Source: Methanococcoides burtonii DSM 6242 (GTDB lineage Archaea; Halobacteriota; Methanosarcinia; Methanosarcinales; Methanosarcinaceae). Taken from it: a DNA stretch of 64,000 nt. The stretch spans positions 837,579 through 901,578 of the forward strand of contig NC_007955.1 of assembly GCF_000013725.1 (NCBI RefSeq), in the 5' to 3' direction. The notes under the pieces are model-generated. The model had not been told where the DNA came from, did no database searches, and was given only the letters and a program-made list of their open reading frames with translations. Position 1 is the stretch's first letter; each line of letters begins with the position of its first letter. Below are positions 1 to 64,000 of the stretch, in pieces. The translations under genes and the position numbers were made by a program.

Positions 1-766
1 TCTTGATTATAGGGATGTAGCCTTCTTTTAAGGTGGGCTTGAAGACGTAGAATTCATCCGGATTGACAAGTCCCTGCACGATGTTTTCCCCAAGGCCGTA
101 AGCACCGGTTATGAATACAACATCCTCGAATCCGGATTCGGTGTCTATGGTGAATATTACCCCGCTGGATGCAAGGTCTGAGCGTACCATCTTCATGACG
201 CCTATTGACAGGCCGACCTTGAAGTGATCGAACTTATGGTGCACACGGTAGGATATCGCCCTGTCTGTGAAAAGAGAAGCCAGGCAACGATTACATGCAT
301 CTTTCAGGGAGTGGTAGCCGTGTACATTGAGGTAGGTTTCCTGCTGCCCTGCAAATGAAGCATGAGGAAGGTCCTCTGCTGTTGCAGAACTGCGAACTGC
401 CACATCGGTCTCAGATCCGTACTCTTCGCTCAGTTTGTCGTAAGCTTCTTTGATCTCTTCCCAGAGATCATCCGGTATCCCTGCATCGAGTACTATGCTC
501 CTTGCTTTTTTCCCTCTTTCAGCAAGGTCAGTGACATCGTTTGTATCAAGTCCTTCCAGACTGTCCTTGAGTTTTTGTAACACACCTGCAGATTCCAGCA
601 CATGCCAGTAAGCATCCGCTGTGACCGCAAAACCGTTTGGTATCTTAATATCCTTCCCTGTCAGTTCCCTATACATCTCACCCAGTGAGGCATTTTTACC
701 TCCTACAGAAGGTATATCCTCTATACGTATCTCTTCGAACCATCGAATGTATTTACTATTTCTCAT
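1..766 (-). CDS. ppsA: Phosphoenolpyruvate synthase, N-terminal part (cut by window edge)
   Basis: Converts pyruvate and ATP to phosphoenolpyruvate, AMP and phosphate, the first gluconeogenic step in methanogens. The minus frame opens with ATG at 766 (MRNSKYIRWFEEI) and stays open to base 1, giving about 255 residues of the N-terminal ATP-grasp nucleotide-binding domain. Family signatures are visible: VGGKNASLGEMY near residue 20, VAVRSSATAEDLPHASFAGQ near residue 140 and a GAYGLGENIVQG segment near residue 230. A run of Gs lies a few bases upstream of the start. The swivelling phosphohistidine and PEP-binding domains would lie beyond base 1. The sequence is clear; only the extent is unknown. 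Confidence 0.93.
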   Translation of the reverse strand, partial: MRNSKYIRWFEEIRIEDIPSVGGKNASLGEMYRELTGKDIKIPNGFAVTADAYWHVLESAGVLQKLKDSLEGLDTNDVTDLAERGKKARSIVLDAGIPDDLWEEIKEAYDKLSEEYGSETDVAVRSSATAEDLPHASFAGQQETYLNVHGYHSLKDACNRCLASLFTDRAISYRVHHKFDHFKVGLSIGVMKMVRSDLASSGVIFTIDTESGFEDVVFITGAYGLGENIVQGLVNPDEFYVFKPTLKEGYIPIIK

Positions 767-774
767 TAATTAAC

Positions 775-1136
775 CCCCAGCTATCAGAATGAATTTTCCT
801 TTTAACTGTTAATAAGATTAATTTTTAAAGGTATTAGAGTTTTTGGAGAAATGGAGGTAGTTGATAGATTTTATCCTGAAAGAAGAGGCATGGAGTAAAA
901 GCTGATCACTTTTAATATCCATGTAATTGCTATTCTAATTTCACTCTGATAGAACCACGATCTTCAAGGTTCCGTTTTGTGGCAGTAAACTTGCTGTTAC
1001 CATTGGTCCATCAAATTCCCTCCGGGAACTCCTTGCGTAAGCTGGGAGGGGATGGAGTGGTTATCTTATTTTTGTTCATGTTATCACTTCTTGTATATTC
1101 AAATTAACTATCCTTTTAACCTATCCGTGCGTATAT
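775..1136. other. Intergenic region upstream of tnpB, possible IS left end
   Basis: No convincing gene. The part nearest ppsA is AT-rich and should hold its promoter. At about 1010-1062 the sequence CCATC...CCCTCC pairs with GGGAGGGGATGG to form an imperfect stem, which may be the left end of the tnpB element or a structured RNA. TATATAT lies at 1131-1137, directly against the tnpB start. No tnpA (Y1 transposase) is present. Confidence 0.4.
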
Positions 1137-2258
1137 ATGTACATGGATAGAACCATTAAACTTAAGCTAGAGATGCCGGATGAAGGCAAAGAAAATCTCA
1201 GGCAGACAGTTGTACTTTTCAACCAAGTTTTCAACGAGGTTGCTAAGTATGGTTTTGAGAATCATACTTATTCCAAAGTTTCTATCCACCATGCTACTTA
1301 TTATGACATTCGTGAACGGCACCCCGAACTTAATTCCTCTCATGTTCAGGGTGCTCGTGATGTTGCATGTGAAGCTCTTAAGGGTGTCAAACTTAAGAGA
1401 CTTCCACAGAGTATCCCTTTCTCTGCAATCAGATACAACAAGAATACAATCCGTATTGTTTTCGAACATGGATATGCTTCTGTTTCGTCAGTTAATGGCA
1501 GAGTCAAGGTTTGCTTTACAATTCCCAAATACTATGAACAGTATCTTGGATGGGAGGTTCGAAGTTCTACTCTGAATTATGACAGCAGAAATGATTTGTT
1601 CTATCTGCATGTTACACTTCGAACAGAATCTCCTAAACCATCCGGTAATACTGTTCTTGGTATTGACCGAGGGATTGTCAATGTCGCAGTTTGTTCTAAT
1701 AATGTCTTTTTCAATGACAGCAAGGTCAAGAATGCAAGAGCTAAATATGCATATCTGAGGAAGGAACTCCAATCCAAAGGCACCAAGTCTGCTAAACGTC
1801 TTCTTAAGAAGATGAGCAGAAAGGAAAGACGGTTTGTGACGGATGTTAACCATTGTATTGCCAAAGATATTGTCAATATGCCCTTCGATGTGATCGCTCT
1901 TGAAGATCTTACAAGTATCAGAGTCCAGAAACGTAAAGGCAAGAACTTCAATCGGAAACTCAATAATTGGAGTTTCTACCAACTTGAACAGTTTATCCGC
2001 TACAAAGCGGAAGCTCTGGGCAAGCAGGTTGTCTCGGTTGATCCCAGATTTTCCAGTCAGAAGTGTTCCAAATGTGGACACACTTACAAAGGGAATCGGG
2101 ATGGTAGTTCTTACCGTTGTCGTAGTTGTGGATTTCAGATACACGCTGACCTCAATGCTGCTCGAAACATAGCTCAAGCAGGCATATCCTGCCTGAGTAG
2201 GCTGTCTGTCAACCAGCCGAATGTAGGGATGAGTGCTGTACAAGATACAGTGCAATGA
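1137..2258 (+). CDS. tnpB: TnpB (OrfB) RNA-guided nuclease of a solo IS200/IS605-type element
   Basis: A 373-residue TnpB. The RuvC-like catalytic residues appear intact: Asp in VLGIDRGIVNVAV (about residue 177), Glu in ALEDLTSIR (about 255) and Asp in HADLNAARNIA (about 339). A zinc ribbon, CSKCGHTYKGNRDG then YRCRSCG, lies at about 311-333. TnpB proteins of this family are RNA-guided DNA endonucleases that help the element persist; that activity is family knowledge. No TnpA gene is near, so this is an IS1341-like solo element. The start could equally be the second ATG at 1143, since TATATAT touches the first one. The gene stands alone between ppsA and the vWA operon. Confidence 0.9.
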   Translation: MYMDRTIKLKLEMPDEGKENLRQTVVLFNQVFNEVAKYGFENHTYSKVSIHHATYYDIRERHPELNSSHVQGARDVACEALKGVKLKRLPQSIPFSAIRYNKNTIRIVFEHGYASVSSVNGRVKVCFTIPKYYEQYLGWEVRSSTLNYDSRNDLFYLHVTLRTESPKPSGNTVLGIDRGIVNVAVCSNNVFFNDSKVKNARAKYAYLRKELQSKGTKSAKRLLKKMSRKERRFVTDVNHCIAKDIVNMPFDVIALEDLTSIRVQKRKGKNFNRKLNNWSFYQLEQFIRYKAEALGKQVVSVDPRFSSQKCSKCGHTYKGNRDGSSYRCRSCGFQIHADLNAARNIAQAGISCLSRLSVNQPNVGMSAVQDTVQ

Positions 2259-2269
2259 TTTACTTACAA

Positions 2270-2326
2270 GCCCCCTTCGTCAGATGGGGGCAGTTGACTA
2301 CTTTAACTACAGTTCAATTTGTAGTC
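2270..2326 (+). mobile_element. Right end of the tnpB element, hairpin and putative omega-RNA 3' part
   Basis: Twelve bases after the tnpB stop, GCCCCC (2270-2275) pairs with GGGGGC (2286-2291) across a 10-base loop. It is followed by CAGTTGACTAC and, further on, GTAGTC (2321-2326), which pairs with GACTAC at 2296-2301. This layout resembles the right end of IS605-family elements, where the guide-carrying RNA (omega-RNA) of TnpB covers the end of the gene and the hairpin, and the guide is the flanking DNA. The exact boundary cannot be placed from one copy. Confidence 0.5.
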
Positions 2327-2372
2327 TTCTGAATGCGTTTTTTAAAAAAAAGAAGGCAGATTGACTCCGCCT

Positions 2373-4814
2373 TTAATCGCCCTTTTTCGATTCCCTTATC
2401 TCCCTTATACGCCTTACTGCAATTTCTCCAAGGAACAGTAATAAAGCAGCGATCAGGAAGTAGAGCTTCTGGCTTTCGGACCTTTCTACACTCTTAAGGG
2501 AATTTCCTCTTGCATCCTTTAACAGGAGAGCAAGAGCCTCATTCTCGGTGTATGTCTTGCCGCCATTTGCTTTGATGAACACCGGAAGATCTTCATTCAC
2601 GCCGACATCCCGGTATTCTATGGGATAGTTCACAGCTATCGGATAGCCTGAAACATCGTGGAATCCAATGTTCTTCGGGTCGATCGTGGTTTCATAGGTG
2701 TTCCTTCCGGTGACCGCAAGTTCAAGGGTATTCCCTTTGTATCTCAATACAGGTGTGTTCCCACCGTAATGGGTTATGTAAAGCGTAGCAGGGGTGCCGA
2801 ACCACGTATCCTCAGCTTCAACAACAGTGCCTTCCTCGACCTGTGGATTGCCGATAGCCCAGTTCATGGTAGATGAGATGAGCTTTGAATTGTTACCCGA
2901 ATACATCTGGGATGCCCATGTGTTCTGCCCACCTCTACCGTTATCCGTAGTTATGGCTGCTACCCTGCCAAGCCCGTATCTCCATGTGGTTACTACCGGT
3001 TTACCGGTGGCTGTAATGATGATTCTGTCTGCACCTGGTTTTGGGGTAACGTCATTATAGCCTGTGATGTTACCTTCGATCTCGATGTTGCGGGTAATGA
3101 AATGATTTGGATTGTATTCTATAAGTGGGAAGGATGTTAATTGTGGATCATCTTCTGTCTCTTCATCAGGGATCTCTTGATCCTCGAAGATGGGTTTTGG
3201 TCGTTCTCCTTTTTCGACAAGTTGATATTCTCCTTCCACACTAGTCATTAATTTATCAGCATAACTTTCTCCGAATTGGTCATACTGTGAAGGAGCACCC
3301 TGTTCATGTACATGGATGAAGTAGAAATCGATCCCTTCATCATGTATCTCTTCTACGACTTTAAGGCTCTCATCATATGATTGCGCGAAACCACCATCTG
3401 ATATTATTATAATGTCAAGTTCTCCGGATTCGGTCTCAAGCCATTCCTGTGCTATTAAAAGACCCTGGTCAAGAGATGTTTCACTTGTAGCACCCGGAGC
3501 AAGTGAACTGATACTTTCTTCAAGTTTTTCCAGATTTGAATGTGTTCCAAGATATACCAAACCGCCGGAAACATCTTCACCTTCGCTACCGAATGCGATA
3601 ACTCCGGCGGATGCATCTTTTAGTTCATCACTCCTAAGTAGATTTGTGGCATACCCTAGAATATCAGAAAGCGTTTCATGAGCAGCTGTGCTTTGGGATA
3701 CATCAAGTATGAGGACAATGCTTCTGCCACCTTTCCAGTCAGTAGGTCTTGAAGCTACAGGAAGTAATTCTTCTAAGGAAGAATCAAGATAGTTCCCACG
3801 ATCGAACGAAGCCTCGCCACCTACCAGGACAAGTCCATTGCCTTGAGACACGTACTCCTTTAGTTTATTAATATTATTTTCCGATATTTCTCTCATGTTG
3901 ACATTATCAAGCACGACAGTTTTCTTATTGTCAAGATCGGTAAATTCCTTTGAATTCGATACATCGTAGAGATTGTACAGGATATTGCCAAGGGGTGCAC
4001 CTGTATCGCTCGTAATCAGATTAATATTAGGTTTTGGAACAACGTAGACGGATTTGTAGTACACGTTGTTGATATTATCTTTATCATCAGTAAGTGGTGT
4101 GAGTTCCACTCTCATCTCCTGAGCACCCAGTTTCTTGAAAGCGTATGGAACACGAATTGTCCTTGTGCGTGTTTTCTGTGAGAATGTACCACTTCTGATG
4201 AGGGTGTTCCCTGCATAGATTTCAAAGCTGTATCTGATCTCTCCTTCTTCTGCCTGGGATACCAGTATATCGAACTGGTTCTCGTTCCCGATGACCACGG
4301 TCTTGTCCCCAAGCATCTGGACACTGATATCGTTCTTTTCGAGGTCTGGTGCAACGGAGTAAACAGTCGTACCCATCTCTTTTGCATACTGGAGAGATTC
4401 ATCGATGTCTTTTCCGAAATTGTTGTTACCGTCACTGACTAGCACTATCTGGTTGTCGCCGGTGGAATATTGCTCGATGGCATCTCCAAGGGACGTGCTC
4501 TCGCCTGTCAGGCGGATGAATGTTGTCGGAGTATTGGCTGTAAGTGACTCATATACGTTCATTCCGACACCTTCTTCGAAAAGGCTCATACTGGCGGTCT
4601 CATCAGAGATCACCACAAGGTTCGGGTTCTCGTCACTTGTCACATCACTAACAATAGCAGTGGGAGAGGCAAGTGCGATGACCAGAAGTGAAAGCACTAT
4701 CATGCGTGAGATGATAATTGGTCTTCTTGCTCCTTCCCTTAAGAAGAAAAGTCCTCCTATTATTACAGGCAGTATCAATGCAAACATCAATGGTTGTTCG
4801 AACGTGAAGGTCAT
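2373..4814 (-). CDS. Large membrane protein with von Willebrand factor A domain
   Basis: An 813-residue protein anchored by N-terminal hydrophobic segments (residues about 10-60, starting FEQPLMFALILPVIIGG) and one C-terminal segment (KLYFLIAALLLFLG). The middle holds a von Willebrand A domain with the metal-binding DxSxS motif in LILDVSQSTAA (about residue 367) and a later ISDGG. An acidic linker (DEETEDDPQ) follows. The ATG at 4814 overlaps the stop of the upstream vWA gene by four bases (ATGA), so the two are translationally coupled. In MoxR/DUF58/vWA operons such proteins are thought to assemble or mature partner complexes; the target here is unknown. Confidence 0.8.
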   Translation of the reverse strand: MTFTFEQPLMFALILPVIIGGLFFLREGARRPIIISRMIVLSLLVIALASPTAIVSDVTSDENPNLVVISDETASMSLFEEGVGMNVYESLTANTPTTFIRLTGESTSLGDAIEQYSTGDNQIVLVSDGNNNFGKDIDESLQYAKEMGTTVYSVAPDLEKNDISVQMLGDKTVVIGNENQFDILVSQAEEGEIRYSFEIYAGNTLIRSGTFSQKTRTRTIRVPYAFKKLGAQEMRVELTPLTDDKDNINNVYYKSVYVVPKPNINLITSDTGAPLGNILYNLYDVSNSKEFTDLDNKKTVVLDNVNMREISENNINKLKEYVSQGNGLVLVGGEASFDRGNYLDSSLEELLPVASRPTDWKGGRSIVLILDVSQSTAAHETLSDILGYATNLLRSDELKDASAGVIAFGSEGEDVSGGLVYLGTHSNLEKLEESISSLAPGATSETSLDQGLLIAQEWLETESGELDIIIISDGGFAQSYDESLKVVEEIHDEGIDFYFIHVHEQGAPSQYDQFGESYADKLMTSVEGEYQLVEKGERPKPIFEDQEIPDEETEDDPQLTSFPLIEYNPNHFITRNIEIEGNITGYNDVTPKPGADRIIITATGKPVVTTWRYGLGRVAAITTDNGRGGQNTWASQMYSGNNSKLISSTMNWAIGNPQVEEGTVVEAEDTWFGTPATLYITHYGGNTPVLRYKGNTLELAVTGRNTYETTIDPKNIGFHDVSGYPIAVNYPIEYRDVGVNEDLPVFIKANGGKTYTENEALALLLKDARGNSLKSVERSESQKLYFLIAALLLFLGEIAVRRIREIRESKKGD

Positions 4815-6682
4815 AGTTCACCCCGGTTTCTAATGATAAGGATCTCAAGGACTACCAGCAGCATAGCAATGATGATAAAGTAGATATCAACGTATTTATT
4901 TGCAGTATATGTGGTCTGCCTGATGATATCGCCGCCTTCATTCGATGTTGCTCTTTCGAGAACGTTCGAGGAGTCTATCGTGGTATCGGATTCCATATCA
5001 TCGTAAAGGTTCACAGCTATTCTTTTGCCAGCTACTTCATAGACACCCACTTCATCATAGAGCAATCTGCTTGTGGTTATAGTACCTGAAGGGGTTGTGA
5101 CCTCCTGCTCCTTTGACAATGCTGAAACGGCACCGGTCTGGACATTGTAATCCCCTATGTCGCCAGTACCTCCAAGCCATGCGATAACCTTTGCCCAGAA
5201 AACAGGATATTCCGGAAGGTTGTGGAAGTTGTTCCATGCTTCCTCTCCAAGCATATCGCTTAATCCGAGGTACATGACAGTACCGTCACCTACATTCCAA
5301 TATGCAAGCATCGGTACATTCGAAGGAGTATCAACAAGGGAAACTGCATCAGACCTGATGGTCGAATTCAGATAAGTGTAGACTGCTATATCCTCGAATT
5401 TCACTTTTTTTGTGAGCCTCGTTTCCTGTTCTACCTTCAATGCCACACCTTTACTGCTCTCGGAGGTGGTGATGATCTTTACAGGAAGCAATTGCATGAG
5501 GTCGATGTTCGCATTCTTCGGGTCAAGTGTGGGCGAGGCGATAACAAGCACGTTCCCACCACTCTTAATGAAAGTGCTAAGCCTTGCAGCTTCTTCAGAG
5601 GTTATTGCCCTTTGTTGTGTATCGACAACAATGACCTTATAATCACTAAGGTCAGCAGGCACGTTATTGGATTGAATGGCCTTTATGTTCGGCAACAGTG
5701 AAAGGGCAGTTGACGAAGGTGATCTTTTAACATCGGTAACAAGAAGCAGTTCGTTCTGCACATTTGCCGGAATTGATATGTAAGCGACATTATCAACTGC
5801 AAGTTTGTCTTCTCTGTCTATAGTGACCTCTGTAATACCGGTCCCAAGGTCTGTCAGCTTGAACTGTTTAGTTGAAAACGGTCCTATATCAAGCTGAAAC
5901 TTCTTTTTGTTCTGGCTTCCCGGTGTATCGATGATCATTTCGACGTTCTGTGTTGTTTCCATGTAGTTCTTGAGAACACAATTGTAGGTGTAACCCTCTT
6001 CATCGGCATCGATCCAGCCCTGAATTATGCCTACATTGTCAGTTGGTGAACCTACTCTTACAAAGGTAACTTTCAATCCGTAGGATTCAGCAAGTCTCAT
6101 GGCTGATACAGGGTCTTCTCCCTGCCAGTTAGTGAAATCTGATACTACCACAATCCTTCCTCCTTCATTAGAAAGGGTTCTCATGGCATTGGTAATTGCA
6201 CTTGAGAGGTCTGCAACAGAGCCTTTCGGAGTAAGGCTGTCAAGGGAGTTCTTAGTAGCGGAAGAACCACCGGATTCGAGCACGTTCACCGGAATGTTTT
6301 CTGCAAGTATTATGCTGTTCTTCTTACTGATGTATGTCTTAGCAATATCAGTGGCACTATCGAACCTGCCATCAGTGTTCATACTAGCAGAAGCATCGAT
6401 AACGAATATCGTATGTTCACCGCTAAGTTCCTCTTCAGTACTATAGAAAGGTCCGGCTATTGCAACGGATATCAGTATCAAAATGAGTAGCTGGGCAAGG
6501 AATATAGGGTCCTTTATAAGTCGTCTCAATGATGCAAATCTCTTCTTTTTCTTTTCTGCAAGCATCAGGAACATGAGTGAAGGTATCTTCAGTTCCAGAG
6601 GCTTTGGGCGTAACAGGTACAATATGATAAGTGGGATTATACTTGCCAGAGCAGCAAGTCCGAGTATGTTCGCAAAAGGCAT
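4811..6682 (-). CDS. BatA-like membrane protein with vWA domain
   Basis: A 623-residue protein. The N-terminus (LGLAALASIIPLIILYLLRP, then KPLELKIPSLMFL) matches the BatA-type N-terminal membrane module found in aerotolerance (Bat) operons. A second transmembrane segment (FLAQLLILILISVAIAG) is followed by a vWA domain with DASASMNTDGRF (about residue 95) as the metal-binding motif. The C-terminus is a single membrane helix, YFIIIAMLLVVLEILII. Its start overlaps the stop of the DUF58 gene by one base (TAATG). Operon position and domain order support a role in a MoxR-vWA chaperone-like complex at the membrane; the client is unknown. Confidence 0.82.
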   Translation of the reverse strand: MPFANILGLAALASIIPLIILYLLRPKPLELKIPSLMFLMLAEKKKKRFASLRRLIKDPIFLAQLLILILISVAIAGPFYSTEEELSGEHTIFVIDASASMNTDGRFDSATDIAKTYISKKNSIILAENIPVNVLESGGSSATKNSLDSLTPKGSVADLSSAITNAMRTLSNEGGRIVVVSDFTNWQGEDPVSAMRLAESYGLKVTFVRVGSPTDNVGIIQGWIDADEEGYTYNCVLKNYMETTQNVEMIIDTPGSQNKKKFQLDIGPFSTKQFKLTDLGTGITEVTIDREDKLAVDNVAYISIPANVQNELLLVTDVKRSPSSTALSLLPNIKAIQSNNVPADLSDYKVIVVDTQQRAITSEEAARLSTFIKSGGNVLVIASPTLDPKNANIDLMQLLPVKIITTSESSKGVALKVEQETRLTKKVKFEDIAVYTYLNSTIRSDAVSLVDTPSNVPMLAYWNVGDGTVMYLGLSDMLGEEAWNNFHNLPEYPVFWAKVIAWLGGTGDIGDYNVQTGAVSALSKEQEVTTPSGTITTSRLLYDEVGVYEVAGKRIAVNLYDDMESDTTIDSSNVLERATSNEGGDIIRQTTYTANKYVDIYFIIIAMLLVVLEILIIRNRGEL

Positions 6683-7563
6683 TACATGTGCCTCCTGTTG
6701 ATGGCATTGAAGAATGCCTCGAAGATGGGTGTATCAGTCGTGAATGTATATAGGTCAGCACCGACGTGGTTACAGATATTCTGTATGCCATCGATGTGTG
6801 CCTGTAGCTCTTCCTGGTACTTGTCCTTGAAATTATTACTGAGATATGTCTTCAGTTCATCATTGGTCTCAAGGTCCATCAGCTTGACATGACCGTGCAT
6901 TGACAGATCGCTCTCGGAAGGGTCAAGCACCTGTATGAGAATAAGGTCATGGTTTGAAAGTCTGTAGATCGCAGATTCAATGGATTTGAGGTCTTCCATG
7001 AAATCTGAGATGATGATCACGAGGGAACGTGACTTTATCATTTTTTCATATAGCTGGACACAGTGGCTAAGAGCTGTCTGTCCTTTAAGCTCTACTTCCG
7101 CAAGTCTATCGATATCCCTTAATAAATGACGTCTTCCTCTGTGCGTCTGGGATATGGCGATATCTTCAGAATAGGTAGATATGCCGAATTTATCGTTATC
7201 CTTTGTGACAAGATATGCAAAGCCGGCGGCAAGCATAGCACCATATTCGAACTTTGTGATAGTGTTAAGGGTATAGTCCATACTATTGCTTGAATCGAGA
7301 AGTATGTGTGTGGTTACTGATTTGTCTTCCTCGAATTCCCTGACATAGAGTTTTTCGGATCTTGCATAGACATTCCAGTCAATGGACTTGAGGTCATCTC
7401 CGGGGTGGTATTCCGTATACCCCATCGTATCGAGTCCCTGACCCTTCCTGTTGGAGCGTCTGCTTCCTGCATAAGCACTGGATACCCGCTTCCTTACCAG
7501 AAAAGTAAAGCGGTCAAGCTGGCGGAAGAAATCCACATCTATACGGTGTTTTCTGTCACTCAT
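6682..7563 (-). CDS. DUF58 domain protein (vWA-like)
   Basis: A 293-residue soluble protein of the DUF58 family, which nearly always lies beside MoxR ATPases. The family signature GYTEYHPGDDLKSIDWNVYA is at about residues 49-68, followed by a degenerate vWA motif, LLDSSNSMDY. It lies between the moxR gene and the two membrane vWA proteins, all on the minus strand, and its stop overlaps the next start. It probably binds the MoxR ATPase and links it to the membrane partners; this is inferred from family context only. Confidence 0.88.
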   Translation of the reverse strand: MSDRKHRIDVDFFRQLDRFTFLVRKRVSSAYAGSRRSNRKGQGLDTMGYTEYHPGDDLKSIDWNVYARSEKLYVREFEEDKSVTTHILLDSSNSMDYTLNTITKFEYGAMLAAGFAYLVTKDNDKFGISTYSEDIAISQTHRGRRHLLRDIDRLAEVELKGQTALSHCVQLYEKMIKSRSLVIIISDFMEDLKSIESAIYRLSNHDLILIQVLDPSESDLSMHGHVKLMDLETNDELKTYLSNNFKDKYQEELQAHIDGIQNICNHVGADLYTFTTDTPIFEAFFNAINRRHM

Positions 7564-7623
7564 GGTTCAAGCATCATATTGGTGTTCGTAGGCTTTTCCT
7601 TCTCAGACTTACCAATGCGTGTA

Positions 7624-8598
7624 TCATTTAACTTTGGCAAGGATTTCCTTTATCACATGATCCTGTGATATTCCACGCCTTTCAGATTCGAAAGTGAGGA
7701 TGATCCTGTGCCTTAATACCGGATATGCCATTGCGTCAACATCTTCAACACTTACAAAGTTCCTGCCTCTTACCAATGCGCGAGCCTTTGCTGCCAGAAT
7801 AAGGCCGATGGATGCTCTGGGGGAAGCTCCGAACTCAATGTATTCCTTCCATGTGCGGGTTGCCATAATTATCTTGATAGCCCTTTCTTTAATATCATCC
7901 GCAATTGGCATGTCCCTTGTAAGACGCTGGAGCTGTAATACCATATTCTTGTCAAGCACTTTACCTACATGCGGTTCGTCAGACTTGGTGTAGCGTCTGA
8001 CAATCTCTTTTTCTTCTTCAAATGAGGGATAGTCCAGAACGATCTTCAAAAGGAACCTGTCAAGCTGCGCTTCCGGCAATGGGAAAGTTCCTTCCATTTC
8101 TATAGGATTCTGGGTTGCAAGCAGGAAGAAAGGTTTGTCAAGGATAAATGTATCGTTACCTACCGTGACCTGTTTCTCCTGCATGGCTTCAAGCAATGCA
8201 GATTGTGTCTTTGGGGACGCACGATTGATCTCATCGGCAAGGACGATGTTGGCAAAGACGGGTCCTGGCTCGAATTTAAACTCTTTTTTCCCTCCCGTCT
8301 CTTCAATAAAGTGTGTGCCTGTGATATCTGCCGGCATAAGGTCAGGAGTACACTGAACCCTGCTGAATGAAAGGTCCAGTGTCTTGGAAATAGTAGATAC
8401 CGTAAGTGTTTTCCCAAGACCCGGGTTACTTTCCATCAGTGCATGTCCGTTAGAAAGGATGGCAATGATTATCTGTTCTACCGTATCTTTCTGTCCTACT
8501 ATAACCTTAGAGATCTCATTGAAAAGTGCTGTAAATGCATCACTAGCACCTCTGTAAGTTTGTTCAAGGTCTCCTGATCTTGCATCATTGGAATTCAT
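7624..8598 (-). CDS. MoxR family AAA+ ATPase
   Basis: A 324-residue AAA+ ATPase. Walker A is ESNPGLGKT (about residue 57), Walker B is LADEINRA (about 121), and the family motif ATQNPIEMEGTFPLPEAQLD is at about 160-179. The C-terminal lid domain contains the conserved GASPRAS segment. MoxR proteins are chaperone-like ATPases that act with vWA proteins to insert cofactors or assemble complexes. It is the first gene of the moxR-DUF58-vWA-vWA set; 156 bp separate it from the membrane protein gene upstream. Confidence 0.92.
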   Translation of the reverse strand: MNSNDARSGDLEQTYRGASDAFTALFNEISKVIVGQKDTVEQIIIAILSNGHALMESNPGLGKTLTVSTISKTLDLSFSRVQCTPDLMPADITGTHFIEETGGKKEFKFEPGPVFANIVLADEINRASPKTQSALLEAMQEKQVTVGNDTFILDKPFFLLATQNPIEMEGTFPLPEAQLDRFLLKIVLDYPSFEEEKEIVRRYTKSDEPHVGKVLDKNMVLQLQRLTRDMPIADDIKERAIKIIMATRTWKEYIEFGASPRASIGLILAAKARALVRGRNFVSVEDVDAMAYPVLRHRIILTFESERRGISQDHVIKEILAKVK

Positions 8599-8754
8599 GT
8601 GGTGTTCTCCTTATATTGCAATTGGTGAAATTGGTTGGTGGTATAAATTGATCTGTTAATGTAATTTATCGATGAACATCGATGTTAATTTAATGATTAT
8701 GATATATTAATAAATTCATTGATATATTTATTGTAACAATGTAGTGATCAGGGG

Positions 8755-9657
8755 TCAGTTATTAGCCATCTGCTCAAAGTATTCTTTTATGATACTCTCA
8801 TACCCTTCCGGCAGTTGCTCATAGTAAGCAGGTGATGACATAATTTTCCTCTCATATTCCGATGAGCTCTCAAAATCAGGCGGGAGGGATTCCTCATCTC
8901 CACTTTCAGTAAACCCTGTTCCTGCTCCCGGTGGCAATGAGAGGTCGACCTCTTCCCCTTCGACCACGATTATAGCCGTTTCTCCGACAAGGTCCTCACT
9001 GTTACCTCCTGAATCTCCTTCTTCTCCTTCAAGTGGAAACTGTTCATCAGGAGATGTTTCATTTTCTCCTGATGATATCCCTGGTATCTCACCTATCAGG
9101 TCATTGATGTCCTCGGGTGTGACATCTGTCCGGTAATCCAGTACGTTTATGGTGGTGAACATAATGAAAACTGCTAGCAGAAGAAACATGCTATTCTTGA
9201 GTCTTTTCTTTTCAATAAGCTTTGAATTATCGATCTTCGAGGCCACATCCAGTACATTTCCCATCAGGTCGTCTGATATTACATTGTGCACATCTCTGTT
9301 ATCAAAGGCAGTCCTGAGCCTTTCCTGAAGTGCTGGGAAACGTTCCTCTATGAATGGTATCAACAGAACTTTCCTGTCCCTGTAATGGAAAGCAAAGGTA
9401 AGGATGATGGCAAACAATATAGAAATAGCCGCAAGCAAAAGTCCTCCAGCCGAGATCATCCCTGAAGGACCGTAGGTAGAATCGGCATAAAGTTCCAATG
9501 CTCTGAATGTAAGGATAAATAAGTCTATATTAAGTAGCTTTAGAATTGTGAATAGGGTCAGTGTAATTATGGTCAGATCTATGATCTTGTAGATCCGCTG
9601 GTATTTATTGACCGTCGTTTCCTGTTTTTCTACAAAATTATCAATATCCATGATCAC
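8755..9657 (-). CDS. Membrane protein upstream of moxR, function unknown
   Basis: A 300-residue protein I do not recognise. It has a short cytoplasmic N-terminus, membrane segments at about residues 25-53 and 68-92 and near 150-168 (MFLLLAVFIMFTTI), then a soluble, acidic, low-complexity tail rich in E, G and S with a VEGEEVDLSLPPG segment and an EYERKIMSSPAYYEQLPEGYE end. Position and orientation suggest it belongs to the moxR gene set. The acidic tail may be exported. Confidence 0.6.
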   Translation of the reverse strand: MIMDIDNFVEKQETTVNKYQRIYKIIDLTIITLTLFTILKLLNIDLFILTFRALELYADSTYGPSGMISAGGLLLAAISILFAIILTFAFHYRDRKVLLIPFIEERFPALQERLRTAFDNRDVHNVISDDLMGNVLDVASKIDNSKLIEKKRLKNSMFLLLAVFIMFTTINVLDYRTDVTPEDINDLIGEIPGISSGENETSPDEQFPLEGEEGDSGGNSEDLVGETAIIVVEGEEVDLSLPPGAGTGFTESGDEESLPPDFESSSEYERKIMSSPAYYEQLPEGYESIIKEYFEQMANN

Positions 9658-9710
9658 TATCCCCTCTAAAGCAAACTTGAATGAACATTCATCCCTTATA
9701 TGAACACTTT

Positions 9711-10565
9711 TTAGTTATCCAGCTTGTATCCATTGTAGGAACCAAGGACTTTTAGCATAGATACTTTTAAATTTATATAATATAAAGCATCTTTTATATC
9801 TGCATCGCCTGTACTTCCTTCTATGTCAATATAGAACATATAATCTCCCAAAGAGCGCTTCGATGGTCTTGATTCTATACGTGTCAGATTAATGTCTCTC
9901 TTTGCGAATTCACCTATGATCTCATACAGTGAACCAGGTTTGTCCTCATCAATATCAGCAATGATAGATGTCTTGCACGTATCATTTTCAGGTACGCATG
10001 CTTCATCTTCCTTCCACTTGCCCTGTTTTATGATGATAAAGCGTGTATGGTTTTTCTCCCAGTCCTGAATATTCGGAACAAGTATCTTCAATCCATATTC
10101 TCTGGCAGATTCCTTTGATGCGATTGCTGCCATCTCGCAGAACTCATTAGCAAGCTTAGCAGCATGGGACGTACTTCCAGTGGTACGAATTTCTGCATTC
10201 TTGAAATGTTCCCTTATGAACTTGCTGCATTGGCCCAGTGCCTGAGGATGTGACATTATTATCTTGATATCCTTTATCTCTCCTTTTGAGAGGAGGCAAT
10301 GCCCAATGGGTACAACGATCTCCCCAATTATAGTTATCTCACTCTCAAGCAATAGGTCAAGTGTGATCCCAACGGACCCCTCTATTGAATTCTCTATTGG
10401 GACTATTCCAATGTCCGAATCTCCATTGATGACGGATGTAAAAGTATCGTTTATGTCATCATAATAGACGAGGGATGTCCCCTCAGACTTTGATTCTTTG
10501 CTTATCCAGCCTTTTGCTGCTTTTTCCGAGTAGGATCCGGCAGGCCCGAGTACGCCAACGATCAT
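9711..10565 (-). CDS. pheA: Prephenate dehydratase
   Basis: Converts prephenate to phenylpyruvate in phenylalanine synthesis. The 284-residue protein starts with the family motif VGVLGPAGSYSEKAA and carries the catalytic Thr-Arg-Phe in NHTRFIII (about residue 174). The C-terminal ACT regulatory domain (about 195-280) has the phenylalanine-binding ESRPSKRSLGDYMFY motif, so feedback inhibition by phenylalanine is expected. There is no fused chorismate mutase. It appears to be a single transcription unit. Confidence 0.95.
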   Translation of the reverse strand: MIVGVLGPAGSYSEKAAKGWISKESKSEGTSLVYYDDINDTFTSVINGDSDIGIVPIENSIEGSVGITLDLLLESEITIIGEIVVPIGHCLLSKGEIKDIKIIMSHPQALGQCSKFIREHFKNAEIRTTGSTSHAAKLANEFCEMAAIASKESAREYGLKILVPNIQDWEKNHTRFIIIKQGKWKEDEACVPENDTCKTSIIADIDEDKPGSLYEIIGEFAKRDINLTRIESRPSKRSLGDYMFYIDIEGSTGDADIKDALYYINLKVSMLKVLGSYNGYKLDN

Positions 10566-10612
10566 CGGTAAAGATGGGTTTGCCTGCTAAAAATAGTTTG
10601 TGATGGCAAACT

Positions 10613-12073
10613 TTAGCTTTTAATGACCCTGAATATCATCACAAGCCCTGCCATATTTATAATTATAATAAAGATCGATCCAATGGTCCTTCTTGTTCCT
10701 TTTGGTATCATGTTCTCTTTTTCGCCAGTCTCTTTATCTTCGTTGAATCGGATAATTTTATCAGAATCTGCAAAAACAGTCCTTTCATATACCTGTTCAT
10801 CATTTCCAGAAAGTTCAGCGGTGATGCTGTATTCCTTATCTGGTTCGAGTCCGTAGAAGATGTATTCGCTATCATCTTCAGCTTTTAGAACGATCTCCTT
10901 TGAAGAGATACTGACACTGCCGTTTTCCGGAAGCAATATCTTGAAATTCACATATCTTTTACTGGCAAATGAATCACCTGCTGAAAATCGTAGTTCGTTT
11001 GGCAGGTCAAGGATACTTAGGATAGTAGGTGCAATATCTTCCTGACCGATCTGTTCTCGAATGAACTTTCTTTCTATATTGGATGATGTTGCAATGAAGG
11101 GTATCTGAAGCACTTCCGGAGAAGTTGCATATTTTCCGGATTTACTGCCACCACGTCCATCCGTTGACTGGAAGGCCATCCCGTGATCGGAAGTCAATAT
11201 GAATGCAAGGTCGTTATCTTCCGTTCTTTCAATAAGGGGCTGGACCATAATGTCGAGTGCTTCAATACATTCAACATAGCCCTCATTTCGGCGATAGATT
11301 CCAGCAGCATCAATAGCACCGATATTTGTCGTCAGTATGTATTTTTGGTCAGGATATTGCTCCATCATCTCAATTACCTTAAGAGATGTTTCGATCCCCC
11401 AGAGGTTGTAAGCATTATAGCGCTCGATCTCCCCTTCCTTATACTGCTGAATGTAAGTTGGGGCCAGAATGGCATATTCTTTGAATATCTGTTCAACATC
11501 GAGGATCATATCGTTGTCAGGCTGGTCGGGAAAGTTATTGAGCACAACCTTCATTTGTGGATCATTTATCGATGTGGTGCTATCATGTATAGTAATATCT
11601 TGTTTATCAATAAGTTCGGCAGTGTCACCCTTTTCCAATATTGCAAACATGATATATCCATTATCACGGGCAATATCATAGATTGTGGCATCATTGTATG
11701 CTATCATCGCAGTGGTGGCTCCGGGATTTCCTGTAACGATCACCGAATGTCCGTTTTCGCCTTTTGTGGATGGGATCAGAACACTAAATGCTTGAAGTCC
11801 ATCTTTTGCAAATGCTGAAATATTCTTTACATCTGGTTTTTCCAAAGGATTGCCATCAAGTGCATAAGGGATCTTTTCCGGATTTATATAGTTTGCACCG
11901 AGGCCATCTGTGATCAGTATGACTGCACCATGATCGGTTTCTATGTTTTGGATATCTATTGTTGTGAGTGCCACAACAGGAGTTGAAAGTTGCACTATTA
12001 TAAGACAAAATAGAACTAAGATCGCTCTTCTTTTTAAATTATGGTTTAATGTAGATACGTTCTTCACGACCAA
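10613..12073 (-). CDS. Membrane-anchored alkaline phosphatase superfamily protein
   Basis: A 486-residue protein of the alkaline phosphatase/sulfatase/phosphoglycerate mutase superfamily. It has an N-terminal signal or anchor segment (ILVLFCLIIVQLSTPVVA), a metal-site start VILITDGLGANYINP (about residue 50), IGAIDAAG near 254 and a second metal motif ILTSDHGMAF (about 296). A C-terminal membrane helix (SIFIIIINMAGLVMIF) would hold the catalytic domain outside the cell. A predicted beta domain lies before that helix. The substrate cannot be told. The upstream region is very AT-rich. Confidence 0.75.
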   Translation of the reverse strand: MVVKNVSTLNHNLKRRAILVLFCLIIVQLSTPVVALTTIDIQNIETDHGAVILITDGLGANYINPEKIPYALDGNPLEKPDVKNISAFAKDGLQAFSVLIPSTKGENGHSVIVTGNPGATTAMIAYNDATIYDIARDNGYIMFAILEKGDTAELIDKQDITIHDSTTSINDPQMKVVLNNFPDQPDNDMILDVEQIFKEYAILAPTYIQQYKEGEIERYNAYNLWGIETSLKVIEMMEQYPDQKYILTTNIGAIDAAGIYRRNEGYVECIEALDIMVQPLIERTEDNDLAFILTSDHGMAFQSTDGRGGSKSGKYATSPEVLQIPFIATSSNIERKFIREQIGQEDIAPTILSILDLPNELRFSAGDSFASKRYVNFKILLPENGSVSISSKEIVLKAEDDSEYIFYGLEPDKEYSITAELSGNDEQVYERTVFADSDKIIRFNEDKETGEKENMIPKGTRRTIGSIFIIIINMAGLVMIFRVIKS

Positions 12074-12508
12074 TGCAATATTTTTTTAGACTAATATAAT
12101 TAATTATATTTCATTTCTTTGAGAATTTTTTAAAATAGATCTTGTTTTTTGTTTTTTTCCTCTAATAATGTCAGGTATTTCATAATTTTATATATGTACT
12201 TTTCGACTATCAAATATCTATTTTTTAAATAATTAATTCTGATTATTATAAATTATGCTTATTGGTATCGTTTATTATTTTTATCTATTTAATTATAGAT
12301 TTTTAGTAGTAGCTTTGTTTTTATATTAGTTTTATTTTTCAAATTTTTAAGTATTATATATAAGTATATTGGTATTAAATTATATGTTAATTTTTTAGAA
12401 AATCTTTTATTTAGTAAAAAAGCTATCAATCGATATTATAGTTTCAATAAATAATGCTGATTAAAATACGTGCCATATAGTAACCTATTTATACTAAATA
12501 TTAAACAT

Positions 12509-12523
12509 ACAAATGTTTATATA
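12509..12523 (+). promoter_or_regulatory. mtaA core promoter (TATA box), shared with mtaC2
   Basis: The 15 bases ACAAATGTTTATATA occur here and again at 22049-22063 ahead of mtaC2. TTTATATA is a good archaeal TATA box and the A-rich bases before it fit a BRE. Transcription should start about 25 bases downstream, leaving a leader of roughly 120 bases before the ATG at 12665. Confidence 0.65.
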
Positions 12524-12572
12524 TGATTATTCCAGTTTGAAATTTGGGTATAACTACCTAATATCAGTTGTT

Positions 12573-12632
12573 CCATCCCTGGATTGATTGGATGGTGTGA
12601 ACGACGATCAAAAAACATCAGCATCCGGATGC
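12573..12632 (+). promoter_or_regulatory. mtaA leader stem-loops
   Basis: CCATCC (12573-12578) can pair with GGATGG (12590-12595), and the perfect palindrome GCATCCGGATGC lies at 12621-12632, 32 bases before the mtaA start. Long structured leaders are known for methanol methyltransferase genes in Methanosarcina; a regulatory role here is inferred. Confidence 0.35.
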
Positions 12633-12664
12633 ACCGGGTCTTTAATTATGAAGGAGTGATCGAA

Positions 12665-13681
12665 ATGACCGATTTAAACCCAAAAGAAAGATTATTGAAC
12701 GCGTTAAACCGCGAACCAGTTGATAAAGTCCCGGTAGTTTCTGTAACACAGACCGCTATAGTTGATCTTATGGATCAGACCGGTGCAGAGTGGCCTGAAG
12801 CTCATTCAGATGCAGAGAAGATGGCAACACTCGCCGTAGCATCACACGAGATCGCAGGTCTTGAAGCTGTAAGGTATCCATATTGTCTGACAGTTCTTGC
12901 AGAAGCTATGGGTTGTGAAGTTAATATGGGAACAAAGAACAGACAACCATCTGTAACTGATCACCCATATAAAGACGTTGACAATCTCGTAATGCCCGAT
13001 GACCTTCTTAGCAATGGCAGAATACCTGCTGTGCTTGAAGCAACAAAGATAATCATCGATAAAGTTGGAGATAAAATTCCTCTGGTAGCTGGCATGGAAG
13101 GGCCTGTAACCCTTGCATCCGATCTTGTAAGTGTAAAGAAGTTCATGAAATGGTCTATCAAGAAACCAGATGACTTAGAGACTATCCTTGACTTTGCCAC
13201 AGATGCATGCATAGTGTATGCAAATGCACTGGCAGATGCTGGTGCAGATGTAATATGTGTGCCTGATCCTGTAGCATCCCCTGACCTTCTGAACCCTGAA
13301 ACATTTGACAAGATGCTTAAGCCAAGACTTGCAAGGTTTGCAGAAGGGGTCAAATGTCCGATGGTGCTTCATATTTGTGGAAATGTGACTCCTATTCTCG
13401 ATATGATGGCAGACTGCAAATTCGAGGGACTTAGCATTGAGGAAAAAGTAGCAGACCTTAAGGGAGCTATCAAAACTGTCGGAGACAGGGCTGTGATCGT
13501 TGGTAATGTGTCCAGTCCGTTCACGTTACTTTCTGGTGATGTTGAAAAGGTCAAAGCAGAATCAAAGGATGCTCTTGAAGGTGGCGTTGCAGTTCTTTCT
13601 CCTGGATGTGGTATTGCACCAAATACTCCTGTGGAGAATGTTAAAGCCCTTGTCGAAGCAAGGGACGAATACATTGCATAA
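12665..13681 (+). CDS. mtaA: Methylcobamide:CoM methyltransferase MtaA (methanol-specific)
   Basis: Transfers the methyl group from methylated MtaC to coenzyme M. The 338-residue protein belongs to the uroporphyrinogen decarboxylase-like family. The zinc ligands are visible in LHICGNVTP (His and Cys, about residue 237) and SPGCGIAPNTP near residue 320. The segments AMGCEVNMGTKNRQPSVT and GGMEGP/GMEGPVTLASDLVSVK are typical of MtaA rather than MtbA. I chose the ATG at 12665, preceded by AAGGAGTGATCG, over the upstream ATG at 12584, because length and alignment fit the family. It is the first gene of the methanol region and probably serves both MtaC copies. Confidence 0.93.
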   Translation: MTDLNPKERLLNALNREPVDKVPVVSVTQTAIVDLMDQTGAEWPEAHSDAEKMATLAVASHEIAGLEAVRYPYCLTVLAEAMGCEVNMGTKNRQPSVTDHPYKDVDNLVMPDDLLSNGRIPAVLEATKIIIDKVGDKIPLVAGMEGPVTLASDLVSVKKFMKWSIKKPDDLETILDFATDACIVYANALADAGADVICVPDPVASPDLLNPETFDKMLKPRLARFAEGVKCPMVLHICGNVTPILDMMADCKFEGLSIEEKVADLKGAIKTVGDRAVIVGNVSSPFTLLSGDVEKVKAESKDALEGGVAVLSPGCGIAPNTPVENVKALVEARDEYIA

Positions 13682-13730
13682 TATCTGTAGAAACGAAATA
13701 TATATATACAAAAATCTTAACATCCAATCG

Positions 13731-13771
13731 GAAAGGTCTTGTTGTGCAGGACCTTTCATTTATTTCTTTTT
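13731..13771 (+). terminator. Terminator-like hairpin after mtaA
   Basis: GAAAGGTC (13731-13738) pairs perfectly with GACCTTTC (13750-13757), and a T-rich stretch follows (ATTTATTTCTTTTT). It lies 50 bases after the mtaA stop, so mtaA may be transcribed alone. Confidence 0.6.
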
Positions 13772-13827
13772 GATCATCTGTCAATAATTGTCTATCACAT
13801 TGATCGATTAGGCAGGAAGGTAATACT

Positions 13828-15435
13828 ATGCGAACAGGAATTGCAATAGATCTTGGTACAAGTGGTTTCAGGGCACAAAAAATAGACCTTGGATCAGGTG
13901 AGATACAGAGAACAGTCATCACAATGAGAAATCCTCTGCCCGGTGCGAACGTTATGGATCATCTGGATTTTGCCATGACATATGGTCAGGACAAAGCTCA
14001 TGACCTTGTGATCAATGCTTTCATTCACATCCTTAATGAACTTGAACCGGAAGGAGGACTTGTTGAGAGGATCGCTGTATGTGGAAATCCTATACAATTA
14101 TCATTGTTCCAGGGGATTCCGATCGATGACCTTGCCTATGCAGGAGAGCGAAAAAAGAAGTTGATGAATATTGAGGAGCAAAAAAGGAATGCTTGTATAA
14201 TTGACAGCACTCAGGTAAAAGGCCTTGAATTCCTTAATTGTAAAGTAGTTATTCCACCTGCTATCAAACACGAGGTCGGTGCAGATGCTCTTGCGTTGAT
14301 AGTAAAGTCCGGAATGCTTGAATCTGATAAGATAGCCATTGCAACTGATTATGGTACCAATGCGGAAATGGCGTTAAAGGTCGGTAATGTCATCTTCACA
14401 GGTTCTGCAGCAGCCGGTCCTGCACTTGAAGGTCAGGAGATCGGGGACGGAAGTATTGCACGCCCATTTGTGATCTCAGATGTTGAATTTAACAATGGGG
14501 ATGTATTGAATTACGTTCTTGATAAGGAAATGAACACTGTCAGTGGTTCCCTTGTCAACTATAAAAACGGTGATGTTCTCAAAAATGGTGATGTGCATGC
14601 TATCGGCATCACAGGTACCGGTGTTATTGCACTTATCGATGAGGCCATAAAAAATGGAACCATCCAATTACCAAATATAAATACGCCTGATAAAAAACTT
14701 TACCTTCAGGATGGTCTACATTTCACAGAAAAAGATCTTGCTGAAGCGGGAAGGGCTATCGGTGCCATACGTGCCGGTCATGTGACATTATGCAATGCTG
14801 CTAATGTCGCAATGGAAGATGTGGAGGTCGCATACATGGCCGGTGCTGCCGGTACCTATATGGATGCGATAAAAGCTCATCGTATTGGCATGATACCTTA
14901 CAATGTCTCAAAGATCTGTCAGATAGGGAACACTTCTCTTATCGTTGCAAGGGAGATACTACTTTCAGAAGAACGATTATGGGACCTTCAGGAGATCGCA
15001 GTGGAGATAGTTGGCACACATGTAATGTTTGCAATGGATGAAGCATTCAAGGATTCTTATATTCTTGAACTTTCCTATTGGAACGAGGGTATGCCTTTCA
15101 AGACACTTAAAAAATATCTTAAGAAAAAAGGTCTTCCTACAATCGATGAAGTAACTAAGGTGCCGGAAATCGAAAAGCGCGTCGAGAAGGATATTCCTGA
15201 TCTTGGGGGCGAAGGGCTTCATGTGGTTGACCAGATAGGTACATTTCTGGAAATCGATATGGAAGGCTGTATCGACTGTAAGAAATGTGTTGATGTGTGT
15301 CCAAATGATGCATTGGAACAGGAGGATCGGTCAGTGAGAATAAGAACTGATCTTTGTGATGGTGCACACTGCCAGAAATGTATTCATTCATGCCCGGAAA
15401 ATGTCCTCGACTGGCATTTTCTCAAGGTAGTATAA
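13828..15435 (+). CDS. ramA: RamA-type corrinoid protein reductive activase
   Basis: A 535-residue iron-sulfur protein that, in the RamA family, reduces inactive Co(II) corrinoid proteins to Co(I) with ATP. The N-terminus GIAIDLGTSGFRAQKIDLGSG and the segment IATDYGTNAEMAL near residue 170 are nucleotide-binding motifs of the ASKHA fold. Two C-terminal [4Fe-4S] motifs are present: CIDCKKCVDVCP (about 481-492) and CDGAHCQKCIHSCP (about 511-524). Its position between mtaA and mtaC1B1 suggests it activates MtaC, though RamA itself was described for methylamine proteins; the symbol denotes the family. ATG follows an AGGAAGG ribosome binding site. Confidence 0.85.
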   Translation: MRTGIAIDLGTSGFRAQKIDLGSGEIQRTVITMRNPLPGANVMDHLDFAMTYGQDKAHDLVINAFIHILNELEPEGGLVERIAVCGNPIQLSLFQGIPIDDLAYAGERKKKLMNIEEQKRNACIIDSTQVKGLEFLNCKVVIPPAIKHEVGADALALIVKSGMLESDKIAIATDYGTNAEMALKVGNVIFTGSAAAGPALEGQEIGDGSIARPFVISDVEFNNGDVLNYVLDKEMNTVSGSLVNYKNGDVLKNGDVHAIGITGTGVIALIDEAIKNGTIQLPNINTPDKKLYLQDGLHFTEKDLAEAGRAIGAIRAGHVTLCNAANVAMEDVEVAYMAGAAGTYMDAIKAHRIGMIPYNVSKICQIGNTSLIVAREILLSEERLWDLQEIAVEIVGTHVMFAMDEAFKDSYILELSYWNEGMPFKTLKKYLKKKGLPTIDEVTKVPEIEKRVEKDIPDLGGEGLHVVDQIGTFLEIDMEGCIDCKKCVDVCPNDALEQEDRSVRIRTDLCDGAHCQKCIHSCPENVLDWHFLKVV

Positions 15436-15761
15436 TAACTTTCATGAGGTGAACATTTAATTATTTGCTCACACCTGTTGTACTGACGTACTGGATATAG
15501 ATCTGAAAAGTAAACAGATTGGATCGAAGGAAGCTACTATAGATCTTAGATGTGAGCAATTTTATTTATTCATTGATTTAAGATAATTCTTTCGTTCAGA
15601 AAGGTCCTCAAAATATGGAGATTCTATCTTTGTGGAAGATAAGGTATAAATCATGAGTTGTCCACTTATAAGAGGGTTCAAAACAAATATATAATTGAAA
15701 CAAACAAATTCCATTATTAAAAACAAAAGATCGTTTAAGCAAAAAAACGCAAAATCGGGAG
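15436..15761. other. Intergenic region with a long inverted repeat
   Basis: No gene. TTGCTCACA (15465-15473) is matched by its exact complement TGTGAGCAA (15551-15559), enclosing 77 bases, with TTTTATTTATT following. The enclosed part repeats TATAGATCT twice (near 15497 and 15540). This could be a terminator for the ramA-like gene, a small structured RNA, or an operator. AT-rich sequence leads to the sensor gene. Confidence 0.35.
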
Positions 15762-18700
15762 ATGTATAAGATATACAATTCCATGGAAAAGACCGGTGAT
15801 ATATCTGTCAAAAAGACTTCATCTAAAGTTGTATCTGATGAAATATCAGAATCTGATAGCTGTAGTTCTTTCTCTTTTTCCGATGATCCTGGAAACTATT
15901 TCGAGGCTATAGTAGCATCTTTAAAAGAAGCTCTCATGATACTTGATCCGGATCTGAACCTGATATATGCGAACGATTCATTCTACAAAATGTTCAATGT
16001 CAAACCTGATGATGTTTTGGGAAATGATGCTGATATATTTGTTGATTTTAAGAAAAATTCACCTGAACTATTCGACAGACTTAGCAGAGTTTGTAAAGAA
16101 GGTTTCTTACTTGAGGACTTTGGACTAACCTATCCTTTTATCAATGCCGGTACAAGGTCTGTGCTGATCAACGGGAGGCCGATCAGATACGATGGCGGCT
16201 GTGTTGCTCTTGTTACCTTTGAATATATTGACGAATTGAAAGCCCTGGATGAGGGAACTATCCGATATGAAGGTCAATATTCAACGTTGATCGAAAAAGG
16301 CAATGAAGGGATAATTGTTGTCCTTGACAATGAAATACGGTATACGAATAAGAAATTCTGCGAACTGACAGGATCTTCAAAAGACGATATCATTGGTTCT
16401 CCTTTCCTTGATCATATTTCGCTTGAATATCGCAGAATGGTTTCCAAAAAATACAATAAATGTCTTTCAAGCAAGAAGAATGACTCCAATATTTATGAAG
16501 CAAATATTGTTTCGCTTATTGAAGGTGAAATTCCTGTGGAGATGACTAATTCCTACATTGAATACGAAGGACAGTCTGCGGTAATGCTGAACTTAAATGA
16601 CATTAGGGAAAAAAGAAAAGCAGAGAAAGCTCTTGTTGATACTGAGAAGAACTTCAGGATAATCTTTGAAAAATCTCCCATAGGTATAGTTCGTTTTGAT
16701 CGGAAAGGAATTATAACGAATTCAAATGAAGTATTCAATGAGATATTCGATCACTTACGTGATGTGATCACAGGCTATAATGTCCTCGATCTTTTTAGTG
16801 ACACAGATTTTCGTAGCGATATAAGTGATGTGGTCTCGGGAAAGATAAGGAACTATGAGGGTGATGTTCACCTAATTGTAAATGACAATAATTCTATCCT
16901 GCATGTCACTTTCAGTTCTTTGATCGTAGATGGATCATTGCAGGGTGGGATGGGGATATTTGAAGACATCACCCTGAGGAAAATGGGTGAACGTTCTCTC
17001 CAGCTGAACGAGTCTCATCTTGAGACGCTTCTTGAACTCAACCAGATGTCCGATGAATCCATTGAAGATATATTAAATTTCACTTTGGAGGCTGCTGCAA
17101 GACTCACTCTGAGCAATATCGGCTATCTTGTCAGTGTCCGTGAAGACAATTCTTTTGACATGATCTTCCTCCTTTTAAAAGATGAAATTGGTCAATACAA
17201 ACTGAGCAAGGACCTGGGCGAGTATCCGCTTGACATTTCCAGCAGGGCCATCAAAGTGAACTCAAGTGGGAAATATTTGCTTTCAAATTACCCAAATGAC
17301 CTTTTTGAAATAGAAAATAATTATGATGTGAACGGTACTATCAAACGTCATTTTGATATTCCCATCTCCAATGAAGAAGGTGAACGATTCGTTCTGGGAG
17401 TTGGCAACAAAGATTCTCCTTATGATGATCTTGATACTCGTAACCTTACACTATTGATCCAGGAAATGAAAAAACTGATCGAGCATAGGGAAGCTGATGA
17501 AGCTTTGCGTGTGTCGGAAGAAAAATACTCCAATCTCGTTAAGAATGGGAATGACGGCATTATCATAATTCGTGATGATGTGTTGGAATTTGTAAATTCA
17601 ATGTTCTGTGAGATCATTGGTTTCAGTCCCCAAAAGGTACATAACTCCAGTTTCTCTTCTTATCTGTCACCTGAATATCGGCGAATGGTGACTAAGCAGT
17701 TCTCGAAGATACTGGAAAAACAGAAAAGCAGTTCTAATAAATTCGAGGTGGATCTGCTTGACCGTAAGGGTGAAACTGTTCCTGTTGAGATCAGTCCGTC
17801 ACGCATATATGATCAGGGTAAGCCTGCTGTAATGGCTATTATACGTGACATAACTGAGCAGAAAAAGAAAGAACAGGAACTGCTTGATTCACTGGAAGTA
17901 CAAAAGGTATTGCAAACGGTTATCAAGAGCAGTCCTGCAATTGTATTTTTCTGGAATGCTCAGTCGGGATGGCCAGTTGAATTTGTTTCTGAGAACATCG
18001 ATACATTTGGATATTCTCCGTCGGATTTTCTTTCTGGAAAACTACAATACGGTGACATTATTCACCCTTCTGATGCGGAAAGAGTGCACAGCTATTTTGC
18101 CCGGAAATTTGCAGAAAATGCTTCCGAATATCGTCTCGAATACAGAATAATCACCAGGTCTGATGATGTTCGATGGGTTGTCGAAAGATCCACTCCGCAG
18201 TATGATGAGGAGGGTGATCTTGTCCATATACAGGGTATCATCATGGATATCACTGAGCGTAAAAAGATCAATCAATTCTTGAATATTGAGTCCGAGGTAG
18301 GTAATTTCTTCACTCCTTCAGGGGACCTTCAGGAAACCTTTGACCAGCTTCTGGAATTTGCTTTACATATAGATAGTATCGATTCTGGCAGTCTCTATCT
18401 GATAGACAAGAACAATGGTGGATTGAACCTTATATCCCATAAAGGGCTTTCGCAAGATTTTGTAAAAAATAATTCTCACTACGCAGCAGATTCCATGCAG
18501 AGTCGATTTTTCATGATGGGTTATCCGCTCTACAAAATGTATTCCGATATCTATCCTGTGACAAAGCGTGATAACAGGGTAGATGAAGGACTGCTGGCAA
18601 CAGCTGTGATCCCGGTGAAATATCAAGAGGAAGAAGTGGCTGTTCTTTTCCTTGCATCGCGTACTGAATATGAAATGCTATACAATATTCGTACATCAGT

Positions 18701-19112
18701 AGAAACAGTTGCTGAACAGATGGGATCCATCATCGGTCGCATTGAATCAGAAGTCGATATGCAAAAGAACCAGAACGACCTTAAATCACTCGTTGATGGT
18801 ATTGATGATCTGATCCTTGTTCTGGATAGTGAGGGTTGTGTACTCTACAGCAATGAGGCAGTCTCGAAAAAACTAGCTCACTCAAAAGAAGAGATAACTG
18901 GCATGAATTTCATAAAAATGCATCCTCATAATAAGGTACTTGAAGCAGCAAAGCTCTTTGGGGATGCACTTGCAGGTAATAAGGTCGAGTTCAGGTTACC
19001 TTTGGTTACCGGTACTGGCATGCTTATGTCTGTGGAAACAAGATTGCAAAAGGGTAAATGGAATCGTCAGGATGCGATCATTGCTATCTGTCGGGAGGTT
19101 GGCATAAATTGA
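15762..19112 (+). CDS. Multi-PAS/GAF sensor protein without a kinase domain
   Basis: A 1116-residue soluble protein made almost wholly of sensor domains. Approximate order: PAS (45-140), PAS (170-285), PAS (295-400), GAF (410-565), PAS (580-690), PAS (700-830), GAF (835-990), PAS (1000-1112). PAS2 and PAS4 look like internal duplicates (both contain SPEYRRMV/SLEYRRMV). The first GAF ends in a GVGNKDSPYDD motif also seen in the kinase at 30040. There is no HisKA, HATPase, receiver or DNA-binding domain; the protein ends shortly after the last PAS. ATG at 15783 is a second start choice. The position between the ramA-like gene and mtaC1B1 suggests methanol-linked signalling. Confidence 0.8.
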   Translation: MYKIYNSMEKTGDISVKKTSSKVVSDEISESDSCSSFSFSDDPGNYFEAIVASLKEALMILDPDLNLIYANDSFYKMFNVKPDDVLGNDADIFVDFKKNSPELFDRLSRVCKEGFLLEDFGLTYPFINAGTRSVLINGRPIRYDGGCVALVTFEYIDELKALDEGTIRYEGQYSTLIEKGNEGIIVVLDNEIRYTNKKFCELTGSSKDDIIGSPFLDHISLEYRRMVSKKYNKCLSSKKNDSNIYEANIVSLIEGEIPVEMTNSYIEYEGQSAVMLNLNDIREKRKAEKALVDTEKNFRIIFEKSPIGIVRFDRKGIITNSNEVFNEIFDHLRDVITGYNVLDLFSDTDFRSDISDVVSGKIRNYEGDVHLIVNDNNSILHVTFSSLIVDGSLQGGMGIFEDITLRKMGERSLQLNESHLETLLELNQMSDESIEDILNFTLEAAARLTLSNIGYLVSVREDNSFDMIFLLLKDEIGQYKLSKDLGEYPLDISSRAIKVNSSGKYLLSNYPNDLFEIENNYDVNGTIKRHFDIPISNEEGERFVLGVGNKDSPYDDLDTRNLTLLIQEMKKLIEHREADEALRVSEEKYSNLVKNGNDGIIIIRDDVLEFVNSMFCEIIGFSPQKVHNSSFSSYLSPEYRRMVTKQFSKILEKQKSSSNKFEVDLLDRKGETVPVEISPSRIYDQGKPAVMAIIRDITEQKKKEQELLDSLEVQKVLQTVIKSSPAIVFFWNAQSGWPVEFVSENIDTFGYSPSDFLSGKLQYGDIIHPSDAERVHSYFARKFAENASEYRLEYRIITRSDDVRWVVERSTPQYDEEGDLVHIQGIIMDITERKKINQFLNIESEVGNFFTPSGDLQETFDQLLEFALHIDSIDSGSLYLIDKNNGGLNLISHKGLSQDFVKNNSHYAADSMQSRFFMMGYPLYKMYSDIYPVTKRDNRVDEGLLATAVIPVKYQEEEVAVLFLASRTEYEMLYNIRTSVETVAEQMGSIIGRIESEVDMQKNQNDLKSLVDGIDDLILVLDSEGCVLYSNEAVSKKLAHSKEEITGMNFIKMHPHNKVLEAAKLFGDALAGNKVEFRLPLVTGTGMLMSVETRLQKGKWNRQDAIIAICREVGIN

Positions 19113-19232
19113 AGGGACCTGTATGTTGTGTCTGCCTGGCAAATAATGTTTTTATTACATGTTTGCATTTGTCTTATCACATCGGAATAGTTGTAGGCAT
19201 TTATATTAATTATTTTAATGGAGGGCTAAATT

Positions 19233-19997
19233 GTGATCGATATTAATCCTCAACGTATACTAACACGATATAATGTAAAAGTGGAAAAGGAAATGACCCC
19301 TGAGGAGGTGGCTGAGAAATTATTCCCTGTGGAAGAGAATATAAGGGAGGTCGCGAAAGCCGTCTTTGAAGGAGATGAAGATGAGGTTGTGGAAAGTATC
19401 CAGAATGCGATCAATAATGGACTTGATCCACTGAACCTTATTAACAATGCACTGTTGGTGGGTATGGAAATAGTTTCCACTCTTTATGATGACGGTGTTC
19501 TCTACCTTCCGGATGTCATTATTTCGGCGCAGGCAATGATCGAAGGTATTGAATATTGCAAAGAACGATCCGATCAGGAGCATGAATACAAGGGTAAGAT
19601 CGTTTCCTATGTCGTGGAAGGGGATATCCACGATATTGGTAAGAAGATCGTGACCGTTCTTCTCAGGGCGAAGGGGTATGAAGTTGTAGACCTTGGAAAG
19701 GATGTCTGTGTGGAAGAGGTCATTGCGGCTGTCAAAAGGGAAAAACCCATTATGCTTACGGGAACGTCGTTAATGACGACAACGATGGTTGGTTTCCAGG
19801 ATGTGAATTCCCGGTTGCTTGAAAGTGACATCAATGTACCTATTGTGTGTGGAGGCGGTGCGGTGACACAGGATTTTGTGTCCCAGTATGAACTTGGCCT
19901 TTATTGTGAAGAAGCTTCTGACGTACCGAAGATCGCAGATGCTATCATCAACGGCTTGAATATTGGCCAGCTCAGGAAGGAGTTCCATAAACACTGA
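19233..19997 (+). CDS. mtaC: Methanol corrinoid protein MtaC, copy 1
   Basis: Carries the corrinoid that accepts the methyl group from methanol on MtaB and passes it to MtaA. The 254-residue protein has an N-terminal helical domain (about 1-125) and a C-terminal B12-binding Rossmann domain with the cobalt-ligand motif EGDIHDIGKKI (about residue 130) and the GTSLMTTTMVG loop. Start is GTG at 19233, behind GGAGGG. It is followed after 12 bases by mtaB copy 1. It is clearly related to, but diverged from, the copy at 22190. Confidence 0.93.
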   Translation: MIDINPQRILTRYNVKVEKEMTPEEVAEKLFPVEENIREVAKAVFEGDEDEVVESIQNAINNGLDPLNLINNALLVGMEIVSTLYDDGVLYLPDVIISAQAMIEGIEYCKERSDQEHEYKGKIVSYVVEGDIHDIGKKIVTVLLRAKGYEVVDLGKDVCVEEVIAAVKREKPIMLTGTSLMTTTMVGFQDVNSRLLESDINVPIVCGGGAVTQDFVSQYELGLYCEEASDVPKIADAIINGLNIGQLRKEFHKH

Positions 19998-20009
19998 GGA
20001 GGAATGGGT

Positions 20010-21392
20010 TTGAGTTTAAAACGTTATAATAAAATGGCTTATGATGACTTCGAAGATATGGTCTTTGGACATTCTATCTATCCAATTAAGACCGGTTTTG
20101 ATCTGGAGATCGGAGCGGGATATACTTCGGCGGAAGTTAATTATGCACCCAGGCCAGCAGCTGGTGAGTCTAAAGAGAAACTTATTGCAGAATACCAGAA
20201 GATCACAACTGATGTCCTGCAACGAATGGTACAGGTCGGTTTCCCTTCTGTGGTTCTCGAAACGGAACATGTGCAACAAATGACCGTCAATCCGTCATGG
20301 GGTGCTGAGATAGCACATGAACAGAAGACCATCATGGAAGAGTTTTATGATGAATATGGCATCAAATGTGCATTGCGCCATACGCCTGCTGATATTCGGG
20401 GCGGAAAAGAAGCCCTAGATCTTAGGGGCGACTCTTATGGTATATTACTGGAATCGTTTGAAGAGGTTGCTTCCAATGGAGCCGATATGCTTTCCATTGA
20501 ATCACTTGGTGGTAAGAGCGTCTTTGATTCATCAATAATAAGGAACGATCTCTCAGGTGTTCTTTTTTCAATAGGTATCCTCGGCACTCTTGATGTAGAG
20601 TTCATATGGGAAGATATTAGCAAGATAGCAAAGAAACATGATGTTGTGGCTGCCGGGGATACTGATTGTTCTCAGGCCAATACTGCAATGTTCATTGCAG
20701 GTGGTCTGCTTGACAGAAAGCTTGCCCATACCCTTGCTGTTGTGGCAAGGGCGGTTTCAGCACCGCGTTCACTTGCTGCATATGAAGCAGGAGCTGTTGG
20801 TCCTGGTAAAGATTGTGGGTATGAGAACACTATAATCAAGGCCATTGCTGGTGTCCCTATCTCGCAGGAAGGAAAGGGCTCAACTTGTGCTCACTCTGAT
20901 GTCATGGGTAACCTAGCTATGCAATGCTGCGATCTCTGGTCTAATGAATCTGTGGAGTACCGTGGTGAGTTCGGCGGTACAAGTGTTCAATGTTGGGGGG
21001 AGACCCTATCTTATGATTGTTCCATGATGAATACAGCAATAGAGGCTGGCTATGCGAAGGTCTTCAGGGATGTTTTCATGGTCTCCGACAGATATAGGGA
21101 CCCTCAGGCATTCATACTTGCATTCGATAATGCTTATAGGATAGGTGAAGCGATCGTAAAGGATGGTAATGATATCTATCTACGTGCTAAGAATGCTGCG
21201 ATAGAGGCATGTAATATCGTTGATGAAGGTTCTCGCGGACAGCTTGAACTTTCACGCTTTGAGAAAGCTTCTCTTGCAAAGGCGATCAAGTCCCTTCATT
21301 CACTTACTGATGAAAAGGATGTGTTCATTGAAGAGAATCTGAACAAACTTTCAACGATGGAGAGCTTCAGATCTGAAAATTACGGTTACTGA
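20010..21392 (+). CDS. mtaB: Methanol:corrinoid methyltransferase MtaB, copy 1
   Basis: Zinc enzyme that moves the methyl group of methanol to MtaC. About 460 residues. Conserved segments with the expected zinc ligands are SIESLGGK (Glu), GDTDCSQANT (Cys) and GPGKDCGYENT (Cys). I prefer TTG at 20010 to ATG at 20004, because GGAGG would be too close to the ATG, and the TTG start aligns with the second copy (MSLKRYNKMAY against MAINRYTKMAY). It forms an operon with mtaC copy 1. Confidence 0.92.
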   Translation: MSLKRYNKMAYDDFEDMVFGHSIYPIKTGFDLEIGAGYTSAEVNYAPRPAAGESKEKLIAEYQKITTDVLQRMVQVGFPSVVLETEHVQQMTVNPSWGAEIAHEQKTIMEEFYDEYGIKCALRHTPADIRGGKEALDLRGDSYGILLESFEEVASNGADMLSIESLGGKSVFDSSIIRNDLSGVLFSIGILGTLDVEFIWEDISKIAKKHDVVAAGDTDCSQANTAMFIAGGLLDRKLAHTLAVVARAVSAPRSLAAYEAGAVGPGKDCGYENTIIKAIAGVPISQEGKGSTCAHSDVMGNLAMQCCDLWSNESVEYRGEFGGTSVQCWGETLSYDCSMMNTAIEAGYAKVFRDVFMVSDRYRDPQAFILAFDNAYRIGEAIVKDGNDIYLRAKNAAIEACNIVDEGSRGQLELSRFEKASLAKAIKSLHSLTDEKDVFIEENLNKLSTMESFRSENYGY

Positions 21393-22048
21393 AGTTTTTA
21401 TTTTTATCTTTCATCTCTCCATCTTACGCCCCATTTTCTTTTTTTCTTTTCGTTACGATTATCGTGCAATGAAATCTTCAGTCATCTATTTCCATTTTCT
21501 GGATTGGATCTTTGATGCCTCGATATGTAGTATTTAAATGTTTTGTATTATTCGAAAATATCGAAATTAATATGTATATATACTTATTATTTAATAATTT
21601 GTGTATATACAGATTATTGTTTTATTTTGTTGATATAATAAAATGATCTTGAATTGTCATTTTCAATTAATCCCTTTATTGATGTCGTTTTCTTTTTATT
21701 TAACCAAAATAGTGCAATGGTATTTCATATTTATAAGATTCTACTCTCAAATGTATATATTTCTATAAAATCAATTGATATGTTTAAAAATAAGTATCAA
21801 CAGCCTTTATATTATATTGTCAGTATCGATCAAAGATTTCTCGTTCACATTTATTTTATATACTAGTTATTTTTAAAGCGAATTTAACTATATTATATAA
21901 ACATATTTACTAAATTTGTTTTGTTTGTTTTCGATATTGTTAATTTTATCATACAATTTCGATATCAATAAACCTTATTTATACTCAATCTTATCTTTGT
22001 ATCTTTTTTTAATCAAATAGTAATGCTTATATATAAAATCATTTGAAA

Positions 22049-22063
22049 ACAAATGTTTATATA
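22049..22063 (+). promoter_or_regulatory. mtaC2 core promoter (TATA box)
   Basis: ACAAATGTTTATATA is identical to the 15 bases at the mtaA promoter. Start of transcription is expected near 22085. Confidence 0.65.
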
Positions 22064-22126
22064 CTGGTATGAGAGACGTTTGAATAGGTTTTCAGAACGA
22101 AATCCTATGATTGGATCAAGGGTGGT

Positions 22127-22144
22127 ATTCTTCCCAAGAAGAAT
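22127..22144 (+). promoter_or_regulatory. mtaC2 leader hairpin
   Basis: ATTCTTC (22127-22133) pairs perfectly with GAAGAAT (22138-22144) across a CCAA loop, inside the leader and 45 bases before the start. It may stabilise the mRNA or regulate translation. Confidence 0.35.
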
Positions 22145-22189
22145 GACACTTCAATTATTATTAAAAAAAACAAAGGAAGGAAGCAAAAC

Positions 22190-22960
22190 ATGACCAGGTT
22201 GGATATAGACCCCAGTGAAATTCTGGTAAGATACAATGTGAAATTGGAAAAGGCAATGACGCCTGAAGATGCTGCAGCTGAACTTTATCCTAAGGATGCA
22301 CTGTTCAGGGAAATTGCAGTAGCAATCTTTGACGGCGAAGAAGATGACGTTATCGAAGGCCTTGAAAAAGCCATCAAAGCAGGAAAGAATCCAATTGCTC
22401 TGATCGACGATGCTCTAATGGTTGGTATGAAAGTAGTTACTGATCTGTATGATCAGGGAACGATCTTCCTGCCAAACGTAATGATGTCCGCAGATGCAAT
22501 GCTCGACGGTATCGAGTTCTGCAAGTCACAGTCCGATGAAACTCCTGTTTCTAAAGGCAAGGTAGTCTGCCATGTTGCAGAAGGAGATGTTCACGATATC
22601 GGTAAATCTATCGTCGCTGCACTTCTCAGAGCAAACGGATATGAGGTAGTTGACCTTGGCCGTGATGTTCCTGTAGATGAGGTCATTGACGCTGTCAAGG
22701 CAGAGAAACCTATACTGCTTACAGGTACTGCACTGATGACCACAACAATGTATGCTTTCAAGGCTGTCAACGACAGGCTGCTTGAAGCAGGTCTTAATGT
22801 TCCATTCGCCTGTGGTGGTGGAGCTGTGAACCAGGACTTCGTATCTACCTATGAATTGGGTATTTATGGAGAAGAAGCTGCTGACGCACCTAAGATCGCT
22901 GACAAGATCCTTGCAGGATCTAGCATTAGCGCACTGAAAGAAGAATTCCACAAACACTGA
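22190..22960 (+). CDS. mtaC: Methanol corrinoid protein MtaC, copy 2
   Basis: A 256-residue paralogue of the protein at 19233, with the same helical N-domain and B12-binding C-domain (EGDVHDIGKSI near residue 134; TGTALMTTTMYA). ATG follows GGAAGGAAGC. With its own strong promoter, long leader and regular codon use, this pair is probably the main methanol operon. It is followed after 13 bases by mtaB copy 2. Confidence 0.95.
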   Translation: MTRLDIDPSEILVRYNVKLEKAMTPEDAAAELYPKDALFREIAVAIFDGEEDDVIEGLEKAIKAGKNPIALIDDALMVGMKVVTDLYDQGTIFLPNVMMSADAMLDGIEFCKSQSDETPVSKGKVVCHVAEGDVHDIGKSIVAALLRANGYEVVDLGRDVPVDEVIDAVKAEKPILLTGTALMTTTMYAFKAVNDRLLEAGLNVPFACGGGAVNQDFVSTYELGIYGEEAADAPKIADKILAGSSISALKEEFHKH

Positions 22961-22973
22961 AGAGGTGAGATAA

Positions 22974-24359
22974 ATGGCAATCAACCGATATACAAAAATG
23001 GCGTATGACAGTGCAGATGACATGATCTTTGGTAAATGTAAGCACCCTGTAAAAGCAGGACTTGGACTCGAGATAGGTGCCGGATACACTATACCTGAAG
23101 TTAACTATGCACCAAGGCCTGAAGCCGGTGCATCAAAAGAGAAGCTCGTCAAAGAATACCAGAAGATAACCACAGATATCATGAACCGTATGGTCCAGGT
23201 AGGTTTCCCTGCTGTTGTCCTTGAGACAGAACACGTCGAGCAGATGACCAACAACCCAACATGGGGAGGAGAGGTCGCACACGCACAGAAGACCATCATG
23301 GAAGAGTTCCACGATGAATACGGCATCAAATGCGCATTAAGACACACCCCAGGTGATATCCGTGAAAATCGTGATTTCCTTGATCTTAGAGGTGACAAGT
23401 TCAATGTCATGATGGAATCATTCGAAGAAATTGCATCAAATGGAGCTGACATGCTTTCAGTTGAATCAATGGGCGGTAAGGAAGTATTCGATTATGCTAT
23501 CCTGAGGAACGATGTTCCTGGTATGCTCTATGCTATTGGCTGCCTTGGAACCATAGATATGGATTTCATCTGGCAGGAGATCAGCTCTGTTGCAAAGAAG
23601 CACGGAGTAGTTTCCGCAGGTGACACTGACTGTTCCGAAGCAAACACTGCAATGTTCATTGGTGGCGGTCTTCTTGATAAGAACCTTGCACACACACTTG
23701 CTATCATCGCAAGGGCTATCTCTGCACCAAGATCACTTGCTGCATACGAAGCTGGTGCAGTTGGCCCAGGTAAGGACTGTGGATATGAGAACACCATCAT
23801 AAAAGCTATCTCCGGTGTACCTATCGCACAGGAAGGTAAATCCTCCACATGTGCACACTCGGATGTCATGGGTAACCTTGTCATGCAGTGCTGTGACCTC
23901 TGGTCAAATGAATCTGTCGAATATCACGCAGAATTCGGTGGTACCTCTGTACAGTGCTGGGGAGAATCCCTTGCTTATGACTGTGCTTTGATGAACACAG
24001 CAACTGCAACAGGTCAGGAAAAAACTCTCAGGGACCTCTTTATGCTTTCTGATAAGTACAGGGACCCACAGGGCTATGTTCTTGCATATGACAACGCATA
24101 CCGCGTGGGTGAAGCTATTGTCAAGGACGGTAATGACATTTACCTCCGTGCAAAGAACGCTGCACTCAAGTCAGTAGAGATCATGGAAGAAGGAATAGCT
24201 GGCAAGCTCGAACTCACTAAGTTCGAGAAGGGCGCCCTTGCAGACGCAAAAGCTGCACTTATGGCACTCACAGACGACCAGGATACTTTCATGAGCGATT
24301 GCATGACCAAGTACAAGGAAGAAGTTAAGGTCTTCCTCCCAGAGAACTACGGTCTCTAA
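22974..24359 (+). CDS. mtaB: Methanol:corrinoid methyltransferase MtaB, copy 2
   Basis: A 461-residue zinc methyltransferase that activates methanol. Zinc-ligand segments SVESMGGK, GDTDCSEANT and GPGKDCGYENT are intact. The start ATG follows GAGGTGAGATAA. It is the second gene of the mtaC2B2 operon and ends just before a strong hairpin. It differs from copy 1 across the whole length, so the two are old paralogues, perhaps expressed under different conditions as in Methanosarcina. Confidence 0.95.
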   Translation: MAINRYTKMAYDSADDMIFGKCKHPVKAGLGLEIGAGYTIPEVNYAPRPEAGASKEKLVKEYQKITTDIMNRMVQVGFPAVVLETEHVEQMTNNPTWGGEVAHAQKTIMEEFHDEYGIKCALRHTPGDIRENRDFLDLRGDKFNVMMESFEEIASNGADMLSVESMGGKEVFDYAILRNDVPGMLYAIGCLGTIDMDFIWQEISSVAKKHGVVSAGDTDCSEANTAMFIGGGLLDKNLAHTLAIIARAISAPRSLAAYEAGAVGPGKDCGYENTIIKAISGVPIAQEGKSSTCAHSDVMGNLVMQCCDLWSNESVEYHAEFGGTSVQCWGESLAYDCALMNTATATGQEKTLRDLFMLSDKYRDPQGYVLAYDNAYRVGEAIVKDGNDIYLRAKNAALKSVEIMEEGIAGKLELTKFEKGALADAKAALMALTDDQDTFMSDCMTKYKEEVKVFLPENYGL

Positions 24360-24391
24360 GCATTTAGCATCGAAGTCTCCAAACGTGGACT

Positions 24392-24416
24392 GTAGCCCCG
24401 TATTGCTCGGGGCTAC
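24392..24416 (+). terminator. Hairpin after mtaB2
   Basis: GTAGCCCCG (24392-24400) pairs with CGGGGCTAC (24408-24416), a 9-bp perfect stem with a 7-base loop, 33 bases after the stop. No T-run follows directly, so it may protect the 3' end rather than terminate. Confidence 0.5.
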
Positions 24417-24678
24417 TCCCATCACCTTGAAAATGTGTATTGCACGATATTTGATATTTGACCTTATAATCACAAACATTTTCTTCTAAAACATAATACG
24501 GGAGGTGACATTCAGACATTTAAAACTCCTTTATCTCCTTTATGTTTTTTTGATATTTATTAATGGGTGCATGTTTGCCCCGAATCACATTTAAAAATCA
24601 TTTGTATGTGTCGAGTTGTAATTTTATTTTATTGTACTTTATAAAATTTATTAATCGAACTGACGGAAGTGATCATAT
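24417..24678. other. Intergenic stretch between mtaB2 hairpin and YaaH-type transporter
   Basis: AT-rich. A GGGAGGTGACATTCAG sequence near 24500 looks like a ribosome binding site, but I find no gene after it. The promoter of the transporter gene should lie near 24600-24650. Confidence 0.4.
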
Positions 24679-25296
24679 TTGACAAATAATGAAGAGATAC
24701 CAGAGAACTGTATTTTATGTAATCCTACGGATGGATTACACATGATCGATAAAACAGCAGACCATGCACCACTCGGATTTGCAGGTCTTGGTTTTGCAGC
24801 TATAATGCTGGGAATGATGGGTTCAGGTTTTTTCACAGACGCTACAATGGTCGTCTCAATGTCGATCTTCCTTGGAGGATTTGCACAAGTATTCGCGGGC
24901 ATAGAGGGCTGGAAAAAAGGAGATGTATTCGGTGCAACTGCTTTTTCAGCATTTGGTCTGTTCTGGTTCTCCTTTGCATTCATCTTGATGTCTTCAGGTA
25001 TTGCAAGCGGAGTCCTTGGGGCAGCCAGTGCAATTTCAGTAGGTTACTACCTCTTCATCTGGGGGCTTGTTTCCCTTGTGCTGCTGTTTGTAACACTCAA
25101 GATCGGTGTTAAGGCGATAACCATCGTTTTCATAACTCTTACTCTGACATTTTTCCTTAACGCAGCGGCAAACTTCGGAATGGGCGTTGGTTCACTTGCA
25201 GGTTATATGGCCCTGTTACTTGGGATCTCAGCTCTGTACACATCTCTGGCGCTTGTAACAAATTCAGTTTATGGAAAGATGGTAGCTCCACTTTAA
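24679..25296 (+). CDS. GPR1/FUN34/YaaH family membrane transporter
   Basis: A 205-residue membrane protein with about six helices. The conserved family start is recognisable (NPTDG... then APLGFAGLGFAAIMLG), as is the later AGIEGWKKGDVFGATAFSAFG stretch. Family members move acetate, succinate or ammonium-like solutes. An N-terminal ENCILCNPTDG segment adds two cysteines. The start is TTG at 24679, behind GGAAGTGATC. Next to mtaCB, it may carry a C1- or acetate-linked solute; the substrate is not shown. Confidence 0.82.
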   Translation: MTNNEEIPENCILCNPTDGLHMIDKTADHAPLGFAGLGFAAIMLGMMGSGFFTDATMVVSMSIFLGGFAQVFAGIEGWKKGDVFGATAFSAFGLFWFSFAFILMSSGIASGVLGAASAISVGYYLFIWGLVSLVLLFVTLKIGVKAITIVFITLTLTFFLNAAANFGMGVGSLAGYMALLLGISALYTSLALVTNSVYGKMVAPL

Positions 25297-25405
25297 TGTA
25301 AGATCGGGCTAGAATGTCAGGCATGTAATATTCAGATCGTGACCGTCCATATGGTCGGTCAATCCCCTCCTTAAAAACGAAAATAAAAAGATCAGGTGGT
25401 AACAA

Positions 25406-26254
25406 TTGAGGACCTCTACCAGAAAGAACGGAACCGGATATCTTGCTCTTTCCGTCTTTATCGAAATAGCTCTGTTAAGGATATTCGCAGGGAGCTATTC
25501 TGATATTCTTGCTGTGCAGGTTACGGGATATTTTGCCTTATTTATCGGTATTATTGCCTTAGTTCATCACTTCGTACCGAATATAATCTCACATTAGACT
25601 GACCATGTCCATCCATATGGTTACAAAAAATACAGTTCTCTGGCATCGTTATTCATTGCGATCATCTTTATTCTGGCAAGTCTGTATATCCTCTTTGAAG
25701 TTCACTCTACCGTTAATGGAAGTAACTCTCTATTGCCGGATACTTCCATCTATATCTTGCTTTTAATGTCTGTTATTCTATCAGTAGCTATTCTGAAATA
25801 TTGCTCTTTGGATGAATTTGATCAGGCTGGGATATCCCACTCATTTGCACTTAAATTAGATGTTATGTTTTCAGTTTTGATCGCTCTGACCTTGTTTATT
25901 CAAGTCAGTCCAACCGTTCTGATGTTAGAAACAGTGTTGCTAGTTCTCGTACTTATGAAATATTGCATATCGATCGTGATCATGTCCTGCAACGTATTAT
26001 GCGATGCATGCTGGCTTGATGAAAGCAATGTTCAATGTCTTGTAAGGTCCATTGAAGGAATTGAGAATTGCTATAAAGTGCGAACTCACGGTTCACCGGA
26101 CGATCTGTTTGTAGATATTCACGTAAAAGTGGATTCTGATCTCTATGTTATGGAAGCTCATCGGATAGTTGTAAGTATTGAAAGAGAACTTAAAAGGACA
26201 TTTACAGGGATATCGGATGTACTAGTACACATCGAACCTCCTGAGAGACGATGA
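25406..26254 (+). CDS. Cation diffusion facilitator-like membrane protein with in-frame TAG (possible pyrrolysine)
   Basis: Reading through the TAG at 25595-25597 gives one 282-residue frame, the normal CDF length. Before it lie two membrane helices (GYLALSVFIEIALLRIFAG; VTGYFALFIGIIALVHHF); directly after it comes TDHVHPYGYKKYSSLASL, the conserved loop and third helix of CDF proteins, then three more helices and a C-terminal dimer domain (DLFVDIHVKVDSDLY, DVLVHIEPPERR). Both parts share one frame, and no ATG or GTG follows TAG in frame before helix 4. Start is TTG at 25406 behind AGGTGG. The usual HxxxD metal ligands of helices 2 and 5 are not found, so transport may differ. Alternatives: a pseudogene, or two pieces. 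Confidence 0.7.
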
Positions 26255-26293
26255 AACAATTGAATACAATTTTATTAGGACCATGGTGAAATA

Positions 26294-28210
26294 ATGCAAT
26301 ATAGTCTTGGTATTGATGCAGGTGGAACCTATACTGATGCAATTCTTATAAGTGATAGTGACAGGTCTGTAGTGATGTCCAACAAGGCATTGACCACCTA
26401 TCCTGATCATATTGAAGGAATACGGAATGCAATTGACGGGATCGATGAAAAATATCTGAAAAATGTAGATGTCATATCGGTTTCAACCACACTTGCAACG
26501 AATACTGTGCTGGAAGATACTGGCTATCCTGTGGGTCTTATTCTCATAGGGGATCATTCTCTCAATAAGAATTTCCCGACAAGTGATATCATCTTTGTAG
26601 CAGGAGGTCATGATCACATGGGGGATGAATTAAAGCCGCTTGATGTTGATGCTATAAAGAATTTCGTCCTTGGTTCAAAGGGCAGAGTATCTGCTTTTGC
26701 GGTATCGTCCCATTTCAGTATAAGGAATCCTGAGCATGAGCTAAAGACAAAACAGCTCATATCAAAGCTTACGGGAATGCCAGTCGTTTGTGGGCACGAG
26801 CTAACACAGGATATTGGTGCTTACGAAAGAGCAGTTACAGCATACCTTAATGCACAGCTTTTACCTGTCGGTGAGAATTTCATAGAAGCGATGATCTCTG
26901 AGATAAAAAGGCGTGATATGGATGCAAGATTACTTATGCTCAAATGTGACGGTTCTGTCGTTGGTATCAGGGACGCACTTGAAAGACCTATCGAAACGAT
27001 ATTTTCAGGTCCGGCTGCAAGTCTTATTGGCGCTTCTTTTCTTTCAGGTCTTGAAAGTTGCGTTGTGATAGATGTCGGCGGTACAAGTACAGATGTATCA
27101 ATGCTCTCTGAGGGCGTGCCGGATATTAGCGAAGCGGGTGCAGTTATTGGAAAATGGCAAACGCGTGTAAAAGCGATCCACATGGAAACATCAGCAATGG
27201 GGGGTGACAGCCACATATGGACAAAAGATAATGATCTGTTCATTGGTCCCAGAAGAGTGGAACCGATCTGTGTTGCAGCAGTCAAATATCCTGGTTTTCC
27301 TGAAAAACTTAAGAACATTAAATGGATCTCGCGCAAACTGCTGGATGAAAATGTCCAACCTACAAAGTTCTTTGTAAGGACCAGACAAGAACCTATGGAA
27401 TTAAATGAAGATGAAAATATGATACTATCTGTTATTGGAGATGATCCACTCTCATTTGATGATATTTCAATGATGCTTAAAAAACCACCTTCTCCTTTTG
27501 TTTTGAGTTCTCTGATAAGTAAAAGGCTTGTGCAGGCTATTGGTTTCACTCCTACTGATGTATTGCATGTTCTGGGGGAATATGATCAATGGGATCAAGA
27601 AGCTTCAAAACTGGTCGCCGATGTTCTGGCTAAATTGAACACTATGGGTAAATATGAAATGTGCTCTCTTCTCAAAAAACGTTTTGCGAGAAATATGGCA
27701 TTCGAGCTGATGTCGTACCTGTTGCCAGGTGTTGATCCCGAGAGCATCGGTGGGATCGTTGATCGCAAGTTCAAAGCGAGGTTCGATGTAGAGATCCCTG
27801 TAGTATTTATTGGAGGTCCGGTGTCTGCTTATAGGGATGAGGTGAGCTCATTTATCAAAGCGGACATCATAGTTCCTAAATATTCCGATGTGGGGAATGC
27901 AGCAGGAGCTTTGTTTGGTAAAGGGGTCAAACGTCTGGAAATAATGATAAGGCCATTATCGCTTAGCGAGCCTGATAAAGATTTCTTTGTCTATTCACCT
28001 GGGGGGAGAGAGAAGTTCAATACTTATGTAGAAGCACTTGAATTTGTCAATGAACATGGGAGGGACTTGATATATTCCTATATGGCAGAGTGCGGGATCA
28101 TGGAAAACAAGGTAAGTGTAACAGTTGCAGAGGAAGCCATCTCACCGGAAGGTTGGCACCATCCTCCGATGGAGACTAAACTTATATTTGTGGGAGTGGG
28201 AGTCTTTTAA
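26294..28210 (+). CDS. Hydantoinase/oxoprolinase (HyuA) family ATPase
   Basis: A 638-residue protein with two ASKHA nucleotide-binding segments: SLGIDAGGTYTDAILISDSD at the start and VVIDVGGTSTDVSMLSEG near residue 258. ETIFSGPAASLIGA is the typical HyuA-A linker and FIGGPVSAY lies near 519. Family members hydrolyse cyclic amides with ATP, but the same fold is used by corrinoid activators. Lying in a methanol operon region and followed by a CobW-type GTPase, it may act on the corrinoid protein or its cofactor; this is inference. ATG follows GGTGAAATA. Confidence 0.78.
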   Translation: MQYSLGIDAGGTYTDAILISDSDRSVVMSNKALTTYPDHIEGIRNAIDGIDEKYLKNVDVISVSTTLATNTVLEDTGYPVGLILIGDHSLNKNFPTSDIIFVAGGHDHMGDELKPLDVDAIKNFVLGSKGRVSAFAVSSHFSIRNPEHELKTKQLISKLTGMPVVCGHELTQDIGAYERAVTAYLNAQLLPVGENFIEAMISEIKRRDMDARLLMLKCDGSVVGIRDALERPIETIFSGPAASLIGASFLSGLESCVVIDVGGTSTDVSMLSEGVPDISEAGAVIGKWQTRVKAIHMETSAMGGDSHIWTKDNDLFIGPRRVEPICVAAVKYPGFPEKLKNIKWISRKLLDENVQPTKFFVRTRQEPMELNEDENMILSVIGDDPLSFDDISMMLKKPPSPFVLSSLISKRLVQAIGFTPTDVLHVLGEYDQWDQEASKLVADVLAKLNTMGKYEMCSLLKKRFARNMAFELMSYLLPGVDPESIGGIVDRKFKARFDVEIPVVFIGGPVSAYRDEVSSFIKADIIVPKYSDVGNAAGALFGKGVKRLEIMIRPLSLSEPDKDFFVYSPGGREKFNTYVEALEFVNEHGRDLIYSYMAECGIMENKVSVTVAEEAISPEGWHHPPMETKLIFVGVGVF

Positions 28211-28220
28211 GCCATGGTAT

Positions 28221-28265
28221 TTGAAATGTCTGAATATATTAACTCAATATACCTTCAGAATTGCC
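28221..28265 (-). pseudogene. Relic of the 3' end of a KaiC-like gene
   Basis: Just after the hyuA stop, the minus strand reads LKVY*VNIFR, matching the LKVYRGNIF end of the KaiC-like gene at 32404. The plus-strand bases 28215-28255 also match 32391-32431. This small relic shows that the hyuA 3' end was once next to that gene, or was copied from such a junction. Confidence 0.55.
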
Positions 28266-28355
28266 CGTCAGTAAATTATTGAACATACAAAAAGAAACGA
28301 ACGTATTGCTTTTTGATCAGATGATGCGTTTATAAAAAAAAGAGGAGCTAATAAA

Positions 28356-29501
28356 ATGTTAACACTTATAGTTGGCGGTTTTCTTGGAAGCGGGAAAACT
28401 ACCACGATAATCAATACGGGGAAGTACCTTGTGGACAAGGGGTACAAGGTTGCTATTATTGTCAACGAGATTGGAGAGATTGGGATCGATGGCGACATAA
28501 TCAAGAAGTTCGGTTTCGATACAAAAGAGATAACTAACGGATGTATCTGTTGTTCACTCAAGATGGGACTTCGCTCAACTGTGATAACACTTTTTAATTC
28601 TTACAATCCGGATGTCCTTATAATCGAACCTACCGGAATTGCATTCCCAAATTTGATCAAAAGAGAGATAGAACTGATGGACCTTGGAGAAGGTGCGGAG
28701 ATCGCACCTCTTGTGACACTTATCGATGGTAGCAGATTCAAACACATATTAAAAGAGATGAAGAATTTCTCCACCCGCCAGATAGAGGATGCAGAAATTC
28801 TTGCCATCAATAAGATCGACCTTATGGACAAGATACAAATACCTATTATAGAAGAATCTGTCCAGCAGCTCAATAGAAAAGCAAAGGTAATACGGATCTC
28901 TGCAAATAATAACGATGAGAAGTTCTATAGTTTTATGGACATGATATTTCCTGAAGAACTGCTTAATAGGTCTCTTGATCTTAAAGTTCAGGAGACGAAG
29001 CCAAAAGAAATGGAAAAAACATCCATTGCTCCTGCAAATGGCCTATCCTTTGTCAGCAAGAAAGATATGGAACTCATCAGGGATGAGCAGGAAACAGAAA
29101 GCTCCATTGACGCATCAGGTGTTGCAACCTATGCTGCAGAATATAATATCAAAGGCAACACAGATATCGATAGAGCAAAGCTGATCGCTAAGGAGATCAT
29201 GAAGAACATAAAAGCTGAAGTTATGGAACATAGCCCCGAGTTCATTGGTCATATCAAGATGTTCCTAGATTCTAATGCAGATACAGTAAAAATGAATGTA
29301 ACTGCATACTTCGAAGATCCACAATTGGAAGTGATCGAAACAGGAAATAATGATATCCTTAAGTTAAAGATACTTTCAGCGATCTCGAACATGGAAAAAA
29401 AAGAACTTGTGAAGATCGTCGATACCTTCGCAACAGATGTGTGCAAACGTTATGGAATTGAGATTGAAAAGCTTGGAACGCATCATGAGCACAATCATTG
29501 A
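28356..29501 (+). CDS. CobW/G3E family GTPase (metallochaperone)
   Basis: A 381-residue G3E GTPase. Walker A is GGFLGSGKTTTI (about residue 7), the metal-binding CxCC motif is NGCICCSLK (about 68), and the guanine-specificity motif is AINKID (about 150). The C-terminal CobW domain ends in a histidine-rich tail, GTHHEHNH, which could bind Co, Ni or Zn. Such proteins deliver metals with GTP hydrolysis. Beside corrinoid methyltransferase genes, cobalt or zinc delivery is the natural guess. ATG at 28356 follows AGAGGAGC. A fragment of this gene recurs at 32000-32283. Confidence 0.85.
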   Translation: MLTLIVGGFLGSGKTTTIINTGKYLVDKGYKVAIIVNEIGEIGIDGDIIKKFGFDTKEITNGCICCSLKMGLRSTVITLFNSYNPDVLIIEPTGIAFPNLIKREIELMDLGEGAEIAPLVTLIDGSRFKHILKEMKNFSTRQIEDAEILAINKIDLMDKIQIPIIEESVQQLNRKAKVIRISANNNDEKFYSFMDMIFPEELLNRSLDLKVQETKPKEMEKTSIAPANGLSFVSKKDMELIRDEQETESSIDASGVATYAAEYNIKGNTDIDRAKLIAKEIMKNIKAEVMEHSPEFIGHIKMFLDSNADTVKMNVTAYFEDPQLEVIETGNNDILKLKILSAISNMEKKELVKIVDTFATDVCKRYGIEIEKLGTHHEHNH

Positions 29502-29748
29502 GACGGTTACTTACAATTTCAGTATGCTCCTTACTAATTTTTAGTTTTGAAGCAACTCTTTTTTTTGCATGATACGCATAGAATTTGACAAATACATGTA
29601 ATTTAAAATACAAACCAATGTGACAATATTAAGAGAATTCCGATAAACTTTTCCAATAAAATCAAGATTTAGAACAAATTGCAGTAATTTTGTATTATGT
29701 CTTTAACGAACTTTGCCTTTAAAAAAGAGTACAAGCGTCTTGAAAATC

Positions 29749-29916
29749 TCAACTTACAGAACTTCTACCATGAGCATACAACCAATGAGGAACACCACCA
29801 ACCGGGATTTGCTGCTCATCTTCATTAAAACCGGTGCAATAGATCATTTCTCCATTCGATGAAAAATCCGTAATAATGTTCGAATCTATTAGTGGCTCAT
29901 ATTGTTCCGGATACAT
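29749..29916 (-). CDS. Possible 55-residue protein or 3' gene remnant
   Basis: A minus frame from ATG at 29916 to TGA at 29749 reads MYPEQYEPLIDSN and ends IPVGGVPHWLYAHGRSSVS. The composition (D, E, Y, W; few rare residues) looks coding. The frame stays protein-like upstream (DEQYNIPDRGYGW) across an in-frame TAG at 29929-29931, with no ATG before the next TAG near the kinase stop. It may be the end of a lost gene or a small amber-containing protein. No family recognised. Confidence 0.25.
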   Translation of the reverse strand: MYPEQYEPLIDSNIITDFSSNGEMIYCTGFNEDEQQIPVGGVPHWLYAHGRSSVS

Positions 29917-29924
29917 GTATCCGG
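29907..29924. repeat. 18-bp perfect palindrome
   Basis: CCGGATACATGTATCCGG is its own reverse complement. It overlaps the start of the small frame and could be a regulator binding site or chance within coding-like sequence. Confidence 0.4.
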
Positions 29925-30039
29925 GATTCTACCACCCATATCCCCGATCCGGTATGTTATATTGTTCATCGACCTTACAACTTATTGATGAAAATAATTT
30001 GTTCTAGAGAGATGAAAAAGAAAAAAGTGTAACTCATTT

Positions 30040-31824
30040 TTACCGGGGTAATCTAATGTGAACTGTGGTCCCCTTTTCTTCCTCACTCTCGATCCAGATA
30101 TTTCCTTTATGCGCTTCAACAATGTTCTTGCAAATATACAACCCCACTCCGGTTCCACCATATCTGCGTTTGATTGAGGCATCGACCTGGTAAAACCTCT
30201 GAAATAAGTTTGGTATAAGCTCCTTTGGTATACCAATCCCTGTATCTTTAACCTCGATATGCAGATCATCTTCCTCTTCATATGCATTCAGGATTATCCT
30301 GCCTTCCGAAGGGGTGAACTTAATTGCATTATCAACAAGATTGGTCAACATATCGGAAAGCCTAGCTTTATCACCATTTATTAGAGGTAAGTTTTCAGGC
30401 ACATTATTTTCAATTAATAATCCTTTATCTTCAATTTGCAAATTGACGTCATTTACTACATTGTCTATAATCTCTGCAATCCGTACCTTCTCTATATGAT
30501 ATTGAATAGCTCTGGATTCTAGTCCGCTGATAAATAATAACGATTCTATCAGGCGTCTGAGCCGCTCTGAATTTCTCAAAACTATATTGACTGCCTTTTT
30601 TTGCTGTTCATTAAGTGTTCCCAGGCTTCCATCAAAAACGAGTTCTACATAACCCTTGATGGAAACAAGCGGTGTTTTAAGTTCGTGGCTTATGTTAGAC
30701 AAGAACTCATTCTTCATCACATCAAGGGATTTGAGATCGTCGTTTACCTTTTCCAGTTCTTTGTTCACCTCTGAAAGTTCATTTGCATATTTTTGAAGTG
30801 CCTCTTCTGATTGCTTTCTTTGGATTATTCTCCACATACCTTCCATAAGTAATGTCAGTTGGCGAACATCGGATTCATCATATTCTTCATCTTTGTTCCC
30901 TACCCCTGCTACTGCAACTACCCTTTCACCATCAAACACCGGGATGTTCATGTGACGCGTTAGTTTCATATGGTCTTTTGGATATCCTTTCTTTAAGGGG
31001 TTTGGAACATTGTAGTCATTTGTAATAATGGGTTTTCGCTGTCTCAGCGCTTCACCCCAAAGTCCGGTGGTCTTCAGGGTATAAACTATAGGCTTATCTC
31101 TTATTTTGCATTCCAGCATTGCAGCTTGGGACCATGAATGCATTGTGAGAACGGACTCATCTTCGTTTACGAATGCGATATAACCAACTTGGCTCTGAGT
31201 AAGCCGGACAGCTTCTTCACGAGCAAAGTCTACGATTTTCTGCATTGACCTGTCGGTCATCTGGTTAAGTTGCAAAAGTGTTTCGAGACGGTACTCATCG
31301 AGCTTCCAGGCATCTTCAGCTTCTTTGCGTCTCGTGATATCTTCAAAGATACCGATGCCACCCAGAAGAGTGCCTTCTTCCGATATATTTGGGTTGTAAT
31401 CAGCTTTTATAAAAATAACTTTACCACTGATTACAGTGCAATATTTTCCTTCATAGTGACCTGGTTTTCTTGAAAGAACCGCTTTGACAGCATCCCTCAT
31501 CTTTTCATCCCGGATGGAGGTTGCCATATTAAAGCCAATGACATCTTTTCTTGAGGCAGAGATAATTTCAAGGAACTTATCATTGCAATGTGTTATCATC
31601 CCATTATGGTCAAAATGGAAAATTCCCAGAGGAGAATTCTCAAAGATCAGACGGTATTTCTTTTCCGAATCCTGAAATAGCTCTTCTGTCTTTTCATTTT
31701 TGCTAATATCTTCGGAAATTCTTATTCCCCCGGTACTGTAATTATCATTACTTATCCTTGAAAAAGAAAAACGATAATTTAAACTAATTATATATCTCTG
31801 AACTATATCACTAGTTAAGCATCG
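30040..31824 (-). pseudogene. 5'-truncated PAS-GAF sensor histidine kinase
   Basis: From ATG at 31599 the frame codes 519 residues: part of a PAS domain, a second PAS-like region (KVIFIKADYNPNISEEGTLL), a GAF domain ending GVGNKDEEYDESDVRQL, a HisKA domain with the phospho-accepting His in LSNISHELKTPL, and HATPase motifs (NLVDNAIKF, DTGIGIPKEL, YGGTGVGLYICKNIVEAH). The same frame is open upstream to 31824 and keeps coding for PAS residues (TGGIRISEDIS, then YRLIFENSPLGIFHFDHNG), but it has no ATG, GTG or TTG before 31599. The first PAS is therefore cut. The gene seems to have lost its 5' end; a shortened soluble kinase made from 31599 is possible. Confidence 0.7.
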
Positions 31825-31994
31825 TTACCGATTGCATCTATGGGATATGACCCCATTGATAGTTCCCCCACTTTTGGATACTATTAAGTTAATTTTAAGA
31901 TTGAGTTCTATTTATAGATTGTTGTGCCTTGAAGATCATTCTGGCAATTCAACATTCCAGTTACAAGCAATAAACAAACAAATAATTGAAATGC

Positions 31995-32400
31995 TTTTTT
32001 CATTTTTGGATCGGATGACACATTTCCTGAATAATTGCTTGATAGGTCTCTTGATTTTAAAGTTCATGAGACGAAGCCAAAAGAAATGGGTAAAACATCC
32101 ATTGCTCCTGCAAATGGCCTATCCTTTGTCAGCAAAAAAGATATGGAATTCATCAGGGATGAGTAGGAAACAGAAAACTCCATTGACGCATCAGGTGTTG
32201 TAACCTATGCTGCAGAATATAATATCATAGGCAACACAGATATCGATAGAGCAAAGCTGATCGCTAAGGAGATTATGAAGAACAAAGTAAGTATAAAAAG
32301 TACAGAAGAAGCCCTCTCACCGGAAGGTTGGAATCATCCTCCGATGGAGACTAAACTTATATTCGTGGGCGTGGGGTTTGCTTAATATCTGGTATTTGAA
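31995..32400 (+). pseudogene. Hybrid remnant of cobW and hyuA genes
   Basis: Bases about 32000-32283 match the middle-to-late part of the cobW gene (about 28930-29215), with a stop at TAG 32165-32167 where the intact gene has CAG. At about 32283 the match switches to the 3' end of the hyuA gene (28113-28210), ending with the same METKLIFVGVG C-terminus and TAA. The joint falls in the shared bases around GAAGAACA/GAAAACA. Order is reversed relative to the intact genes (hyuA lies before cobW there). It is not expressed as a useful protein. Confidence 0.75.
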
Positions 32401-32403
32401 TTG

Positions 32404-33105
32404 TCAGAATATATTTCCTCTATACACCTTAAGTCCCTCATCTGAGACTGTAAGAATGAAGGGGTCCATGCTGTGTTCTGAAGCACGCATTTTTTTGACC
32501 TGTATATAACGATTTGTTGTATTGTCTTTCATGTGAAGTCCAAGTTCTATAATCCCATCTGCAAGATAATTTTCAAAGTTATTTGCATGATTCAGTCCAA
32601 GTGACTCACTTGTTTCAAGTATCATAAAAGTTGTAAGATTTTCACGTCTTAGTGGTTCGAAAAGATGGTAAAGTCTTTTTCTCATATCACGAGGTTCAAC
32701 ATCGAGGAGTGAATAAAGGGCACCAAGTGAGTCCAATGCTACACATGTGAACTTATCCCCCATCTTTTGTTTGTATTGCAGTATATTTGTCTCTATAAGG
32801 GTTAGGAGATCGCCTGAAAATTCATCGTATTGGAGGCGGTAATCACTAAAATCAGATATTGATAGATTATCTGAAAGTTCCAGTCCCATACTTTTCATGT
32901 TTGCAAGGTGGTTATCCTTGCTTTGTTCAAGAGTAATGTAAGTCCCGAACTCTCCGACATTTTCGAGATATTTTGAAAGGATCGAAAAAGTAATTCCAGA
33001 TTTAAGACTTCCGGGAACCCCCGTTATTAGAATCACACTTCCTTTTGGTATGTCTGTACTGAATATGTCATCAAGTCCATCAATCGTATCAATAAATCTC
33101 ATCAA
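32404..33105 (-). CDS. KaiC-like RecA-superfamily ATPase
   Basis: A 233-residue single-domain ATPase of the archaeal KaiC/FlaH-like group. Walker A is ITGVPGSLKSGIT (about residue 29) with Leu where KaiC usually has Gly. Walker B-like residues are TCVALDSLGALY (about 118), and a catalytic-Glu region YITLEQSKDN lies near 57. Such proteins act in archaeal signalling together with PAS, CheF or DUF835 proteins. It is the last gene of the cassette 35945-32404. Its final bases coincide with sequence also found after hyuA (28221-28265). Confidence 0.78.
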   Translation of the reverse strand: MMRFIDTIDGLDDIFSTDIPKGSVILITGVPGSLKSGITFSILSKYLENVGEFGTYITLEQSKDNHLANMKSMGLELSDNLSISDFSDYRLQYDEFSGDLLTLIETNILQYKQKMGDKFTCVALDSLGALYSLLDVEPRDMRKRLYHLFEPLRRENLTTFMILETSESLGLNHANNFENYLADGIIELGLHMKDNTTNRYIQVKKMRASEHSMDPFILTVSDEGLKVYRGNIF

Positions 33106-33164
33106 ATTCCTCCACTCTTAATAAATTTGTATGTTAATGCTCTATTTATGCTCTGATGCGTATG

Positions 33165-34292
33165 TCACTGCAAAGCTGTTTGTTCCTGTCTGGAGATTTT
33201 TTCGATTTTAAGGGTATGTTTTACCGTTTCAATACCTCTTTCAGTAAGAGTATTTTCAGCGGTTATGTCTTTATTTTCCATCATTTCTCTCATTGAGATC
33301 TCAAGTTCATGGGGATCAATGTACAGAAGGTTGGCCATATCCTTTTCTTCCTTAATGCCAACATAAAGACAATTCAATATTCTTGTATGTAAATTTTCAT
33401 TCATATTGAGTATTCTGGATAATGCCAGAAGAAGGACATTATCTTCCGATTCTATCAATATGGTCGCGCCTGAAAGATTCCGCAACTGGAGCTCCAGATC
33501 AGTAATATTAATCTTACTAAGACTGATATCCCTTATTTCAGGGGACAGGACAAAATACCAGAGATCTTCAATAAAGACAGTCCCTGATACAGATGAGTAT
33601 TCAAATTTTTTGGTAAATCTAACAATATTGTTTTTTGGTGTGAATGTGTTCGAGATCTCACCGAATGAGAACAAAAGTGGCAATGCTGGAGTATCATCTA
33701 ATGTTCCATCCTTTCCTTCCTTGATAGTTTCAAGGTAATAATGACCCTGTTGTGTCAATTGTGCATTAGCATCAACAAGTTTTCGTATCTTTAAGGTTCC
33801 AAAAGCACGTTTGATTACCTCCATATCATTTGAAATAAGTGGGAGGTGTTTACTGATGTCTTTTCTTCCCATTGCAAGAAGACTTAAAAGTTTTGTTTCT
33901 TCTTCCTTTAACCCTTCAAAATCCGTATTTGCTCTGAAACCGATCTTTTCAAGCAAATGATCTCTTATATTTTCTATATCTTCAGGTTTTCCCGCAAATA
34001 TCATTGTATGGTTGATGTAGGAAGAACCAAAGTTTGAATTTTTCTTATAATCAATAGCTAACTCTGCAATATATCCTGTATCTGCTCTGATATCGTTTCT
34101 CACAGAAGCTGATATGTTCCGGTCCACAGTTTCGATCGATCGGTAGGGGACCATGCTCCAACCAGAACTTGAGGGAAACCAAATTTCATTCTCTGTAAAA
34201 GCTACAACATCATGTTTCCATGCTAAGCTATGACTACTCATATTAGTCATAATCTGTGGCAGATCGATAACGTATGATAATTTCACTTCCAT
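33165..34292 (-). CDS. CheF-like archaeal signalling protein
   Basis: A 375-residue protein that resembles the archaeal CheF family (DUF439), which links the chemotaxis system to the archaellum. The N-terminal half looks like a PH-type beta domain (VKLSYVIDLPQ, then ENEIWFPSSSGWSMVPYRSIE) repeated after about residue 200. Between them and at the end are winged-helix-like segments (LLSLLAMGRKDISKHLPLIS; LLYIDPHELEISMREMMEN). No archaellum or che genes lie in the window, so it may instead serve a separate signalling cassette. Family assignment is from overall pattern only. It sits 13 bases from the DUF835 gene. Confidence 0.5.
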   Translation of the reverse strand: MEVKLSYVIDLPQIMTNMSSHSLAWKHDVVAFTENEIWFPSSSGWSMVPYRSIETVDRNISASVRNDIRADTGYIAELAIDYKKNSNFGSSYINHTMIFAGKPEDIENIRDHLLEKIGFRANTDFEGLKEEETKLLSLLAMGRKDISKHLPLISNDMEVIKRAFGTLKIRKLVDANAQLTQQGHYYLETIKEGKDGTLDDTPALPLLFSFGEISNTFTPKNNIVRFTKKFEYSSVSGTVFIEDLWYFVLSPEIRDISLSKINITDLELQLRNLSGATILIESEDNVLLLALSRILNMNENLHTRILNCLYVGIKEEKDMANLLYIDPHELEISMREMMENKDITAENTLTERGIETVKHTLKIEKISRQEQTALQ

Positions 34293-34304
34293 ATATCCCC
34301 CCCC

Positions 34305-35945
34305 TCAATCATTATAGGTATCTTCATCTGTAAGTGATCTCATCCATCTCTTTAACAGATGATGATCCTTTGTATCAAAGATCAAAGGATCGATCTGAAG
34401 AATTAATCTTGAATCTGATACCATTATGGTGTCATTGGTCTGTTCCATGAACTTAATAACTGACTTGAGATCATTTTCAAGTATGAGGTATTCAAGTCCA
34501 TCTATCAGTACAATACCATCATTTACTTTTTTAATAAAATTTTCGATAGTAGGATGAAGTTTGAACAATTCAGTAGGATCAATTGAGGGATATTCAGAAG
34601 TTTTGGTCTTCGTAAGCCAGATTATAGGAGTCTTTGTAATATTATATTTGCTCCTTATCTTTGCAGGATTTTCTCTTGTAATGCAAAGCCCTGGTCTTCC
34701 TTGCTTGACCATGGTGGAAAATATGTCGTAAGATGCATTCAGATCACCACTATCTTGTATGTATGTATAGCTTCCCTCAAGCTCCAGAGTATCCTTTCTC
34801 TCTGTATTTTCTTCTATAGAAGGGGCTATCAAAAGTCCGCGAAGCTCTGAAATATCTTGAAGTGTAACAATAAGCCCTTTATGATTGTTGTTATCCATTA
34901 TGGCAGAGGTTGCAATGTTCGCATCGATACATTCTCCGTCCTTTTTTAGCAGTTCTATAGAAAGGTCGTTCTTATCTGTAAATTCGAGTAATTCGTTGTT
35001 GCTGATTATGGTAGATATCGGATTGCCGATAATTTCGTCATTAGCATAGCCAAGAAGATCCATAGCTTTCTCATTAGCAGTAACTATATTTTGTTCCCTG
35101 TCAAGTACAATAGTTGCAATTGGTGCTATACGGATAAGAAGATTAAGGTAATCATTGGCGTGTTTCAGTTCTTCTTCTGCAATCTTACGGGGAGTTATGT
35201 CCTCTCCTGAACAGATTATTCCGGTTGTTTTTCCATTATTATCTTTTAGCTTTATAACATTCCATGAAAGCACTTTTTTCTGTCCTGACTTTGTAATGAT
35301 GTTCATTTCGAACGCATTGCATTCATCTTTCTATTGGCATTGTAATTTTTTATAGTGTGCTTTTAAGGTCTCTCTTTCTTCCACAGGAACAAAATTATCA
35401 TAATAATTTTTGCCGATCAATTCTTCTTTGGAATATCCGAGTATTTCACCCCCCTTTTTATTGATATTGACAATATTATGTTCATTGTCAATTATAACTA
35501 TCATAATTCCTGCGACATCGAAATATTTATGGGCAGTATCTCTTTCTTTGCGTATCGTATCATGTTGTTGTTTTATCTTCAACAAAGAATGTACTCTTGT
35601 CTTTAGTTCCAGCATATCCACAGGTTTTGAAAGGAACTCATCAGCTCCTGCTGCAATACCTTTTATCCTGTCTTCCTTTTCGGATAATGCTGTAACAAGA
35701 ACTACTGGAATGAATTTAGTTCTCTCATCATTTTTGAGTTTTTCACAGGTTTGGTAACCGTCCATTTTCGGCATTCGGACATCGAGAAGGATTATGTCAG
35801 GGTCAAAATCCTTTACTTTTTCAAGGGCTTCAACACCATCAGAGGCTAATGCAATTTCATAGTCACCTGAAAGATATGCTTCCATTAATTCAAGGTTCCA
35901 TGGTTCATCATCGACAACAAGTATTTTTGGAAACGGTTCACTCAT
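34305..35945 (-). CDS. Receiver-PAS-PAS-DUF835 regulator with in-frame TAG (possible pyrrolysine)
   Basis: Reading TAG at 35331-35333 as an amino acid joins two frames into one of 546 residues. Receiver domain (1-120): KILVVDDEPWN, phospho-Asp in DIILLDVRMPKMDG, VLVTALS and Lys in LSKPVD. First PAS (about 140-255) spans the TAG at residue 205: before it GGEILGYSKEELIGKNYYDN and after it NIITKSGQKKVLSWN, then ICSGEDIT. Second PAS is about 260-370. The DUF835 domain (about 390-540) contains TPIIWLTKTK and IVLIDGLEYLI. The eight codons between TAG and the first ATG are open and fit PAS spacing. As a stop, TAG would cut the PAS fold in two. It starts the cassette with CheF-like and KaiC-like genes. 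Confidence 0.78.
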
Positions 35946-36085
35946 ATGGCAGACTCCTAAAAAGTAAAGGTATTTCTGAAACGTTTTTGGTCCATTTTCC
36001 TTGGCTGGTTTAAGGAAACTTTAGGTTTAATTTGTCATTACTTAAATAAATATGTTACTATAAAATGTATGATATTCAGCTCAGC

Positions 36086-37225
36086 TCAATCTCGGTTTAG
36101 AAAAATAGTGAGGCCGAAAAGAATGGCCGTTATGAAAAAAATGGTCTTTACCTCTAGACTATTTGCAAGTACTCCAGCTATCAGGGGCATTAACGCAAGT
36201 CCTGCATAGATGCAGGTATTGTAGATACCCATTGCCATGCCTTTTTCAATATTCATGGATGCAATAGCTATTGGAAGTCCTACAAGCATCAGACCTGAAC
36301 CAATACCAATTATGAAGAAACCTGCCATTGAGCTATTAATTGTAACGAGTATGCCAATTGTTGCTATCATTATTCCTATTTTTATGAGTTTTGCATACCC
36401 GATATTTACATAAGATGTTACAAGAGATGATATCATTGTAGATACATAGAGAAGTGAGATCGATATACCTAGCTCTGTCTTTGAGAGTGTATCTGTACCA
36501 TATTCAGGATAAAGGGATATAAGGACACCACTTGATCCTGCAAGTATAAATGAGATGATCCATATCCCCCGAGTATCCTTTGATGTAAATATATGTGAAC
36601 TCGGGTGTTCTCTTTCAATTATCTTTTTTTGTGAGGTAATCGTTGCTATAGTGTTTGAAGAAACTATAGAACGATAGATTGCAAATATTATTGTTAAGAA
36701 TGTCAAAATTGAAAAAAGAATAATTCCATTTTTGATGTTAGAGTGAACCAAATAACCGGTAACTGCAACACCAGCAGCTAGTCCGGCATTGATTAGAAAG
36801 CTGAATTCTCCCATATAACGTGCTCTCTTTGTGTAACGAGCCAGTCTTGAATATGCTGCAGGGAAAAATGCACCACAAGCAGCCCCTTCAATGAAACGTG
36901 CTGATACAAATATTATGAAGCTATCAGTAAAGATCATACATAGCCCTGATATAAATGACAGCAGAAGACCAAGACTAACCAATTTCAGATTATCAGTTCT
37001 ATCACTTAATATTCCAAATGGAAGCATGGTACTTAATGCTCCGAGGAAGAATGAAGAATATACCAAACTTGAGGAATTTATGCCGTAGATCTGTCCAGTG
37101 GCAGAAAGCTCTGGCAGGATAGGTATGACAGCATTTGAAAGTCCCATTATGACTAAAGCAGATGAATAGATCAAGAACCTGTCATTATCCATAATAGCGA
37201 ATAAGACGATGGAAGGTAGATACAT
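36086..37225 (-). CDS. Major facilitator superfamily transporter
   Basis: A 379-residue membrane protein with about 12 helices. The MFS signature between helices 2 and 3 is present (PFGILSDRTDNLKLVSLG), and helix 4 has GAACGAFFPAAYSRLARY. Drug-efflux and sugar-efflux branches both fit; substrate unknown. The start region at 37225 (MYLPSIVLFAIMDNDRF) may be a few codons too long: ATG at 37192 (MDNDRFLIYSSALVIMG) begins directly before helix 1. Confidence 0.85.
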   Translation of the reverse strand: MYLPSIVLFAIMDNDRFLIYSSALVIMGLSNAVIPILPELSATGQIYGINSSSLVYSSFFLGALSTMLPFGILSDRTDNLKLVSLGLLLSFISGLCMIFTDSFIIFVSARFIEGAACGAFFPAAYSRLARYTKRARYMGEFSFLINAGLAAGVAVTGYLVHSNIKNGIILFSILTFLTIIFAIYRSIVSSNTIATITSQKKIIEREHPSSHIFTSKDTRGIWIISFILAGSSGVLISLYPEYGTDTLSKTELGISISLLYVSTMISSLVTSYVNIGYAKLIKIGIMIATIGILVTINSSMAGFFIIGIGSGLMLVGLPIAIASMNIEKGMAMGIYNTCIYAGLALMPLIAGVLANSLEVKTIFFITAILFGLTIFLNRD

Positions 37226-37361
37226 CTTTGTGTCTTGAGAAAATAATGTTTAATAATGCCCAAGATACTTTGCTCTGAAAATAGAAAATTGTCATGATAA
37301 GAACAAAGTATGAACTAATGCATGTGTTGGAAATCCATTTCTTACTGCAGTCCAGACATTG

Positions 37362-37589
37362 TTAGTGAAGAATCTCATACCTTTTATTGAAAGTATATTT
37401 CTCAACTATAGATACCATTCCGGATTGATGTTTTATGATGTAATCTCCGGCTTTCCCCTGTAATGTACCATTTGGGGTCTTTATGCTAAAATCGGCAGCC
37501 ATTCTTAATGCATGACCGACCGGTGTTTTCTGTATACTTTCATCGTTTGAAGGGGAATTTGTATGCAGATCTTTCTTTGATCGACTCAT
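37362..37589 (-). CDS. Small conserved-looking protein
   Basis: A 75-residue protein: a polar N-terminus (MSRSKKDLHTNSPSND), then VGHALRMAADFSIKTPNGTL and AGDYIIKHQSGMVSIVEKYT. The GDYIIK...F..RYE pattern resembles a short domain found in many small proteins of unknown function. GGGAGAG stands before the ATG. No further function can be given. Confidence 0.55.
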   Translation of the reverse strand: MSRSKKDLHTNSPSNDESIQKTPVGHALRMAADFSIKTPNGTLQGKAGDYIIKHQSGMVSIVEKYTFNKRYEILH

Positions 37590-37786
37590 TAAATCTCTCC
37601 CTCATCATAATGGGTAATTCATTGTTTATATACTTGGCCGATATTATTAATTATGTTAAATATCATATATTTAATCAGTCATACTAGTTGTGCTCATTGT
37701 ATTTTATATCTTTATTTTGATCAGAGTTCATACTATAGTATTTATTCCAGGTTAACAAATGAAGGTAAGAAGGATCAGGAAAAAGC

Positions 37787-38308
37787 ATGAACATTACACT
37801 TATTGGTATGTCTGGGGCGGGCAAATCCACGATTGGAAAACAGCTTGCAAAAAAACTTGGCTACAAGTTCATAGATATTGATGATCTAATACGCGCCAAG
37901 ATCGGTACCGGACTGCAAACATTCATAGATACTTACGGTGACGATGAGTTCATTGGACTTGAAGAACAGATCGTTATTGGACTTCATTCAATGGATGATC
38001 ATATCATTGCAACTGGTGGTAGCATTGTTTATTCGGAAACCGCGATACGACACTTAAAGGATATTTCTACAATCGTTTATCTGGATGTGCCTTTTATTCG
38101 GATCGCTCAGCGCATCTCTCCTTCCCAAAGGGGGCTTGTCGGCTTTAAAGATAAAGGGTTGAGAGACTTGTATAATGATCGTAAAAAATTATATGAGCAC
38201 TATATGGATATTCGGATCAAAATAAAAAAAGGGGAGACAAAAAGGGATATTGTAGAACGCATCATCGCTTTATGCCCTGATGACGTTTCTACTTCCAGAA
38301 GTGTCTGA
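37787..38308 (+). CDS. Shikimate kinase-like P-loop kinase with altered substrate site
   Basis: A 173-residue protein of the bacterial AroK fold. Walker A is LIGMSGAGKSTIGKQL (about residue 5), and DIDDLI carries the expected Asp. However the usual FRxxE arginine is replaced (DEFIGLEE), and the GGG substrate motif reads ATGGSIV. The lid and RxxLY region are present (DLYNDRKKLYEHY). Archaea normally use an unrelated GHMP shikimate kinase, so this may phosphorylate something else. It converges with the UPF0210 gene. ATG follows AGGATCAGG. Confidence 0.7.
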   Translation: MNITLIGMSGAGKSTIGKQLAKKLGYKFIDIDDLIRAKIGTGLQTFIDTYGDDEFIGLEEQIVIGLHSMDDHIIATGGSIVYSETAIRHLKDISTIVYLDVPFIRIAQRISPSQRGLVGFKDKGLRDLYNDRKKLYEHYMDIRIKIKKGETKRDIVERIIALCPDDVSTSRSV

Positions 38309-38329
38309 AAGACATCCCTTTTTCATATT

Positions 38330-39700
38330 TTAATTCGTAAGTGCTTGAATGGGGGCTGGTATCCTTCCACCGCGTGCTATAAACTTTTCTGAACTGAATT
38401 CGGATACTTTCATAACAGGTGCTCTTCCAAGTAATCCTCCAAATTCCACGCTGTCCCCTACTTTTTTACCCGGAGCAGGTATAAGGCGTACTGCTGTAGT
38501 TTTCTTGTTTATCATCCCAATAGCCATTTCATCGGCAATGATGGCTGAAATGGTCGCTGCAGATGTGTCTCCTGGAATTGCTATCATATCCAGTCCCACA
38601 GAACAGACACTGGTCATAGCTTCCAGTTTTTCAAGACTCAAGGCACCCAATTCAACTGCACGTATCATTCCCGCATCTTCACTGACCGGAATAAAAGCAC
38701 CACTTAGACCTCCCACATAGGACGAGGCCATTGAACCACCTTTTTTCACAGCATCATTAAGAAGGGCAAGAGCTGCAGTTGTTCCGTGGGTTCCACAGGT
38801 CTCGAGTCCCATGGCTTCAAGGATGGCTGCAACACTATCGCCTATTTCCGGGGTCGGTGCAAGGGATAGGTCGAGAACTCCAAAATCGACATTGAGCCGG
38901 CGGGAAACTTCTCTTCCTACCATCTCTCCCATCCTTGTTATCTTAAATGCAGTTTTCTTGATGGCTTCTGATATCTCTCCAAGGTCCGGGTCTTTCAGTT
39001 CGCGTACAGCTGAATTTACTACACCGGGTCCACTTACTCCTACATTAATGACACAATCCGGTTCTCCTATTCCATGAAATGCACCTGCCATGAAAGGATT
39101 ATCTTCAGGTGCGTTTGCAAAGATAACAAGCTTTGCACATCCGATACCATCAGCATCTTTAGTTGCTTCCGCTGTTTTTTTGACTATATGTCCCATCATT
39201 GCCACTGCATCCATGTTTATCCCTGCCTTTGTAGTTGCGACATTGATGGATGCACATACTTTTTTAGTACTGGCAAGGGCTTGCGGAATCGAATTGATAA
39301 GTTTCATATCCCCTGGAGTTATCCCTTTATGTACAAGGGCACTAAAACCTCCAATAAAATCGATACCTACATCTTCAGCAGCTCTGTCAAGGGTCTTTGC
39401 TATTGAAACATAGTCCTCAGTGTTACAACTTTCAGCAACGATGGCAATAGGGGTGACAGCAATTCGTTTGTTTGTGATGGGGATGCCGTAAAGGTTCTGA
39501 ACTTCCTCTGTGGTTCTTACAAGTTCTTTTGCGTAACCAGTTATCTTGTTGTAGATATTCTTATTGAAGACATCGATGTCACTATGGCAGCAACCACGAA
39601 GATTTATGCCCATGGTAACTGTCCTTATATCAAAGTTCTCAGCTTTGATCATGTGGATGGTCTCAAGTATCTCTTCTGGATGAATAAGCATCTTGATCAC
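38330..39700 (-). CDS. UPF0210 (DUF711) family protein
   Basis: A 456-residue protein with clear family segments: [18 protein letters not shown] near residue 28, [12 protein letters not shown] near 115, and [10 protein letters not shown] near 219, [20 protein letters not shown] near 366. It resembles glycyl-radical-related PFL-like folds but its role is unknown. The gene follows the ACT-domain gene at 39706 with a 5-base gap; this pairing is conserved in many archaea and bacteria, suggesting an amino-acid-responsive unit. Confidence 0.88.
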
Positions 39701-39705
39701 CTGTT

Positions 39706-39984
39706 TTAAATCCTGTGCATAAAACGGAAGGCATCTTCGTGCTGTACTCGCACTTCAACACCAAGCTCTTCCCCTTCCTCAACCATTGCTTTCTGGAATG
39801 ATGCAAGATCAAAGTTCTCGGAATCCACGCCTGCCAACATGATCATTGTGAACAGGTCTTCCATTATGGTCTGGCTGATATCAACGATATTCACATTAAA
39901 ATCTGCCATCACTTTTGTAATGCTGGCAACAATACCTATTTTGTCGATACCAATAACAGTGATTATGAAGCGGGTTGATGTCAT
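39706..39984 (-). CDS. ACT domain protein (UPF0237)
   Basis: A 92-residue stand-alone ACT domain of the UPF0237 family: [20 protein letters not shown] at the start and a [19 protein letters not shown] core. ACT domains bind amino acids and regulate enzymes. It probably partners the UPF0210 protein encoded directly downstream. GAAAGAAGG precedes the ATG. Confidence 0.9.
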
Positions 39985-40143
39985 ATTTTTATCCTTCTTT
40001 CAATGATTTGATAGTTAGTTAGAATTAATTGTCACGTATAAGATGTGATTTATTATAGTTCTTTACCTTGATCGAAGGAAATTCGAACAAGATTGGTTTA
40101 TGGACCTGATACAGTAACCATTAACAGTTAACAAAAACAATGG

Positions 40144-40166
40144 ATAAGCAGTATTTACCTGCTTAT
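40144..40166 (-). terminator. Hairpin after the lipoprotein gene
   Basis: ATAAGCAG (40144-40151) pairs perfectly with CTGCTTAT (40159-40166) across 7 bases, 15 bases beyond the stop of the lipoprotein gene. A CCATTGTTTTTGTT tail follows on the minus strand. Confidence 0.5.
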
Positions 40167-40180
40167 AATACAAAAGGAAA

Positions 40181-40620
40181 TTATTCTGTCATATCAAATT
40201 CCATTACTTCCCCATTTTCAGCAGTAATGGACATCTTTCCATCGAGCATTGATACTTTTGAATAAACATTTCCTGATTTATTATAGTTTGTCCAGATAAC
40301 TGATTCTCCACCCTCTGTCCACAGATATCCCATTTTTGCAATGCCATCTACAACAGGATCTATCTCTACCATCGCTTTACACATCTCTATGCCGTTGACA
40401 GTTTCGGTTCCTGTTATTTCCATGGTCATTGATTCTCCTGTCTGTGGATTCACAGCTTCCCATGTGGTACCAACAGGACACCATTGGTCTTCAGCACCTT
40501 CAGGCATAGTAGTCGTCACTTCCATGCCATCATCAGTAAAAGTTGTTGTTTCTGTATCATCTCCAACACACCCTGCAGTGATAAGGGCTGCTACCATAAA
40601 AGATCAATATCAACATTTAT
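40181..40620 (-). CDS. Small lipoprotein, signal peptide apparently frameshifted
   Basis: From ATG at 40597 the frame gives 138 residues starting MVAALITAGCVGDDTETTT, with a lipobox Cys but no basic, long signal peptide. Just upstream in another frame ATG reads MLILIF, and removing one T from the CTTTTA run (about 40598-40601) would give MLILIFMVAALITAGCVGDD, a classic lipoprotein signal. The mature part is beta-rich and soluble (NGIEMCKAMVEIDP; MGYLWTEGGESVIW). Either the gene has decayed, the read has an error, or the start really is at 40597. Function unknown. Confidence 0.55.
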
Positions 40621-40733
40621 CTCATTTTAGAACCTCTAAGAATACTTTATTTGTCATGATTTAAGCTTTACGTGAATTTTAACATGAAGTCAGTAACATG
40701 GCTATTTTTACGAATAGATAGTTCTAAAAAAAA

Positions 40734-41687
40734 TTAATTATAAAACAGGAAAAGACCTGCAATATAACTGAAATAAACCAGTATTATAACTACTCCTTCC
40801 CATCTATCAAGCCGTTTTCGAGTGATCCCAAAAATAACAAGCAAAAGCATGATAACGATCATGAATGGGAAGTCATACATAAGGGATTGTGGCTGTATTT
40901 TAATTTCTCTTATTTGTGAGGAAAATCCCAGTATGAGTGCAATATCCATGGTGTTCGCACCGAGAATATTTCCGATAGAAAGGTCCTGATGCCCTTTTAG
41001 AGTTGCAGATATTGCTGTTATGATCTCAGGAAGGGATGTTCCAAGTGCTACAAGGGTCAGTCCTATTATCATTTCAGGAATACCAATCCATTCTGCTATC
41101 GCGATACCCGTTTTCACAAGGATTTGGCTTCCAATAACTACAAGTGTTGCTCCAAGTAAAAAGTAGAAGATATCTGACCGCATTTCGCTTAAAGATAGTT
41201 TATCCCTTTTTTTCTCATTGCCATCGAATATGGCAGATTGCAGACGATAGTTATAGTAGAGAAAACCAACGAATATGATCAGTAGGATAATACCATCGAA
41301 TGAACTTAATATCCCATCCAATGTTAGTGCCACAAGTGTGAGCGCTGCTATTAGCATGATAGCACTTTTATGAAGGAAAGAGTCACCCTCCACAGGTATT
41401 GCCTTTACGGCTATTACCACTCCCAGCGCAAGCCCTATATTGCAGATAGCAGAACCGACTGCATTGCCAATCGTCAGATCAGTATGGTCCATGTATGCAG
41501 CCATTGCAGAAACTGTAAATTCAGGAGCTGTCGTAGCAAAGCTCACGATAGTAGCTCCGATTATCATCTTTGGTAAACCACTTTTGGCGGAGATGGCTAC
41601 AGCAGCTTCAATGAACCAGTCTGCACCTTTGGTGATCAGGACAAGACTTAACAGGAAATATAATAGGGTATCTAGCATAGTGTTCAA
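40734..41687 (-). CDS. Calcium/sodium antiporter (CaCA family)
   Basis: A 317-residue membrane protein of about 10 helices with the two inverted alpha repeats of the family: ATIVSFATTAPEFTVSAMAA (about 45-64) and LVALGTSLPEIITAISATL (about 204-222). It exchanges Ca2+ for Na+ or a similar cation. The start may be TTG at 41687 or ATG at 41678. It lies 21 bases beyond the universal stress protein gene, so the two may be cotranscribed. Confidence 0.9.
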   Translation of the reverse strand: MNTMLDTLLYFLLSLVLITKGADWFIEAAVAISAKSGLPKMIIGATIVSFATTAPEFTVSAMAAYMDHTDLTIGNAVGSAICNIGLALGVVIAVKAIPVEGDSFLHKSAIMLIAALTLVALTLDGILSSFDGIILLIIFVGFLYYNYRLQSAIFDGNEKKRDKLSLSEMRSDIFYFLLGATLVVIGSQILVKTGIAIAEWIGIPEMIIGLTLVALGTSLPEIITAISATLKGHQDLSIGNILGANTMDIALILGFSSQIREIKIQPQSLMYDFPFMIVIMLLLVIFGITRKRLDRWEGVVIILVYFSYIAGLFLFYN

Positions 41688-41708
41688 CCCTATAGCTTTC
41701 CATTTGAT

Positions 41709-42164
41709 TTAAAATGCGTGTATCAATCTTCTTCGGTGATGACAAGAACAGGTCCGATATCTGCTGCGATAAGCCATCGGGTGATACTCCCAAGGGGATC
41801 GGGCCTTTAAGGATTCGGAACCCATTACTGTTAAGTTTACACTCTTTTCTTCGGATATTCGAATAAGGTCTTTAGCAATTTCATCATTGTCAAGTATGAT
41901 ATTTTCAACCGCAATACCTGATATTTTTGCATTTTCAAGTGCATATTCCATGTTGGATTCGATATTTTCCTTTACGATCACCATCATTTTTTTTGCAAGT
42001 TCTTTCGGAAAGATGCATTCAAGAGTTTTTTTCCTTTCCACGTAAACAATGATCAACTTGCCTGATTCTTTATCTGCGACATGTAATGCGTGATCTATGA
42101 CCCTTTTTGAAAGTTGCTTTTCATCAATAGGAACAAGAATGTTCTTATAAGCGATCTCTTCCAT
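41709..42164 (-). pseudogene. Universal stress protein, frameshifted near the C-terminus
   Basis: The 151-residue frame starts as a normal UspA protein (YKNILVPIDEKQLSKRVIDH; VNLTVMGSESLK), but after about residue 118 it reads a basic, unrelated tail (YRSRYRTCSCHHRRRL). In another frame of the same strand the expected ending appears: PLGSITRWLIAADIGPVLVI then TEED and TGA at 41723. One base is lacking or extra around 41808-41818. The true gene would be about 147 residues. It may be a pseudogene or a sequencing error. Confidence 0.75.
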
Positions 42165-42236
42165 GTTCTTTCACCTTTTGATATTTATTACTTTGATCAT
42201 TAAATCATTGTCACTGATATGATCATCATCGTTCTA

Positions 42237-42800
42237 TCATTGAAGTCCCAATGAAGTCACAGCTAGAACTATCAGTATTCCCAGTCCTACCATTCTAACG
42301 GCATGTTTTATGAGACTTTGTTTAGCGATCTTACCTGAATATATTCCAAGTATTGCAAGAACAGATATGCTTAGTATGATCGCTATCTCAAGTGAAAAAC
42401 TATCAAATAATACGAAGGGCATTATAGGTACAAGAGAACCAATAAAGCTTGATCCGCCATGTGTTATGGAATCATTCCATATCTTTTTCTTTGTGTCACG
42501 TTCTATGGTTGTGGATCCAAGGCTTCGAAGAAGGGGCTTTTCCAGTTCTGCAAGATTTCCGTACTCTACTGCACTTTCAGCAAGATATGAACCTATACCG
42601 TTAGTCAACGCAAGGGCAACAGCACCACCAAGGGCAGCATTGATAATGATCGAAGGATCATCCACAACATGTGATGTTCCTATAACAACACCAAGCACCG
42701 CTAGTATCCCATCAATACTTCCTAAAATAATGTATCTTCCCTGTTCGTGATCAAGTTTCATGTTCCATATCCGTGGATAATTTGAACGTTTTATATGCAA
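42237..42800 (-). CDS. VIT1/CCC1-like membrane protein (TIGR00267 type)
   Basis: A 187-residue membrane protein with about five helices resembling the VIT1/CCC1 iron/manganese transporter group: IILGSIDGILAVLGVVIGTS and GGAVALALTNGIGSYLAE. The linker is rich in charged residues (IERDTKKKIWNDS). Start could be ATG at 42761 (MKLDHEQGRYIILG), which fits family members better than 42800. Metal transport is inferred from the family. Confidence 0.75.
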   Translation of the reverse strand: MHIKRSNYPRIWNMKLDHEQGRYIILGSIDGILAVLGVVIGTSHVVDDPSIIINAALGGAVALALTNGIGSYLAESAVEYGNLAELEKPLLRSLGSTTIERDTKKKIWNDSITHGGSSFIGSLVPIMPFVLFDSFSLEIAIILSISVLAILGIYSGKIAKQSLIKHAVRMVGLGILIVLAVTSLGLQ

Positions 42801-42859
42801 AATAATGTTATAATAGTACTAAAATAATGTCATACTATTACTAAAAACATGATGCATGA

Positions 42860-43264
42860 TCAATTTGCAATAACAGCGTTTCTTGCCGGGTCAATATGTT
42901 TGTGTATGGCAGATCGAATTGCATATTCTAATTCTTTCTCCATGAAAGGTTTCTGTAGATAACCTGCACGATTTGCAAAGGATGATCTTGCAGTTTTTTC
43001 ATTGAATGAATCTCCAGTTAAGAATATAATTGGAATTGAATATCTACTTTCCATCTCTGTTGCTGTCTCGATGCCATCAAGCTTTCCTTTAAGATGAATA
43101 TCCATTATGACAAGGTCCGGCACTTTTTTGTTTACCATTATGAGTGCTTGCTCTCCCGACACTGCATATTCTGCTATCTTATATCCCATCTCAAGAAGTT
43201 TTAGCTTGATCATCATGGCGACTATCATTTCATCTTCGACTATCAGGATGCTCTTTTCTTTCAT
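42860..43264 (-). CDS. Single-domain response regulator
   Basis: A 134-residue receiver domain alone. Acidic pocket in ILIVEDEMIV, phospho-Asp in LVIMDIHLKG (about residue 56), Thr in IIFLTGDS and Lys in LQKPFME. The LKGKLDGIETA sequence resembles the receiver at 48512, partner of the Cache kinase, so both may be fed by kinases with a HisKA_2 domain. No kinase lies beside it. Confidence 0.88.
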   Translation of the reverse strand: MKEKSILIVEDEMIVAMMIKLKLLEMGYKIAEYAVSGEQALIMVNKKVPDLVIMDIHLKGKLDGIETATEMESRYSIPIIFLTGDSFNEKTARSSFANRAGYLQKPFMEKELEYAIRSAIHKHIDPARNAVIAN

Positions 43265-43301
43265 ATTACCACAGTTAAACTGACTGAAAATTGTAAATTC
43301 A

Positions 43302-43338
43302 TTGCAAAAAAGAAAAAGATCCGGAGTATCAACTCCGG
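43302..43338 (-). terminator. Terminator of the desulfoferrodoxin gene
   Basis: CCGGAGT (43321-43327) pairs with ACTCCGG (43332-43338); on the minus strand the stem is followed by ATCTTTTTCTTTTTTGC. It is 45 bases past the stop. Confidence 0.7.
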
Positions 43339-43383
43339 GTTTAGTAGTTATGACGTACCCCCATACATCAACACTTTAAACGA

Positions 43384-43857
43384 TCATTTATGCCAGGCAC
43401 AGGCTTTTCCTTCGCCCTCATGACTTGACATGATCGTGACTTCCTTCTTTGACTCCCACAACCCATGAACGTTGCAGCTTATCAGCGCATCCAACTTCAT
43501 TACAACAGATTTGCTGCCACATTTCCCACAAACATTTACACCATGAATGTTGCATACCTGATAGGCATGGATACCTACAATTTCTTCTGTTGGCTCAACA
43601 GTAAATGTTGCTTCAGCTTTCTCATCGGAAGGTGATAGTTCTACCCTGCCGATCTTCATATCCCCGAGCGAGAGTTCGATCCACTCTATATAGTGTTCGT
43701 CCTGCATAACGTGTGGTAATTCCCCCACTTTTACAGTAACTTCGAATGAACCTTCTGCGGTCATCACTTCATCGGCTTCGATAACAGGCACATGTTTCTG
43801 TTCTGTTTCGGTGATGTTTTCCGGGTCTTTAAGTCGGTTGATTACTTGTTCACTCAT
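43384..43857 (-). CDS. Desulfoferrodoxin-like superoxide reductase with extra Cys-rich insert
   Basis: A 157-residue protein of the neelaredoxin/superoxide reductase family, which reduces superoxide to peroxide at a mononuclear iron. Expected iron ligands are present: QKHVPVI (His), LPHVMQDEHYIEWIEL (two His six apart) and SCNVHGLWES (Cys and His). An unusual extra segment, QVCNIHGVNVCGKCGSK, lies before the last motif and adds a second CNxHG and a CxxC pair. I start at ATG 43857, behind GGTGATCTT, not at 43929, which would add a non-family tail. It lies downstream of the mtmP unit with its own promoter. Confidence 0.85.
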   Translation of the reverse strand: MSEQVINRLKDPENITETEQKHVPVIEADEVMTAEGSFEVTVKVGELPHVMQDEHYIEWIELSLGDMKIGRVELSPSDEKAEATFTVEPTEEIVGIHAYQVCNIHGVNVCGKCGSKSVVMKLDALISCNVHGLWESKKEVTIMSSHEGEGKACAWHK

Positions 43858-43892
43858 AAGATCACCCATTACTTCATTGTTATATACTATAT

Positions 43893-43906
43893 TTGAAAAT
43901 ATATAA
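43893..43906 (-). promoter_or_regulatory. Promoter (TATA box) of the desulfoferrodoxin gene
   Basis: The minus strand reads CTTATATATTTTCAA about 40-50 bases upstream of the start at 43857, directly after the terminator stem of the mtmP unit. Confidence 0.5.
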
Positions 43907-43930
43907 GTTGTCAGCAAAAATACTGACAAC
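43907..43930 (-). terminator. Terminator of the mtmP unit
   Basis: GTTGTCAG (43907-43914) pairs perfectly with CTGACAAC (43923-43930). On the minus strand it is followed by TTATATATTTT. It lies 13 bases after the last small membrane protein gene. Confidence 0.65.
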
Positions 43931-43943
43931 CTTTCTCACATGT

Positions 43944-44192
43944 TCAGAACCTGTAATTCTTGACCGAGTGGTAAAGTACCACAAAGAAGAATACAAGAAT
44001 TACTGCCAGCAATCCAAAGTATTGTACTGGATCCCAGACGAATTGCATGGTTCCTGTTCCTTCCCAGCCCACAAGGACCGTACCCTGAATGATCACCGGG
44101 ACTACGATACAGATACCTGCCAATATGAATATGAACAGGATATCAAATATCGTCATGAACATGCTTCTTTCTGTCTTCATTTCGCTTGCCAT
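43944..44192 (-). CDS. Small membrane protein of the mtmP unit (82 residues)
   Basis: An 82-residue protein with two membrane helices (ILFIFILAGICIVVPVIIQG; YFGLLAVILVFFFVVLYHS) and a short GWEGTGTMQFVWDPVQ loop. It follows the 89-residue gene and mtmP on the same strand with gaps of about 13 and 15 bases. A decayed copy lies at 52950-53183 beside the second mtm operon, so it is a regular partner of methylamine genes. I do not recognise a family. Confidence 0.75.
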   Translation of the reverse strand: MASEMKTERSMFMTIFDILFIFILAGICIVVPVIIQGTVLVGWEGTGTMQFVWDPVQYFGLLAVILVFFFVVLYHSVKNYRF

Positions 44193-44205
44193 GTCTTTCT
44201 CCCCT

Positions 44206-44475
44206 TCAGTCGTAATACTTAAAGTCGTACATGTGACTCTTAATGGACTTGTACACTCTGATACATCCGATCGTTTCTATCCCAAGCAAGAGTACTATGA
44301 AAATTATGTACAATGGGAGTATTGTTGTGATCTCAGGTACTTCTCCTGATCTCCATATGGTGGAGATTATCCTATAGACGATGAACGTCTCAGAGAAATA
44401 CAGCAATCCTAGGAGCAGCATAATTACTCCTGCATCCTGTTTCAGCTTGTTATTGTATAATGCTTCATCTGCCAT
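44206..44475 (-). CDS. Small membrane protein of the mtmP unit (89 residues)
   Basis: An 89-residue protein with two helices (GVIMLLLGLLYFSETFIVYR; LPLYIIFIVLLLGIETIG) and a basic/aromatic end (YKSIKSHMYDFKYYD). It lies directly between mtmP and the 82-residue protein, behind a GGAGGAAATATC ribosome binding site. A broken copy is at 53196-53420. It may be a subunit or stabiliser of the permease; inference from position. Confidence 0.75.
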   Translation of the reverse strand: MADEALYNNKLKQDAGVIMLLLGLLYFSETFIVYRIISTIWRSGEVPEITTILPLYIIFIVLLLGIETIGCIRVYKSIKSHMYDFKYYD

Positions 44476-44490
44476 GATATTTCCTCCTGT

Positions 44491-45861
44491 TCACCTCTTA
44501 TGTGCAGGTTCAGGCCATCCAAGGTCTTCTCCCCAATCGTGTTTTGCGTCTATGCTCCTGTATCTCCAAGAGAAGTAGAAGTAGGCTACTACATAGAAGA
44601 CAAGTCCGAAGATAAGGTTGTAGCTGTATCCCCAGTTAAGTGTGGACATGATCACGATCGCCAGCAATATTGTGAAATATGCTAGATAAGGCTGTAGTGG
44701 TCCGACAAATGGACGTACCTTTTGTGTGTGTTCCGGGAACATCTTCCTGAAGCGTATCAGGGAGAATGGGATCATTACATAGCATACCAGTCCTGATGTG
44801 ATGGAGAAAGTAATGACCTGGTCCAAGAAACCACTGTATGCAAAGGCGACAGCAATTGGCATTGTGAAAATGACTGCCCTGTATGGCGTACTGTACTTTG
44901 TGTGTACTGCAGCGAACCAGTTGGTCAGGAAATGATCTCGTGACAGAGCAAACCAAGACCTTGATGAATCACAAACAGTACCGTTGGCACTTGCAAGACA
45001 GGTGAATAGGGTACCTACTGCAAGGAATGCAATCAGGAATTTAACACCGCTCCGGTTTGCTGCTTCAAAGAGTGGGTATACTGAAACACCGAGTTCTGCG
45101 GTTGGAATGAGACCTGAACAGACGTAGAGTGTCATACCTGAACCGAGAAGAAGGGTGATCATACCTGCCTGTTGTCCAAGAGGAATAGCTCTTGTTGGGT
45201 GTTTACATTCCTCAGCACACATTGCTGCTCCTTCGATACCAAGGTAGAACCATGGTCCAAACTGCAATGCGGCAAAAATTCCGATAAATCCGTTAGGTAT
45301 AGCTCCTGAAATAAGGTATTCCGGATGCCATGTTCCGCCAATTCCACTAATATTCATAAAGAAGAATGCTATAATTGCTATCAATGCTGTGAATGTAAGA
45401 GCAAAGTTAAGATTAAGGGCTGCTACAACTCCACGATAATTCATAAATGTCAAGGCCGCGATAACGAGCAAAGTTACCGGGAATGTTTGTATTTCCGGGA
45501 AGATCGATTGTGCTATGGATGCTACAACAATAGCGTCAGCAGCTTCCAAGGCAATATATTCCATATAAACAGCAAGACCTACAATGGCCGCAGCACCGGG
45601 TCCTACAAATAATCGTGCCCAATCGTATGGTCCACCGGCAAGTTTAGTGGATGAACCTAGTTCACTGGCACACAATGAAACCATTACATACATTGTACCG
45701 GCAACCAACAATGCAAAGAGTGAACCTAGTATACCACCTTTTGCAACTGTGAAGTTCCAACCCATGTATTCTCCGACCAATACGATACCGACACCAAGTG
45801 CCCATACATGATATGGACGCAGTGACTTTACCAGGTCAACTTCGTTTGAATTTTCTGACAT
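44491..45861 (-). CDS. mtmP: Methylamine permease MtmP (APC superfamily)
   Basis: A 456-residue amino-acid-permease-type transporter with about 12 helices. N-terminus: HVWALGVGIVLVGEYMGWNF; helix 3 region GGPYDWARLFVGPGAAAIVG; later ACLASANGTVCDSSRSW. APC permeases next to monomethylamine methyltransferase genes are taken as methylamine importers (MtmP). It starts with ATG behind an exceptionally strong site, GGAGGAGGAGG. It lies downstream of mtmB1 after a terminator, with a 32-residue membrane peptide gene before it. Confidence 0.85.
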   Translation of the reverse strand: MSENSNEVDLVKSLRPYHVWALGVGIVLVGEYMGWNFTVAKGGILGSLFALLVAGTMYVMVSLCASELGSSTKLAGGPYDWARLFVGPGAAAIVGLAVYMEYIALEAADAIVVASIAQSIFPEIQTFPVTLLVIAALTFMNYRGVVAALNLNFALTFTALIAIIAFFFMNISGIGGTWHPEYLISGAIPNGFIGIFAALQFGPWFYLGIEGAAMCAEECKHPTRAIPLGQQAGMITLLLGSGMTLYVCSGLIPTAELGVSVYPLFEAANRSGVKFLIAFLAVGTLFTCLASANGTVCDSSRSWFALSRDHFLTNWFAAVHTKYSTPYRAVIFTMPIAVAFAYSGFLDQVITFSITSGLVCYVMIPFSLIRFRKMFPEHTQKVRPFVGPLQPYLAYFTILLAIVIMSTLNWGYSYNLIFGLVFYVVAYFYFSWRYRSIDAKHDWGEDLGWPEPAHKR

Positions 45862-45882
45862 TATCCTCCTCCTCCTGTAGCA

Positions 45883-45981
45883 TTACTTGTTGGATACTTT
45901 GCTTGCGTCCAACAACATCCAGCCGATCAAGGCAAAACATATGAGGTAAATTACCCCGTTTATTAAGGTCCATGGATCCAT
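45883..45981 (-). CDS. 32-residue membrane peptide ahead of mtmP
   Basis: A tiny frame, ATG at 45981 to TAA at 45883, codes 32 residues: MDPWTLINGVIYLICFALIG then WMLLDASKVSNK. It is one hydrophobic helix with a short polar tail. AAGGGGGCATTC stands before the ATG as a ribosome binding site, and the mtmP start lies 21 bases downstream of its stop. The layout matches an operon gene rather than leader noise. Function unknown; perhaps a permease-associated peptide. Confidence 0.6.
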   Translation of the reverse strand: MDPWTLINGVIYLICFALIGWMLLDASKVSNK

Positions 45982-46061
45982 TTTGAATGCCCCCTTAGTA
46001 TTTTGTTTGGCTTTTTATTTTGAATGAATATTTATTCCATCAAATAGTGACAAATGACGTT

Positions 46062-46090
46062 ATAAAAAAAACCAGCGACCTCTCGCTGGT
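46062..46090 (-). terminator. Terminator after mtmB1
   Basis: ACCAGCGA (46071-46078) pairs perfectly with TCGCTGGT (46083-46090) with a 4-base loop; the minus strand then runs into TTTTTTTTA. It separates mtmC1B1 from the mtmP unit. Confidence 0.8.
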
Positions 46091-46115
46091 AAAAACGTCA
46101 CCACTAGTTTTAGGG

Positions 46116-47492
46116 TTAGAAGGTAAGACCGAAGTCTTCGAGTTTCTTTATTGCACCCTCGTAGACCTTGACATACTCGTCAGTTGGTGTGATGGTTGCA
46201 ACGTCATAACAATCCTGGAATCTCTTGCCTTCAGGAGCATTTGCGTAGTTGCCTTCGTAGGAGCTGACGATGTTGTTGATAACAGCGTTCACGGAGTCGA
46301 TATCCATGCCTGTTGTTGCGCGTGAGACTTCTCCCATCATCCTTGCTTCCATACCGGTTGTCTTGTCGGTGATGACACCCTTTGCTGCTGCGACACCTGA
46401 GAGGATCTCACGGCCGGATGATGTGTCAGTTACGGACTGTGCTGCTGCTTCGAGGAGGCACATCTCGGTACATGGACCTGCACATGGATAGTACTGGTTA
46501 CCGGACATAAGGTCTGTGAACTCACTGATGGTTGCACATGCCCATCCTGCTATCTGGAGGGTTTCCCTGGTGTTGGTAGATCCCCATCTGATGTGGACAG
46601 GACCATCAAGGTGCCAGCTTGCACTGCTCATTACCATAGAGTTGATGTGGGTTGCAATGTCTACAATGGTGGTTTCTTCGATACCGCCAGCGTATCCGCC
46701 GAAGATAGGCATCTGTTCATCCATGATGATGTCGCTGTTACCCTTGTAGTGTGCGATAACTGCGATTGCATCGAGGTCGATCTTAAGCTCGTTGAGCTGT
46801 GATACTTCGTGGCTGTCACTTGTCATCTGGCCACCGACACAGTCGGAAGCGATGTTACCCTGAGATGACAGGGAAGTCTCTGGTCCCTAAACAGCCATGC
46901 CAGGTCTGCCAGCCATTGCTGCTGCGTTCCTGATGAGCCTTGTCTCGGTCTTTGCGGCGAGGATCTCGTATGGGCTGCCTGGAATAGTTGGCCTGCCACG
47001 AACTGTGGTCATGACACCGTTAACAATTGTATCAACTTCTTTCTCGAGTGCATAGCTCATGTGAACTGGCATGAACATATCTTCGGAAATTGGTGAACCG
47101 GTTGGACCGCCCTGTACTATAGGTTTCTTCTTGTCGCCTACTGTCCTTTTCTTCATCTGTACTGCATCTCTGCCGGTACCGAGCTGGAATTCTCGGTGTG
47201 GGTTGTTGATAGCGTCCCACATCTCGTCCTCAGTGTATTTGACGATCCTCTTTGTATCTGTGCAGTAGATTCCACAGTCTAAGAGCATGTCGAAACCTGC
47301 CTTGAAGAGTCTCTCCATCTGGTCCTTGTCGGTTGGAACGGTCTCGGTGCCAAAGTCAAGGTTGTATTTCTGCTTGAGTTCCATTGCCTTCATTGGAATG
47401 GTCATCAGATCCCAGTCATCCTGGGTGCATTTCTCGCCTTTCTGTGCTCTGTCATAGAAGTCAAAGCAGGTAACTGATTTTGTAAATGTCAT
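46116..47492 (-). CDS. mtmB: Monomethylamine methyltransferase MtmB, copy 1 (pyrrolysine protein)
   Basis: Transfers the methyl group of monomethylamine to MtmC. The 458-residue protein is read through an in-frame TAG at residue 202 (46887-46889) in AGRPGMAV-TAG-GPETSLSSQG, the known pyrrolysine site of MtmB. Flanking parts are intact: MTFTKSVTCFDFYDRAQKGE at the start, GGPTGSPISEDMFMPVH, then ASWHLDGPVHIRWGSTN and the LEDFGLTF end. TAA ends it at 46116. It follows mtmC1 by 15 bases and ends before a strong terminator. It is nearly identical to copy 2. Confidence 0.97.
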
Positions 47493-47507
47493 TTTGATAT
47501 CTCCCGC

Positions 47508-48161
47508 TCATGCCATAAGTTTAAGTGCTACTCTTGCTGCTTCTGCTGCATTTTCGGCTGTGCCGTCTGCACCGCACTCTGCGATCCATGCATCTGTGAC
47601 TGGTGCGCCACCGAACATGATCTTAACAGAATCTCTGAGGTTCTCTTCTTCGAGTAACCTTACTACATCTTTCTGGCCAAGCATTGATGTTGTCATCAGT
47701 GCGGAACCAACAAGGAGCATTTTCTTACCCTTGTTCTTTGCAATTGCTTCGACTACATCCTCGTTTGGAATATCTGTTCCAAGGTCCATGATCTCAAAGC
47801 CATTTGCACCGAGCATTGTTGTAACAAGACGATGGCCGATATCATGAATATCTCCTTCCTGCACGAAAGTGACAGCCATGCCTACACCCTCGTCTTCGCC
47901 TTTCTCTTCTGCGAGAATTGGCTCAAGGATCTCCATTGCAGCTTTCATTGCCTTTGCAGACATCATAATCTGCGGAAGGTAGATAGTTGCTGCTTCGAAG
48001 TTGTCTCCAACGATCTTCATTCCTGGTGCAAGTGCTTCGTTGATAATGTCTAAAGCAGTAATTCCTGCATCGAGGGCTTCCTGTGTTATTACAGGGCAGC
48101 CATTGATATCCTGGTTCACTATTGCATTTTTCAGCTTGTCGAAAATTTCTTGATTTCCCAT
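47508..48161 (-). CDS. mtmC: Monomethylamine corrinoid protein MtmC, copy 1
   Basis: Carries the corrinoid that takes the methyl group from MtmB. The 217-residue protein has the helical N-domain (MGNQEIFDKLKNAIVNQDIN) and the B12-binding domain with the cobalt-ligand motif EGDIHDIGHRLV (about residue 104) and VGSALMTTSML. ATG follows GAAAGGTGAAATAA. It is the first gene of the mtmC1B1 operon. Confidence 0.96.
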   Translation of the reverse strand: MGNQEIFDKLKNAIVNQDINGCPVITQEALDAGITALDIINEALAPGMKIVGDNFEAATIYLPQIMMSAKAMKAAMEILEPILAEEKGEDEGVGMAVTFVQEGDIHDIGHRLVTTMLGANGFEIMDLGTDIPNEDVVEAIAKNKGKKMLLVGSALMTTSMLGQKDVVRLLEEENLRDSVKIMFGGAPVTDAWIAECGADGTAENAAEAARVALKLMA

Positions 48162-48511
48162 TTATTTCACCTTTCTTGTATTACGCAATATTGTCTAGTC
48201 AATGCTCACTTAGGATGGGCACCACCGAATAATCATCAGTTTCAAAAATATATAACCTAGCCGTTAGCGTTTTTGCACTACATATTAAAATATCACGATG
48301 CAGTTTGAACTTGCAGGCTCTAAACAAATTGATATGGATGGGTATGTTTGAACACTGCTGTAAAATGTATTATTTATCTATAATTAGAAAGAGAAATGAA
48401 AAATGACAATGGCTTTAAAATCGACAATAGCATTGAAAAGTTGAATATGAAAAATAATGGGTATTGTTGGGACTGCCAACATATATGACATAAAAAAATG
48501 GAAAGAAATGT
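48162..48511. other. Intergenic region upstream of mtmC1
   Basis: It contains the mtmC1 promoter (48245-48256), a leader of about 65 bases, and about 200 AT-rich bases towards the response regulator gene. No further gene or clear repeat is seen. Confidence 0.5.
48245..48256 (-). promoter_or_regulatory. mtmC1 promoter (TATA box)
   Basis: The minus strand reads GGTTATATATTTTTG about 90 bases before the mtmC1 start, giving an expected transcription start near 48225. Confidence 0.55.
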
Positions 48512-48919
48512 TCAAAGAGGTTCTGGATTATCTTTTTCCATTTCACGCAGGTGTTTATGGATAGCCATCTCAATATTGGTGCTTAGATTATTTTCTGTAA
48601 ACGGTTTGAGTATATACCCATAAGGTTCGGTCAGTTTAGCTCTTTCAAGGGTTTTTTCATCGGAATGTGCTGTAAGATATATCACAGGAATTGAAAATCT
48701 CTTTCGTATCTCATCAGCAACTTCAATACCATCCATTTCCCCTTTCAGCATAATATCCATAAGCACAAGGTCTGGAAAGGTTCCTTCTACTTTATTGATA
48801 GCATCTGTTCCGGTAGCTGCGACTCCTGAGACGACATAACCAAGGCCCATCAATCTCTTTTTTATCACCATTGCTACGATGGCTTCATCCTCAACTACTA
48901 ATATCCTGGTATTTTTCAT
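48512..48919 (-). CDS. Response regulator paired with Cache kinase
   Basis: A 135-residue single receiver domain: acidic pocket [11 protein letters not shown], phospho-Asp in [14 protein letters not shown] (about residue 55), Thr in VIYLTAHS and Lys in ILKPFTE. It has no output domain. It lies 12 bases downstream of the kinase gene, so the two form a two-component pair. Between the two mtm operons, it may pass a methylamine or redox signal to a protein partner. Confidence 0.92.
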
Positions 48920-48931
48920 AGTGACACCTTG

Positions 48932-51115
48932 TTATTTATCATCGCGGAAAGTTATTGTAAATGTAGTCTTGTCGGTTGTATCAAGTCCAATTTCCCCCTC
49001 AATTTGGGAAACGAGGTTCGTTACAAGCTGTAATCCAAGAGATTCAGTGTTCTTAAAATCAATATCCTCCGGAAAATGTTTTCCGGTATTGCTAATGGTA
49101 AGTTCAAATATCTCATCCCTTTTGAAAAAATCAATTTCGATCTCACCTCCGATACCGTTTCCAAAAGCATGTTGAAGGGCATTGGATGTAAGTTCGTTTA
49201 TAATTATCCCAAGAGGTACGGCAGTATCCATTCCCAGGAAGACATCTTCTACGTTGAGTATAAGTTCTATATTTTTTTCATCTATCCTATAGGAGTGAAA
49301 AAGATGGTCTGTAAGGTCCTTTATGTAGTCAGCAAGATCAAGGCTAACAAGGTCCTTTGATTGATACAGTTTCTCATGGATCAGTGCTATGGAACGTACG
49401 CGGTTCTCACTATCCCTGAATGCATCGATTACTTCTTGATAACGGAAGTTAAGCGATTCCAGATAGAGCATTCCGGAAACGACCTGAAGATTGTTCTTAA
49501 TACGATGATGTATCTCTTTTGTCCTTATCTCCTCCATTTCTTTCAGTGCATTCTCAGCTTCAACACGCTCGGTAATATCAAGTATCGTTCCCTGGAAGTA
49601 TTCAACTTTCTCTTCTTCATTGCGTTGTATGAACGTATCCTCATGTACCCAGCGCATTTCTCCACTTTTGGTAATGATCCGATAGTCTTTATGGAAATGA
49701 TCGTGACCTTCATCAGCCGATCTTTTTAGTTCGGACCAAACTTCATCACGGTCATCTTTGTAAATTATATTACCATACAACAGATTTCCGGACATGAAGT
49801 TCTCCAATGAATAGCCAAATTGAGCAACATTATCGGAAACGAATTCAACAGGATAGTCATGGTCAAATTTCCACCAAAATACTACAACTTTGCTGGTATT
49901 TACTGCTGATTCCATTTTTCTTATCAATTCGTATGAGTTTTGTAATTCTTTGGAATGAACAGTTAAAGCATCCATTATTTCGTTCATACCTTCGGGTATG
50001 AGCTTAAAGTCGATCTCGACATCCGTATTGGCTCTGGCATTGAGATCTCCCTTTATTGCAGCTCCTGATATCTTCTTAAAATCAACAACTATCTCGTTGA
50101 TCCTGTCTGTAAATGAAGCTGCTATTAAGTATGCCATGGCACCCATGAAAATGATGGAGAATGTATATATAGTGATAAGAGTGGAACGCAATGATTCCAC
50201 TCCGGCTAACATCTCTTCGGTAGGAACAACTAGTACAATAGCGAATTTACCTGTCTCTATGGGTTCGTAGAACATTACCACTTCTTTTCCAGTCAACGGG
50301 TCGATGGTATCAATGTGCCCTCCAATTCCATTATTGATGTCCTCTGTAACTATTTCTATCATTGGGATCTCAAATTCGGTCATCGATTTCATACCGATCC
50401 AGTCCTTTCTTGTTGGGTGGGATAACAATACTCCAGTGTTGCTTACCATGAACAGATAACCAGTATCAAATGCTTTTACGCTGCTTACGGTCTCATCGAC
50501 ATAGTTCAGCTCCACATCGACCCCGCCAATGCCTATGAACTCTCCATCTCTGACAATGGGTGCATCATAACTTACAATAAGAGCACCCTGATAGAGGTAG
50601 GGTTCTGTTATGATATCCTGTTCCAGTTGTTTTGTAAGCTGATAATAATCAAGGGTATCGTAATCTACAAGTGGTTCTACGAACATTTCTCCACCGATCT
50701 TGTTCCAGTAAGGGATGAAACGACCGGTTTCATCGTGGGCTGTGTCAGCATTGATGAACTCAGCATCCTTGCCGTCAAAAGCGTTTGGTTCGAAAGCAAC
50801 ATAGGAAGCAAGAAGGTCTGGATTTTCCAGTAGTAATTCTTCCAGCATAGAATTAATTTCATCACGGTCTGCATTATCATATCTGACCAGAAGTGCTGCG
50901 AGAGTTTGTGCAACTGCCATATTCGCTTTCATATCGGCGTTGTAATAGTTTGCAAAACTTTTCGCATTTTGAATGGAGTCATGGTATGCAAGTTGTTCTT
51001 CCTGTTCGGTAACGGTGGTGATAACAATGAAAGTAGAAGCGGATAATATCAGAAAGACCCCTGTCACAATATATAGTACAAGTTTTACTTTTAAGGATAT
51101 ATCTTTCCATTTCAT
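48932..51115 (-). CDS. Cache-PAS sensor histidine kinase (HisKA_2 type)
   Basis: A 727-residue membrane kinase. Helix 1 is VKLVLYIVTGVFLILSAS; an outside double Cache domain follows (about 40-300; GVDVELNYVDETV, VVMFYEPIETGKFAIVLV). Helix 2 is TIYTFSIIFMGAMAYLIAA, then a HAMP-like linker, a PAS/PAC domain (about 410-530; VVFWWKFDHDYPVEFVSDN), the phospho-accepting motif EIHHRIKNNLQVVSGMLYLE (HisKA_2) and an HATPase domain (IINELTSNALQHAFGN). The Cache domain would sense an external small molecule. The PAS resembles PAS5 of the protein at 15762 (both have PVEFVS). Confidence 0.9.
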   Translation of the reverse strand: MKWKDISLKVKLVLYIVTGVFLILSASTFIVITTVTEQEEQLAYHDSIQNAKSFANYYNADMKANMAVAQTLAALLVRYDNADRDEINSMLEELLLENPDLLASYVAFEPNAFDGKDAEFINADTAHDETGRFIPYWNKIGGEMFVEPLVDYDTLDYYQLTKQLEQDIITEPYLYQGALIVSYDAPIVRDGEFIGIGGVDVELNYVDETVSSVKAFDTGYLFMVSNTGVLLSHPTRKDWIGMKSMTEFEIPMIEIVTEDINNGIGGHIDTIDPLTGKEVVMFYEPIETGKFAIVLVVPTEEMLAGVESLRSTLITIYTFSIIFMGAMAYLIAASFTDRINEIVVDFKKISGAAIKGDLNARANTDVEIDFKLIPEGMNEIMDALTVHSKELQNSYELIRKMESAVNTSKVVVFWWKFDHDYPVEFVSDNVAQFGYSLENFMSGNLLYGNIIYKDDRDEVWSELKRSADEGHDHFHKDYRIITKSGEMRWVHEDTFIQRNEEEKVEYFQGTILDITERVEAENALKEMEEIRTKEIHHRIKNNLQVVSGMLYLESLNFRYQEVIDAFRDSENRVRSIALIHEKLYQSKDLVSLDLADYIKDLTDHLFHSYRIDEKNIELILNVEDVFLGMDTAVPLGIIINELTSNALQHAFGNGIGGEIEIDFFKRDEIFELTISNTGKHFPEDIDFKNTESLGLQLVTNLVSQIEGEIGLDTTDKTTFTITFRDDK

Positions 51116-51148
51116 TACGCTTCACTTCCGTAAGATGTTCTCATTAAT

Positions 51149-51931
51149 TTATTCAATAGGGCTGGATAGGTTCTGATAATATTCGAACAACCTCTCCCCC
51201 CATTCTAATGCACTGTCTTCAAAGCTCATGATGTCGTGATGATCATATCTGCCGTTGATATCGAAAAGACTCATGTAGAGAAAAGTATCGGTTACGCTGA
51301 ATGAGGGTGGTTTTATTGTATCTTCACAAACAAGGATCGTAGTGTTATCTGAACTTAGAAGTGTTTCCATCTCTTTCTCGGAATCGTTTAGCATTCTTTC
51401 AAGTACAGATTCTGTTAATATAATCTGTATCTTTGTCCCAGCAGCTTCCATGTTATTAAGAAGTTCAAGGTTATCCGGGTGGTAAAGGGAAAGTACAGAT
51501 GATACTTTGCTTGATGCTCGCATGTTTTTAAGAAACTCGTCCTGAAGTTCATACATGTGGTCAAGGTCCGGTATTATTAATTGGATATTACCAAGGCTCC
51601 CGATGTTATCCAGAAGATTATCTGGAATTGTAGTTAGGTCTCTTTGATCCCAGTATTCACAGGAAATATCGAAAACCTTAAGCATTCCTGAGAGTGGTTT
51701 CAGATTCTCGACGACCAGCCTTCCGATGCTGGTCAACACATATGATCCGCTTTCATTTTTATCTATGAAACCTACATTCCTCAGTTTTTTTATCTGGGGG
51801 AGTATGGATGAAGAGGTAACTGTAAGGGTCGAATTTATTGTTTTGATGTCAGCAGGATCGTTAAGCAGCATGAGGAGAAGATTTTCTCTTTTTTCGGAGA
51901 GAAAAATAGTTTCAATCAGTTCCATTTGCAT
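51149..51931 (-). CDS. Msr/FilR1-type winged-helix regulator, copy 1
   Basis: A 260-residue transcription regulator. An N-terminal winged helix (about 1-80; LSEKRENLLLMLLNDPADIK, LPQIKKLRNVGFIDKNESG) is joined to the FilR1/DUF1724 ligand-binding domain found in methanogen methyltransferase regulators (Msr), ending SFEDSALEWGERLFEYYQ. Msr proteins activate or repress mta operons in Methanosarcina. It sits between two mtm operons and next to a paralogue, so control of methylamine genes is likely but not shown. Start could be ATG 51931 or 51925. Confidence 0.85.
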   Translation of the reverse strand: MQMELIETIFLSEKRENLLLMLLNDPADIKTINSTLTVTSSSILPQIKKLRNVGFIDKNESGSYVLTSIGRLVVENLKPLSGMLKVFDISCEYWDQRDLTTIPDNLLDNIGSLGNIQLIIPDLDHMYELQDEFLKNMRASSKVSSVLSLYHPDNLELLNNMEAAGTKIQIILTESVLERMLNDSEKEMETLLSSDNTTILVCEDTIKPPSFSVTDTFLYMSLFDINGRYDHHDIMSFEDSALEWGERLFEYYQNLSSPIE

Positions 51932-51947
51932 TTTGAATTCTCTCCTG

Positions 51948-52733
51948 TTATAGCTCTGTTATCTCTGTTGACTGGTCGCAATAATATTGAAAAAGTTCTT
52001 TTCCCCAGTTCAAGGCGGTATTATCAAAGCTCATTATATCTCTGTGATCGTAACGTCCCTGTTCATTGAAAAAACTGACATACATGAACCAATCAGAAAC
52101 ATCGATAGCTGGTGGTCGCCCTTTTCCTTTATAGAGATACAATCTTGTGTTTTTTGACGAAAGCAGAAAGTTCAGCTCTGACGCACAATTTTTTTCCATT
52201 CTTTTAAAAACAGATCTTGAAAGTAAGAGTGTAAGACTGTCTGCTTTTTCTGCAAGTTGGGAATAGAACTTCGGATATTCCGGACGGAAAAATGAAATGA
52301 TGGACATTATCTCTTTTGATCTTAGTAAGTTCTCAGTGAACTCTTTTGGTATCTCAAAAGTATAGTTCAGATCGGGTTCAAGAAGTAGATAGTTACCAAG
52401 TTCATGAAGTCTTTTAAAAAGATGTGGGGGCAGTATGTTAATGTCATGCTGTTCCCAGTAACTTCGATTCTCGTTTATCATTCGCAGTGTGTTAATCAAA
52501 GGGAGCATGTTTCTGACTATGTGTCTGCCAGTATTGGAAAGTATATAAGTCTCATCTTCTTCAACGATGAGACATTTTTCTTTTAGCTTTTTTATCTGTG
52601 GCATCATTCCACGAGAGGTCACATTAAGTGAGACCTTGATCTGTTCTATGTCTCTTGGTCCTTCCATAAGTAACAACAGCAGGTTTGTCCTTTTCTCAGA
52701 AAGCCAGACATTATCTGTTAATGAAGAATTCAT
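51948..52733 (-). CDS. Msr/FilR1-type winged-helix regulator, copy 2
   Basis: A 261-residue paralogue of the next gene with the same architecture: winged helix (LSEKRTNLLLLLMEGPRDIE; MPQIKKLKEKCLIVEED) and FilR1 domain with the shared C-terminal FDNTALNWGKELFQYY. It precedes copy 1 by 16 bases on the same strand, so they form an operon and may act as a pair, as MsrA and MsrB do. Ligand unknown. Confidence 0.85.
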   Translation of the reverse strand: MNSSLTDNVWLSEKRTNLLLLLMEGPRDIEQIKVSLNVTSRGMMPQIKKLKEKCLIVEEDETYILSNTGRHIVRNMLPLINTLRMINENRSYWEQHDINILPPHLFKRLHELGNYLLLEPDLNYTFEIPKEFTENLLRSKEIMSIISFFRPEYPKFYSQLAEKADSLTLLLSRSVFKRMEKNCASELNFLLSSKNTRLYLYKGKGRPPAIDVSDWFMYVSFFNEQGRYDHRDIMSFDNTALNWGKELFQYYCDQSTEITEL

Positions 52734-52912
52734 TATACTCCTTTACCCCAAAATACTGTTGCTGATATATTTCAGCTTTTATTTGTAACGGTATAATGAT
52801 TGTTTGTTAGATATGAAGGTTTCTATTTATTAATTGAAAATACAACTGAAGTTCAGTTGGAAATATCTTATAAAAATTAAGTTCAAATGACAGTAAAAAG
52901 GTAAAAAGGAGA

Positions 52913-52936
52913 AGTTGTGGTAGTTAAACCACAACT
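52913..52936 (-). terminator. Terminator after the decayed small-gene copies
   Basis: AGTTGTGGT (52913-52921) pairs with ACCACAACT (52928-52936). The minus strand then reads TCTCCTTTTTACCTTTTTAC. It stands where the mtmP-unit terminator stands in cluster 1, so it is kept although the genes before it are broken. Confidence 0.6.
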
Positions 52937-52949
52937 AATTGGAGTCAAT

Positions 52950-53183
52950 TTAGTAAATATAGTTCTTAAGTGAGTGGTGCAGGATCACAGTAAAGAATAC
53001 AAGGATTACTGCCAGCAGACCAAAATATTCGAAAGGGTTTCATTCAAAGACCATATGTCCGGCATCAACTCCCCCTCCAAGTATTATTACGGGAGCTATT
53101 ACACAAATACCTGCGACAACGAAGATGAACAGGATATCTGCGATCTGCATGATCATACTACTTTTTACTTCAGATTTTGCCAT
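52950..53183 (-). pseudogene. Broken copy of the 82-residue small membrane protein
   Basis: The minus strand from ATG 53183 codes MAKSEVKSSMIMQIADILFI and on to GHMVFE, then TGA, then NPFEYFGLLAVILVFFTVIL in the same frame, ending TAA at 52950. The TGA stands where the intact gene has Trp. Everything else is collinear with the gene at 43944. One nonsense change thus breaks an otherwise complete copy. Confidence 0.75.
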
Positions 53184-53195
53184 ATTTCCATCTCC

Positions 53196-53420
53196 TTAGT
53201 CGTAATAGTTAAAGTCATACATGTGTTCCTTGATGGATTTGTACACAGTGATGCAACCGATGGTCTAGATCCCAAGCAGGAGCGCCAGGAACAAGAGGTA
53301 TACTGGACAGTATTGAATATTTTGAATAAAATATTTCTGAGTGTAAGGACTGGAGGCCTTCACAGCATTTGATGACGATGTGTATACTCGTAAATCGTTT
53401 GGTTAGCCTCTGTATACAAT
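53196..53420 (-). pseudogene. Broken copy of the 89-residue small membrane protein
   Basis: The C-terminal part is readable as VYLLFLALLLGI-TAG-TIGCI then TVYKSIKEHMYDFNYYD, with TAG where the intact gene at 44206 has Glu. The N-terminal part (about 53300-53420) is scrambled and lacks a start. No permease copy is found upstream of it. Confidence 0.7.
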
Positions 53421-53577
53421 ATGTGGCTCGTGTAGTGCAGTACTGCATGCGGTATGGTGGATGCAATGGTGTCCTTGTAATGATTAGGACTGTGTGTAAT
53501 TTCCGTAGAATTGAATCTCGTATAAGATCCTTGCAGTAATATATAGGTGCTTTATAAAGTGCTTATGTGGTAAAATA
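53421..53577. other. Residual sequence where an mtmP copy would lie
   Basis: No gene and no recognisable permease sequence between the broken small genes and the mtmB2 terminator. If a second mtmP existed, it was deleted. Confidence 0.4.
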
Positions 53578-53608
53578 AGTAAAAAAGAATGCCAGCACGC
53601 ATGCTGGC
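53578..53608 (-). terminator. Terminator after mtmB2
   Basis: GCCAGCA (53591-53597) pairs with TGCTGGC (53602-53608) across 4 bases; the minus strand then reads ATTCTTTTTTACTT. Confidence 0.7.
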
Positions 53609-53634
53609 AAAAGATATCATATAATGTTTTGATC

Positions 53635-55011
53635 TTAGAAGGTAAGACCGAAGTCTTCGAGTTTCTTTATTGCACCCTCGTAGACCTTGACATACTCGTC
53701 AGTTGGTGTGATGGTTGCAACGTCATAACAATCCTGGAATCTCTTGCCTTCAGGAGCATTTGCGTAGTTGCCTTCGTAGGAGCTGACGATGTTGTTGATA
53801 ACAGCGTTCACGGAGTCGATATCCATGCCTGTTGTTGCGCGTGAGACTTCTCCCATCATCCTTGCTTCCATACCGGTTGTCTTGTCGGTGATGACACCCT
53901 TTGCTGCTGCGACACCTGAGAGAATCTCACGGCCGGATGCTGTGTCATTTACGGACTGTGCTGCTGCTTCGAGGAGGCACATCTCGGTACATGGACCTGC
54001 ACATGGATAGTACTGGTTACCGGTCATAAGGTCTGTGAACTCACTGAGAGTTGCACATGCCCATCCAGCGATTTGGAGGGTTTCTCTGGTGTTGGTGGAT
54101 CCCCATCTGATGTGGACAGGACCATCAAGGTGCCAGCTTGCACTGCTCATTACCATGGAGTTAAGACTGGTTGCAATGTCTACAATGGTTGTTTCCTCAA
54201 TACCACCAGCGTATCCGCCGAAGATAGGCATCTGTTCATCCATGATGATGTCGCTGTTACCCTTGTAGTGTGCGATAACTGCGATTGCATCGAGGTCGAT
54301 CTTAAGCTCGTTGAGCTGTGATACTTCGTGGCTGTCACTTGTTACCTGACCACCGACACAGTCGGAAGCGATGTTTCCCTGAGCGGACAGGGAAGTCTCA
54401 GGTCCCTAAACAGCCATACCTGGTCTGCCAGCCATTGCTGCTGCGTTCCTGATGAGCCTTGTTTCGGACTTTGCTGCGAGGATCTCGTATGGGCTGCCTG
54501 GTATAGGTGGCTTACCACGGATCGTCATCATGACACCGTTAACAATTGTGTCGACTTCCTTCTCGAGTGCATAGCTCATGTGAATTGGCATGAACATATC
54601 TTCGGAAATTGGTGAACCGGTTGGACCGCCCTGTACTATAGGCTTTCTCTTGTCGCCTACTGTCCTTTTCTTCATCTGTACTGAATCTCTGCCGGTACCG
54701 AGCTGGAATGCTGGCATTGGGTTGTTGATAGCATCCCAGATCTCGTCCTCTGTGTATTTGACGATCCTCTTTGTGTCTGTGCAGTAGATACCACACTCAA
54801 GGAGCATTTCGAAACCTGCCTTGAAGAGTCTTTCCATCTGGTCCTTGTCGGTTGGAACGGACTCGGTGCCAAAGTCAAGGTTGTATTTCTGCTTGAGTTC
54901 CATTGACTTCATTGGAATTGTCATCAGATCCCAGTCATCCTGGGTACATTTCTCACCTTTCTGTGCTCGGTCGTAGAAGTCAAAGCATGTAACTGATTTT
55001 GTAAATGTCAT
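53635..55011 (-). CDS. mtmB: Monomethylamine methyltransferase MtmB, copy 2 (pyrrolysine protein)
   Basis: A 458-residue copy of MtmB with the same in-frame TAG at residue 202 (54406-54408), again in RPGMAV-TAG-GPETSL. By eye it differs from copy 1 at only a few positions per hundred bases, and the last 250 bases look identical. I start at ATG 55011 (MTFTKSV), aligned with copy 1, rather than five codons earlier. It follows mtmC2 by 17 bases. Confidence 0.96.
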
Positions 55012-55028
55012 TTTAAGTTCCCCCAATA

Positions 55029-55682
55029 TTATGCCATAAGTTCAAGTGCTACTCGTGCTGCTTCTGCTGCATTTTCGGCTGTGCCGTCTGCACCACATTC
55101 TGCGATCCATGCATCTGTGACTGGTGCGCCACCGAACATGATCTTAACAGAATCCCTGAGGTTCTCTTCTTCGAGTAACCTTACTACATCTTTCTGGCCA
55201 AGCATTGATGTTGTCATCAGTGCGGAACCGACAAGGAGCATTTTCTTACCCTTGTTCTTTGCAATTGCTTCTACTACATCCTCATTTGGAATATCTGTTC
55301 CAAGGTCAAGGATCTCAAAGCCGTTTGCACCGAGCATTGTTGTAACAAGACGGTGACCGATATCGTGAATATCTCCTTCCTGCACGAAAGTTACTGCCAT
55401 GCCTACACCCTCGTCTTCGCCTTTCTCTTCTGCGAGAATTGGCTCAAGGATCTCCATTGCAGCTTTCATTGCTTTTGCAGACATCATGATCTGTGGAAGG
55501 TAGATAGTTGCTGCTTCGAAGTTGTCGCCTACGATCTTCATTCCTGGTGCAAGTGCTTCGTTGATAATGTCGAAAGCAGTAATTCCTGCATCAAGAGCTT
55601 CCTGTGTTATTACAGGGCAACCGTTGATATCCTGGTTCACTATTGCGTTTTTGAGTTTGTCGAAAATTTCTTGATTTCCCAT
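55029..55682 (-). CDS. mtmC: Monomethylamine corrinoid protein MtmC, copy 2
   Basis: A 217-residue protein almost identical to copy 1, with EGDIHDIGHRLV and VGSALMTTSML. I start at ATG 55682 (MGNQEIF), behind AAAGGTGATGAAG; two further in-frame ATGs lie at 55688 and 55691 but do not align with copy 1. First gene of the mtmC2B2 operon. Confidence 0.95.
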   Translation of the reverse strand: MGNQEIFDKLKNAIVNQDINGCPVITQEALDAGITAFDIINEALAPGMKIVGDNFEAATIYLPQIMMSAKAMKAAMEILEPILAEEKGEDEGVGMAVTFVQEGDIHDIGHRLVTTMLGANGFEILDLGTDIPNEDVVEAIAKNKGKKMLLVGSALMTTSMLGQKDVVRLLEEENLRDSVKIMFGGAPVTDAWIAECGADGTAENAAEAARVALELMA

Positions 55683-55790
55683 CTTCATCACCTTTAATAT
55701 ACCAATTTTGCAGCCCGCTCGAATAATTTATTCAACCGGTCGTTTGTCCTGCTTAATTGCCAACATTCCTTGAGGATAATCTTATATAAG

Positions 55791-55800
55791 CATTTGCAGA
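55791..55800 (-). promoter_or_regulatory. mtmC2 promoter (TATA box)
   Basis: CTTATATAAG, about 110 bases before the mtmC2 start, is symmetric but sits well for the minus strand. A second TATA, ACTATATATAC near 55811, would serve the divergent HTH gene at 55845. Unlike the coding parts, this promoter differs from that of mtmC1. Confidence 0.5.
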
Positions 55801-55844
55801 ATTGAAACTAAACTATATATACTTTTAAATCATAGTCAGTTGAC

Positions 55845-56255
55845 ATGGTTAAAACCGAAATGTATCCTATTCAAAAAAAGTTGACTTATGAAGAACTAAA
55901 TAAAAGAATTAGATATATTGAGATCCTTATTAAAATATTGGATAGATTATACTTTGTCAGGTACAGATATATGGGTGATTCTGTCGAAGAGGCTGCAAGG
56001 AAAGTGGGAGTGACCAAAAGAGTTGCTTATGTATGGCAAAAAAGATGGAATCGTGATGGATATGCCGGATTATTACCGCGATACGCAGGTGGTCGTCCTT
56101 CCAAACTGACAGACGACCAAAAGAGTGATCTTAAGTTCTATCTGAGAATGCAGGAGAATTGGACCACTGCCCGTGTCAGGGAATTAATTCGTGACAAATT
56201 TGGCGTGGATTATTCTCTAAAACAAGTAAGAGTTATTATGAAAGGGATGGATTAA
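55845..56255 (+). CDS. IS630-type helix-turn-helix protein (orphan first domain of a transposase)
   Basis: A 136-residue protein with two helix-turn-helix segments: VEEAARKVGVTKRVAYVWQK (about 47-66) and the winged-helix domain with AGGRPSKLTDDQKSDL and TTARVRELIRDKFGVDYSLK. This is the DNA-binding half of IS630-family transposases. No DDE catalytic half follows in any frame before 56594. It may be a transposase remnant or a domesticated DNA-binding protein. It diverges from mtmC2, sharing a 160-bp intergenic region. Confidence 0.75.
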   Translation: MVKTEMYPIQKKLTYEELNKRIRYIEILIKILDRLYFVRYRYMGDSVEEAARKVGVTKRVAYVWQKRWNRDGYAGLLPRYAGGRPSKLTDDQKSDLKFYLRMQENWTTARVRELIRDKFGVDYSLKQVRVIMKGMD

Positions 56256-56593
56256 AAGGGTATTTAGTTTGGTTCGCCATGGGGATTTCGGCAAATTTTC
56301 GTACTTAATTATATGTACTAACATATCATTCGGCATTCTTATCATTTATGTAACGGAGTGGGTAAACTCTTCGCACGTACCTCTTATCAATATTTCTTTA
56401 AGGTAAATATTTCAGTGGTTTTTTAAATCTTGTGTAGCATACTTTGAATATGGTTTACTGAATAATTGTTTTTATATTGAACTTGGGGCACATTTCGTTA
56501 TATTTATTTATGGTGCGTCTGTTTGGTATGACAATCTGATCTCTGGCCAGTTCCAATGGCCATATATTCACTATAATTAGAAGGATCAAAACA
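56256..56593. other. Intergenic region after the HTH gene
   Basis: AT-rich, with no gene and no transposase catalytic domain. The right end should carry the promoter for the DUF89 gene; TATATTTATTTATGG near 56500 is a weak candidate. Confidence 0.45.
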
Positions 56594-57469
56594 ATGAAAA
56601 TGGATGCTAGATGTACATATTGCCTTCTTTCGAGAGTTCACTACGAAGCAAAACTTTCCACAAACGATGATGACCTTATTCACAAGACAATGCTTGCGGG
56701 TATCGATGTTCTTAAAGATACTTATATCCCTGGTGTTCCGGCAGGTGTAGTCTCGACAGCGATCCACAGGAAAGCATATGAAGTGCTCAATGATAATGAT
56801 CCTTATCTCGATCTTAAGATATTAAGCAATGAGATCGCTGAAAAGGTCTATCCTTATGCTCATTCTCTTGTTCATGAAGGCGAACCTTCTGACCTGGAGA
56901 TGTTCAGAAGGGCAGTGCTTGCATCCGTAATAGGTAATTTCTTCGATTTCGGCATAATGGGATTCGATGTGGGGGAGGATGTCTTTGACAAGACCTTTGC
57001 AGATATATTCCGTAAAGGACTTGATGTGGATGATACTCCTGAGATGTTCGATCTGCTTGATAATGTCGTCTATGTCGTAGACAACTGCGGGGAGATAATC
57101 CTCGATACACTGGTCTTAGATATTATCCGAAAGGTCGGCGGTAAGATAACTCTTGTAGTAAGGGGTGCTCCTATGCTTACAGATGTGACCATGGATGATG
57201 TAAGAAAATACGAACTTGATAAGAAGGTCGACCGTGTCCTGACCACCGGTTGTAATGCAGTAGGCGTAAGTTTTGATGAAGCACCTCCGGAGTTCCTCGA
57301 AGCCCTTGAAGATGCAAGTCTGATCATAAGCAAAGGAATGGCTAACTATGAAACAATGTCCGAAAGGTCATTTGGTCCCATAGCATATCTCCTTCGCACA
57401 AAATGTGAAGCGGTTGCCGAGGACATGGGGCTTGAAATGGGTTATTCCGTAGCACAGCTTGTCAAATGA
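56594..57469 (+). CDS. DUF89/ARMT1-like metal-dependent phosphatase
   Basis: A 291-residue protein of the DUF89 family, metal-dependent phosphatases thought to remove damaged sugar phosphates. Signatures: ARCTYCLLSRVHYEA (CxxC at the start), GNFFDFGIMG near 115, the metal-binding VYVVDNCGEIILDTLVL (DNxGE, near 160) and ISKGMANYETMSE near 247. It starts at ATG 56594 after AGAAGGATCAAAAC. Upstream of CooT, GAPDH and IMPase, it fits a housekeeping carbohydrate neighbourhood. Confidence 0.88.
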   Translation: MKMDARCTYCLLSRVHYEAKLSTNDDDLIHKTMLAGIDVLKDTYIPGVPAGVVSTAIHRKAYEVLNDNDPYLDLKILSNEIAEKVYPYAHSLVHEGEPSDLEMFRRAVLASVIGNFFDFGIMGFDVGEDVFDKTFADIFRKGLDVDDTPEMFDLLDNVVYVVDNCGEIILDTLVLDIIRKVGGKITLVVRGAPMLTDVTMDDVRKYELDKKVDRVLTTGCNAVGVSFDEAPPEFLEALEDASLIISKGMANYETMSERSFGPIAYLLRTKCEAVAEDMGLEMGYSVAQLVK

Positions 57470-57599
57470 GCTAAATTGATGTGAAAGTAGTTATCTAACA
57501 TAAGGACATATTAAAAGTATTTAGGGCAAGTTTGGTTTGGATCGAATTCCCCCAAAAGGGCATTTTATAAAACAGAATGCCATAAAAACAGGTGTATAA

Positions 57600-57788
57600 A
57601 TGTGCGAACTTAATGTGATCGTAGTAAAAGGCGATGAAAAGGAACTGGTGATGGAGTCTGTCACTAAAATGTTGGTTGATGGAGATTCCATTGAACTGAC
57701 TGGTATATTCGGAGAAAAGACGATAATCTTTGGCACTATAAAAGAGATCGACTTCTCAAAAGGGGAAACTATAATTATTGGAAACTGA
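57600..57788 (+). CDS. cooT: CooT-like small nickel-binding protein
   Basis: A 62-residue protein starting MCELNVIV, with the key Cys at position 2 used by CooT to bind nickel as a dimer, followed by VMESVTKMLVDGDSIELTGI. Archaeal members (COG1532) are common in methanogens and may serve nickel enzymes such as CODH. ATG follows ACAGGTGTATAA. Confidence 0.85.
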   Translation: MCELNVIVVKGDEKELVMESVTKMLVDGDSIELTGIFGEKTIIFGTIKEIDFSKGETIIIGN

Positions 57789-57931
57789 ATTAACAGGGCA
57801 TATATATCACAGGTTACCCACAGGATTACTTCCTGTCAGTCATGTGATCGTGGTTCAGCATTACAGATGTTTATCATTTCAATATTTTATACAATACTTA
57901 TTTGTCAAATACAGGATGGAAGGTGCATTAA

Positions 57932-58939
57932 ATGACAAAAGTTAAAGTTGCAATAAACGGATATGGAACTATAGGGAAAAGAGTGGCAGATGCTGTAGCA
58001 CTTCAGGATGATATGGAGATCATCGGTATTGCAAAGACCCGTCCTAACTTTGAGACCGTAATGGCAAAGGATAAAGGGTTCAATGTCTATACCCTCGCTG
58101 ACAGGGTAGGAGCTATGGAAAAGGAAGGTATCGAGGTCTCCGGTACGGTTGAGGAAATGATCAAAGCAGCAGATGTCGTAGTTGACTGTACTCCCGGAAA
58201 GGTCGGTGCTACTAACAAGGACCTTTATGAGAAGGCAGGCATCAAGGCCATTTGGCAGGGGGGTGAAGCCCACACACTTACAGGTTGTTCATTCAATGCT
58301 GAGACCAACTACGATGAAGCTCTTGGAAAGGACTTTGTCAGGGTAGTTTCCTGTAATACCACTGGTCTTTGCCGTGTTTTATCACCACTTGATAAGGAAT
58401 TTGGGGTTAAAAAAGCACGCGTGACCCTTCTTAGAAGGGCTGCTGATCCTGGGGATATTAAGACCGGTCCTATCAATGCGATCGTTCCAAACCCCATCAA
58501 GCTTCCATCCCACCATGGTCCTGATGTAAAGACCGTTATTCCTAACATCGATATTGCAACTACTGCTGTAAAGCTCCCTACAACACTCATGCACCTGCAT
58601 ACTATTAACCTTGAGCTTGAAAAGGAATGCACTGCTGAAGATGTTGAGAGTGTCCTTGCAGAACAGAGCCGTGTAAGGTTCGTGGGACAGGGTATCACAT
58701 CCACAGCAGAGATAATGGAGCTCGCAAAGGACCTTGGCAGGTCAAGGGGCGACATGTGGGAGAACTGCATCTGGAATGAATCCATTACGATGTACGAAGG
58801 AGAACTTTATTTCTTCCAGGCAATCCATCAGGAATCAGATGTAATTCCTGAGAATATTGATGCAATTCGTGCAATGATGGAACTCGAATCCGATGCATCA
58901 AGGTCCATAGAGATAACAAATAAAACAATGGGCATCTGA
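57932..58939 (+). CDS. gap: Type II glyceraldehyde-3-phosphate dehydrogenase
   Basis: A 335-residue archaeal GAPDH working in gluconeogenesis. NAD(P)-binding start VAINGYGTIGKRVADAVALQ, catalytic Cys in VSCNTTGLCR (about residue 140), then TLLRRAADPGDIKTGPINAI. ATG follows GGAAGGTGCATTAA. The next gene (IMPase/FBPase) lies 21 bases downstream, consistent with one gluconeogenic operon. Confidence 0.96.
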   Translation: MTKVKVAINGYGTIGKRVADAVALQDDMEIIGIAKTRPNFETVMAKDKGFNVYTLADRVGAMEKEGIEVSGTVEEMIKAADVVVDCTPGKVGATNKDLYEKAGIKAIWQGGEAHTLTGCSFNAETNYDEALGKDFVRVVSCNTTGLCRVLSPLDKEFGVKKARVTLLRRAADPGDIKTGPINAIVPNPIKLPSHHGPDVKTVIPNIDIATTAVKLPTTLMHLHTINLELEKECTAEDVESVLAEQSRVRFVGQGITSTAEIMELAKDLGRSRGDMWENCIWNESITMYEGELYFFQAIHQESDVIPENIDAIRAMMELESDASRSIEITNKTMGI

Positions 58940-58960
58940 TGCCCTAATTTTCTTTTGATC

Positions 58961-59761
58961 ATGTCGGTATCTCAACAAATACTGGAATTCTGTGATCTTC
59001 TTGCGGAGTCTGCATCAAATGCAATTTCCGATATTGTAGGCACTGAAGAAGCATTCCGGACTGTATATGTCGGAGCTGATGGGACCGACACTAAACTGAT
59101 AGATGATGTTTCTGAGAAAGCTATCATTGAAATTTTAAAGGCGGATGGTCGTTCGATCCGTTTATTGAGTGAAGAATTGGGTGAGGTTGTGTTTGGTGAT
59201 GATCCGGAGTTCACCATAATACTGGACCCTATTGACGGAACGTACAATGTTGCCAACGATATCCCGTTTTATGGAATTTCCATTGCTATAGGCACCCCTG
59301 ATCTATCTTCCACCTATTTCGGATATGTGAGAAATCTTGCAAACGGAGATACGTTCTATGCGGAATCCGGGAAAGGTGCATATTTCAATGATAAAAGGAT
59401 CTCCCATTCCAAATGTTCTTCATTAAATGATTTCTGTGTAAGCCTCTATGGGTATCGCAAAAATGTGGAGAGAACGGTGGATCTATGCAAGAACGTTCGG
59501 AGGATACGGATATTTGGCAGCGTTTCACTGGAATTGTGCTATGTGGCATCCGGAAGGCTGGATGCTTTTGTGGATGTCCGTGGCTCTCTTCGTCTTGTTG
59601 ATGTTGCAGCTGGTAAGTTGATAATAGAAGAATCGGGTGGTATCGTTACTGATGGGGATGGAAATACTCTCAAATTAAAAGATAGTGTGATAAACCCTGT
59701 ATATATGGTAGCATCAAACGGCTGTGCTCATTCAGACATATTAAAGCTTGTGATGAGGTGA
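58961..59761 (+). CDS. Archaeal inositol monophosphatase/fructose-1,6-bisphosphatase
   Basis: A 266-residue magnesium-dependent phosphatase of the IMPase family; archaeal members also split fructose-1,6-bisphosphate. The metal motif is ILDPIDGTYNVAND (about residue 87-100), with LLSEELGE before it and RLVDVAAGKLIIEESGG near the end. TTG at 58955 would add two residues. It lies 4 bases before nadK, so the two are coupled. Confidence 0.9.
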   Translation: MSVSQQILEFCDLLAESASNAISDIVGTEEAFRTVYVGADGTDTKLIDDVSEKAIIEILKADGRSIRLLSEELGEVVFGDDPEFTIILDPIDGTYNVANDIPFYGISIAIGTPDLSSTYFGYVRNLANGDTFYAESGKGAYFNDKRISHSKCSSLNDFCVSLYGYRKNVERTVDLCKNVRRIRIFGSVSLELCYVASGRLDAFVDVRGSLRLVDVAAGKLIIEESGGIVTDGDGNTLKLKDSVINPVYMVASNGCAHSDILKLVMR

Positions 59762-59765
59762 ATAG

Positions 59766-60602
59766 ATGGCTATCAAAAAGATCGGGATCGTATCAAGATG
59801 TGACCACACGGATGCACTTGAGATGGTCAGCAGTATAGTTGATAATTTCGGGTCAAAAGTGAAAGTAGCATTATCCCCCAATACAGCTCTCCCTTTAAAG
59901 CTTGAAGGTGTGGAGGTCATACCTGTTGAGCTGATGAGGGAACATGGTGTTGAACTGCTGATCTCTGTTGGCGGAGATGGGACTGTTCTTCGAAATATTG
60001 CCCGTATGGAGGACCCTCTTCCGATACTTGGAATTAATATGGGTACAGTGGGTTTTCTTGTGGAGGTCAATCCGTCCGAAGCGATAAGTACCATTGAAAA
60101 AGTCCTTGAAGGTTTCAAATATTCCGAACGTTCCAGGTTGGCTATTGATCTTAATGGGGAATCCATTCCTGCTGCTACCAATGAGGTTGTGCTAACGACC
60201 GCAAGACCTGCAAAGATACTGACTTTCAGAATAACCATAGATGATCAAAAAGCAGAGGAGATGCGTGCTGATGGTGTTGTTATTGCAACTCCTACCGGAT
60301 CTACTGCTTATGCTATGAGCGCAGGTGGTCCTCTGATCGATCCTGCAGTGAATGCGACATTGATCGTACCACTTGCACCATTTAAATTATCAGCAAGGCC
60401 CTGGGTTGTTCCTGCAAGCAGTATTATCAAAGTAGAAATGATCGTGCCGGAAAAGGAAGCTGCACTTGTTGTCGATGGCCAGTATACGCACACGATCCAG
60501 AAGAGCGATGTGGTAACATTAACAATGTCAGGTATGCCTGCCAGATTTGTAGAGATATCTGCCAGTGGTTTCTATGAAAGAGTGCAGAACAAGCTTAGAT
60601 AA
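59766..60602 (+). CDS. nadK: NAD kinase
   Basis: Makes NADP from NAD with ATP or polyphosphate. The 278-residue protein carries the GGDGTVLRNIAR motif (about residue 66), NEVVLTTARPAKI, and ATPTGSTAYAMSAGGPLIDP (about 179). ATG at 59766 lies 4 bases after the IMPase stop and follows GAGGTGAATAG. Confidence 0.95.
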   Translation: MAIKKIGIVSRCDHTDALEMVSSIVDNFGSKVKVALSPNTALPLKLEGVEVIPVELMREHGVELLISVGGDGTVLRNIARMEDPLPILGINMGTVGFLVEVNPSEAISTIEKVLEGFKYSERSRLAIDLNGESIPAATNEVVLTTARPAKILTFRITIDDQKAEEMRADGVVIATPTGSTAYAMSAGGPLIDPAVNATLIVPLAPFKLSARPWVVPASSIIKVEMIVPEKEAALVVDGQYTHTIQKSDVVTLTMSGMPARFVEISASGFYERVQNKLR

Positions 60603-60673
60603 TTGATATATTAGAGACAAAACCTACATATTTATATAGTGTCCTTTCAAACACTCGAACGGGAATCAATATT

Positions 60674-61843
60674 ATGGCAAATACTGATTATTCTAAAAAT
60701 GAACTAATGAACTTCATTGATCAGAGTCCTCTTGATATCGAGATATGTGATGTTACATTAAGAGATGGCGAACAAACTCCTGGTGTTGCTTTTACAAGAG
60801 ATGAAAAAATCGACCTTGCCCTTGAACTTGATTCTATCGGCGTTGAGGTCATTGAAGCTGGTTTTCCAGTAGTCTCGACTTCGGAGAAAGATATTGTCAA
60901 GGAGATCAGCAATTTGGGACTTGATGCCAGCATCTGCTGCCTTGCACGCTCTGTCATAGATGATGTCGATGCAGCTATCGATTGCGATGTTGATATTGTC
61001 AGCATATTCATTGCTATGTCAGATCTTCATTTAAAGTTCAAATACCACAAAAGCTGTGCTGATGTTTTCAGTTGCGCGATGGGTGCTATCGAGCATGCAA
61101 AGGATCACGGTCTCAAGGTAAGGTTTGCCGCTGAGGATGCCACAAGGACTAATATTGAGACCCTCAAAAGGGCCTTTCTGGCAGCAGAAGATTATCATGT
61201 GGACTATGTGAGCATTGCTGATACCATTGGTATATTGAGTCCGGCTACAACACACTATCTTGTCAGTGAGATCAAGAAGGTCGTTCATACACCTATCTGT
61301 ATCCACTGCCACAATGATCTTGGGATGGCGACCGCAAATACGCTGGTTGCTGCTGAAGCTGGTGCAAAACAATTACATACAACTATTAACGGCATCGGTG
61401 AGCGTGCAGGTAATGCATCTCTTGAGGAGCTGCTGGTGGCATTGAGGGTACAGCATGGTATTGAAACGTATGATACGACCAAACTGAACAGCATTTCCCG
61501 GAAACTCGAGGAATATTCAGGCCTTCCCACAGCTGTTAATAAAGCTGTTGTTGGAAAATATGCGTTTACACATGAATCTGGTATTCATGTAATGGCAATT
61601 CTTGAAGAACCAAGGACCTATGAACTTTTCACTCCTGAGATGGTTGGTGGCAAACGCAATCTTGTTGTTGGCAAACATACTGGTAAAAAGGCTTTGAAAG
61701 GTATTGTAAATGATCTTGGATATGAGCTTGACAATGATGAATTATGCGAATTGATTAACAAAGTAAAGAACTGTACTGAGGTAAAAAAAGGTATTTCAAG
61801 GGAAAGGCTTGAGGAAATGATCCGCAATGTGCAGTCACATTGA
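60674..61843 (+). CDS. aksA: Homocitrate synthase AksA (coenzyme B pathway)
   Basis: Condenses acetyl-CoA with 2-oxoglutarate and longer 2-oxo acids on the way to coenzyme B. The 389-residue protein has the LeuA-family motifs VTLRDGEQTPGVAFTRDEK (about 26-44), IHCHNDLGMATAN (about 211) and NGIGERAGNASLEE. It lacks the C-terminal leucine-regulatory domain of isopropylmalate and citramalate synthases, which supports AksA. A single gene with GGGAATC ahead of the ATG; TTTATATAG about 40 bases upstream is a likely TATA box. Confidence 0.85.
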   Translation: MANTDYSKNELMNFIDQSPLDIEICDVTLRDGEQTPGVAFTRDEKIDLALELDSIGVEVIEAGFPVVSTSEKDIVKEISNLGLDASICCLARSVIDDVDAAIDCDVDIVSIFIAMSDLHLKFKYHKSCADVFSCAMGAIEHAKDHGLKVRFAAEDATRTNIETLKRAFLAAEDYHVDYVSIADTIGILSPATTHYLVSEIKKVVHTPICIHCHNDLGMATANTLVAAEAGAKQLHTTINGIGERAGNASLEELLVALRVQHGIETYDTTKLNSISRKLEEYSGLPTAVNKAVVGKYAFTHESGIHVMAILEEPRTYELFTPEMVGGKRNLVVGKHTGKKALKGIVNDLGYELDNDELCELINKVKNCTEVKKGISRERLEEMIRNVQSH

Positions 61844-61922
61844 TGTTCTGACAAATATCTTAGAATCACAAAAAAATACTGATATAAAACGAGAGCGTAT
61901 GCTATCATGCAGAATACTCTGT

Positions 61923-62474
61923 TTAGTTTAAGGAATGCTTGAAGAAGCTCCTTTCATTCTTATTTTCAGTTGTTTCTTCAGCATGGTAGTTCATTTGATT
62001 GTTCTCAAGTATGATCACATAATCTGCTGAATTTCGAAGTGCTGTTGAGAATCCGGGTTCAACACCAAATAATATTGTCTCTTTACCATGCTCGTTGGCT
62101 TTGTTCAGAAGAGGCTTAAAATCAGCATCTCTTGTGACAAGTGCTATTGTATCGATAGTTGGGTTATATACAAGTTCCATCCCTTCTACTGCAAGACGAA
62201 CATCAACATCACTGGAGCAGATGATCGGCTCGAACCCATTGTTCTCAATAGCTTCTACAAGTTTATCTGATGCATACTGGTTCAGGAACACTCGGCCGAT
62301 CTTCACGTTGCCGTATTCTTTTAGTACATCACGTATCTCTTCAAGGTTGACGTTGAATTCCTTGCGTAATACATTAGGACCATCTACCAAAAGACCAATG
62401 CTTCTCCTGCCGGTTTCCTTCTTTGTACTAAGATACTTGACAATGGAGTTTAATCCGGTTTTAACATTCTGCAT
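61923..62474 (-). CDS. NYN domain protein (TIGR00288 type)
   Basis: A 183-residue protein with an NYN/PIN-like nuclease fold: IGLLVDGPNVLRKEFN (about 25-40), then DVRLAVEGMELVY and LVTRDADFKPLLNKANEHGK (about 113-132) with the acidic residues for metal binding. Such proteins are probable RNases, often in RNA quality control. The C-terminal tail is polar and may be disordered. It converges with aksA. Confidence 0.88.
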   Translation of the reverse strand: MQNVKTGLNSIVKYLSTKKETGRRSIGLLVDGPNVLRKEFNVNLEEIRDVLKEYGNVKIGRVFLNQYASDKLVEAIENNGFEPIICSSDVDVRLAVEGMELVYNPTIDTIALVTRDADFKPLLNKANEHGKETILFGVEPGFSTALRNSADYVIILENNQMNYHAEETTENKNERSFFKHSLN

Positions 62475-62671
62475 GTTTTCCTCAACCTTTTCTTAGAATA
62501 CTAAATATACAAATCGATAAACATGTCCACATTCAAATTAATATTTTCTTTTTTCAAACATTAATTGACAGTCTAATACAGCCCCATTTACATAATTCTA
62601 TGCTAAAATCCCTCAGTCAATTCCCAATAAATGAATGAGGGGATATTATATATATATTTTTTCTGTCCGTT

Positions 62672-63085
62672 TTATAATATTTCTGCCAGAGCAATTCTTT
62701 TTGCACGGACAGTAATCGGGGCTTCTACAAGCAAAAAACAATTTTGTATCTTATTGCCTTGTTTTTTCCGTGTGTAACGAATTTCCCCTCCGTAAAGGAG
62801 ATGGTCATTCAATATATCTTCAAATTGTATCCTTTCTTCTGGTTTTAGTTCAATAACACTGATGCCATCAAGAAACCAATTATAGACTTTTAGGAGAAAT
62901 ACTTCTCTGACCCTTTTTAGATTTTCAGGATCATATGCTGACTCCTTGTCCAGATATATGGTCTTTTTTAATCCAGGTGCCCATCCTGCAAGTTTTTCCT
63001 CCATCTCTATGAACTGGATGGGTATCTCTTCTCCGCTTTCAGGTCGTGGGCGGTAGCTTGCAAGACGAGACCTTTTATCTTTCAG
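62672..63085 (-). CDS. Conserved-looking small protein, probably started at CTG
   Basis: From ATG 63004 there are 110 residues (MEEKLAGWAPGLKKTIYLDK; EEVRYTRKK-like beta strands; end ALAEIL). The frame continues upstream without stops to a CTG at 63085 and the added 27 residues look coding: KDKRSRLASYRPRPESGEEI then PIQFIE. The SD sequence AAGGTGATC stands directly before that CTG, overlapping the rhomboid stop, while no such site precedes 63004. I therefore propose CTG as start, giving 137 residues. No family recognised. Confidence 0.55.
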   Translation of the reverse strand: MKDKRSRLASYRPRPESGEEIPIQFIEMEEKLAGWAPGLKKTIYLDKESAYDPENLKRVREVFLLKVYNWFLDGISVIELKPEERIQFEDILNDHLLYGGEIRYTRKKQGNKIQNCFLLVEAPITVRAKRIALAEIL

Positions 63086-63090
63086 TCAGA

Positions 63091-63969
63091 TCACCTTCGA
63101 AAACCGTAGGAATTCTGACTGCGCGGTACAATTGTCTTTTTGATCTTGTATCCCATGATTACTCCTACCAGGACACCACTAAGGTGGGCAGTGTGGGCTA
63201 CCATATCATTTGCATTCAATAGCATAAAGTCAAGAAGTACGAACAATAAGAGTGCGTATTTTATTTTCATCGGGATGAAATACACATATACTTCCATGTT
63301 TGGTGCAAGTATTGTAAGTGCTGCAAATACTCCCATGATCGCACCGCTAGCCCCTATGATCGGGACATTGTTTGCACTGGTTATTGAATATCCGAGTGCT
63401 GCAATTATTCCTGATATGAAATATACATAAAGGAAAAGGTCTTTTCCTATACGTTTTTCAAGTTCTCTGCCAAAGAAGAACAAAACCAGCATATTAAAGA
63501 ACAGGTGTCCGAAACTGGCATGAAGGAACATGTGTGTGATAAGCGTCCATGGTTTTAAGAACATCAGGCTTGGCAGTAGCTGGAATGATGCTACATAGCC
63601 CGGAATAATTTTCAGGAAGAACGAAACGATGCAAATGAATATGATCGCCATCGAGGGGCTTGTCTTTATTGATGAACGTGTCCTGCGGGCAGCTTGGGAT
63701 GCGGCCCCTTTTGCTGCGGTCTTTGCCGCTTCTTTCATCATGTTCTTCACGAGTTCATCCATGTTGGTACCGGGCACTTGTCCCGAACTGTTATGATCAC
63801 TGCGGTAATTATTATCAGAATGATCATTGTATTGTCCGGTATCCCTGTCAAGTCCTGTGCATGCATGTCTTTCAGGAAGTCGGTGATCTGAACAATACGA
63901 TTTTCCACAAAAGCGACAGGTGAACATCATAGGTTCTTGTTTACCACATATCCAGCATTTATTATCCAA
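63091..63969 (-). CDS. Rhomboid protease with N-terminal AN1-type zinc finger
   Basis: A 292-residue membrane protease. An AN1-like zinc finger opens it (CWICGKQEPMMFTCRFCGKS, then CSDHRLPERHAC), followed by a Gly/Ala linker (AAKGAASQAARRTRSS) and six helices. The catalytic pair is Ser in IIGASGAIMGVFAA (about 213) and His in HTAHLSGVLVGVI (about 265); THMFLHASFGHLFFNM is the family HxxxHLxxN-like region. It starts with TTG at 63969, behind GGGAGGATACC. It lies immediately upstream of the CTG-started gene. Confidence 0.92.
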   Translation of the reverse strand: MDNKCWICGKQEPMMFTCRFCGKSYCSDHRLPERHACTGLDRDTGQYNDHSDNNYRSDHNSSGQVPGTNMDELVKNMMKEAAKTAAKGAASQAARRTRSSIKTSPSMAIIFICIVSFFLKIIPGYVASFQLLPSLMFLKPWTLITHMFLHASFGHLFFNMLVLFFFGRELEKRIGKDLFLYVYFISGIIAALGYSITSANNVPIIGASGAIMGVFAALTILAPNMEVYVYFIPMKIKYALLLFVLLDFMLLNANDMVAHTAHLSGVLVGVIMGYKIKKTIVPRSQNSYGFRR

Positions 63970-64000
63970 GGTATCCTCCCAAACACTATATTGGAGTGTA

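Follow-up and report, generated by a model that had tools for sequence, protein, structure and literature searches.

The window, by which we mean the whole 64,000-nucleotide stretch of Methanococcoides burtonii DSM 6242 analysed here (contig NC_007955.1, positions 837,579 to 901,578), contains a 546-codon frame on the minus strand (34305–35945) that runs from an ATG at 35945 to a TGA at 34305. A single in-frame TAG interrupts it, and there is no other stop. The frame encodes a response regulator whose orthologues are single ORFs. Pfam assigns it Response_reg (residues 8–118), PAS-1 (148–251, across the TAG), PAS-2 (approximately 269–365) and DUF835 (405–534), the domain order of the REC-PAS-PAS-DUF835 class. 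The TAG is codon 205 (35331–35333, minus strand) and stands in the context KKLQCQ-TAG-KDECNAFEMN. Termination there would leave an upstream segment (35334–35945, minus strand) of 204 residues comprising the receiver and the first half of PAS-1. The downstream segment (34308–35306, minus strand) covers the rest of PAS-1, PAS-2 and DUF835, amounting to 333 residues from its first in-frame ATG. This arrangement agrees with a preliminary description of the same DNA, which had reported one TAG within 546 codons without a change of frame, splitting PAS-1 with the receiver before it and PAS-2 and DUF835 after it.

A Shine-Dalgarno-like GGAG (35954–35957, minus strand) lies 5′ of the regulator ATG. 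The first in-frame ATG past the TAG, at 35306 (Met214), follows 8 codons later and has no Shine-Dalgarno sequence in front of it; the regulator, the neighbouring 375-residue gene and kaiC each have a ribosome-binding site. The receiver active-site residues D12, D13, D55, T85 and K107 are invariant among 25 sequences. In an AlphaFold2 model of modest confidence (pTM 0.35; pLDDT approximately 63 locally at residue 205), residue 205 is placed in a loop between the PAS-1 helix 188–203 and the strand 211–217. A fold search of the PDB returned ordinary PAS and receiver matches only, and a scan of viral contigs found no relative.

Two minus-strand genes accompany the regulator. One (33165–34292) encodes a 375-residue protein of unknown family, and its ribosome-binding site, GAGGGGGGG, overlaps the TGA of the regulator. 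The other (32404–33105), a neighbour of the regulator, encodes a KaiC-like single-domain ATPase. Three further loci from Methanococcoides keep the order MFS, regulator, 375-residue gene and KaiC, with every gene intact, and the regulator also has KaiC as a neighbour in the second genus, g10. CheF-like and KaiC-like partners had been named at the outset: the KaiC-like assignment holds by Pfam, and the CheF identity of the 375-residue neighbour was rejected, since that protein has no PF04283 match and the only CheF match in the genome lies elsewhere. A PAS-GAF histidine kinase gene (30040–31599, minus strand) downstream of kaiC was not seen there in related loci.

Orthologues were sought in 112 genomes of the same family. 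Full-length matches occurred in Methanococcoides (59–79% identity) and in g10 (45–52%). The two genera together contributed 29 orthologues, 28 of them unbroken. In all of these the codon-205 column is free of TAG and is occupied instead by V, L, S, E, Q, G, H or D; in orthologue G057, TAG is present only as the terminal codon. The preliminary description had proposed an alignment of homologues across the TAG as a check on sense decoding, and this comparison supplies what it looked for, namely unbroken orthologues with ordinary residues at that position. The column ranks among the most variable 2.4% across 28 orthologues and among the most variable 5.1% with the genus alone. Among the species searched, the TAG is specific to M. 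burtonii, and it does not occupy an invariant active-site position of the MtmB type. The single broken orthologue, that of M. seepicolus (L060/L061, match 5001–6637), loses its frame past codon 395 through a frameshift, and Methanococcoides may therefore be able to do without the gene. A later Leu-to-TAG change is also present in that sequence, which occurs as two identical contig copies.

The 341-codon extension past the TAG is homologous, residue by residue, to the single-ORF orthologues. Pairwise Nei-Gojobori estimates against two relatives, for which dS is high, gave dN/dS values of 0.118 (bootstrap 0.079–0.170) and 0.110 (0.073–0.163) past the TAG, and of 0.061–0.065 for DUF835. The segment before the TAG, at 0.31, is less constrained than the segment after it. 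The low values past the TAG indicate no release from selection for any large part of the lineage and leave the age of the TAG itself undated. The receiver half has a dS of 0.33–0.35, much below the 0.76–0.90 of PAS-2 and DUF835, a difference of the kind that recombination of the N-terminal half would leave.

The genome is a single contig of 2,575,032 bases with high completeness. It encodes a complete pyrrolysine set, comprising pylT (tRNAPyl, anticodon CTA), pylS, pylB, pylC and pylD, together at approximately 2.186–2.191 Mb. Pyrrolysine is synthesized from lysine via pylBCD, not from methylamines. A mechanical ORF list for 864 kb, or one third of the genome, contains 515 ORFs that are 200 residues or longer, and TAG terminates only 7 of them (1.4%), whereas TAG makes up 19% of background stop trinucleotides. 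Five of these seven continue in frame: two mtmB genes, the regulator, a glycosyltransferase-like gene and a histidine kinase. Reading of every TAG codon as pyrrolysine has reportedly been described for some archaea in recent work, a report given no weight as evidence here, and we found no statement in the literature on genome-wide sense TAG in Methanococcoides. The pylB gene itself (L183:5122-6363, minus strand) has TAG as its final codon, beyond which the frame stays open for approximately 42 codons and runs into the beginning of pylC. In some genes, pylB among them, TAG appears to have kept its role as terminator (PMC2933860).

The window holds further genes with an internal TAG. The two mtmB monomethylamine methyltransferase genes expected from the preliminary description are present at 46116–47492 (minus strand; TAG 46889–46887), which provides a positive control within the window, and at 53635–55026 (minus strand; TAG 54408–54406). 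A cation diffusion facilitator gene (25406–26254, plus strand) carries TAG at codon 64 (25595–25597) in M. burtonii only; its nearest relatives, 90–95% identical, are unbroken with Ser or Leu at that position, and the column falls within the most variable 8.1%. Elsewhere in the genome contig under study, denoted G000:C1, a glycosyltransferase-like gene (L172; G000:C1:375971-377173) has a TAG 47 codons before its end, again in M. burtonii only, with unbroken nearest relatives of 90–95% identity and a column within the most variable 5.5%. A coiled-coil gene with TAG (G000:C1:134243-135532) had no relative within the genus that passed the search threshold.

Other TAG sites are shared between species. 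A CcmF C-terminal-like protein (G000:C1:1125591-1126583, L216; other carriers L220–L225) has TAG at the same position, codon 181, in seven of ten Methanococcoides; three relatives have His there, and the residue varies beyond the genus. The M. burtonii protein is 71–72% identical to those of the six other carriers, with approximately 60% divergence at fourfold sites. In a histidine-kinase family, whose M. burtonii member has 550 residues, TAG lies within HATPase_c in the context SNSLKFTPENG[CS]I-TAG (G000:C1 ~2424000-2428500, L267; L257–L266). All 11 of 11 Methanococcoides have it, and of the 226 codons aligned among them just 25 are the same in every species. A frame closed by this TAG would stop short of the G boxes. 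Retention of TAG across CcmF-like and kinase genes that have diverged so far is expected of a sense codon and not of a nonsense codon. TAG reading looks general in Methanococcoides.

The unbroken orthologues, the constraint past the TAG, the synteny, the missing ribosome-binding site at the internal ATG, the pyl genes, the rarity of TAG as a stop and the TAG sites conserved in other genes together make decoding as pyrrolysine the best reading. We propose, with a probability of roughly 0.85, that the gene encodes a functional, conserved regulator in which a species-specific TAG in a tolerant PAS-1 loop is read as a near-neutral pyrrolysine, giving a full-length product. A mutation in M. burtonii alone would have created the TAG in a loop that tolerates almost any residue. 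The ribosome would then insert pyrrolysine at codon 205, because tRNAPyl, PylS and PylBCD are present and TAG appears to be read broadly as sense. The pyrrolysine would play no special role in the regulator, and its DUF835 is an inactivated KaiC-like output domain. It would probably be a mistake to annotate the gene as a pseudogene or as a pair of fragments.

Judged from the gene alone, a nonsense mutation of very recent date would leave the same picture, given that the codon-205 TAG is absent from every relative. The cell would then make a receiver of 204 residues that ends halfway through a PAS domain while the remainder decays, and the frameshifted orthologue in M. seepicolus suggests that such a loss may be tolerated. 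We nevertheless consider it unlikely: selection past the TAG shows no relaxation (dN/dS 0.11–0.12), 341 codons hold no second lesion, the site of the mutation is among the most variable, and other genes of the genome and genus keep TAG as a sense position. Should the TAG end a first protein and reinitiation at ATG 35306 begin another, the gene would yield two cooperating polypeptides. The in-frame ATG 8 codons past the TAG is suitably placed for this, but it lacks a Shine-Dalgarno sequence, the interruption lies within a single PAS domain, and none of the orthologues consists of two separate genes divided at the TAG, a finding that the preliminary description had named as contrary to decoding; a gene split in this way is highly improbable. 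Just as improbable is a sequencing or assembly error, given a single-contig genome of high completeness and several other genes with the same pattern, some of them confirmed by conservation in independently sequenced species.

The preliminary description had further suggested that, if the TAG is decoded, output of the whole signalling cassette depends on the supply of pyrrolysyl-tRNA and hence on methylamine growth. In such a switch the tRNA level would set the ratio of full-length to truncated protein. Partial decoding would in principle permit this regulation, and an amber codon introduced into M. acetivorans gave 20–30% read-through (PMC2933860); the mtmB genes, moreover, share the window. 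A pyrrolysine or methylamine switch is nonetheless unsupported and, in our estimation, very unlikely, because the site is species-specific and hypervariable rather than conserved and because TAG reading looks general in the genus, being spread over unrelated genes. Synthesis of pyrrolysine from lysine also argues against it. So does the pyl cassette of Methanosarcina, described as constitutively expressed (PMC4153887). If decoding is partial, some truncated receiver would arise as well, perhaps simply as a by-product of pyrrolysine insertion, and nothing points to its regulation. On the comparisons made here, the TAG at codon 205 has the look of an accident that the protein tolerates, not of a switch.

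By analogy, the closest precedent is pyrrolysine in tRNAHis guanylyltransferase (Thg1), which would have been acquired by neutral evolution. Thg1 of Methanosarcina acetivorans carries a pyrrolysine that is non-essential for activity (Heinemann 2009, as reported in PMC2933860), and "neutral evolution" stands in the title of a work cited in that paper. Like the regulator, Thg1 is no methyltransferase, and its gene has an in-frame TAG, translatable as pyrrolysine, in just a single species, at a residue that is, or in the regulator would be, non-essential. It belongs to a different protein family, and its decoding was shown experimentally, whereas that of the regulator is a matter we infer. MtmB, MtbB and MttB similarly have an in-frame TAG within a long conserved ORF, and two mtmB genes occur in the same window; however, their TAG is conserved and their pyrrolysine catalytic, whereas the regulator site is variable and species-specific. 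For Candidatus Methanomethylophilus alvus, 16 pyrrolysine proteins besides the methyltransferases have been predicted (PMC4153887). That organism shares with M. burtonii a very low usage of TAG as stop and scattered read-through genes, half of them with TAG-less relatives. It belongs, however, to another archaeal order, and no response regulator was seen among those of its entries that were read. REC-PAS-PAS-DUF835 is a known architecture in Methanomicrobia, and DUF835 is listed as an inactivated KaiC-like domain (PMC5847659); the domain order of those regulators is identical, and the TAG sets the M. burtonii regulator apart.

Pyrrolysine likely reaches signalling proteins. For a conserved pyrrolysine-containing signalling protein, the kinase family with TAG in HATPase_c, which lies outside the window, is a better candidate than the regulator. 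We suggest, tentatively and as a rather doubtful possibility, that TAG is a standing sense codon in Methanococcoides with two-component signalling as a regular user, that pyrrolysine at the HATPase_c site may be selected and that kinase activity could depend on it. The conserved CcmF-like and histidine-kinase sites make general sense decoding in a methanogen genus directly testable. TAG sites are not always variable, as seen in a 649-residue histidine kinase (G000:C1:1028134-1030080, L246; relatives L247–L249) whose codon 234 is TAG in M. burtonii and Ser in all relatives; three relatives share a different TAG, at codon 563.
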